A DNA stretch of 33,943 nt from Candidatus Methylomirabilota bacterium (GTDB taxonomy: Bacteria; Methylomirabilota; Methylomirabilia; Methylomirabilales; CSP1-5): contig JAPUFX010000018.1 of NCBI GenBank assembly GCA_027293415.1, positions 1 through 33,943 on the forward strand, written 5' to 3'. The position numbers and the translations under genes are program-made. A model generated the notes under the pieces. It saw only the letters and a program-made list of their open reading frames with translations. It searched no databases and was not told where the DNA came from. Numbering within the stretch: the first letter of the stretch is position 1; each line of letters begins with the position of its first letter. Of this stretch, positions 1-33,943 are shown piece after piece.

Positions 1-132
1 GGGGCCGAGTCGATCCGCGAGGTGATTGCCTTTCCCAAGACCCAGCGAGCCCAGTGCCTCATGACGGGTGCCCCGACGGTTGTGGACACGGTTCAACTCA
101 AGGAGCTGCGCCTCAAACTTGATGGCAGCTAA
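1..132 (+). CDS. aspS: Aspartyl-tRNA synthetase, C-terminal end (partial)
   Basis: Only the last 43 codons are present; the gene enters from the left edge in frame 1 and stops with TAA at 130-132. The peptide contains [20 protein letters not shown], which matches the conserved C-terminal catalytic segment of bacterial AspS (IAFPKT...LMT.AP), followed by the usual short tail (QLKELRLKL). The enzyme charges tRNA-Asp in the cytoplasm. If it is the non-discriminating form it would also make Asp-tRNA-Asn for the GatCAB amidotransferase encoded at 18.6-22.7 kb; the part that would decide this lies outside the window. The assignment rests on the short but characteristic tail. Confidence 0.85.
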
Positions 133-167
133 CTTTTCGGAATTCTTGCAAAAACCGAAAGTTTTTT
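131..167 (+). terminator. Candidate intrinsic terminator after aspS
   Basis: An inverted repeat pairs AACTTTTCGG (131-140) with CCGAAAGTT (155-163), with one bulged base, and runs into a stretch of six T (162-167). It starts immediately after the aspS stop codon. The stem is AT-rich and the loop is long (14 nt), so strength is uncertain. Confidence 0.4.
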
Positions 168-170
168 CAG

Positions 171-200
171 TTGACAGTGGGAGGATAGGGGGAGTAGCCT
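171..200 (+). promoter_or_regulatory. Candidate sigma-70 promoter for phoH-pgpH-ybeY
   Basis: A perfect TTGACA lies at 171-176, directly after the candidate aspS terminator. The best -10 at 18-bp spacing is TAGCCT (195-200), which is weak (3 of 6). Position between terminator and phoH supports a promoter; the -10 does not. Confidence 0.3.
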
Positions 201-242
201 TTTATTGAGGGATCTACCGGGGACGGTCACGGCCGTCCCCGC

Positions 243-1307
243 ATGCCTCTCAGGAGGGGAAGTATCCCGCAGCGAATGGAAGGAGAGCAAGCGACGGCTC
301 AAAGGCAGCTCCCGCTACCTGCCGGGCCCCAGATGCAGGCCCTCTTCGGTCGGAACGATGAACATATCCGAATGGTGGAGGATTCTCTCCACATTCGGAT
401 AGTGGCCCGAAACGGGCTCTTGACCATCAGCGGGCCTGAGGAGCAGATCGGTATTGCCGAGAAGGTGATCGGCGAGCTCACCACCCTCCTGGAGGGGGGA
501 CGCACCGTCGGAACCCACGACGTAAAGCTGGCCCTCCGGCACCTTGCCCAGCATGAGGATGAGGCCTTCCGGAAGATCCAGGGCGAGGTAATTGAGGTCT
601 CTCCCAAGAAGCGTCCGGTCCGACCCAAGAGCCTCGGCCAGCAGCGGTACATCGACGCCATCCGGAACTACGATATCGTTTTTGGCATTGGCCCCGCTGG
701 GACCGGCAAGACCTACCTGGCGATGGCGATGGCTGTCTCGGCCCATCTGCGGCGACAGGTGAGCCGGATCATCCTCACCCGCCCAGCCGTGGAGGCGGGG
801 GAGCGCCTCGGGTTTCTTCCCGGAACCCTGTACGAAAAGATCCACCCCTATCTCCGTCCCTTGTACGATGCGCTCTACGACATGCTCGAGACCGAGCGAG
901 TGAACCGCCTAATCGAGATGGGCGTGATCGAGATCGCCCCGCTCGCATTCATGAGGGGGCGGACCTTGAATGATGCCTTCATTATCCTGGATGAGGCGCA
1001 GAATACCACGTCCGAGCAGATGAAGATGTTTCTCACCCGGATCGGGCTCAGCTCGAGAGCGGTGATCACAGGCGACATCACCCAGGTGGATCTTCCCCCC
1101 GGAAAGATCTCAGGGCTCATCGAGGTGCGGTCGGTCCTGAGGGATGTTGAGGGGATTAATTTCGTCTACCTTGGCCAGAAGGACGTCGTTCGTCACGAGT
1201 TGGTCCAGCAGATCATTCATGCCTATGAGCAGTTCCAGACCTCACCCTCGTCCTCGGAAGACCCCACTCGAACAGATGAGAACCCGGAAACAACTCAGGG
1301 ACGCTGA
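243..1307 (+). CDS. phoH: PhoH-family ATPase
   Basis: A PhoH-like P-loop ATPase of 354 aa, the usual length for the chromosomal form encoded beside ybeY (YbeZ in E. coli), linked to RNA metabolism and ribosome maturation in the cytoplasm. Visible features: an N-terminal KH-like segment (LFGRNDEHIRMVED onward), Walker A GIGPAGTGKT near residues 147-156, and Walker B IILDEAQN near 246-253, followed by the conserved TGD.TQ.DLP sensor motif. The order phoH - HD phosphohydrolase - ybeY is a classic conserved cluster. Start choice is uncertain: the ATG at 243 has no good ribosome site, and the ATG at 276 has AGGAGGGG about 16 nt upstream, further than normal. The C-terminal tail (SPSSSEDPTRTDE) is low complexity. 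Confidence 0.93.
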   Translation: MPLRRGSIPQRMEGEQATAQRQLPLPAGPQMQALFGRNDEHIRMVEDSLHIRIVARNGLLTISGPEEQIGIAEKVIGELTTLLEGGRTVGTHDVKLALRHLAQHEDEAFRKIQGEVIEVSPKKRPVRPKSLGQQRYIDAIRNYDIVFGIGPAGTGKTYLAMAMAVSAHLRRQVSRIILTRPAVEAGERLGFLPGTLYEKIHPYLRPLYDALYDMLETERVNRLIEMGVIEIAPLAFMRGRTLNDAFIILDEAQNTTSEQMKMFLTRIGLSSRAVITGDITQVDLPPGKISGLIEVRSVLRDVEGINFVYLGQKDVVRHELVQQIIHAYEQFQTSPSSSEDPTRTDENPETTQGR

Positions 1308-1379
1308 GGAGGCGGCTGCGAGTTCACTCCCGTGAGCTTCCATCGATAATTTGGCTTCACCGGAATCCCTTTTGGGGAG

Positions 1380-3059
1380 ATGATGAAGATTTCCAAGTGG
1401 CTTTCATCAGGGACAAAGAAAGCCAACAACGCCAAGGCGGGGGGTAAGCCGACAACCCTGCCGGCCTACCGCTATCGCCTCTCCCCGATGGGGTACGTCT
1501 TTCGGGCCTCTGAGGAGCGGCCACCTATTCGCTTCATCTTGGGGGTCGTGTTGGTGGTGGCCATCACGGCAGTGATCGTCTCCTATCGACCGCTCCCCCT
1601 CGGGCCCTTTTCGGTTTTGGCAATTCTGCTCTTTGTCCTTTTCGCGCTCGGCGCGCTCTACTTTTATGCTCGGGTCCTCGAGCCCCACCCGGTCATATCC
1701 TCGAAGAACCTGTGTCTTTTGGGGACGGTGGTCCTCCTGAGCATCCTGATCAATCGCTTTCTCCTGATCATCCTTCAATCCTTAAGCCAAAGTTTTCCCT
1801 TTATTCCGCTGCAATCTTTCTACTATACCATTCCCGTGGCCCTGGGGAGTGTGCTGCTCACCGTCCTCTTCAACACCCGGATAGCCTTTGGAGGGGCCGT
1901 CGCCCTGAGCCTCCTCACCAAGTTCCTCGTGACGGATGACGTCGCTTTCCTCCTGTTCGGGTTGGTTGGTGCGGTCGTCGGTGCCTTTAGTGTCCGGCCG
2001 ACCCAGGATCGAACCACCTTCTTCAAGGCAGGGTTCTGGGTGGCCATCGCCAATTGCGTTACTGTCCTTACATTCATCCCGATCTATGGCCGGTCAGCAA
2101 CGACGCTCCCGTTTGACCTGGGAGCCGGCCTCGTGAACGGGGTGTTAGTTGCCCTCTTCGCCTCGACGCTTCTCCCCGTGCTGGAGTATCTCTTTGAGAC
2201 CGCCACCGATCTGAAGCTCCTCGAGCTCTCCAACTTGAACCGGCCCCTGCTCAAGCAGCTGATGAGGACTGCACCCGGGACGTACCACCATAGCTTAATG
2301 ATGGGGGAGCTGGCGGAGGCGGCAGCCGAGGCCATCGGTGCCAATCCACTCTTGTGTCGGGTGGGGGCGTACTACCACGATATCGGCAAGGTGAAGAAGC
2401 CGGTCTACTTCATCGAGAACCACATGGACGCCCTGAAGAGGCACGAGAAGCTTTCCCCACACCTGAGCAGCCTTATCGTTGTCTCCCACGTCAAGGAAGG
2501 GATCGAGTTGGCGCTGGAACACCGGCTGCCCCCTGCCATCGTCGATCTCATCCCGCAGCACCACGGCACCCGCCTGGTGACCTATTTTTACGAGAAGGCT
2601 AAGGAGTCTCAGGATCCCGACCTGAGCGAGGTCAAGGAAGAGGATTATCGCTACCCCGGGCCCAAACCCCAGACCAGGGAGGCGGCGATCCTGATGTTAG
2701 CTGATGCAGTCGAGGCCGCGGCGAGGACGCTGAACGATCCCACACCGGCCCGGATCCAGGGCCTTGTCCAGCGGTTGGCGAATAGCATCTTTATCGAGGG
2801 GGAACTGTCCGAATGTGATCTCACCCTGAAGGATCTCCACCAGATTGCCAAGGCCTTTGTCCGCGTCCTCACCGCCAGCCACCACCACCGGGTCGACTAT
2901 CCAGGGTACAAGTTTGAAGAGGTGAAAAAGAAGGAAGGAGAAAGGAAAGGGGATGGGGATACCGATCCGAAACCGGCAAAGGAGGAGGCGGGTCGACCTG
3001 TCGCAGCTAAAAAGGGTGGGGGAGAAGACATCAAGCGTCTTGGGCAGACCGAGCGATGA
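1380..3059 (+). CDS. PgpH/YqfF-like membrane HD phosphohydrolase (c-di-AMP type), short form
   Basis: A 559-aa multi-pass membrane protein with a cytoplasmic HD domain. Hydrophobic segments fill residues about 50-265 (seven or so helices, the 7TM-7TMR_HD region). The HD domain follows: YHHSLMMGELAE near 301, YYHDIGKVKKP near 331, and QHHGTRL near 390. This is the arrangement of PgpH, a c-di-AMP phosphodiesterase. Canonical PgpH has a large extracellular 7TMR-HDED domain between the first helix and the rest; here the first helix is followed at once by others, so that domain appears to be missing. The C-terminal tail is lysine-rich, low complexity, and overlaps ybeY by 107 bp in another frame. 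Start ATG 1380 or 1383, preceded by GGGGAG. Substrate c-di-AMP is inferred from the family. Confidence 0.85.
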   Translation: MMKISKWLSSGTKKANNAKAGGKPTTLPAYRYRLSPMGYVFRASEERPPIRFILGVVLVVAITAVIVSYRPLPLGPFSVLAILLFVLFALGALYFYARVLEPHPVISSKNLCLLGTVVLLSILINRFLLIILQSLSQSFPFIPLQSFYYTIPVALGSVLLTVLFNTRIAFGGAVALSLLTKFLVTDDVAFLLFGLVGAVVGAFSVRPTQDRTTFFKAGFWVAIANCVTVLTFIPIYGRSATTLPFDLGAGLVNGVLVALFASTLLPVLEYLFETATDLKLLELSNLNRPLLKQLMRTAPGTYHHSLMMGELAEAAAEAIGANPLLCRVGAYYHDIGKVKKPVYFIENHMDALKRHEKLSPHLSSLIVVSHVKEGIELALEHRLPPAIVDLIPQHHGTRLVTYFYEKAKESQDPDLSEVKEEDYRYPGPKPQTREAAILMLADAVEAAARTLNDPTPARIQGLVQRLANSIFIEGELSECDLTLKDLHQIAKAFVRVLTASHHHRVDYPGYKFEEVKKKEGERKGDGDTDPKPAKEEAGRPVAAKKGGGEDIKRLGQTER

Positions 3060-3393
3060 GGTCTCGGTGCTCCTCGTCGATGATCGGGCCATCCGGCGCC
3101 TCAATAAGGTGTACTTGAACCACGATCGTCCCACCGACGTCCTGGCCTTTCCGCAACAGCAGGGTCTCCCTTCGCCCCAGCCCCATCTCCTCGGCGATGT
3201 GGTCATCTCGGTCGAGACCGCTGCTCGCCAGGCCAAAGAACACGGCCATTCCCTTCCGCACGAACTAGCGTTGCTTTTGATCCACGGCATCCTGCACCTC
3301 GTGGGCTACGACGATTCGACCCCCGCAACCCGTCGCCGCATGTGGACCGAACAGGCCCGGCTTCTCGCAATTTCTTCGAAACCAGGCTCCTGA
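2953..3393 (+). CDS. ybeY: Endoribonuclease YbeY
   Basis: YbeY (146 aa), a zinc-dependent RNase for 16S rRNA 3'-end maturation and ribosome quality control. The active-site motif HGILHLVGYDDS is near residues 111-122 and matches the family HxxxHxxGYDH type, with D in place of the third H. The upstream block LNKVYLNHDRPTDVLAF is also characteristic. The N-terminus IRNRQRRRRVDL is the conserved YbeY opening (V.NRQ...), so the start at 2953 is real even though it lies 107 bp inside the preceding HD gene in a different frame. A GGAAAGGGG site precedes the ATG. Co-location with phoH is the conserved ybeZ-ybeY pairing. Confidence 0.92.
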   Translation: MGIPIRNRQRRRRVDLSQLKRVGEKTSSVLGRPSDEVSVLLVDDRAIRRLNKVYLNHDRPTDVLAFPQQQGLPSPQPHLLGDVVISVETAARQAKEHGHSLPHELALLLIHGILHLVGYDDSTPATRRRMWTEQARLLAISSKPGS

Positions 3394-3433
3394 AAGGCGT
3401 GTTCAAAGATCTTCCTGGGTCGGTCTGCGACGC

Positions 3434-3462
3434 TTGACAGCACATGTCCGTCGGAGGATACT
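3434..3462 (+). promoter_or_regulatory. Candidate sigma-70 promoter for the NtrC-type regulator and kinase
   Basis: TTGACA (3434-3439), a 17-bp spacer, then GATACT (3457-3462; 4 of 6). It lies in the 210-bp gap between ybeY and the regulator, giving a leader of about 135 nt. No other feature is visible in that gap. Confidence 0.4.
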
Positions 3463-3603
3463 TGGGCCCTGCGCGTAAGATGCGGGAGCAGGGGTCCCGA
3501 CTCAGTCCACAGAAAACGGGACGTCGTCTCGGGCGAAGGAAAGCCTGAGGGGCCGCCAGGTCTCTTCTGGAATGTGTAGCCATAAGAGGTTTAGGGAGAC
3601 GCG

Positions 3604-4956
3604 ATGAAGCATCGGATCTTGGTCGCCGACGATGAAGCAGCTTCGCGGAAGGGGTTGAAGGCGCTCCTTTCAAACTGGGGCTACGAGGTCGAGGAAGCCT
3701 CCGACGGGGAGGAAGCCTTGCAGCGGGCCGTCGCCTTCCTCCCAGCCGTCGTCGTCGCCGATCTGGTCATGCCCAAGCTCGACGGGCTAGGGTTCTTGAA
3801 GGCCATCCAAGAGGAGTTACCTTTCGCCACGGTCATCATCCTCACTGGCCATGGGACGATCGAAACAGCCGTCGACGCCATGAAGCACGGGGCCTACGAC
3901 TATCTAACAAAGCCAGTGGACGTTCCACGGCTCAGGATCCTGATCCAGAGAGCCCTGGAGAAGGGGGAAGCGGTTCGGGAGGTGACTCTCCTTCGGCGGC
4001 GGCTGAAAAAGGTGTGGGGGTTTGGGAAGCTGGTGGGGAAAGGCAAGGCCATGCAGGAGGTGTATCGACTCATTGACCTCGCAGCCCCAACATCTGCCCC
4101 CGTCCTGATCTCGGGAGAAAGCGGGACTGGTAAGGAGCTGGTAGCGCACATCCTCCACGAGCTGTCGCCCCGGAGTCAAAAGGCATTCGTTGCCGTGAAC
4201 TGCTCGGCCATCCCAGAGACCCTATTAGAAAGTGAGATTTTCGGTCATGAGAGGGGAGCGTTCACCGGCGCGATGGAGCGGAGAGTCGGCTGTTTTGAGT
4301 TGGCGAATGAAGGAACAATATTCCTGGATGAGATTGCCGAGATGAGCCCCGCAACCCAGGCGAAGTTCCTGCGAATCGTCGAGGATGGCACGGTGAGGCG
4401 CCTCGGGGGGAAGCAAGAGATCAAGATCGATGTGCGGGTATTGGCTGCGACCAACAAGGATCCCTTGAAAGCGATAAAGGATGGGGCCCTGAGAGGGGAT
4501 CTCTACTACCGCCTAAACGTCTTTACTCTCTCCCTCCCCGCACTCAGGGAGAGAGGTGATGACATTCCCCTGCTCATCCAGGCGTTCGTCGAGGAGTTGA
4601 ATGCCAAGTATGAGAAGCGGATCAAATCGGTCGACGAAACGGCGCTGCGGGACTTGATGCGGCATCCATGGCCGGGAAATGTCAGAGAACTCAGGAACAC
4701 CATCGAGCGAGCGATCATCGCCTGCGAAACCGACCTCATTGCCTCAAGACACCTCCCCCCGAGCATTGCCAGCGAGACAAAAGATGACGGTCCCGATTCC
4801 ATCACGGTCCCGCTCGGGATCTCCCTCGAGGAGGCGGAAAGGGACCTCATCCGGAGGACACTCGCTTCCGTCAACAACAACAAGACGAAAGCGGCCGAGA
4901 TCTTGGGGATCAGCTTAAAGACCCTGCACAACAAGCTCCATCGATACGGTGCGTAG
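3604..4956 (+). CDS. NtrC-family sigma-54-dependent response regulator
   Basis: 450 aa with the standard three parts. The receiver (1-120) has the acidic pair in VADDE, phosphoacceptor D53 in VVVADLVMPKLDG, and K in YDYLTKP. The AAA+ domain has Walker A GESGTGKE near 169, the sigma-54 contact loop GAFTGA near 217, and Walker B GTIFLDEIAEM near 237. The Fis-type helix-turn-helix is at the C-terminus (NNNKTKAAEILGISLKTLHN). It would activate sigma-54 promoters when phosphorylated. The partner kinase follows directly with an 8-bp overlap, so the two are translationally coupled. The regulated process cannot be told from sequence; a sigma-54-like site at 7445 upstream of a lone receiver gene is one possible nearby target. 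Confidence 0.95.
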   Translation: MKHRILVADDEAASRKGLKALLSNWGYEVEEASDGEEALQRAVAFLPAVVVADLVMPKLDGLGFLKAIQEELPFATVIILTGHGTIETAVDAMKHGAYDYLTKPVDVPRLRILIQRALEKGEAVREVTLLRRRLKKVWGFGKLVGKGKAMQEVYRLIDLAAPTSAPVLISGESGTGKELVAHILHELSPRSQKAFVAVNCSAIPETLLESEIFGHERGAFTGAMERRVGCFELANEGTIFLDEIAEMSPATQAKFLRIVEDGTVRRLGGKQEIKIDVRVLAATNKDPLKAIKDGALRGDLYYRLNVFTLSLPALRERGDDIPLLIQAFVEELNAKYEKRIKSVDETALRDLMRHPWPGNVRELRNTIERAIIACETDLIASRHLPPSIASETKDDGPDSITVPLGISLEEAERDLIRRTLASVNNNKTKAAEILGISLKTLHNKLHRYGA

Positions 4957-6757
4957 TATGCGCTTCGGCGTCAGAGGCAAGGAGGCCTTAGCCATCACCC
5001 TTCTCACCTTCCTGGTGGTGGCCACCACCACCTTTATCCACCTGTCGCAATTGACCAAGGTTGTCGTCCAGGAAGCCTTACGACAGACTGAGCTGATTGC
5101 GAAGCAGATATATGCTCAGAGCAGCCGTTCCCTCTCCCGTGTCCGAGGCGGAAGTCACTGGGATATCTTACGAAGCGATCGAGAGCTGAGAAGCCTCCTT
5201 GACGCCAGTGTAGGATACTCGCCTCACCTCCTGTACGCGCTCATCGCCGACCGAGAGGGCGAGGTGGTCCTCCATAGCGAGCGGGTAAAAGAGGGCTCAT
5301 TTGCCCCCGAGAGACCGAGACTCCAAGCGCTCCTTTCCCTCAATCGCTTCCAGCTCTTCCAAGTCCTGTACGGGGGAGGGGAAATCTACGAGGACACACT
5401 GCCTCTGAGTCTCGACGGCAAACCCTTCGGGAAGATCCAACTGGGGATCGCCACCAGCCTGTTGAGGCGAGAGCTGAACACCTCTTTGAAAAATAGTCTC
5501 GGCCTGGCTGTGGTTGCCCTGGCCGTGGCTTGGCTCTTCGCGATGGGTTTGGGCAACCTGATCCTCAGGCCAATCCGGAAACTCACGCAGGAGATGGACC
5601 GGCTCAGGCGGGGTGACTTCGAGATTGGAGGCCACCTTGGCCGGGAGGACGAGTTTGGAGAGCTGGCCTCGCAGCTCCAGCTCCTTGGCCAGCAGCTACA
5701 GTCAGACCGTCTGAAAATGTTGAGTGAAAAGGAGCAACTGCAACAGGTCGTGGATCACCTGGAGGACGGGATTATCCTGTTCACGCAAGACCGCCGGGTT
5801 CTGTTTTTTAACAAAGTTGCCGAGGGTGTCGTGGGGAGGCCTCTTGAGCAGGTCATCGGATGGCCGTGGGAGGAGATGCTGGTCCCATCCCATCCTCTTT
5901 GCCCCCTGTTCGAGCAAGCCTTTGAACAAAAGTCCGGTTTTCATAATGCCCCCATGACACTCCCCAACGATGGAAGCCCCAAAGAGTTTCTGGTCTCTGT
6001 CTTTTTTGTGACGGATGCCCAAGAGACAATGGGGGTCATGGTTATCTTGAAAGACCTTGAATCGATCAAGACGCTCCAGTCCTTGGTCAGCTATTCCGCC
6101 AAACTGACTGCGCTTGGGAGGCTCACTTCAGGGGTGGCCCACGAGGTCAAGAACCCCCTCAACGCCATGACGATCCATCTCGAACTCCTCAAGGAGAAGC
6201 TGGACGGTTCTCCTGAGGAGGTTCAACAGAGTCTGGACGTCATCGGGAGCGAGATCCGGAGATTGGATCGGGTGGTCCAACGGTTTTTGAGGTTTATCCG
6301 CCCTGAGGAACTGAGCGTGAAACTGCTCGACCTGAACGCTGTCTTGACAGATGTTGCGTCCCTCTTAGAGGCCGAATGGAAAGAGGGGGGGATCGCGTTC
6401 ACCTTTCAGTTCGATTCTACCCTCCCTCTTATTCCTGCCGATGAGGAGCTTCTCCGCCAGGCCTTCCTGAACATCCTGCTGAACGCCTGTCAGGCCATGC
6501 CGGACGGAGGAAAGGTCAAGGTGTCGACGGAACGGGAGGATGGGTTTGTCAATGTGAGTATCACCGACACAGGGGTCGGGATCGCGCCTGAAGATCTTGA
6601 CAAGATATTTCGGCTCTATTACACGACGAAACCGAGTGGCAGTGGAATCGGTCTCTCCATGGTTTACCGGATCGTCCAGATGCATGATGGTGTCATTGAT
6701 GTCTTCTCTGGGGCGGACCAGGGGACAACCCTGACCGTTCGACTTCCAGCGCGCTAG
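4949..6757 (+). CDS. Membrane sensor histidine kinase, partner of the NtrC-type regulator
   Basis: 602 aa. Order: a transmembrane helix at about 12-31; a periplasmic sensing region to about 180; a second helix at about 183-206 (LAVVALAVAWLFAMGLGNLI); a HAMP linker; a PAS domain (LEDGIILFTQDRRVLFFN) near 270-380; HisKA with the phosphorylated His in GVAHEVKNPLN near 397; and HATPase_c with N box NILLNACQAMPDGG, G1 DTGVGIAPEDL and G2 GSGIGLSMV. This is the NtrB/AtoS-like layout. It starts with GTG at 4949, overlapping the regulator stop, or with ATG at 4958 just after it; no clear ribosome site favours either, so coupling to upstream translation is likely. The signal sensed is unknown. Confidence 0.93.
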   Translation: MRSMRFGVRGKEALAITLLTFLVVATTTFIHLSQLTKVVVQEALRQTELIAKQIYAQSSRSLSRVRGGSHWDILRSDRELRSLLDASVGYSPHLLYALIADREGEVVLHSERVKEGSFAPERPRLQALLSLNRFQLFQVLYGGGEIYEDTLPLSLDGKPFGKIQLGIATSLLRRELNTSLKNSLGLAVVALAVAWLFAMGLGNLILRPIRKLTQEMDRLRRGDFEIGGHLGREDEFGELASQLQLLGQQLQSDRLKMLSEKEQLQQVVDHLEDGIILFTQDRRVLFFNKVAEGVVGRPLEQVIGWPWEEMLVPSHPLCPLFEQAFEQKSGFHNAPMTLPNDGSPKEFLVSVFFVTDAQETMGVMVILKDLESIKTLQSLVSYSAKLTALGRLTSGVAHEVKNPLNAMTIHLELLKEKLDGSPEEVQQSLDVIGSEIRRLDRVVQRFLRFIRPEELSVKLLDLNAVLTDVASLLEAEWKEGGIAFTFQFDSTLPLIPADEELLRQAFLNILLNACQAMPDGGKVKVSTEREDGFVNVSITDTGVGIAPEDLDKIFRLYYTTKPSGSGIGLSMVYRIVQMHDGVIDVFSGADQGTTLTVRLPAR

Positions 6758-6783
6758 TGCCGGCCTTGTTCCGCCAGAGGGAG

Positions 6784-7254
6784 ATGCTTTGGGGCGAGGC
6801 CGAACCATCCGGGTACAGGCTCGTGAAGAGACCACTGTGGTATTTCATTCTCCTTATAGTCATCGCGGTGGGCTGTGCCAAACCCAAGATCGTCGTGGCC
6901 CCACCCCCTCCTCCGGCTGAGCCGACACCGCCCCCCCCTTCGGCTCCGCCGACACCGCCCCCCCCTGAAAAAGAGCCTCCCTCCCCTCCTCCTATTCTCT
7001 CACCCCAGGTGGGAACCGAAGGTGAGAGTAGCCAGAGATGGGACGCCGAGGCCCAAATCGAAGGAGCAGAGAAAATTGTCAAGCAGGTAGATCAGAAGAC
7101 GTTGGCCGAAGAGCAGCAGGAGATCTTTTCGACGATTCAAAGCTTCCTATCCAAGGCAAGAGAGGCGCTTTCATTCGGGGATTTCCTCAGAGCTTTCAAT
7201 CTCGCAGAGAAAGCTCAGATACTGGCAGAGGCGCTCTTAAGCACCCCGAGATGA
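6784..7254 (+). CDS. Proline-rich lipoprotein, function unknown
   Basis: A small predicted lipoprotein. A signal peptide VKRPLWYFILLIVIAVGC ends in a lipobox-like VGC followed by AKPK, so the mature protein would be lipidated on Cys. A long proline-rich linker follows, with two PTPPPP-type blocks, then a helical C-terminal segment (QQEIFSTIQSFLSKAREALS...AEKAQILAEALL) resembling a short TPR/coiled-coil repeat. The start is uncertain: GTG 6757 overlaps the kinase stop, ATG 6784 has a purine run right before it, and GTG 6823 gives the most compact signal peptide. It is probably cotranscribed with the two-component pair and may be an envelope partner of the sensor; no family was recognised. Confidence 0.7.
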   Translation: MLWGEAEPSGYRLVKRPLWYFILLIVIAVGCAKPKIVVAPPPPPAEPTPPPPSAPPTPPPPEKEPPSPPPILSPQVGTEGESSQRWDAEAQIEGAEKIVKQVDQKTLAEEQQEIFSTIQSFLSKAREALSFGDFLRAFNLAEKAQILAEALLSTPR

Positions 7255-7444
7255 ATATATTGATCCCTCCTTTATCGTCAGTCCGCTCAGTCACTATCCC
7301 TTCCATGTAATCCTTACATCAGCCCCGTGTAAATCTTACCTGTTCACGGAAGCCCTGCCCACCTGAAACATTCACTGAGAGTCTCGGCCAAAAGCGCGAA
7401 AATCAGGAAGATGGCCCCGAGCCAAAGGAAATCTGCCCTCGGGT

Positions 7445-7460
7445 TGGCATGGAGTGTGCC
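7445..7460 (+). promoter_or_regulatory. Candidate sigma-54 (-24/-12) promoter
   Basis: TGGCATGGAGTGTGCC has the invariant GG and GC dinucleotides separated by exactly 10 bp, as in the consensus TGGCACG-N4-TTGCW, with three deviations. It lies 70 bp upstream of the lone receiver gene and downstream of the NtrC-type operon, so local activation is plausible. Confidence 0.3.
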
Positions 7461-7529
7461 TTGTCCATGAGCAACTCGCTCCTTATCTGCTTGTGACACT
7501 ATCGTGGAAGGGATGAACATCAAGTCAGT

Positions 7530-7940
7530 ATGGGAGGCACGAAGCCGTTGAATGGTGAAAGTACAGCAGCCGTGGAGAAGAAGATTCTCGTCGTGGATGA
7601 TGATCGCCACTGCCGGGATGGATTGAGGGATTCGCTCCTGGGCGCCGGGTATAGCGTCGAGACAGCCGCGGATAGTCGGGAAGCCATCGAGAAGGTAAAG
7701 GCGCGTATTTTCGAGGTGGCAATCATCGACCTCGACCTGCCGCCGGTTCTGGGCATCGCTACGAGTGGTTGGGAACTCGTCCGCATCTTTCGGGATTTCA
7801 ATCCCGCAATTACCGTGATTGTGGTCGGCGCTGAAGAAGACAAACAGGTCAAGGCACGAGCAGCACAGTTGAAAGTGTCGGAATTTCTGGAGAAGCCGAT
7901 TAGTCCGGCGCGGTTGAAGACAATTGTGAGGACTCTGTAA
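7530..7940 (+). CDS. Single-domain response regulator (receiver only)
   Basis: 136 aa made of one receiver domain with no output domain. Acidic residues in VVDDD (near 22-24), phosphoacceptor Asp in AIIDLDLPP near 70, and Lys in EFLEKPISP near 121 are all present, so it should be phosphorylatable. An insertion of about 8 residues (VLGIATSG) follows the phosphorylation loop, where most receivers read MPxMDG. Such proteins act as phosphorelay intermediates or bind a partner. It stands just upstream of a tandem PilZ gene in the same direction. The first 15 residues precede the fold, so the true start may be further in (GTG 7572). Confidence 0.8.
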   Translation: MGGTKPLNGESTAAVEKKILVVDDDRHCRDGLRDSLLGAGYSVETAADSREAIEKVKARIFEVAIIDLDLPPVLGIATSGWELVRIFRDFNPAITVIVVGAEEDKQVKARAAQLKVSEFLEKPISPARLKTIVRTL

Positions 7941-7992
7941 TTCCAACCTCGCAGGGTTTGCACAAAGACGATCAAATTCTCGGGAGGTCGAG

Positions 7993-8721
7993 GTGAAGAT
8001 TCATTGGGATAGATCGGCCGTGGACCAGAATGGCAACCATAATGCAACCCGCCATCACCCCCGGTTTCCCCTCCGCATGCCAGTCCTCTGCGGGGATCCG
8101 GCGGTCCCAGACCACCGGGCTTTTGGCAGCACCAGGAATGTGAGCCGGGGCGGGCTGCTGCTCGAGGTCCCGGAGCCGCTAGTTCCAGGTACCCGGACGG
8201 ACCTCTTCTTGGTTGTCGGGGGTCGGAACGCCCGAGCGGAAGCGATGGTGGTCTGGACGGCCGAGGGTACCCCCTGCCGCATGGGCATGCGGTTCACCAG
8301 GTGGGCCGGGCCGGGCCGCCTCATCTGGGAACGGCTCCTGACCTTCCAGGCAGGCCCAACCCCCCGGGCCTCCACCCGCTTTCCCATCACTGTTGATATT
8401 ACGTGCCGGGTCCCCCCGGAGTCCCGCGTGTCGGGTCGGGCCAAAAATCTCAGCGACGAGGGGCTGATGATCGCCCTTGACCAGGCCCTCCCCATCCATA
8501 CGCGTGTGATCGTGGTGGTCCCCCCGTGGATCACCCTTTCGCCTGTAGAGGCCGAAATGGAGGTAATGTGGGCCCGGGCTGCCCTTGAGGAACAGGACGT
8601 GCTCCACGGACTTCGATTCCTTTGGGATGATGTCGACAAGGAACTCTTCCTCATTAGCGCCCTTCTCCGGCAGGTGCTCGACTCGGACGAAGCGTTTGCA
8701 GAGGGGATAAAGAGAGGATAA
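7993..8721 (+). CDS. Tandem PilZ-domain protein (c-di-GMP effector candidate)
   Basis: 242 aa with two PilZ-like halves. The first has an Arg-rich start (RHHPRFPLRM) and the NVSRGGLLLEV motif; the second has RASTRFPIT and NLSDEGLMIAL. Both fit the PilZ signature RxxxR ... (D/N)xSxxG, with N in the first position and a Glu before the glycine in the second, so the first half looks the better binder. No membrane segment or other output domain is visible; it probably works by contact with a partner. GTG start at 7993 with GGGAGG 5 nt upstream. It sits 52 bp after the lone receiver and 7 bp before a small exported protein, which suggests one operon. Confidence 0.8.
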   Translation: MKIHWDRSAVDQNGNHNATRHHPRFPLRMPVLCGDPAVPDHRAFGSTRNVSRGGLLLEVPEPLVPGTRTDLFLVVGGRNARAEAMVVWTAEGTPCRMGMRFTRWAGPGRLIWERLLTFQAGPTPRASTRFPITVDITCRVPPESRVSGRAKNLSDEGLMIALDQALPIHTRVIVVVPPWITLSPVEAEMEVMWARAALEEQDVLHGLRFLWDDVDKELFLISALLRQVLDSDEAFAEGIKRG

Positions 8722-8728
8722 ACAAAAA

Positions 8729-9076
8729 ATGGAAGGCCTCATGAAAGCGGTAATTGTGATATTGTCCTTTGCCTTGATCGTGGGATATGCCTTTCAAGGA
8801 TGGGAGGGCGAACAATTAAAGTCTGACCTCATTGGCAGAATGTTAGGAGAAAGAGAGACGGGGTGGATATTTCAATCCCGTTCGCAGATCAAAGAATTAC
8901 TTATAAATGATAAGAGGGAAGACGAACAACATCGGATTTATTCCATTACTTTGACCTTGCAGGATCCGAAAGTGCCCGGAGTGTATAAGGCGGAGGCAGA
9001 CGTTACCTATAACAGAGTAGGGTCAGGATGGGAAATTGAGCATGTCGGCCTCAGGTCTCTCAAGAAGATAGAGTGA
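8729..9076 (+). CDS. Small exported or membrane-anchored hypothetical protein
   Basis: 115 aa. An N-terminal hydrophobic stretch (MKAVIVILSFALIVGYAF) is a signal peptide or anchor. The remainder is polar and beta-rich (YSITLTLQDPKVPGVYKAEA, then WEIEHVGLRSL), resembling small periplasmic domains that end in a conserved W-x-I-x-x-V strand. Starts at ATG 8729 or ATG 8741; the second has GGAAGG upstream and gives a cleaner signal peptide. Base composition is more AT-rich than the neighbours, hinting at a different origin. No family recognised. Confidence 0.6.
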   Translation: MEGLMKAVIVILSFALIVGYAFQGWEGEQLKSDLIGRMLGERETGWIFQSRSQIKELLINDKREDEQHRIYSITLTLQDPKVPGVYKAEADVTYNRVGSGWEIEHVGLRSLKKIE

Positions 9077-9451
9077 GGTCTTCGAATATCGATCCAGCCT
9101 CCGCAAAATCGTAACCACTGAAGACGCCTTCTGCGCCCTCACCGACTCCTTCAACAGTTCGACAAGCCGATTCAGCCTCCCAAAGTATAATCCATTAAGA
9201 GACCCACCGACATGACGAGGCTCAAGATCCAGTTTCTCTTTGACTTCTGACGGACCTCTCGATTCGGACGAAGTGCGATGATCCACACCCGTAGGGGCTG
9301 GGGTCTGCCCAGATGGGAAGGATTAGTTTAGGGGTGGTTCTTGATGAAGGGCCGGTGTTACCATTCACCGCGGCCGGAATTGATTTCGGAAGAGTAAGAC
9401 ATTGTGAGAAGGCCCAGAGCCTGGTATCTTTCCCGCACACGGAGGGAAAGG
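9077..9451. other. Intergenic region without a recognisable gene
   Basis: About 375 bp between the small exported protein and era. An open frame on the minus strand (9023-9286) overlaps the preceding gene and resembles nothing I know. No clear promoter, terminator or RNA was recognised. Confidence 0.5.
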
Positions 9452-10369
9452 ATGACCGGAGCTCCACCCAGCCATAAAGCAGGTTTTATTGCCGTGATTG
9501 GTCGGCCTAACGTGGGGAAGTCCACACTGATCAACTATTACGTGGGACAGAAGGTTGCCGTGGTCTCCTCGAAGCCCCAAACGACTAGGAACCGGATTGC
9601 CGGGGTGAGGACGACCGGGGCGTACCAGATGATCTTCTTGGATACGCCTGGCATCCACCATGCTAAGTCCCTCTTCAATCGCGAGATGGTCCGGATCGCC
9701 CTCAAGACCTTGGAGGACGTGGATGTCATCCTTTGGATCATTGACGCTGCCGATCCCTTGGCCGATGAGGACCGGCTTATTCACGGACATCTGAGGGATG
9801 TCAAGACCCCGGTGGTTGTTGCCCTAAACAAAGTGGACCTGGTTAAGCCGAAGCAAAACCTCCTCCCCGTACTAGAGAAGTGCCAGAAGCTGATGTCCTC
9901 AGCCGACGTGATCCCCATCTCGGCGACGGACGCAGTCAATCTCGACCGGCTGGAGCACGTCCTCCTCACGTATCTTCCAGACAGCCCTCCTTTCTTCCCT
10001 CCCGAACAGGCGACAGATCAGCCCATGTATCTTTTAGTGGCTGAGATCATCCGGGAGAAGGTATTCCATCTGGCGCACCAGGAAGTCCCTTACGCCGTCG
10101 CGGTTCAGGTGGACGAGATGAAAGAGCGGGACGAGGAGGGGATCGTCGACATCCAGGCCACCATTTATGTGGAAAAGGACTCCCAGAAAGGGATCATCAT
10201 CGGGGCGGGGGGCCAGATGCTCAAGAAGATCGGCCAGCAGGCACGCCGAGACATCGAGGGGCTCCTCGGCAGCCGCGTCTATCTCGGCCTGTGGGTCAAG
10301 GTCCGTAAGGATTGGCGGAAAGATAAGGAGGCCTTGCGCCGGTTCGGCTTTCTGCAAAGGCATGGGTAA
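9452..10369 (+). CDS. era: GTPase Era
   Basis: Era, an essential GTPase that binds the 3' end of 16S rRNA during 30S assembly. G1 is GRPNVGKST near residues 16-24, followed by the Era switch I block SSKPQTTRNRI; G3 is DTPGIH and G4 is NKVD. The C-terminal KH domain carries KGIIIGAGGQMLKKIG. I prefer the ATG at 9452 because GGAGGG lies 5 nt upstream and it gives a normal length (305 aa); the longer frame from 9404 adds an atypical Arg-rich 16 residues. It is separated from ybeY, with which it is often clustered. Confidence 0.96.
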   Translation: MTGAPPSHKAGFIAVIGRPNVGKSTLINYYVGQKVAVVSSKPQTTRNRIAGVRTTGAYQMIFLDTPGIHHAKSLFNREMVRIALKTLEDVDVILWIIDAADPLADEDRLIHGHLRDVKTPVVVALNKVDLVKPKQNLLPVLEKCQKLMSSADVIPISATDAVNLDRLEHVLLTYLPDSPPFFPPEQATDQPMYLLVAEIIREKVFHLAHQEVPYAVAVQVDEMKERDEEGIVDIQATIYVEKDSQKGIIIGAGGQMLKKIGQQARRDIEGLLGSRVYLGLWVKVRKDWRKDKEALRRFGFLQRHG

Positions 10370-10475
10370 GGCTTGTCGGAAGCCCTCGTGCGGTGCCGGT
10401 GATGTGGCTGAACCCCGCAGAAGGCTGAATAAGACAAAGACCGGAGAGGAGTTGTCGAAAACATGAGATATCAAG

Positions 10476-10503
10476 CTGTGAGCTTCTGCTTTCCCCTTAT
10501 AAT
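10476..10503 (+). promoter_or_regulatory. Candidate sigma-70 promoter for glmU-glmS
   Basis: A perfect TATAAT (10498-10503) about 80 bp upstream of glmU in an AT-richer patch. The -35 at 16 bp is only CTGTGA. A second TATGAT lies at 10508-10513. Confidence 0.3.
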
Positions 10504-10584
10504 TCCTTATGATAGGATTGGGACAATGCTGAAGGGCCGGTGGGTACAGCCTCCCACGCTTGACCCACGGGCGATGGAGGGGGA

Positions 10585-11997
10585 ATGGAGGATAATTGCG
10601 CCGTCATCCTAGCCGCCGGCGAGGGGACCCGGATGCGGTCCCGGAAAGCCAAGGTCCTCCATCCACTTCTCGGCCGGCCGTTAGTGCACTACCCGGTTGA
10701 TCTTTGCCTGCGGCTGGGCGTCAAACGAGTGCTCGTGGTGGTGTCCCACCAGGCGGAAGAGGTGAAACAGGCCCTGGCCGGCCAACCGGCCGAGTTTGTG
10801 CACCAGGGCGAGCCGAAGGGGACCGGCCACGCGGTGCGCCAGGTCGAGGAAGGCCTCCGAGGGTTTGACGGGACAGTCTTGGTCCTGGCTGCCGATACCC
10901 CCCTGCTCAGGGTGGAGACCGTCCGACAGCTCATCGAGGCGTACCACGCGGGTGGTGCGGTCGCGACCCTGCTGACCGCCCGCGTGGAGAACCCAGCCGG
11001 CTACGGCCGGATCCTGCGGGATGAGCAAGGGCGCCTGCGCCGCATCGTGGAGGAGGTGGAGGCGACGGAAGCGGAGAAGCAGGTCTCCGAAATTAATGCA
11101 GGGGTTTACTGCTTCGCCGCCGCTGAGCTCTTCGAGGCCCTCCGGGGGGTACAGGTCTCCCCGGTGAAAGGGGAGGTCTTTCTGCCGGAGGTGGTGCAGG
11201 TCTTGGTACAGCAGGGCCAGCCGGTCCAGGCGGTCCTGGTGGCCGATCCGACGGAAGTGCAGGGGATCAACACGCGGGCCGAGCTGGCCCAAGCCGCGAC
11301 GGTGCTCCGGCACCGCGTACATGAGCGCCTGATGTGCGAGGGGGTGACCCTGATCGACCCCCAGGCCACCTACATTGATGACACCGTCCAAATTGGCCCG
11401 GACACGGTGATTTATCCAGGGGTGATCCTGGAGGGGGCGACAACGATCGGGGAAGGGTGCGTCATTTATAGCAATTGCCGGATTCAAAACTCCCAGCTGG
11501 GCGAGCAGGTCACGGTGCTGGACGGCTCGGTCATCGTGGGGAGCGAGATTGCCGAAGGGTGTGTGATTGGTCCGTTTGCGCATCTGAGACCGCAGACCCG
11601 GCTGAAGCGGAAAGTCAAGGTGGGGAATTTCTGTGAGGTGAAAAAGGCAGTGATTGGCGAAGGGTCCAAGGTCCCGCACCTGGCCTATATCGGCGACACC
11701 CAGATGGGGGAGAAGGTCAATATTGGGGCGGGGACGATCACTTGTAATTACGACGGCTTTGCCAAGCACGAAACGGTGATCGAGGACGACGTGTTTGTGG
11801 GGAGCAACACGAACCTGGTGGCGCCAGTGACGGTGGGGAAGGGGGCAATCATTGCGGCCGGCTCGACCATCAACGAAGCGGTCCCTCCGGATGCCGTGGC
11901 GTTTGGCCGGGCCCCGCAGGTCAACAAAGAAGGTCGGGCGGCAGCGACCCGAAAAAAGCGGGAGGCCATGGCTCCCCCCAAAGATGACGATGACTAG
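10585..11997 (+). CDS. glmU: Bifunctional GlmU: GlcN-1-P acetyltransferase / GlcNAc-1-P uridyltransferase
   Basis: 470 aa, full length. The N-terminal pyrophosphorylase domain has LAAGEGTRMRSRKAKVLHPL (signature LAAGxGTRMxSxxPKVLH) and the nucleotide/metal site VLVLAADTPLL. The C-terminal left-handed beta-helix of hexapeptide repeats (about 250-450) carries KVGNFCEVKKA and NIGAGTITCNYDG, the acetyl-CoA and active-site region. It makes UDP-GlcNAc for peptidoglycan and lipid A. GlmS, which supplies the precursor, follows 190 bp downstream. The acidic tail ends KDDDD, and its TAG stop (11995-11997) is part of the CTAG target of a transposon copy. ATG 10585 is preceded very closely by GGAGGGGG. 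Confidence 0.97.
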   Translation: MEDNCAVILAAGEGTRMRSRKAKVLHPLLGRPLVHYPVDLCLRLGVKRVLVVVSHQAEEVKQALAGQPAEFVHQGEPKGTGHAVRQVEEGLRGFDGTVLVLAADTPLLRVETVRQLIEAYHAGGAVATLLTARVENPAGYGRILRDEQGRLRRIVEEVEATEAEKQVSEINAGVYCFAAAELFEALRGVQVSPVKGEVFLPEVVQVLVQQGQPVQAVLVADPTEVQGINTRAELAQAATVLRHRVHERLMCEGVTLIDPQATYIDDTVQIGPDTVIYPGVILEGATTIGEGCVIYSNCRIQNSQLGEQVTVLDGSVIVGSEIAEGCVIGPFAHLRPQTRLKRKVKVGNFCEVKKAVIGEGSKVPHLAYIGDTQMGEKVNIGAGTITCNYDGFAKHETVIEDDVFVGSNTNLVAPVTVGKGAIIAAGSTINEAVPPDAVAFGRAPQVNKEGRAAATRKKREAMAPPKDDDD

Positions 11998-12167
11998 TGC
12001 CGTTCCAACTTGATAAGTGGTTCGACAGGGCTTCGACGGTGAGCTCAGCCGAACCGCTCACCACCCCGAGGAGGATCGAGGGGCCGAATTTGATCGGCCT
12101 GCCTTGTTGCAAAGGTCGTGAACGAGTGCAGCGAGAAAGGTGGCACAATTAGTTGGAACGGTACTAG
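11994..12167 (+). mobile_element. MITE copy 1 (174 bp), between glmU and glmS
   Basis: Bounded by CTAG at both ends, with terminal inverted repeats GTGCCGTTCCAAC and GTTGGAACGGTAC (one mismatch). The interior includes a palindrome GGTTCG...CGAACC (near 12018-12056) and is nearly identical to the two other copies (25081 and 26948), which lie in the opposite orientation. No open reading frame of note, so it is non-autonomous. The CTAG target with TA duplication is typical of the IS630/Tc1 group; that assignment is an inference. The left CTAG contains the glmU stop codon. Confidence 0.85.
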
Positions 12168-12186
12168 AGGCTGAGAGGCGGACTGC

Positions 12187-14016
12187 ATGTGTGGGATCAT
12201 CGGATACGTGGGACCGAAGAAGGTCGTTCCGGTCCTCTTGGATGGGTTGAAACGGCTCGAATACCGGGGCTACGATTCCGCAGGTGTCGCCTTCCTCCAG
12301 CAGGGTGAGCTCCAAATTTACCGGAGTGTCGGGAAGATTAAGGAACTGGAAAATATCCTGTGGGGAAAGACGCTCGGCGGTGACATCGGGATTGGCCATA
12401 CCCGCTGGGCCACCCACGGTCGCCCCTCCGAGGAAAATGCCCATCCCCATGTTGATTGCACTGGCGATATTGTGCTGGTGCACAACGGCATCATTGAGAA
12501 CTACGTGCCGCTGAAGGAGAAACTGGTTGCCGAAGGGCACCGGTTTACCTCCGACACTGACACAGAGGTCATCGTTCATCTCATTGAAAAATACCTCGAG
12601 GGCGACCTGGAAGAGGCGATGAGGCGGGCTCTCAGCGAGGTTTCCGGGGCATATGCGGTTGCGGCGATGTGGAAGGGGGATCCTGACCGGATTGTGGGAG
12701 CCAAATGTTCCAGCCCGTTGGTAGTGGGGCTGGGGGAGGGGGAATTCCTCGTCGCCTCGGATATTCCGGCGCTGTTGGCCCACACGCAGAATGTTCTGTT
12801 CCTGGAGGATCACGAGATTGCCGTGATCAGCCGGGAAGGGGTGATGGTCACCACATTAGAGGGGGATCCCGTACGCCGAGCAGTCGAGCGGATCGCATGG
12901 AGTCCGATCCTGGTGGAGAAGGGTGGCCACAAGCATTTTATGCTCAAAGAGATCTATGAACAGCCGCGTGCCATCCGAGATACGATGTTGGGGCGGTACT
13001 CGCTAGAAGCTGGTGAAATCTTTCTGGACGGAATGGAGGCAGTGGAGGAGGTCCTTCCCCACGTCCAACGAGTGGTGCTGGTGGCCTGTGGCACCTCCTG
13101 GCACGCCGCCTTGGTGGCCAAGTTTCTCCTGGAGGAGATCGGCCGGATCCCGGTGGAGGTGGATTATAGCTCCGAGTTCCGCTACAGGGATCTCATCCTC
13201 GGTCCCGATACCCTGGTGCTCGCCATCAGTCAGTCCGGGGAGACCCTGGACACCCTCGTAGCCCTCCGGGAGGCCAAGGGACGCGATTGCCGCGTGGTTT
13301 CCATTGTCAATGTGGTAGGCAGCTCCATCGCTCGGGAGAGTGATGGGGTCTTTTACACCCATGCCGGCCCTGAGATCGGCGTGGCCTCGACCAAAGCCTT
13401 CACTGCGCAACTCACGGCCCTGTATCTCTTTGCGCTGTATCTCGGGCGCTCTAGGGGATGCCTGGACGCCTCCCGAACTCAGGAATTGCTGGCCGCGCTC
13501 TTACACCTTCCCCAGTTAGCTGAAGAAACCATGCATTCCGGTGAGGCGGTGGAGCGGCTGAGCCGCCTCTACTATCAGCATGCCGACTTCCTCTTCCTGG
13601 GCCGCGGGATCAATTACCCCATTGCCCTGGAGGGAGCTTTAAAGCTCAAGGAGATCTCATATATCCATGCCGAGGGATATCCGGCTGGGGAGATGAAACA
13701 CGGTCCTATCGCCTTGATTGATGCCAAGATGCCCGTGGTCTTTCTGGCCCCACAAGATCGAACCTACGCCAAGATCCTGGCAAACATCCAAGAGGTCAAA
13801 GCCAGGGGGGGAATCGTGATCGCCGTGGGGACTGAGGGCGATACCGAGCTAGCCTCTCGGGTCGATCATTGTGTGAGCATTCCGGCGACCAGTCCGCTGC
13901 TGACCCCCATCCTTTTGGTGATTCCCCTGCAGCTTCTCGCCTACCACATCGCCGTTCGCAAGGGCTGCGATGTCGACCAACCACGGAATCTGGCCAAAAG
14001 TGTCACCGTAGAGTAA
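12187..14016 (+). CDS. glmS: Glutamine-fructose-6-phosphate aminotransferase (isomerizing)
   Basis: 609 aa, normal length. The nucleophile Cys2 is in MCGIIGYVG, followed by LKRLEYRGYDSAGVA and the glutaminase motif HTRWATHGRPSEENAHPH. Two SIS domains follow: the first with ACGTSWHAALVAKF and ISQSGETLDTL (sugar-phosphate loop), the second with LGRGINYPIALEGALKLKEI and the HAEGYPAGEMKHGPIALID block. The C-terminus ends with DQPRNLAKSVTVE, the conserved DxPRNLAKSVTVE tail that forms the ammonia channel and active site. First step of the hexosamine pathway feeding GlmU. No glmS ribozyme could be recognised in the short leader, which is mostly transposon sequence. Confidence 0.98.
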   Translation: MCGIIGYVGPKKVVPVLLDGLKRLEYRGYDSAGVAFLQQGELQIYRSVGKIKELENILWGKTLGGDIGIGHTRWATHGRPSEENAHPHVDCTGDIVLVHNGIIENYVPLKEKLVAEGHRFTSDTDTEVIVHLIEKYLEGDLEEAMRRALSEVSGAYAVAAMWKGDPDRIVGAKCSSPLVVGLGEGEFLVASDIPALLAHTQNVLFLEDHEIAVISREGVMVTTLEGDPVRRAVERIAWSPILVEKGGHKHFMLKEIYEQPRAIRDTMLGRYSLEAGEIFLDGMEAVEEVLPHVQRVVLVACGTSWHAALVAKFLLEEIGRIPVEVDYSSEFRYRDLILGPDTLVLAISQSGETLDTLVALREAKGRDCRVVSIVNVVGSSIARESDGVFYTHAGPEIGVASTKAFTAQLTALYLFALYLGRSRGCLDASRTQELLAALLHLPQLAEETMHSGEAVERLSRLYYQHADFLFLGRGINYPIALEGALKLKEISYIHAEGYPAGEMKHGPIALIDAKMPVVFLAPQDRTYAKILANIQEVKARGGIVIAVGTEGDTELASRVDHCVSIPATSPLLTPILLVIPLQLLAYHIAVRKGCDVDQPRNLAKSVTVE

Positions 14017-14085
14017 GGAGCGTGGGGTGTGCGGTGGCGCGCAGTGGGCTGGGACTCTCCACAGGCAGGGAGGCCGATATAGGGC

Positions 14086-15858
14086 ATGGCTGAGGAGAAG
14101 GAGGGGCAAACAGGAACGCCTGGTACTCTCCGGCGCACGCTTCTCGATCTCGCCTACCATCCCCGCATCCCGGAAGGGGCCTATCTCACCATCGTCTCTA
14201 TCCTCGTGGGGCTCGCGACCGGTGTTGGGTCCGTGGCCTTCATTAAACTCCTCCAATATACCACCTACTTTTTCTTCGAGACTGGCCGCGGGGCACTCAC
14301 CCTCTTGGGGGAGTATTACGTCATCCTCCTCCCGGCGATCGGAGGCCTGGTCGTCGGGCCCTTGATCTATCACTTCGCCCAAGAGGCTAAAGGCCATGGG
14401 GTCCCTGAGGTCATGACAGCGATCACGGTCATGGGGGGACGGATTCGGAAGCGGGTGGCCTTCATCAAGATCCTGGCCTCCGCCATCACCATCGGCTCGG
14501 GCGGCTCTGCGGGTCGAGAGGGACCCATGATCCAGATTGGGGCCGGGATCGGCTCCACCGTGGGACAATTCCTCAAGATGTCCGATGAGCGGATCAAGAC
14601 GCTCGTGGCGTGCGGGGCTGCCGCGGGGATCGCCGCCACCTTCAACGCCCCTATCGCGGGTGCGATGTTCGCCCTCGAGATCTTCATGGGGCAGGTCACT
14701 CTCGACTTCAGTCTGGTTGTCCTTTCCTCCGTGGCCTCGGTCATCGTGTCCCGCGCCGCGCTGGGCGATTTTCCTTCCTTCACCGTTCCAGCATACCAGC
14801 TGCTGAGCGCCAAGGAGATGCCCCTTTTTCTGTTGCTCGGAGTCCTCGCCGGCCTGGCGGCGGTGGCCTTCGTGCGCATGCTCTACTGGTTTGAGGACCG
14901 CTTCGACAGCTGGCATTTTCCCGCCTACTTGATGCCCGCCGTGGGCGGTCTCCTCGTGGGAGTGATGGGGGTGTTCCTTCCTCAGATTTTCGGGACCGGT
15001 TTCCCGGCGATTGAGGATGCCCTGAACGGGAGAACGTCCCTCGCCCTCCTGGCGATCCTCATCTTCGCCAAGATGCTGGCCACCCCGCTGACCCTCGGCT
15101 CGGGAGGATCTGGGGGGGTCTTTGCTCCGGCCCTGTTTGTGGGGGCCATGCTGGGCGGGGCCTACGGCCACATGGTCCATGGCCTCTTTCCTAGCTTCAC
15201 TGCGGGTGCGGGGGCCTATGCCCTTGTCGGGATGGGGGCGGTCTTCGGTGGGGCGGCCCAGGCGCCCATCACCGCCATCATCATCATCTTTGAGATGACT
15301 GGCGACTACCGTATCATCCTGCCGATCATGACCAGCACGGTGATCAGTGTCCTCATCTATAACGTGCTGAACAAGGAGACCATCTACACCCAGAAGCTCG
15401 TGAAGCGGGGTCTCAGATTCCGGGCCGGGCGGGACGTGGACATCATGGCTGCGACCCCGGTTCGCGATGCCATGACTCATCGACTCCTCTGGATCCCTGA
15501 GGAGATGACCGTCGAGGGGTTCCTCGAGAGGTCCGCCGAGGAGCAGCATGAGTGGTTCCCCGTGTTGAACCAGTCGGGGGAACTCACGGGGGTCGTGACC
15601 GCCCAGGACGTGCAGAAGGCCCTGGGCCTGGGCAATGGAGATTTGCAAGCCAAGATGGGGGACTTGTCCACCAAGGATCTGGTCACGGTCACTCCGTACA
15701 ACAGCCTCCATGATGTCCTTGTCCGGTTCCACGTGCGGGACCTGGGGCACTTGCCGGTGGTGGATCCGGATAACCCGAGGAAGTTGCTGGGAATTATCTC
15801 GCGTGCCCACATCGTCCGAGCTTACAATCGCGCCTTGATTGACAAACATTTGCTCTAG
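14086..15858 (+). CDS. CLC-type chloride channel/antiporter with C-terminal CBS pair
   Basis: 590 aa. The membrane domain (about 25-435) has GHGVPEV (the GSGIP position), GSGGSAGREGPMIQIGAG with the gating Glu in GREGP, and GSGGSGGVFAPALFVGAM (the GxFxP selectivity region). A cytoplasmic CBS pair follows: one near 455-515 (VRDAMTHRLLWIPEEM...WFPVLN) and one near 525-580 (DLVTVTPYNSLHDVL...GHLPVVD). CBS pairs bind adenine nucleotides in this family. At the position of the internal proton-transfer Glu of E. coli ClcA (second E of IIEEM), the sequence reads ALEIF, i.e. Ile, so strict proton coupling is doubtful by my alignment. ATG 14086. It stands 69 bp after glmS. Confidence 0.93.
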   Translation: MAEEKEGQTGTPGTLRRTLLDLAYHPRIPEGAYLTIVSILVGLATGVGSVAFIKLLQYTTYFFFETGRGALTLLGEYYVILLPAIGGLVVGPLIYHFAQEAKGHGVPEVMTAITVMGGRIRKRVAFIKILASAITIGSGGSAGREGPMIQIGAGIGSTVGQFLKMSDERIKTLVACGAAAGIAATFNAPIAGAMFALEIFMGQVTLDFSLVVLSSVASVIVSRAALGDFPSFTVPAYQLLSAKEMPLFLLLGVLAGLAAVAFVRMLYWFEDRFDSWHFPAYLMPAVGGLLVGVMGVFLPQIFGTGFPAIEDALNGRTSLALLAILIFAKMLATPLTLGSGGSGGVFAPALFVGAMLGGAYGHMVHGLFPSFTAGAGAYALVGMGAVFGGAAQAPITAIIIIFEMTGDYRIILPIMTSTVISVLIYNVLNKETIYTQKLVKRGLRFRAGRDVDIMAATPVRDAMTHRLLWIPEEMTVEGFLERSAEEQHEWFPVLNQSGELTGVVTAQDVQKALGLGNGDLQAKMGDLSTKDLVTVTPYNSLHDVLVRFHVRDLGHLPVVDPDNPRKLLGIISRAHIVRAYNRALIDKHLL

Positions 15859-15870
15859 CCTACCACGAGC

Positions 15871-18063
15871 GTGCCCGTAGACCCTGCAGCCATCCTGGCC
15901 GATTTGAATCCGCCGCAGCGGGAGGCGGTCCTCCACACCGAGGGCCCCCTCCTTATCCTCGCCGGGGCCGGATCAGGGAAGACGCGTGTCATTACCCACC
16001 GCATTGCCTACCTCATAGGCGAGCTCAACATTCGGCCCTGGAATGTCCTCGCCGTGACGTTCACCAACAAGGCGGCCGAGGAGATGCGGGAGCGGGTGGC
16101 CAATCTTCTGGGGGCAGAGGGGCTGAACGTCTGGGTGGGAACATTTCACGCCACCTGCGTCAAGATCCTGAGGAAAAGCGCCCAGCACCTGGGCCTCCGT
16201 TCCTCTTTTGTCATCTACGATGAGGGCGATCAGCTGGCTCTCCTGAGGACGTGCCTCCGGGAGTTAGACCTGAGCGAGCGGGTGATACATCCGAGGGTGG
16301 TCCAGTCCAGGATCAGTCGCGCCAAGAATGATCTCCTTACCCCGGCCGAGTATGCGGCTCAGGCTGCCGATTACATGGAAGAACGTGTTGCTCGGATCTA
16401 TTACCGATACCAAGCTGCGCTTCAACGAAACGGGGCGCTCGACTTTGACGACCTCCTGAGTGAGACCGTACGGCTCTTCCTCGAGCGGCCGATGATCCTA
16501 ACCTCCTACCAAGACCTCTGGATCTATATCATGGTGGATGAGTATCAGGACACCAATCACGCCCAGTACCGGTTAATCCGGCTACTCGCCGAACGACACC
16601 AAAACCTGGCAGTGGTAGGGGATGACGATCAGTCGATCTATCGGTGGCGGGGAGCGGATCTCGGAAACATCTTGGATTTTGAGCGGGACTATCCGCTCTG
16701 CAAGGTGATCCGGCTCGAGCAAAACTATCGCTCGACCAAGTCTATCTTAGAGGCAGCTTCCTCCGTCATCGCCTGGAACCGTGGTCGCAAGGAAAAAAGG
16801 TTGTGGACCGATAATGACGCGGGGGAGCCGATTGGCTTCTGTCACGCGAGGGATGAGGAGCATGAAGCGGCCTTCATCGTAGAGACCATTCGGCATCTCG
16901 CGGTGCAGGAGGGATACAGCTTTGACGACTTCGCCGTCTTCTATCGGGTAAACGCCCAGTCCCGAGTTCTGGAGGATGCCTTGAAGCGGGCCGTCGTGCC
17001 TTACGTCATTGTGGGGGGTCTGAGGTTCTACGAGCGCAAGGAGATTCGAGACCTCTTGGCCTATCTAAGACTGATAGCTAACCCTGCCGACTCGGTCGGT
17101 TTTCTCCGAGCGGTGAACGTTCCGCCGAGAGGGGTTGGCCGGACAACCTTAGACCGGCTCACTCAATTTGCCATGGCCAGTGGGCTCTCCCTGTGGGAGG
17201 CATGTGCTGAGATCGAAAAACACGGACTGTTGCCCACACGACAGCTCAAGGCCCTGCAAGATTTTCGGTCTCTCATCGAGCGGTTCGTAATGCGGCTCCC
17301 TGAGACCTCGGTTCCCGACTTGGTCTCGACCCTCCTGCACGAGACTGGCTACGTGGCGGAACTGGAAAAGGAGGGAACCCCAGACGCCTTGAGCCGGATC
17401 GAGAACCTACGGGAGCTCATCTCGGCTGCTCAAGATTTCACGCAACGGAGTGAAGACACCTCGCTGCACGCGTTCCTGGATATGGTCAGTCTTCTCACCG
17501 ATGTGGATGAGGGGTTGAAGGATACCGGGGGCAAGGTGACCCTGATGACCCTGCACATGGCCAAGGGGTTAGAGTTTCCAGTGGTCTTCATCGCGGGAAT
17601 GGAGGAGGGGCTCTTCCCCCACGGTCGGGCCTACACCGATCCCGAAGAGCTCGAGGAGGAGCGGCGGCTCTGCTACGTGGGGATGACCCGAGCCAAGAGG
17701 CGCCTGTTCCTCACCACGGCCGTACAGCGGCGGCTTTACGGCGCAGAGAGCTTCAATCTCCCCTCCCGGTTTTTGGAAGAGATTAAACCGCACCTCCTTC
17801 ACAGGATCGAGGCCTTGACACTGTCCTCTGCGTCTACACTCGAAGGCTCTCATCAGCCATCCCCGCGTTATGAGGTAGAGGAGGACCAGATCCCCTTTGT
17901 GGACTTCTACCAGCCCGGGGTCTGGGTGCGGCATCCGGAATGGGGCGTGGGCAGGATCCGGGAGCGGATTGGGCATGGAGAAGAGATGAAGGTGGTGGTT
18001 ACTTTTTCTGGGATTGGAACCAAAAAACTCAAGGTGAAATACGCCCAGCTCTCGCGGGCCTGA
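15871..18063 (+). CDS. pcrA: UvrD/PcrA-type superfamily I DNA helicase
   Basis: 730 aa, typical PcrA/UvrD length. Motifs in order: Q-motif LNPPQREAV; I LAGAGSGKTRVITHRIAYL; Ia VTFTNKAAEEMRERV; II DEYQDTN; III GDDDQSIYRWRGA; IV LEQNYRST; V TLHMAKGLEFPVVFIAGMEE; VI CYVGMTRAKRRL. The C-terminus (WVRHPEWGVGRIRERI...VTFSGIGTKKLKVKYAQL) is the Tudor-like domain that PcrA/UvrD uses to bind RNA polymerase. It unwinds DNA 3'-5' in nucleotide excision repair and resolves transcription-replication conflicts. GTG start at 15871, 12 bp after the CLC stop, with no strong ribosome site. PcrA and UvrD cannot be separated by eye. Confidence 0.94.
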   Translation: MPVDPAAILADLNPPQREAVLHTEGPLLILAGAGSGKTRVITHRIAYLIGELNIRPWNVLAVTFTNKAAEEMRERVANLLGAEGLNVWVGTFHATCVKILRKSAQHLGLRSSFVIYDEGDQLALLRTCLRELDLSERVIHPRVVQSRISRAKNDLLTPAEYAAQAADYMEERVARIYYRYQAALQRNGALDFDDLLSETVRLFLERPMILTSYQDLWIYIMVDEYQDTNHAQYRLIRLLAERHQNLAVVGDDDQSIYRWRGADLGNILDFERDYPLCKVIRLEQNYRSTKSILEAASSVIAWNRGRKEKRLWTDNDAGEPIGFCHARDEEHEAAFIVETIRHLAVQEGYSFDDFAVFYRVNAQSRVLEDALKRAVVPYVIVGGLRFYERKEIRDLLAYLRLIANPADSVGFLRAVNVPPRGVGRTTLDRLTQFAMASGLSLWEACAEIEKHGLLPTRQLKALQDFRSLIERFVMRLPETSVPDLVSTLLHETGYVAELEKEGTPDALSRIENLRELISAAQDFTQRSEDTSLHAFLDMVSLLTDVDEGLKDTGGKVTLMTLHMAKGLEFPVVFIAGMEEGLFPHGRAYTDPEELEEERRLCYVGMTRAKRRLFLTTAVQRRLYGAESFNLPSRFLEEIKPHLLHRIEALTLSSASTLEGSHQPSPRYEVEEDQIPFVDFYQPGVWVRHPEWGVGRIRERIGHGEEMKVVVTFSGIGTKKLKVKYAQLSRA

Positions 18064-18530
18064 ATGGTCGGGTTCCGGGGGACATCCTTGACTAACAGCT
18101 CGAAGGGACCTTCCTCGGCCGCGCCATATTCTCCTGGGGCTTGAGTCGCAGGGGCAATCTTATGCACGCCGAGGGGCCCCGCCGCTCACGGCAATGTCGC
18201 TGGGGACCTTCAGGTGCGGCCTAAATAAACAAAAATCCGCGAGGAGAGTCGCGTATCTTCGGAAGGGCGAGGGGAGCTGGGCCTGGACGCGGCGGAACCT
18301 GGTTTGCGGGCGGCCAGGGGGGGGACGTCCCACCGGAGCGAAGTGGAGGTGGGGGATGGCCGTCCTGACGCAGGGGCGAACCGCCTGGCGCGGAAGTACC
18401 GGCTTTCGCGAGACCGACCCCGTGGAATTGTTCCGCCGGGGAAGACCCACTCCCTGAGCCCTTCCTGGCTCGGCTACCATGAGAGGGCCGGAGCGAGGGG
18501 CGTGGAGGCGCTGCTCCCATCGGAAAATCT
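18064..18530. other. Long intergenic region, GC-rich and potentially structured
   Basis: About 470 bp with no gene I can support. The left part holds a 65-bp dispersed repeat (18106-18170). The right part is very GC-rich and rich in inverted repeats, for example CCCACC (18328 region) with GGTGGG, and GAGCCC with GGCTC near 18457-18472. I compared it by eye with RNase P, SRP, tmRNA and 6S RNA signatures and found no match. Short open frames here look incidental. Confidence 0.5.
18106..18170. repeat. Dispersed 65-bp repeat, copy A
   Basis: Shares GGACCTTCCTC(G/A)GCCGC, then GCCATATTCTCC, and further GCAGGGGCAA and GCACGC blocks with copy B (20512-20575), over about 65 bp with scattered differences. 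Both copies follow a gene stop within about 50 bp. On the minus strand both read as similar peptides (GEYGAAEEGPFELLV here). Confidence 0.7.
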
Positions 18531-18558
18531 TTGTGAGCTTATCGTGAAATGCTATCAT
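18531..18558 (+). promoter_or_regulatory. Probable sigma-70 promoter for gatC
   Basis: TTGTGA (18531-18536), a 16-bp spacer, and TATCAT (18553-18558; 5 of 6). The predicted start near 18565 leaves a short leader containing AGGGGGGAG, the gatC ribosome site. Confidence 0.5.
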
Positions 18559-18587
18559 GACCCTACTTCGAGGGGGGAGATAAGACG

Positions 18588-18878
18588 ATGAAAATCTCGT
18601 ACGAAGAGGTGGAGCATGTGGGGAGGCTGGCCCGCCTGGCCCTTTCCGAGGAGGAGAGGGAGAGAATGCGGGCTCAGCTGGATGCGATCCTGACGTACAT
18701 CGACAAGCTGAACGAGCTGGATACCAGTCAGGTCGAGCCGACTTCCCACGTTATCCCCATGACCAATGTGTTTCGCGAAGATAAGGTCCGCCCATCTCTT
18801 TCTCAGGATCAGGCCTTGGCAAATGCCCCCGATCGGCAGGAGGCCCTCTTCCGCGTTCCTCGAATTCTCGAAGAATAG
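18588..18878 (+). CDS. gatC: Aspartyl/glutamyl-tRNA amidotransferase subunit C
   Basis: GatC, 96 aa, the small subunit that stabilises GatA in the GatCAB complex, which converts Glu-tRNA-Gln or Asp-tRNA-Asn to the amidated form. Conserved features: EEVEHVGRLARLALSEEER, LDAILTYIDKLNELDTSQVEPTSHV (shown here in parts as LDAILTYIDKL and VEPTSHV), and the C-terminal NAPDRQEALFRVPRILE. Good site AGGGGGGAG ahead of the ATG. The stop TAG at 18876-18878 runs directly into a heptamer array. Confidence 0.96.
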   Translation: MKISYEEVEHVGRLARLALSEEERERMRAQLDAILTYIDKLNELDTSQVEPTSHVIPMTNVFREDKVRPSLSQDQALANAPDRQEALFRVPRILEE

Positions 18879-18996
18879 GTTTAGGGTTGATGGTTGAGGG
18901 TTCAGAGGCGAAACCGGGAAAGTCCAATGCCCAAGGTCCAACGTCTGCCAGAGCAAGTTTCTCAATACAATGAACCGTGAATCCTGAACTATGAAC
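18878..18996. repeat. Three heptanucleotide arrays between gatC and gatA
   Basis: Three back-to-back 7-bp arrays of different sequence. GGTTnAn x4 at 18878-18905 (GGTTTAG, GGTTGAT, GGTTGAG, GGTTCAG); GTCCAAn-type x3 at 18922-18942 (GTCCAAT, GCCCAAG, GTCCAAC); nnTGAAC x4 at 18969-18996 (AATGAAC, CGTGAAT, CCTGAAC, TATGAAC). The first begins on the last base of the gatC stop codon; the third is roughly the reverse complement of the first. They fill most of the spacer. Confidence 0.75.
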
Positions 18997-19006
18997 GATT
19001 CTTAGG

Positions 19007-20467
19007 ATGGAACTGTACGAACTGGGCATTCATGGATTGCAGGAACTGCTCCAGCACCGAAAGGTGACGGCCGGCGAGGTGCTGAGGGCGTTTCTGAAGC
19101 GGATCGCACAGCTGGAGGGGAAGGTCCACGCGTTCATGGCCGTGACCGGTCGGGAGGCGTTGGGGATGGCAACGCGTCTGGATCGACGGATTGCGCGAGG
19201 GGACGACGTCGGTCCGTTAGCCGGTATTCCACTTGCCATCAAGGATGTCATTTGCACGCAGGGGATCCCGACCACCTGCTCCTCCAAGATCCTCGAGGGA
19301 TTCGTTCCCCCCTATGACGCGACGGTGATGAAACGCCTATACCAGGCTGGCATGGTCCTTCTCGGCAAGACCAATATGGACGAATTTGCCATGGGATCTT
19401 CCACCGAGAATTCGGGGTACAAGGTCACCCGAAATCCCTGGGACTTGGGCCGCGTCCCAGGGGGGTCCAGCGGGGGATCGGCGGCGGCGGCGGCGGCGGA
19501 CTTGTGCGCCGGGGCGATCGGCTCGGACACCGGGGGTTCGATCCGGCAGCCGGCTGCCCTCTGCGGCATCGTCGGACTGAAACCGACCTATGGTCGGGTC
19601 TCCCGATATGGGCTTGTCGCCTTCGCGTCATCGCTCGATCAGATCGGGCCCATGACCAAAGATGTTCGGGATGCGGCGATCCTCTTGAACGTCATCACCG
19701 GTCACGATCCCTGCGACTCCACCTCGGTGGACCTGCCCGTCCCGGACTACACGGCTGCGCTCGGTCGGGAGATCACAAACCTGAGGATTGGCATCCCGGA
19801 TGAGTACTTCGTCGAAGGGATGGACCCTGAAGTCGAGACAGCTATCCGGCAGGCCATCACTGTTTTGGAATCCCTGGGCGCAAGGGCAGAGCGCATCACT
19901 CTCCCCCACACCGAGTATGCCGTGGCGACCTACTATCTGGTGGCTACGGCGGAGGCGAGTTCGAACCTGGCCCGGTATGACGGGGTGAAGTATGGAATCC
20001 GTGCTTCGGAGAGCAAAGACCTCCTCGCCATGTACACGCGGACCCGGCGGGAAGGATTCGGTGCCGAGGTGAAGCGACGGATCATGCTGGGGACCTATGC
20101 CCTGAGCGCCGGATACTACGACGCCTACTATGTGAAGGCGCTGAAGGTGCGGACCTTGATTCGGAAAGACTTCGAGGAGGCCTTCAAGCGGTGCGAGGTG
20201 ATCCTGACCCCGACTGCACCCACAGCTGCCTTTCGTCTCGGCGAGAAGACAGACGATCCCTTGACCATGTATCTTTCAGACATCTTCACCATCTCCGCCA
20301 ACCTGGCAGGGATCCCGGGGATCTCGCTCCCCTGCGGCTTTACTCAAGCCGGTCTCCCCATAGGTCTGCAGCTCCTCGGGAAGCCCTTTGATGAGGAGAC
20401 TCTCTTACAGGTGGCCTTTGCCTATGAACAGGCCACGGATTGGCACAAACGCAAACGACCCCTCTAA
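19007..20467 (+). CDS. gatA: Aspartyl/glutamyl-tRNA amidotransferase subunit A
   Basis: 486 aa, full length amidase subunit that hydrolyses glutamine and passes ammonia to GatB. The Ser-cisSer-Lys triad is visible: the Lys in [12 protein letters not shown] near residue 77, and the amidase signature [20 protein letters not shown] then [16 protein letters not shown], which contains the cis-Ser and nucleophilic Ser near 152-180. The block [15 protein letters not shown] just before it is typical of GatA. AGG directly abuts the ATG, so the ribosome site is poor; no alternative start fits the conserved N-terminus. The preceding spacer consists of heptamer repeats. Confidence 0.97.
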
Positions 20468-20511
20468 CGGGGTTAACCGATGACCACTGTCCGACAACTA
20501 AGGGCTCGGAT

Positions 20512-20575
20512 GGACCTTCCTCAGCCGCGCCATATTCTCCGAGGATTTGATGCGCAGGGGCAACGTTACGCACGC
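20512..20575. repeat. Dispersed 65-bp repeat, copy B
   Basis: Second copy of the repeat at 18106-18170, same orientation, starting 44 bp after gatA. On the minus strand it reads GEYGAAEEGPSEPLV, close to the peptide of copy A. Confidence 0.7.
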
Positions 20576-20702
20576 TTAGGCGTTGTAATTCGCCAGTGCG
20601 GGCCACCCCCGCCTGCGCTAGGCTCCGGCGGCGGGACCCCGGCCGACGCAAGCCAGATGTCGCCTGCCTCGGAAGGAACCCCCTCCTCGCCCTTTCCGAC
20701 TT

Positions 20703-20730
20703 CGGTCATCGGTCATCGGTCGTCGGTCAT
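20703..20730. repeat. Heptamer array CGGTCAT x4
   Basis: Four 7-bp units CGGTCAT, CGGTCAT, CGGTCGT, CGGTCAT ending 12 bp before the start of the cyclotransferase-like gene. Same family as the arrays at 21190-21308 and 26878-26948. Confidence 0.75.
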
Positions 20731-20742
20731 CGAGCGAAGCTA

Positions 20743-21186
20743 ATGTTGTACTTTGCGTATGGCTCTAATATGGAGCGGGTCTGGTTCAAAAGGCGCTGTC
20801 CAGGGGGCAAGTTTGTCTCGGCAGTCACGCTCCGTGACTACGACATTACCTTCACCCAAAGCTCCACCATGTGGGGTGGCGGGGCCGCTGATCTGAAGCC
20901 CACGCCGGGACGAGTTGTGGAGGGAGTCCTCTGGGAGGTCGGTGAGCCGGATCTGAAAGCCCTGGACCAGTACGAGGGGGTCCCCAGTGACTATATCCGG
21001 AAGAAGTTGACGGTAGAGCTGAAAGATGGGAAACCATGCGAGGCTTTCGCCTATATCGTGGTCCGACCAAGTGGCTATCGGTCGCCATCGAAACGCTATA
21101 TGCGGCTCCTGGTCCAGGGAGCGGAAGAGCATGGTCTGTCTGACGCGTATATCATGCGGCTGGAGGCGATCAAGACATCTGGCTGA
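20743..21186 (+). CDS. Gamma-glutamylcyclotransferase (AIG2-like) fold protein
   Basis: 147 aa. MLYFAYGSNM is the diagnostic substrate loop of the GGCT/AIG2 fold; the presumed catalytic Glu is in ALDQYEGVPSDYIR near residue 82, and the strand EGVLWEV before it matches the family. Members release 5-oxoproline from gamma-glutamyl amines or peptides; the substrate here is unknown. It lies between gatA and gatB in the same direction, but repeats on both sides suggest independent insertion rather than a role in tRNA amidation. An upstream in-frame extension from 20596 runs through repeat DNA and is not credible; no good ribosome site is seen before ATG 20743. Confidence 0.85.
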   Translation: MLYFAYGSNMERVWFKRRCPGGKFVSAVTLRDYDITFTQSSTMWGGGAADLKPTPGRVVEGVLWEVGEPDLKALDQYEGVPSDYIRKKLTVELKDGKPCEAFAYIVVRPSGYRSPSKRYMRLLVQGAEEHGLSDAYIMRLEAIKTSG

Positions 21187-21189
21187 GTA

Positions 21190-21308
21190 CCGATGACCGA
21201 CGACCGACCACCGACGACCGACGACAAGGCAGGGGAAAGCTTTTTGGTTCCCCACGGTCATCGGTCATCGGACACCGGTCGTTGAACGGTGAACCATGAA
21301 CAGTGAAC
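21190..21308. repeat. Heptamer arrays upstream of and inside the gatB start
   Basis: CCGACGA-type x5 at 21190-21224, CGGTCAT-type x4 at 21255-21282 (inverse of the first, so the two can pair into a hairpin), then nnTGAAC x4 at 21281-21308 (GTTGAAC, GGTGAAC, CATGAAC, AGTGAAC). The gatB start codon (ATG 21296) and its first residues MNSE lie inside the last array. Confidence 0.75.
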
Positions 21309-22750
21309 TAAAATACGAGGCGGTGATCGGACTTGAGGTCCATGTTCAACTCCTCACCGAGTCAAAGATCTTTTGCGGCTGTAGCACCCGCTTCGGAGAG
21401 ACTCCCAACTCTCAGACCTGCCCCGTTTGTCTGGGCATGCCGGGGGTCTTGCCGGTCCTCAATAAGAAGGCGGTAGAGTATGCCATCCGGACCGCCCTGG
21501 CGGTCCATGGCACGGTCGCCCCCCGCTCCCGTTTTGCCCGGAAGAACTATTTTTACCCCGACCTCCCCAAGGACTATCAGATTTCACAGTACGAATTGCC
21601 CCTGGCCACGGGGGGCCACGTAGAGACCAGTGATGACGGAACAGTCAAGCGGGTCAGGATTCGGCGGATCCATCTCGAAGAAGATGCGGGGAAACTCCTG
21701 CATGCCGGGACCATGGATCAGGCGGAGTACAGCCTGGTGGATTTCAATCGGTGCGGCGTGCCGTTGATCGAAATGGTAACGGAGCCGGACCTCCGCACGC
21801 CTGAGGAGGCGGGGGAGTTTCTGAAACAGTTTCGCGCCATTCTCCAATATCTGGGGGTGTCCCAGGGAAACATGGAGGAGGGAAATCTTCGCTGCGACGC
21901 CAATGTCTCGATCCGTCCGGAGGGGACCTCGGGCTATGGGGTGAAGACCGAGGTCAAGAACATGAACTCCTTTAGAAATGTCCAGCGAGCGTTAGAGTAT
22001 GAAATTCAGCGGCAGATCGGGCTCCTGACATCCAGTCAGCCGGTTGTCCAGGAAACTCGCCTCTGGGATCCCGACCAGGGGATCACTCTCCCCATGCGAG
22101 GGAAAGAGGAGGCCCACGACTACCGCTACTTCCCGGAGCCTGATTTGGTCCGCATCGAAGTTTCCCCCGCCTGGATTGAGGAGATCGCGGCGAATCTCCC
22201 GGAACTTCCCGCAGAACGGCGCCGACGGTTCATGCAGGCGTACGGGCTCCCGGAGTATGATGCAGCGGTACTCACCGCCAATAAGGCGCTCGCAAACTAC
22301 TTCGAAGAGTCCACGCAACTCCACCGGGACCCCAAGCTGGTGAGCAACTGGATCATGTCGGAGCTATTGGGATATCTCAATCGGGAAGGGAAAGAAATCA
22401 CTGAAAGCCCCGTCAGCCCCACCCAGTTGGCTGCCCTCCTGAAGCTGATCCAGGGGGAGATCATCAGCGGAAAGATCGCCAAGACGGTCTTCGAGGAGAT
22501 GTATCAGACGGGGAGAAGCCCTGAGGTGATCATCCAAGAGAAGGGACTGGTCCAGATCACCGACCGCGAGGAACTCAGCCGGATCGTGGACCAGGTCCTG
22601 GCCGAGAATCCGGGTCCTGTATCTGACTTCAGGGCGGGAAAGGAGAAAGCCCTCACTGCTTTAGTCGGGGCGGTGATGCGCTTGACCAAAGGGAAGGCCA
22701 ATCCGAAACTGATCAACGATCTGCTCCGAGAGAAGCTGTCCGGTCGGTAG
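21296..22750 (+). CDS. gatB: Aspartyl/glutamyl-tRNA amidotransferase subunit B
   Basis: 484 aa, full length. The N-terminus [20 protein letters not shown] and [18 protein letters not shown] are signature GatB; the zinc-type Cys pairs are in FCGCST and CPVC. Further conserved blocks: [56 protein letters not shown] and [13 protein letters not shown]. The C-terminal YqeY/tail domain ends [20 protein letters not shown]. It phosphorylates the misacylated tRNA and adds ammonia delivered by GatA. The start codon is derived from a heptamer repeat and no Shine-Dalgarno sequence is present, which is odd for a housekeeping gene. Confidence 0.97.
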
Positions 22751-22813
22751 GCGCTCATCCCGCGAGCAACGCGCAAAAGGCGTGTGCCTAGTGGTCTTTA
22801 CAAGGAATCAAAG

Positions 22814-23863
22814 ATGCGAATCGCCTTGGTGACCCCGTACTGCTACCCTTCCACTCGTGGCAATGCGGTCACGGTGGAACGGATTGCGTCGGGACTCCGG
22901 GAGCGCGGATATCAGGTGGGGATCTACTCGCTCGAAGCCTTTCAGGATCGGCGGGAAGTCCCTTCGGCCATCCGGGATTTTGGCCCCGACCTCGTCCACG
23001 GCTTTCACGCCTTTGTGACCGGGGACCTGGTAGTAGCGGAGGCGGCGGAGGCACGTGTACCAGCCCTGGTCACCATCACCGGCACAGACGTCAACCACGA
23101 TCTGTTTGATTCCGAGCGACGCGAAAAGGTGGTCGAGGTGCTGAAAGGGGCTCAGGGTGTTGTGGCTTTTCATGAGAGCATCCAGGGAAAGCTCCTCAGG
23201 GAAGTTCCTGAGCTTCATGGAAGGGTTAGAGTGATCAGGCAGACGGTCGCATGCGACGGCAAAGAGGAGGATCATCATGCTCAGTGGGGACTGGATTCCC
23301 GGCACATCGTCTTCTTCTTCCCAGCAGGGATCCGAAGAGTGAAGAATCTTCCCTTTTGTGTTCCCCCCCTCTCGCGTCTCCAGGTCAGTTACCCGAATCT
23401 TCGCGCCCTGTATGCGGGCCCCATCGTGGAGGAGGAGGAGGGAAGGCGCCTCCTCGAGCTCCTCGCGGGCAACCAATGGGCCCGCTATCTGGGGGAGGTC
23501 CCGCATGAGGTGATCTGCAGCATGCTCCGAGTAGTCGACGTGGTGGTCAACTCCTCCCTTTCGGAAGGAGGGATGTCCAATGCCGTCCTCGAGGCCATGA
23601 GTCGGGGGGTGGCGGTCCTCGCCTCGGATATCGAGGGAAACCGATCCGTGATCGTGGACGAGGTGGACGGCCTCCTCTTCACCTCCGAAGATGACTTTGA
23701 GCGGAAAGCTGAACGCCTGATCGTCGATCCTGATCTTCGCCGGCGTCTGGGTAGGCACGCGAAGGCAAAGATCGAGCGGGAATTCTCCCCGGAGCGGGAG
23801 ATCGATGCCTACGAGCAGCTTTACCGCGACCTGCGCAGGGCCGTGATGGGGCCTGGCGAATAG
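22814..23863 (+). CDS. GT4 glycosyltransferase, SenB-like
   Basis: 349 aa, two-domain GT-B glycosyltransferase. N-terminal MRIALVTPYCYP...GNAVTVERIASGLRERG, then TITGTDVNHDLF and VRVIRQTV. The C-terminal GT4 half has GIRRVKNLPF, RYLGEVPHE, and the nucleotide-sugar motif NSSLSEGGMSNAVLEAMSRG followed by VLASDIEGN. From memory, this TGTD / REVK / LGE / SEGG..EA / S.I.GN set resembles SenB, the selenosugar synthase of selenoneine biosynthesis, more than general cell-wall GT4 enzymes; no senA or senC lies nearby, so a different acceptor is possible. ATG 22814 is preferred (AAGGAA upstream); a GTG at 22784 would add 10 residues. Next gene is a LysR regulator. Confidence 0.8.
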   Translation: MRIALVTPYCYPSTRGNAVTVERIASGLRERGYQVGIYSLEAFQDRREVPSAIRDFGPDLVHGFHAFVTGDLVVAEAAEARVPALVTITGTDVNHDLFDSERREKVVEVLKGAQGVVAFHESIQGKLLREVPELHGRVRVIRQTVACDGKEEDHHAQWGLDSRHIVFFFPAGIRRVKNLPFCVPPLSRLQVSYPNLRALYAGPIVEEEEGRRLLELLAGNQWARYLGEVPHEVICSMLRVVDVVVNSSLSEGGMSNAVLEAMSRGVAVLASDIEGNRSVIVDEVDGLLFTSEDDFERKAERLIVDPDLRRRLGRHAKAKIEREFSPEREIDAYEQLYRDLRRAVMGPGE

Positions 23864-23913
23864 CCAGCTCCGGGGTGGGGCCCCAGGAGCAGGAAGCGAT
23901 CCGAGATAATCGC

Positions 23914-24828
23914 ATGGATATTCGTGCCTTAGAGGTCTTTTGCAAGATCGTAGAGTTGAAAAGCTTCTCGAAGGCCGCCGAGGCGGTCTATCTGACTCAA
24001 CCGACGGTGAGCGGCCACATCAAGGGGCTCGAGGAATTTGTGGGGCTCAAGCTCTTGGACCGGCTCGGTCGGGAGGTAGTGCTGACAAAGGCGGGAGAGG
24101 TACTGTATGGGTATGCTAAGCAGGTGCTTGCCCTGAGGAACCAGGCGCTCCAGGCTCTGGAGGAGTACAAGGGCTCCTTGAAGGGACATTTGATCATCGG
24201 GGGGAGCAACATTCCTGGTGAGTACGTCCTCCCCGCACTCTTGGCCCGGTTCAAGGCCCAGTACCCGGAGATCTTCCTCACCTTGAGGATCGGTGACTCG
24301 AGGGATATTGCCCGAGGCGTGTTGGAGGGGACGTATGAACTGGGGGCCGTGGGGGCCAAGTTTGACGACGGTCAGTTGGTCTACACGAAGCTGCTGGAAG
24401 ATGAACTGGTGGTTGCTCTGCCTGCAGATCACGGGTGGGCTGCGCGGCCTGCGGTTGCCCTGGCGGAGCTGTTCGGGCAGCCCGTTATCTTGCGGGAACT
24501 CGGGTCGGGGTCCAGAAAGGTATTGGAGGAGGCGCTTCGTTCCGCAGGCCTGGACACCAGGGCTCTCACCGTGGTCGCAGAGCTGGGGAGCACCGAGGCA
24601 ATCCGCCAAGCGGTCAAGAGTGGTGCAGGGATTTCGGTGATCTCAATTCGGGCTATCCAGGAAGACCTGGACCGGGGGACGCTGCGCACGGTAGCCCTTG
24701 AGGGCCCGCGGCTCACCCGGGACTTTTATCTTATCTACCATAAGGTCCGCTCTAGATCTCCCCTCTGTAAGACCTTTGCTACCTTCGTGCTCAATTCGCT
24801 AGGCTCCATCCGAGGCAAAGAGTCCTAA
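23914..24828 (+). CDS. LysR-family regulator, selenium-metabolism type suspected
   Basis: 304 aa. The winged HTH at the N-terminus reads LEVFCKIVELKSFSKAAEAV and LTQPTVSGHIKGLEE, then LLDRLGREVVLTKAGE. The substrate-binding domain follows from about residue 88 (LIIGGSNIPGEYVLPALLARFKA is its first strand and helix). The LTQPTVS.HI..LEE and DRLGR.V.LT.AGE pattern and GGS.IPGEY.LP opening are what I recall for regulators tied to selenium metabolism and for CysB/Cbl-like sulfur regulators. The neighbouring PhnE-type stub and the SenB-like gene fit that idea. I chose ATG 23914 because it starts directly on the HTH; a GTG at 23875 would add 13 unlikely residues. The effector is unknown. Confidence 0.88.
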   Translation: MDIRALEVFCKIVELKSFSKAAEAVYLTQPTVSGHIKGLEEFVGLKLLDRLGREVVLTKAGEVLYGYAKQVLALRNQALQALEEYKGSLKGHLIIGGSNIPGEYVLPALLARFKAQYPEIFLTLRIGDSRDIARGVLEGTYELGAVGAKFDDGQLVYTKLLEDELVVALPADHGWAARPAVALAELFGQPVILRELGSGSRKVLEEALRSAGLDTRALTVVAELGSTEAIRQAVKSGAGISVISIRAIQEDLDRGTLRTVALEGPRLTRDFYLIYHKVRSRSPLCKTFATFVLNSLGSIRGKES

Positions 24829-24829
24829 A

Positions 24830-25084
24830 GGCCCTCCTCTCGTCCTGTATGGCTTTCTTCCACAGGCCTACCCCAACTTTGTCTCCTACACTCTTTACCG
24901 GTGGGAGGTGAACATCCGGGCGGCAGCGATACTGGGTTTGGTCGGGGCAGGAGGCTTGGGCCAACAAATCCACATTGCGATCAGCCTCTTCCTCGAAAAC
25001 CAGCTCCTCACCCTGCTGATTGCCATCTACATTGTCGTCACCGTGGTCGATTATCTGAGCGCTTACCTCCGAAGTCTACTCTAG
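24830..25084 (+). pseudogene. C-terminal remnant of a PhnE-type ABC transporter permease
   Basis: Immediately after the LysR stop an open frame with no start codon reads LYGFLPQAYPNFVSYTLYRW, EVNIRAAAILGLVGAGGLG, and then hydrophobic sequence to YLSAYLRSLL and TAG (25082-25084). This is the cytoplasmic EAA coupling loop and last two helices of the phosphonate-type permease family (PhnE, PtxC and the putative selenate transporter). The first two thirds of the gene and any ATPase or binding-protein genes are gone, so it looks like a deletion scar. The stop codon lies in the CTAG target of the next transposon copy. About 80 codons remain intact, which implies a fairly recent loss. Confidence 0.8.
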
Positions 25085-25254
25085 TGCCGTTCCAACTATT
25101 TGCGCCAACCTTCTCGCTGCACTCGATCACGGCCCTTGCAACAAGGCAGGCTGCTCAAATTCGGCCCCTCGATCCTCCTCGGGGTGGTGAGCGGTTCGGC
25201 TGAGCTCACCGTCGAAGCCCTGTCGAACCACTTATCAAGTTGGAACGGCACTAG
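25081..25254 (-). mobile_element. MITE copy 2 (174 bp)
   Basis: CTAG at both ends, perfect 13-bp terminal inverted repeats GTGCCGTTCCAAC / GTTGGAACGGCAC, and an interior matching copies 1 and 3. It lies in the same orientation as copy 3 and opposite to copy 1. The left CTAG holds the stop codon of the permease remnant. Confidence 0.87.
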
Positions 25255-25655
25255 TCACTCTTCCCCCCCCGTCCGCCAGGGTCGGTGGTAGGGATTTCCG
25301 GCACAACTCCTGTCCAAGAGAACTCTAGCTCACGTTTCCCGAAGGTCCAAATCACGCGGTATCTCGTTCCAAGCAGTCGCTGGCACAAACCGTGCGACGG
25401 TTGAAACCAGCCACCGTTTCCGATGATGCAATCTGTTCCAAAAGTATCCGACACGTGCCTTAGCGGTGTATGATAGTCACGAAAGAAGGTAGCCTAGGAG
25501 CAGCGGGCGTGATATTCTGGCGGCGGTCTCGATCGATGGTGCCCTCGTTACGCAGATTCCGGCGTTCGAGCCGATAAGGGACAATCGGTCCCCGAGACCT
25601 CTCGCCGCCCCGGGCGGCTATACCCTCCTGAGAGCGGACGGAGGGGAGGATTCCC
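25255..25655. other. Intergenic region with a possible sigma-54 site
   Basis: About 400 bp with no gene. TGGCACAAACCGTGCGA (25381-25397) keeps the GG and GC dinucleotides 10 bp apart and a perfect -24 half (TGGCAC), so it could be a sigma-54 promoter for the receiver-DUF4388 gene, though 260 bp upstream of it. A TATGAT at 25468 has no good -35. GGAGGGGAGG lies just before the start of the next gene. Confidence 0.3.
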
Positions 25656-26444
25656 ATGGCGTTCGTACTTGTGGTTGACGCCGATCCAGACAACAGCATT
25701 CGACTCCAGAAGGCCTTAGAATTGGCGGGCTATGAGGTCTCGGTGGCGTCCAGCGGAACGTCTGCCCTGACAACGTTGAGGCGGCGCCGGCCAGACCTGG
25801 TCCTGAGCCAGTCCGTGGTCGATGACATGTATGGCTCCGAGCTGGTCTCGGACATACGGGGTGACCGCACGAGCAAGGAAATTCCGTTCATCCTCTTCGT
25901 CGACCGGGCTGCGCAGATGGGAGTGGCTGCGACCCGAACTGAGGCGGACATGATCCTTCCGGATAACTCGCCCGTCGCCACTATCGTGACTCGCGTGCGC
26001 ACGCTGTTGCAGCTTCGGGGTGTCCAAGTTGGGGCACCAGCAAGAGACTCAGGTCAGGCAGCAGCCGTGGAGGCCCCAGAAGCGGCACCTGTGCAGACGC
26101 TCCAGGGCTCATTGGCAGTCATGGACATGACCGAGGTAGCCCAGGCTGTCTCCATCGGCAGGAAATCAGGGCGGCTCGTGATCTCGTTGCCGGCCGGTGA
26201 GGGAGTTATCCTTTTTGAAACCGGTTGGGTTGTGCACGCCGAGTTCGGAGGAGAGACCGGAGAAAATGCATTTAACGCCATCGCGATGACTTCACACCAA
26301 GAGCGGAGTGGGAGTTTCTCCTTTACTCCCTTGGGGGCCAAGGAAGCATCCGACCTCCCGAAGACGATTCAGAAGGATTTAGAAACCTTGCTCCTCAACG
26401 TCGCCGTGGAGATCGACGAGGTCGAAAGGGACAAGGGAAGCTGA
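25656..26444 (+). CDS. Degenerate receiver fused to a DUF4388 (PATAN-type) domain
   Basis: 262 aa. The N-terminal 120 residues have the receiver fold (FVLVVDADPDNSIRLQKALE, then YEVSVASSGTSALTTLRRRR), but the phosphoacceptor position reads PDLVLSQSVVDDMYG with Ser where Asp is expected, and the conserved Lys is absent (ADMILPDNSP instead of ADDYLTKP). After an Ala/Pro linker, residues about 148-235 form a DUF4388 domain: LQGSLAVMDMTEVAQAVSIG, RKSGRLVISLPAGEGVILF, and GGETGENAFNAIA. DUF4388 domains mediate protein interaction in gliding, polarity and signalling systems. Phosphorylation is therefore unlikely and the protein probably acts as an adaptor. Strong ribosome site. It opens a cluster of c-di-GMP genes. 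Confidence 0.85.
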   Translation: MAFVLVVDADPDNSIRLQKALELAGYEVSVASSGTSALTTLRRRRPDLVLSQSVVDDMYGSELVSDIRGDRTSKEIPFILFVDRAAQMGVAATRTEADMILPDNSPVATIVTRVRTLLQLRGVQVGAPARDSGQAAAVEAPEAAPVQTLQGSLAVMDMTEVAQAVSIGRKSGRLVISLPAGEGVILFETGWVVHAEFGGETGENAFNAIAMTSHQERSGSFSFTPLGAKEASDLPKTIQKDLETLLLNVAVEIDEVERDKGS

Positions 26445-26614
26445 GCGGCGATCGCGCCGACGCTTGGACCCGTTCACCTCTTTCCCCTCCATCGCACGCC
26501 CTTTCCAGCCTCCAGTTTTGCCCTCAGGTCACGGCATCTTTCCGCCATAAGGGGGAAACGCACGCTGCGTTTCCTTCTAACTCCTCCTAAGCACCCCAGG
26601 GTTCCGCCAGCCCG
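26445..26614. other. Non-coding leader of the hairpin cluster
   Basis: No gene. This is the start of a gene-free stretch of about 660 bp (26445-27101) that is filled by a hairpin cluster, a heptamer array and MITE copy 3, described separately. Confidence 0.5.
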
Positions 26615-26758
26615 GATTATTCACATAGAAGTGAATAATCTGCCCTCCGGGCTTCGACTCCGCCCCGCGTTTGCGGGGCGTCGCTCAGGGCTAGCCTTGA
26701 GTCCCGCCGCAGCGGCGGGACGCATTATTCATGAAGACACTCCGTTCGTGAATAATGC
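26615..26758. repeat. Cluster of four near-perfect hairpins
   Basis: Four successive inverted repeats: GATTATTCAC/GTGAATAATC (26615-26640, 6-nt loop); CGCCCCGC/GCGGGGCG (26661-26680, 4-nt loop); GTCCCGCCGC/GCGGCGGGAC (26701-26721); and GCATTATTCATGAA/TTCGTGAATAATGC (26722-26758, one G-T pair). The first and last share the ATTATTCA/TGAATAAT core, so they can also pair with each other and enclose the two GC hairpins. Resembles mosaic REP/BIME-like elements. A further pair GTGCTC/GAGCAC lies just downstream (26812-26837). Confidence 0.8.
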
Positions 26759-26877
26759 GGGCCAGGGGCACTGAGGGGTTGTGGGGGAGGGGCTTCCTTA
26801 CGCCCGGGGGGTGCTCAGCGAGGCGAAGGCCGAGCACCGAAGGGGGGCCTGACCCCCTAGTACTGACTGTGGACCAA

Positions 26878-26948
26878 TGACCGACGACCGAAAAATGATC
26901 CCTTGGTCCCTTACGGTCATCGGATAGCAGTCAACGGGCATCGGTCGC
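26878..26948. repeat. Degenerate heptamer array next to MITE copy 3
   Basis: CCGACGA-like units at 26881-26894 and five CGGTCAT-like units at 26914-26948 (CGGTCAT, CGGATAG, CAGTCAA, CGGGCAT, CGGTCGC), again as an inverse pair. The last unit runs into the CTAG of the transposon copy. Confidence 0.6.
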
Positions 26949-27121
26949 TAGTGCCGTTCCAACTATTTCTACCTACTTTCTCGCTGCACTGGTTCACGAC
27001 CCTTGCAACAAGGCAAGCCGCTCAAATTCGGCCCCTCGATCCTCCTCGGGGTGGTGAGCGGTTCGGCTGAGCTCACCGTCGAAGCCCTGTCGAACCACTT
27101 ATCAAGTTGGAACGGCACTAG
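26948..27121 (-). mobile_element. MITE copy 3 (174 bp)
   Basis: Same length, ends and interior as copy 2; perfect terminal inverted repeats between CTAG sites at 26948-26951 and 27118-27121. Its right end encodes the last residues and the TGA stop of the minus-strand PilZ gene. Confidence 0.87.
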
Positions 27122-28154
27122 TTGGTGCGGCACTAGCTTGGGAAGGAAGAGAAGAGGGCCTTAAATTCGCCACCTGGTCAAGGAGCTTGGGAAGAAGGTC
27201 CAGCCACGGCCCTTCTGTCCCTTCAACAAATCGAAGGCCGAGCGTGTACCGTTCTGGCTCCTCCGGCCCGTCTGGCTCCTTCTTACACCACCGGATCTCA
27301 ACAGTAAAATTAATAGCCTGCTCGGTTACCCCGACGGATTCAAACGAGAGATCCAGGATCGTTCCCGGATCGAACTCCTCGGAGACTTGCACCCGCAGGC
27401 CGGTCTTGCTGACGTCCAGGAGGTTCACGGGACGGGGGGGATGCCCGTTCTGATGCAGCGCTGTCACGATTCCCAGTCGATCTATCCGGTCCAGGTGGTG
27501 GCGCTCTTCCATCCGCCACATGACACTTGTTGGAGGAATGAGGTCACCGAAGAGCTGGGACGCAGACGTGAGGAAGGACAAGCCGACGATGGCCTCTTGC
27601 TTGATCCGGTGCAGTTCCGCGAGGGCGGTTTTGGCCTTCTTCTGCGTGGGAGTGAGAAGGGGATCCAAAGATTGGGCTCTCAGGGTAGCAAATTTTGAAA
27701 GAACTTCCGGGTCTCCCTTCCGGGCGAGGTACCTTTCGGCTTCGGCCTCGAAGATCTCGATCCTGTCGAGATGGTCATCGCGGAGGGCCTGCTGGTACTC
27801 GGCCAACATGGCGGAAGAGGATTGCTCTTTCCAGCGACGGAGGAGTTTTTCCTTCAAGCCGAAGCGGTCGATCACGCGGTACAGATCACGGACAGCCTTT
27901 CGCGCCCCTTCGATCAGGTCCTCCTGCTCGGGGTACAGCACAGTCTCGAACTCCTGTTCTTTCTCAATGACTTTAACGCGAAAGTTGTTCAGGAGTTCTT
28001 CGGTCTCCTGGAGGAGGACCTGCTGTTTCCCTTTGATCTTCTCTTTTGCATCGGCCGTCGAAAGCCCTTGCACGGCCATGATAGCGCGCACTTCTGCAAT
28101 GAACTCTTCAAACAGCTGGAGGGATCGACGTGCCATGGCTCTGAGATCGTCCAC
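27102..28154 (-). CDS. Coiled-coil protein with C-terminal PilZ domain
   Basis: About 350 aa. The first 210 residues are charged and helical (KEKIKGKQQVLLQETEELLN, LARKGDPEVLSKFATLRAQ), with no membrane segment. The C-terminal third is PilZ-like: DRLGIVTALHQNGHPPRPVN, then NLLDVSKTGLRVQVSEEF (D/N-x-S-x-x-G motif) and YTLGLRFVEG. The usual RxxxR ahead of the barrel is not obvious, so c-di-GMP binding is uncertain. I chose GTG 28154, with GGAGG 8 nt upstream; the GTG at 28172 would add six residues. The last residues (TSAVPT) and stop come from the adjacent MITE, so the original C-terminus was replaced. It is the only minus-strand gene within the signalling cluster. Confidence 0.75.
   Translation of the reverse strand: MDDLRAMARRSLQLFEEFIAEVRAIMAVQGLSTADAKEKIKGKQQVLLQETEELLNNFRVKVIEKEQEFETVLYPEQEDLIEGARKAVRDLYRVIDRFGLKEKLLRRWKEQSSSAMLAEYQQALRDDHLDRIEIFEAEAERYLARKGDPEVLSKFATLRAQSLDPLLTPTQKKAKTALAELHRIKQEAIVGLSFLTSASQLFGDLIPPTSVMWRMEERHHLDRIDRLGIVTALHQNGHPPRPVNLLDVSKTGLRVQVSEEFDPGTILDLSFESVGVTEQAINFTVEIRWCKKEPDGPEEPERYTLGLRFVEGTEGPWLDLLPKLLDQVANLRPSSLPSQASAAPTSAVPT
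27121..27136. repeat. Orphan terminal repeat beside MITE copy 3
   Basis: GTTGGTGCGGCACTAG matches the MITE end GTTGGAACGGCACTAG at 14 of 16 positions and lies immediately outside copy 3. It may be a leftover end of an earlier element. Confidence 0.6.
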
Positions 28155-28515
28155 GGGTAAGGCCTCCGTCACACGTTAAAAAACCCGAGCTTACCATCAG
28201 TTTCGCAACGTCCATGCCATATTGTCATGGATGCGATGGTGGGGAGTGAACCCCTCGGTCAGGCGGTCCCGAGACAAAGGGGAAAGCGGCACCCTCCTTG
28301 CATAGTGAAGCTGATCGACCCTACCGATCCAACATGGAAGAGGGGCATGGAGGGGGTGCAAATCTCCGAATTCAGACACTGAAGTATGCCGGACGCGAAA
28401 TCCGCCTACCGCGATGGACCGTCTGAAAATCTTCCCAATTTGCGTGGAGTGAAATCCTACCTCTGATTGAGCAGGCGAAGACCAGCCGAGGCAACGGGAG
28501 ACCTGGAGGAGGAAG
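28155..28515. other. Divergent spacer between PilZ and HD-GYP genes
   Basis: About 360 bp between two divergent genes of c-di-GMP signalling. It should hold both promoters, but no convincing sigma-70 pair was found. Its only structured part is the candidate aptamer at 28352-28425. Confidence 0.5.
28352..28425 (+). promoter_or_regulatory. Possible degenerate c-di-GMP-I (GEMM) riboswitch-like element
   Basis: Upstream of the HD-GYP gene, the sequence GGGTGCAAATC...CCGGACGCGAAATCC, then GCCTACC and GATGG, follows the order of GEMM-I landmarks (GGGCAAACC, GGACGCAAAGCC, GCCTA, ATGG). A perfect hairpin TTCAG-ACA-CTGAA (28371-28383) sits where the first stem should be, and GGGT can pair with ATCC. 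Several invariant positions differ, so this is only a candidate. Confidence 0.2.
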
Positions 28516-29472
28516 ATGGGAACGATCGTGCGGGGCCGCCTCACGGATGTGAATAAGGAGTTGTGGCTGGTCCTTTCACTGTTTTTCCTGGCTGGGGTGA
28601 TGAATTTCTTGATCGCCTCACACCGCATGGTGCTCGGGTTCTACGTTGTTCCTACCCTATTCTCAGCCTATTACTACGGCCGGCGCCACGCCGTGCTGAC
28701 GGCGTTTGCAAGTCTATTCATGGTCATTTTGCTCGTTTATTATAACCCCGTGTTGTTCAGCACCGTGGGAACAGGCTCCCCCGAAGACAAATGGTATGAC
28801 ATCACGATCTGGGGGGGGATCTTGGTGGTAACCGCCTACGCCATGGGTACTCTCTACGATCACAAGCAAAACCACCTTCGCGAGTTGCGGGAGACCTACC
28901 ATGGGGTCCTGCTCATCCTGCGCCACTTCATCTCCAAGGACGAGTACACCCAGAACCACTCCTACCGGGTGTCGATCTACGCCGCTAAGGTCGCCTCGTA
29001 TCTCGGACTCAACTCTGAGCGAATCGAAGATGTCCGCGCGGCTGCGTTGCTGCATGATATTGGCAAGCTGGATATCAGCAGGGAAATCCTCTACAAAGCG
29101 GCGCGTCTGACCCAGGAAGAGTTCGAGGAGATGAAGCGCCATGTGGAGAAGGGGGTAGGTATGCTTGAGTCAGTAGGTGGCTCGCTGCGCCGGGTACTCC
29201 CCATCATCTTGTCCCACCATGACCGATTCGATGGATCTGGCTACCACCCCACCAGTGGGAATGATATTCCGCTGGAGGCACGCATCATTGCGGTAGCGGA
29301 TGTGTACGACTCTCTCACGAGTGATCGGCCGTACCGGAAGGCCATGTCGCCCTTCGATGCCAAAGAGGTCGTCACCAAGGAGTCGGGAACTGAATTTGAC
29401 CCACAGGTGGTTGATGCATTCTTAGCCGCGTTCCGCAGAGGTGAAATGGAAGTCCCGGAGGTTCTGGTGTAG
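28516..29472 (+). CDS. Membrane HD-GYP phosphodiesterase (c-di-GMP)
   Basis: 318 aa. Four hydrophobic segments occupy about 14-115 (LVLSLFFLAGVMNFLIAS; FYVVPTLFSAYYYG; a third near 62-80; WGGILVVTAYAMGTLY), forming a small membrane sensor. The HD-GYP domain starts near 130: NHSYRVSIYAAKVASYLGL, LLHDIGKLDISREILYKAA near 178, the HHDRFDGSGYH motif near 236 (canonical HHExxDGxGYP, here with D for E and H for P), and VADVYDSLTSDRPYRKAM near 256. Metal ligands H, HD, H, HH and D all appear present, so hydrolysis of c-di-GMP is likely. Good site AGGAGGAAG before the ATG. A diguanylate cyclase with receiver follows 104 bp downstream. Confidence 0.9.
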   Translation: MGTIVRGRLTDVNKELWLVLSLFFLAGVMNFLIASHRMVLGFYVVPTLFSAYYYGRRHAVLTAFASLFMVILLVYYNPVLFSTVGTGSPEDKWYDITIWGGILVVTAYAMGTLYDHKQNHLRELRETYHGVLLILRHFISKDEYTQNHSYRVSIYAAKVASYLGLNSERIEDVRAAALLHDIGKLDISREILYKAARLTQEEFEEMKRHVEKGVGMLESVGGSLRRVLPIILSHHDRFDGSGYHPTSGNDIPLEARIIAVADVYDSLTSDRPYRKAMSPFDAKEVVTKESGTEFDPQVVDAFLAAFRRGEMEVPEVLV

Positions 29473-29576
29473 CGCGATGGGAGGACATGGAATCTATCGT
29501 ATCGAATAGGAAAGGTCGTTGAGAAGGATGAGTGGATGGCCACGGAACATTTCATAGCCGACCAGCAGGAGGATAG

Positions 29577-31010
29577 ATGGCGACCATCCTGATCGTCGAC
29601 GATGAGCCGATGCTGCGGCAGATGGTCCGGGAGCACCTGGAGAGGCATGGCCTTCAGATCGAGGAGGCGGAAAACGGCCAGGAGGCCCTGGAGTTTGCCC
29701 ACCGGGTAAACCCAGACCTTATCCTCCTTGACATTATGCTGCCGGACCTCGACGGGCTTCAGGTGTGTCAAACCCTCAGGGAGCACGAGGCTACTCGGGC
29801 CATCCCGGTGGTGCTCCTCACTTCCAAGGACGGCCTAGAGGATCGGATCCGGGGCCTGGATGCGGGGGCCAACGACTTCCTGACAAAGCCTGTGCAGCCA
29901 GGTGAGCTCTTGGCCCGGGTCAAGGCCCATCTGCGTACGCGAGAGTTATGGGAAGAGCTGGAGCAGCGACGGAAGGACTTGGCCCAGCTCCTCGAGCTGT
30001 CGAAAGCCGTCGCCTCCACCCTCCGGCCATCGGAAATCTTCCACCTCATTGTCGAGCGTACCGCCCAATTGGTTAGCGCCATGCGCTGCTCGCTCGTCAT
30101 CGTCGGAGATGCAGAGAAGGGCTATGTCGTCGCTTCTCAGGATAATCCGAGAATCACGCGTCTGCCAATCACACTAGAGCGGTATCCGGAGATTCAGGAG
30201 GCAATCCGGCGCCAGCAACCGGTCGTGGTGGAGGATGTGAGCCAGGATCCGCTCATGGCTGGAGTGTGGGACGTGATGGTCCCGTTGGAGTTCCGGACTC
30301 TCCTCGTGGTGCCGATCAACCTGCGCGCCAAGGTGGTGGGAACGCTCGTCCTCCGGATGGCGCGCTCGGGCTCTCCCTTTGACACGAGAGAACTGCAACT
30401 CTGTCAGCTCATCGGTGAAGTCGCCGCCATCGCCCTGCAGAACGCCCACCTCTTCGAGAGCCTGGAGCATGCCAACCTGAACCTGGAGCAGCTCACGCTG
30501 ATCGACGATTTGACTCAGGCGTACAACCGTCGCTTCCTCTTCCGAAAGTTAGAGGAGGAAGTGGAGCGCTCCAAGTGGTATGGGCAGCCACTCTGCTGCA
30601 TCATGCTTGATGTGGACGACTTTAAGGAGGTCAACGATCGTTACGGACATGCCCAAGGGGACGTGATCCTGAAAGAGCTGGCAAACGTGATCCAAGACGT
30701 GATCCGGCGGGGGGATGTGCTCGCGCGGTATGGCGGAGAGGAGTTCGTGCTCCTCCTCCCTCAGACAGAGGGGGAGGGAGCCTGGATAGAGGCGGAACGT
30801 ATCCGGCGGACGATCCGCGAGCATCGGTTTCCCGGGATTGAGCCTCTTCTGCCTTTGACGATGAGCCTGGGGATTGCCAACTATCCTTTGAACTCCATCA
30901 CGGAGGCGAGCGACCTCCTGAAGCTAGCTGACCGGGCCATGTACGCTGCGAAGCATGCCGGCAAAGACGGCATCGCGTGTTCATGGGCGCCATCGGGGAC
31001 TTCTGATTGA
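29577..31010 (+). CDS. Response regulator diguanylate cyclase (REC-GAF-GGDEF)
   Basis: 477 aa. The receiver (1-120) is complete: VDDE near 8-10, phosphoacceptor D52 in LILLDIMLPDLDG, and K in NDFLTKPVQP. A coiled linker leads to a GAF domain at about 150-300 (LSKAVASTLRPSEIFHLIVE ... GEVAAIALQNAHLFESLE). The GGDEF domain follows: DDLTQAYNRRFLFRKLEEEV, LDVDDFKEVNDRYGHAQGD, and the active site YGGEEFVLLLP near 385, with an RxxD inhibitory site (RRGD) five residues before it. It should synthesise c-di-GMP on phosphorylation and be product-inhibited. CAGGAGGA precedes the ATG. The kinase is not in the immediate vicinity. Confidence 0.95.
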   Translation: MATILIVDDEPMLRQMVREHLERHGLQIEEAENGQEALEFAHRVNPDLILLDIMLPDLDGLQVCQTLREHEATRAIPVVLLTSKDGLEDRIRGLDAGANDFLTKPVQPGELLARVKAHLRTRELWEELEQRRKDLAQLLELSKAVASTLRPSEIFHLIVERTAQLVSAMRCSLVIVGDAEKGYVVASQDNPRITRLPITLERYPEIQEAIRRQQPVVVEDVSQDPLMAGVWDVMVPLEFRTLLVVPINLRAKVVGTLVLRMARSGSPFDTRELQLCQLIGEVAAIALQNAHLFESLEHANLNLEQLTLIDDLTQAYNRRFLFRKLEEEVERSKWYGQPLCCIMLDVDDFKEVNDRYGHAQGDVILKELANVIQDVIRRGDVLARYGGEEFVLLLPQTEGEGAWIEAERIRRTIREHRFPGIEPLLPLTMSLGIANYPLNSITEASDLLKLADRAMYAAKHAGKDGIACSWAPSGTSD

Positions 31011-31035
31011 CCGAAACTTCCCTCGAGTGAAACGG

Positions 31036-31143
31036 ATGAGCGATGAGTCAGTCACAGTGGTGCTCGTTGAGAACAGCCCCGGCGAGCGCGTGGCCCAATC
31101 GAGCAAGAGGACGATGAGACGAAGCAAGGCCCCGGTCGGGTGA
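31036..31143 (+). CDS. Very short open frame resembling a receiver N-terminus (doubtful)
   Basis: 35 codons reading MSDESVTVVLVENSPGERVA, whose VTVVLVENS looks like the first strand of a receiver domain, but it stops after a basic tail. It lies between the diguanylate cyclase and selC. It may be the stub of a truncated regulator or chance. Confidence 0.15.
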   Translation: MSDESVTVVLVENSPGERVAQSSKRTMRRSKAPVG

Positions 31144-31196
31144 ATCCGTCCCACGGATGGCCTCTATGGAGAAGGGGGTTAGGGCTTCGTGATGGC

Positions 31197-31291
31197 TGGC
31201 GGAGGCGTGTGGGAATCGAACCCACCGGCCCGCTTTTGGCAGGCCCACCGGTTTTGAAGACCGGGAAAGCCACCAGGCCCAATCCGCCTCC
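31197..31291 (-). tRNA. selC: tRNA-Sec (anticodon UCA)
   Basis: Reading the minus strand from 31291: acceptor strand GGAGGCGG, D arm GGGCC-TGGT-GGCTT, anticodon stem CCGGT / ACCGG with loop CTTCAAA (anticodon TCA at 31257-31255), a long variable arm with a 7-bp stem GGCCTGC-CAAAA-GCGGGCC, T arm GTGGG-TTCGATT-CCCAC, and acceptor ACGCCTCC, then discriminator G and an encoded CCA (31199-31197). The length of 95 nt, long variable arm and extended acceptor are those of bacterial tRNA-Sec (same length as E. coli selC). The eighth acceptor pair would be a G-A mismatch. The organism therefore reads UGA as selenocysteine in some genes; selA, selB and selD are not in the window. Confidence 0.95.
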
Positions 31292-31297
31292 ATCCTT

Positions 31298-32362
31298 TTA
31301 GCTAGCAGAGTTACGATGGGGTGTCAACCCGTTACTACTCTCCCGTTCATGATTTGTCAAGGTTGCAAGAGCCGCTTGGAGGTCCGCCGCCTGCGTATGG
31401 GTGTAACGGCGGGTCATGTTCGCCGTCTTGTGACCGAGGAGGTCTTGCACATAGGACGCCGAGACTCCGTTGCGGTTAAGCCGGGAGGCCACGGTATGCC
31501 GGAGATCGTGGAACCAGAGGTGGGCAATCCCCGCCGCCTGAATCCCTTTCTTAAGGTGGTAGTGAACAGCCCACTTACTCCAAGGTGTCCCGTCCGGCCT
31601 CGTGAACACATGAGCGGAGGTCGCCGCTCCCTTGCGCCGGAGCAGGATATAGTAAAGGGATTCGTTGATCGGCATGAGTCGCTTTTCCCCGCGCTTGGTC
31701 GGAGGAAAGTCCAGGACGCGCTCCGCGAGATCAACCTGAGTCCAGGTGAGCTTTATCAGTTCCCCCTCCCTCATACCGGTACAGAGAGCCGCCTGCATAA
31801 GATCAACGAAGGCGGGTTTGAGGTGAGGGAGGAGGGCCTTTTCCTCGGCTTCCGTCAATTCCCGATCTCGCCCCGGACCTTCCGGGAGCATCTTAAATTT
31901 TCGTTCTCGCCGGAGCCAATCCCACTCGAGGGCCATCCGAAGCATATTGCGGAGCACCGCGAGTTCCCGATTGACCGTCGCCCCGCTCACGCCTTCAGCC
32001 TTCCGCTTGCCGATATAGGTACTGATCGCCTCGGCGGTTATGTCCTCGAGGGCCACGCCGTCAAATTGCTTTGCCAGGTTCCGCACCCGTAACTCAATCG
32101 TTTCTAAGTCTCGCCCGTAATTCCGTTTGTCCTCCAAGAATGGGGCCACGAGGTCGGAAAAGGTCTTATCTTTTCCCACCCCGAGCAACCCGTTTTTATG
32201 ATCCTCGTGAAGCTGCCTCTCCCGTATCTTCGCAAGTTTCAAATCCCCCACGATCTCGGACTTATACTTACCGTTGAGCCGGTAGCGGACGCCCCACGCC
32301 TCCCGCTCCTCGCCATTCGTGGTCCACTTTCTGCAATATAGTTTGACTGTAAACTCTGCCAT
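31298..32362 (-). CDS. Tyrosine recombinase (integrase) at selC
   Basis: 354 aa phage/ICE-type integrase. An N-terminal arm-binding region (WGVRYRLNGKYKSEIVGDLK), a core-binding SAM-like domain (about 70-160), and a catalytic domain with R in CTGMREGELIKLTW near 200, HxxR in HDLRHTVASRL near 297, and Tyr in LLGHKTANMTRRYTH near 330. It catalyses site-specific recombination of its element. The gene ends 6 bp before the 5' end of tRNA-Sec and runs in the same direction as the tRNA, so the attachment site would be at the tRNA 5' side, not the usual 3' end. ATG 32362 has GGGAGGG 5 nt upstream. The promoter at 32464-32492 has an operator-like palindrome. Confidence 0.93.
   Translation of the reverse strand: MAEFTVKLYCRKWTTNGEEREAWGVRYRLNGKYKSEIVGDLKLAKIRERQLHEDHKNGLLGVGKDKTFSDLVAPFLEDKRNYGRDLETIELRVRNLAKQFDGVALEDITAEAISTYIGKRKAEGVSGATVNRELAVLRNMLRMALEWDWLRRERKFKMLPEGPGRDRELTEAEEKALLPHLKPAFVDLMQAALCTGMREGELIKLTWTQVDLAERVLDFPPTKRGEKRLMPINESLYYILLRRKGAATSAHVFTRPDGTPWSKWAVHYHLKKGIQAAGIAHLWFHDLRHTVASRLNRNGVSASYVQDLLGHKTANMTRRYTHTQAADLQAALATLTNHERESSNGLTPHRNSAS
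31299..31327 (-). promoter_or_regulatory. Candidate selC promoter inside the integrase 3' end
   Basis: On the minus strand TTGACA (31327-31322), a 17-bp spacer, then TAGCTA (31304-31299; weak -10), then 7 bp to the first base of tRNA-Sec. Transcription would start at or next to G1. E. coli selC transcripts are known to start at G1 with no leader. The -35 and spacer lie within the integrase coding sequence. A second TTGACA lies at 31360-31355. Confidence 0.45.
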
Positions 32363-32463
32363 TACGCCCTCCCTTTTTCTTAAGCCAGTCCTGGGCCGCC
32401 TCTATCATGGCCTCGCGGAGCGTCTTGCCGGCCCACTCCCTACACTCCGTCTCCTGTTCAGGA

Positions 32464-32492
32464 GTTATACAAGAACGCTCTTGTATTGTCAA
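32464..32492 (-). promoter_or_regulatory. Integrase promoter with a palindromic operator in the spacer
   Basis: On the minus strand a perfect TTGACA (32492-32487), a 17-bp spacer and TATAAC (32469-32464; 5 of 6). The spacer and the edge of the -10 hold an 8-bp-arm palindrome ATACAAGA-nnnn-TCTTGTAT (32467-32486). This placement is typical of a repressor operator. The predicted RNA starts near 32457 with about 95 nt of leader to the integrase ATG. Confidence 0.6.
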
Positions 32493-32499
32493 GAGGATT

Positions 32500-32528
32500 T
32501 TGCAAAGGCGCTCTCGGAGGTGTATTAT
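32500..32528 (+). promoter_or_regulatory. Candidate divergent promoter for the accessory genes
   Basis: TTGCAA (32500-32505), a 17-bp spacer and TATTAT (32523-32528; 5 of 6) on the + strand. The transcript would start within a few bases of ATG 32538, giving an almost leaderless mRNA. Confidence 0.4.
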
Positions 32529-32537
32529 CTATGGCAT

Positions 32538-32687
32538 ATGGCCAAGAGAAAGAATCCCCATGCTGTAGCCCTTGGTCGCAGAGGCGGCAGGAAGGGTGGC
32601 AAGGCCCGATGGGAGGGTGTGTCCTCGGAGGAGCGCAGCAAGATTCTCCGTAGGGCTGCCCTGGCGCGGTGGAGGAAGAAGAAGTGA
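32538..32687 (+). CDS. Small basic KGG-like protein
   Basis: 49 aa, about a third Arg and Lys: MAKRKNPHAVALGRRGGRKG then GKARWEGVSSEERSKILRRA and ARWRKKK. This pattern (NPHAVALGRxGGxKGGKAR...SxEER..I.RxAA.ARW) is a recurrent small-protein family related to KGG-motif proteins, presumed to bind nucleic acid; function unknown. GGAGG lies 17 nt upstream of the ATG, too far for normal use, and the predicted transcript start is nearly at the ATG. Its stop overlaps the start of the next gene (GTGA), so the two are coupled. Likely cargo of the selC element. Confidence 0.7.
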   Translation: MAKRKNPHAVALGRRGGRKGGKARWEGVSSEERSKILRRAALARWRKKK

Positions 32688-33352
32688 ACAAAGGCGACAA
32701 AAGGACCTTTCTCTGTGCTGGCTGTGGAGTCCTTAGCCTCCATATTGCGCATACGGTTGGAGAGGGTCCGCACGAGATAGTAGTCATTCGAGGCAGACCG
32801 CCAGGGGTAAAGAGGCCATATGGAGAAAATGTTAAGCTGTTTCATGTAGTCTACAAATGCGTTGGGTGTGGGAAGGATACGTACCTCCTCATCCGACCCC
32901 CGGTTCAGGAAATACCAGAAAAAGTTATCCACCAGTTTCCCGTTGGCACTCCCACGACCCATCCCTCAGTCCCGGGACCTGTGAAGGAGGCGGCTAATGA
33001 AGCAGAGAAGTGCCTTGCTATCGGTGCAAATAACGCCTGCGGAGTCATGGCCCGCAGGGCGATTCACGCTCTCTGCCAGGATAAGAAGGCTAAGGGAAAG
33101 GACCTGCCCAAGCAGCTAAAGTACCTCCATGACAACCAGGTGATAGCCCAAGACCTGCGGGAATGGGCCGATGATCTTCGGATACTGGGGCGTTCCGGTG
33201 CACACCCAGAGTGGCCCCAGGTGTCGCCTCAGGAGGCCAAGTACGCAGTCGAATTCCTAAGAGAGATCATCAGATACGTCTACATTAATCCAGCCGAGCG
33301 TGCTGCACAGAGGGTAGCAGAAGTGAAAAAGAAGAAAAAGGGAGAAAGGTAA
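32684..33352 (+). CDS. Zinc-ribbon DUF4145 protein
   Basis: 222 aa. Two CxxC pairs near the N-terminus (FLCAGCGVLSLH and YKCVGCGKDTYL) form a zinc ribbon. The C-terminal part is DUF4145: AANEAEKCLAIGANNACGVM, ARRAIHALCQDKKAKGKDLP, ADDLRILGRSGAHPEWP, then the helical end. DUF4145 occurs in prophage and defence islands and fused to restriction-type proteins, but has no settled activity. GTG 32684 has GGAGG 8 nt upstream and overlaps the preceding stop as GTGA; a GTG at 32669 is possible. The tail is a run of Lys (VKKKKKGER). Likely cargo of the integrated element. Confidence 0.85.
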   Translation: MNKGDKRTFLCAGCGVLSLHIAHTVGEGPHEIVVIRGRPPGVKRPYGENVKLFHVVYKCVGCGKDTYLLIRPPVQEIPEKVIHQFPVGTPTTHPSVPGPVKEAANEAEKCLAIGANNACGVMARRAIHALCQDKKAKGKDLPKQLKYLHDNQVIAQDLREWADDLRILGRSGAHPEWPQVSPQEAKYAVEFLREIIRYVYINPAERAAQRVAEVKKKKKGER

Positions 33353-33499
33353 AGGGGGAGAAAAAAGCTGCTGCCACTCTCGACGAGGACCCGATCGTCT
33401 TCGGGGAGACAATCGTGCCAGACCCCTCTCGCACGGTGGTGGAATAAACACAAGGACTAGCCACCTTCCTCTCCTCAGCCAACCATCGGGCGGACCATC

Positions 33500-33943
33500 C
33501 TACGGTGCGCTCCAGATGACCTTCCCGGCCGTGCCAAAGAAAACAAGAGAAGATTCACGCCGCTTTTCGACCACCCCTGTTGACTCTGCTTCGAGCGAAA
33601 CACTACCAAGAACTGCTTTGCCCCTTCCTGGCTTTCCCACGGTGATACGCGCCGAGCCATCAGCATCAACATCTAGTCGGGCTTGGGCTTCGATCCACTC
33701 CCCCGTTCTGAGGATTAGGCTCGCTTCTCCTTTAACTAGCACAACTTCAAATGCCACATCCTTTTTAACAAGACTCAGCAAAGATGGGGACACGATGGCA
33801 TAGTTATGCTTGGCTTCGCCATAGAGATTGAGACTCGGAATACCCCCGTTCACCACAAGGTCGCCGCGGATATTTCCCTTCTCATCCCGAAGAACAAACT
33901 TTTCTGCCTCGACCACCTTTGCCACCTTGCCTTGCGTAGCCTG
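33500..33943 (-). CDS. Hypothetical beta-rich protein, N-terminus beyond the window
   Basis: Minus-strand frame open to the right edge. It reads VVEAEKFVLRDEKGNIRGDL then VVNGGIPSLNLYGEAKHNYA, a repeat pattern (AExFVLxDExGxxRxxL...L.LYD) I recall from small envelope-associated proteins of environmental bacteria that have an N-terminal membrane anchor. A GTG at 33925 could start it, but the frame continues upstream (QATQGK), so a signal sequence outside the window is likely. The second half has ARLDVDADGSARITVG and ends SLVFFGTAGKVIWSAP. Function unknown. It converges on the DUF4145 gene with 147 bp between them. Confidence 0.6.
   Translation of the reverse strand, partial: QATQGKVAKVVEAEKFVLRDEKGNIRGDLVVNGGIPSLNLYGEAKHNYAIVSPSLLSLVKKDVAFEVVLVKGEASLILRTGEWIEAQARLDVDADGSARITVGKPGRGKAVLGSVSLEAESTGVVEKRRESSLVFFGTAGKVIWSAP

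What the first reader, a model, noticed from the sequence alone, without database searches (positions are those of the whole stretch)
31197..32362. Integrase abuts the 5' end of tRNA-Sec and carries the tRNA promoter
Most integrative elements recombine into tRNA 3' ends. Here the integrase stop codon is 6 bp from G1 of tRNA-Sec, both on the minus strand, and the only TTGACA-17-TAGCTA with a start at G1 lies inside the integrase 3' end. Either the element uses a 5'-end attachment site and has replaced the native selC promoter, or selC itself travels with the element. In both cases selenocysteine use would be linked to a mobile element.
Basis: partly seen in the sequence, partly recalled or inferred. 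Interest (0 to 1): 0.8.

Follow-up and report, generated by a model that had tools for sequence, protein, structure and literature searches.

The report
Prophage replaces selC's promoter
A virus-like element has inserted itself into the front half of a bacterium's only selenocysteine-tRNA gene, rebuilding that half and cutting the gene off from its own promoter, so that the tRNA must now be transcribed from inside the element's integrase gene; this is a rare type of insertion, but it recurs in this bacterial phylum.

Summary
selC (31197-31291, minus) lies 6 bp after the stop codon of a collinear tyrosine recombinase (31298-32362). An exact copy of selC nt 1-42 (G1 through the anticodon loop) sits on another contig of the same genome (G000:C155), followed by prophage genes (terminase, HNH, primase). 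Congener G003 carries the empty site: upstream DNA as on C155 (98%), one intact selC, downstream DNA as in the window (96%). So attL, attR and attB are all seen. The element regenerates the 5' half of selC and strands the conserved native promoter at its far end. selC now follows two TTGACA-17-TA motifs in the integrase's last 65 bp; their use is inferred. selC does not travel: all six congeners have it uninterrupted. The same build, with both junctions and empty sites, occurs at tRNA-Pro and tRNA-Arg in the genus. In the four genus cases a strong terminator-like hairpin lies just inside the stranded 5' fragment and would cap the orphaned promoter. 5'-half integration is known but rare (159 of 3919 Islander islands; archaeal pTN3). 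New here: the selC target, the promoter/terminator bracket and its frequency in Methylomirabilota.

The parts
31197..31291 (-). selC (tRNA-Sec, TCA) as rebuilt at the attR junction: 5' part (within nt 1-42) supplied by the element, nt 43-95 host
31250..31291 (-). attachment core: selC nt 1-42, identical to G000:C155:12531-12572 (attL); runs exactly from G1 through the anticodon loop plus 3 nt of the stem
31298..32362 (-). tyrosine recombinase (integrase), first gene of the element, collinear with selC
31299..31327 (-). promoter-like TTGACA-17-TAGCTA (TGn before the -10), 7 nt before G1, inside the integrase 3' end; function inferred
   Evidence: rejected by the stricter consensus scan
31332..31360 (-). 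second promoter-like TTGACA-17-TAGTAA, 40 nt before G1; scores 10.5 against 10.7 for the native selC promoter; function inferred
32669..33352 (+). element cargo gene, DUF4145 protein
31292..33943 (.). integrase-side part of the element that is in the window; it continues past the contig end, the other end is on G000:C155:1-12530
27098..31196 (.). host flank downstream of selC, 96% identical and contiguous with selC in the empty-site congener G003

Best explanation
A prophage-like element (integrase at one end; primase, HNH endonuclease and terminase near the other) integrated by tyrosine-recombinase exchange within the first 42 nt of selC, most likely at the anticodon loop. Shown: the core runs exactly from G1 to nt 42; the intact selC at attR has its 5' end from the element; the native upstream region with its conserved promoter now lies at attL, followed by a dead 42-nt tRNA fragment and then a terminator-like hairpin. 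Inferred: selC is transcribed from promoters in the last 65 bp of the integrase gene and/or by read-through from the integrase; the hairpin stops the orphaned native promoter from reading into the prophage; in the circular form the order would be integrase - promoter - half tRNA - terminator, so that excision restores the native promoter.
For: Exact 42-nt selC 5' copy on C155 (E = 2e-15). attB in G003 is contiguous with both flanks (98% over 2470 bp, 96% over 4214 bp). attB/attL/attR line up base for base, with identity ending at G1. TerL, HNH and primase families on the C155 side. The sister integrase (39-41% identical) in G004 has the same build at tRNA-Pro-GGG (fragment nt 1-42, 98%), and G000 has it at tRNA-Arg-CCT (fragment nt 1-39, 100%), both with empty sites in congeners. 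Both ends on one contig: G058 tRNA-Arg (nt 1-39, 100%, 17.7 kb away) and G042 tRNA-Thr (nt 1-41, 97.6%). Promoter-like motif better than every other window of its own integrase in 5 of 9 5'-type loci against 1 of 18 3'-type (Fisher p = 0.008); three more loci tested afterwards gave near-consensus motifs at tRNA-Arg-TCT and tRNA-Met and none at tRNA-Leu. Hairpin plus T-rich tract 7-27 nt inside the fragment in 4 of 4 genus cases, none as strong in 60 control stretches.
Against: The element is split over two contigs of a draft MAG and its middle is not seen. The promoters are predictions: TAGCTA is a poor -10, and four of the nine 5'-type loci of the main test (plus tRNA-Leu) show no good promoter motif, so read-through or another promoter type may serve there. 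No strong terminator follows the fragments in the class-level cases (G058, G042). The terminator test is a heuristic of mine; the general scan reported none (its loop limit is 8 nt).
Confidence: 0.9

Rival explanations
1. selC itself is cargo of the mobile element.
For: selC touches the integrase and no tRNA 3' repeat is present.
Against: selC lies uninterrupted in all six congeners with the same upstream flank, and in G003 with the same downstream flank as well; the displaced copy is only nt 1-42; selC-like matches occur in 77 of 95 phylum genomes.
Confidence: 0.01
2. An ordinary 3'-end insertion, with an integrase by chance next to the 5' end, or a stale integrase remnant.
For: Most tRNA-targeting elements are of the 3' type (PMC4383910: 3760 of 3919).
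Against: No selC 3' fragment elsewhere in the genome; 5' fragment with prophage genes behind it; synteny breaks exactly at the 5' core. The integrase ORF is complete, with matches to N-terminal and catalytic domains.
Confidence: 0.02
3. Same integration, but selC is transcribed by read-through from the integrase promoter rather than from a promoter in the integrase 3' end.
For: Integrase and selC are collinear with 6 bp between and no terminator was found there. For archaeal pTN3-like elements the rebuilt tRNA is said to be expressed from the integrase promoter (PMC8371274).
Against: Two perfect TTGACA boxes at 17-nt spacing lie in the last 65 bp and the best scores above all other integrase windows; similar motifs end 8-12 nt before G1 in tRNA-Asp, Thr, Arg-TCT and Met cases. 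Integrase is usually repressed in lysogens (general knowledge), while tRNA-Sec is needed.
Confidence: 0.3
4. Assembly chimera in a MAG: integrase contig wrongly joined to selC.
For: Draft MAG of 221 contigs, 3% contamination; contig ends lie in multi-copy sequence.
Against: Two independent contigs carry the two complementary junctions, each joined at the same 42-nt core; the same build is found in other genomes at other tRNAs. Two contigs here overlap by exactly 141 nt, which suggests an assembly word longer than the 42-nt repeat.
Confidence: 0.03

Closest known systems
Genomic islands with a 5' tDNA fragment (Islander, PMC4383910)
   Same: Element lies on the 5' side; attP carries the tRNA 5' part; fragment and whole tRNA in the same orientation; anticodon-centred site class; 159 of 3919 islands
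   Different: selC as target, and the promoter/terminator bracket, are not described in the parts of that paper I read; here 5'-type is about half of the tRNA-adjacent integrases of one genus, against 4% there
pTN3-like archaeal integrative plasmids (PMC5495485, PMC8371274)
   Same: 41-bp core being the 5' half of a tRNA gene up to the anticodon; rebuilt tRNA separated from its original promoter
   Different: Archaeal; the pTN3 integrase gene is split by integration, whereas here it stays whole and ends 6 bp before G1
Pseudomonas phage D3 integrase
   Same: Among the nearest integrases of sequenced phages (36% identity over 82%); attP annotated directly behind the integrase stop
   Different: By sequence the D3 attP reads as a tRNA 3' half in the opposite direction (my reading), i.e. 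the classical 3' type
tRNA-dependent lysogeny of actinophages (PMC10865867)
   Same: Prophage maintenance bound to supply of a host tRNA
   Different: There the tRNA is not rebuilt and the phage brings a whole tRNA gene; here it is rebuilt

Membership tests
tRNA-targeting integrative element with tyrosine recombinase | Integrase of the phage integrase family inside the element, next to one att site | tested here: met
tRNA-targeting integrative element with tyrosine recombinase | Intact tRNA at one end, fragment of the same tRNA in the same orientation at the other, empty site in a relative | tested here: met
5'-tDNA-fragment island | The fragment is the tRNA 5' end and lies upstream of the whole tRNA | tested here: met
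   selC nt 1-42 on C155 with the native upstream flank
5'-tDNA-fragment island | Whole element between the two att sites on one replicon | tested here: inconclusive
   two contigs, middle missing; both ends on one contig for G058 and G042 relatives
temperate prophage | Packaging and replication genes in the element | tested here: met
   TerL, HNH, primase families
temperate prophage | Capsid, portal and tail genes; induction | not tested
   no structural gene recognised on the two contig parts; middle not seen
pTN3-like element | Integrase gene split by integration | tested here: not met
   integrase ORF is complete in the integrated state
tRNA-dependent lysogeny | Host tRNA not rebuilt, phage encodes a whole tRNA of the same type | tested here: not met
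   selC is whole at attR; no tRNA on C155:1-15000

The most novel reading that the evidence does not exclude
In Methylomirabilota, integrases flip readily between the 3' and 5' halves of the near-palindromic anticodon core, and the 5'-type elements carry a dedicated tRNA promoter in the integrase 3' end and a terminator at the other end: a promoter-swap cassette that puts a host tRNA, here the only tRNA-Sec, under prophage control.
Probability: 0.5. Interest if true: 0.65.

Novelty: new variant of a known kind. Interest (0 to 1): 0.5.

Why it matters
Elements that rebuild the tRNA 3' half leave the host promoter in place; a 5'-half element takes over transcription of the tRNA. Here it is the single selC, so all selenoprotein synthesis in the lysogen would depend on element-borne transcription signals. 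The repeated appearance of this build (at least 6 label changes on the tree) offers natural replicates for asking how integrases choose the tRNA half and how a mobile element acquires a housekeeping promoter.

Tried and rejected
Single-protein scans of genome contigs and viral contigs for the integrase gave nothing; a two-row alignment gave the sister in Candidatus Methylomirabilota MohnsGC08_bin020 plus five weak hits in other taxa. Joining C18 to C155 by end overlap failed: no exact overlap, and the ends lie in multi-copy sequence. A single origin of 5'-type integrases is not supported: the 9 scatter over the tree, with as low a change count in 59 of 500 shuffles. Whole-strand folding of the fragment plus terminator was not unusual (z = -0.29); a local hairpin test was used instead, with the caveat that it is my own heuristic. 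Far-side fragments were not found for G049 tRNA-Ser within 57 kb or for other 5'-type loci near contig ends, nor for tRNA-Arg-TCT in G000. The integrase upstream of selC in G090 (466 bp away) looks unrelated: a native-like promoter is in place and no fragment was found.

Full report
Observation. The window is a whole contig (C18) of a 2.75-Mb draft genome. The phylum is Candidatus Methylomirabilota, inferred from the congener G004, whose contig C51 matches VRUN01000002.1 in length and content, Candidatus Methylomirabilota bacterium MohnsGC08_bin020.

Three junctions. Searching the genome with selC gave one further strong hit: an exact copy of selC nt 1-42 at C155:12531-12572. In congener G003 the DNA upstream of that fragment (98% over 2470 bp) and the DNA left of selC in the window (96% over 4214 bp) meet at a single intact selC. 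The other five congeners also have an uninterrupted selC with the upstream flank. So G003 is attB, C155 is attL, C18 is attR. Aligned, the shared core is GGAGGCGG...TTCAAAACC, starting exactly at G1 and ending 3 nt past the anticodon loop.

What was displaced. The congeners and C155 share a promoter-like TTGCnn-17/18-TG(T/C)TACACT whose -10 ends 15-21 nt before G1. In this genome it now precedes only the 42-nt fragment and the far end of the element. The whole selC is preceded by the integrase 3' end, with TTGACA-17-TAGTAA and TTGACA-17-TAGCTA (scores 10.5 and 9.3; native 10.7).

What the element is. C155:1-12530 encodes a terminase large subunit, an HNH endonuclease and a primase-like protein, all on one strand; C18 adds the integrase and a DUF4145 gene. 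G+C is 55-56% against 59-61% for the host flanks. The middle is missing, so size (at least 15.2 kb) and completeness are unknown.

Recurrence. Among 47 integrase loci from the search of 95 phylum genomes, 9 run into the 5' end of a tRNA (stop -44 to +11 nt from G1), and 18 face a tRNA 3' end within 200 nt. Far-side 5' fragments were found for tRNA-Arg in G058 and tRNA-Thr in G042 on the same contig, for tRNA-Pro-GGG in G004 (nt 1-42) and for tRNA-Arg-CCT in G000 (nt 1-39, plus a second, nt 1-45, on C151). Empty sites for the last two are in congeners. A check of integrases in the genus gave about 6 5'-type (Sec, Arg-CCT, Arg-TCT, Leu-CAA, Pro-GGG, Met-CAT) and 5 3'-type cases; Islander lists 159 of 3919 (PMC4383910; binomial p about 2e-6, with different definitions and a small sample).

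Bracket. In all four genus-level fragments a stable hairpin with a T-rich tract starts 7-27 nt behind the fragment, reading in the direction of the stranded tRNA promoter; the best of 60 control stretches scored lower. The two class-level elements lack it. Promoter-like motifs stand out in 5 of 9 5'-type loci against 1 of 18 3'-type (p = 0.008). Inferred design: promoter on the integrase side, terminator on the other.

How the type arises. 5'-type integrases do not form one clade. The phage D3 integrase, 36% identical, has its attP directly behind its stop codon too, but by my reading that attP is a tRNA 3' half in the opposite direction. I infer that integrase-to-core geometry stays constant, and that the near-symmetric anticodon stem-loop can be used in either direction, which decides the tRNA half.

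Known ground. 5'-half integration and loss of the original tRNA promoter are described for pTN3 (41-bp core, PMC5495485), and PMC8371274, citing Williams 2002, says the like is seldom met in bacteria. I could not read Williams 2002. Hence: new variant of a known kind, not a new kind.

Noticed in passing
L010:1581-1620 (G003:C205, selC 3' end): About 20 bp of the selC 3' end (CCACACGCCTCCGCCAGCC) is tandemly duplicated right behind selC in G003; possible scar.
   Followed up: no
L171 (G003:C37:34724-34790): An integrase frame runs into a tRNA-Arg-CCT whose nt 16-77 match but whose first 15 nt do not; the rebuilt tRNA looks defective, while an intact copy exists on C195.
   Followed up: partly
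L149:14047-14085 and L155:2474-2518 (G000:C171, C151): Two 5' fragments of tRNA-Arg-CCT in one genome on contigs that overlap by 141 nt: probably a tandem array of 5'-type elements, about 7.2 kb for the first.
   Followed up: partly
L077 (G000:C72) and L050 (G003:C258): tRNA-Leu-CAA and tRNA-Met-CAT are each flanked by integrase sequence on both sides, one 5'-type and one 3'-type.
   Followed up: partly
G007:C94:24701-24722 and 26634-26728: A selC 3' fragment (nt 74-95) lies 1.9 kb behind an intact selC: probably a very small or decayed 3'-type insertion at selC.
   Followed up: no
G008:C314:3231-3325 and C287:13877-13971: Two full-length selC copies in one genome.
   Followed up: no
window 33500-33943; L144 (C38); L145 (C68): The window's right end cuts a gene of a multi-copy family (METLARR... 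/ KVVEAEKFVLRDEKG...) with relatives on several contigs, probably why the assembly breaks here.
   Followed up: partly
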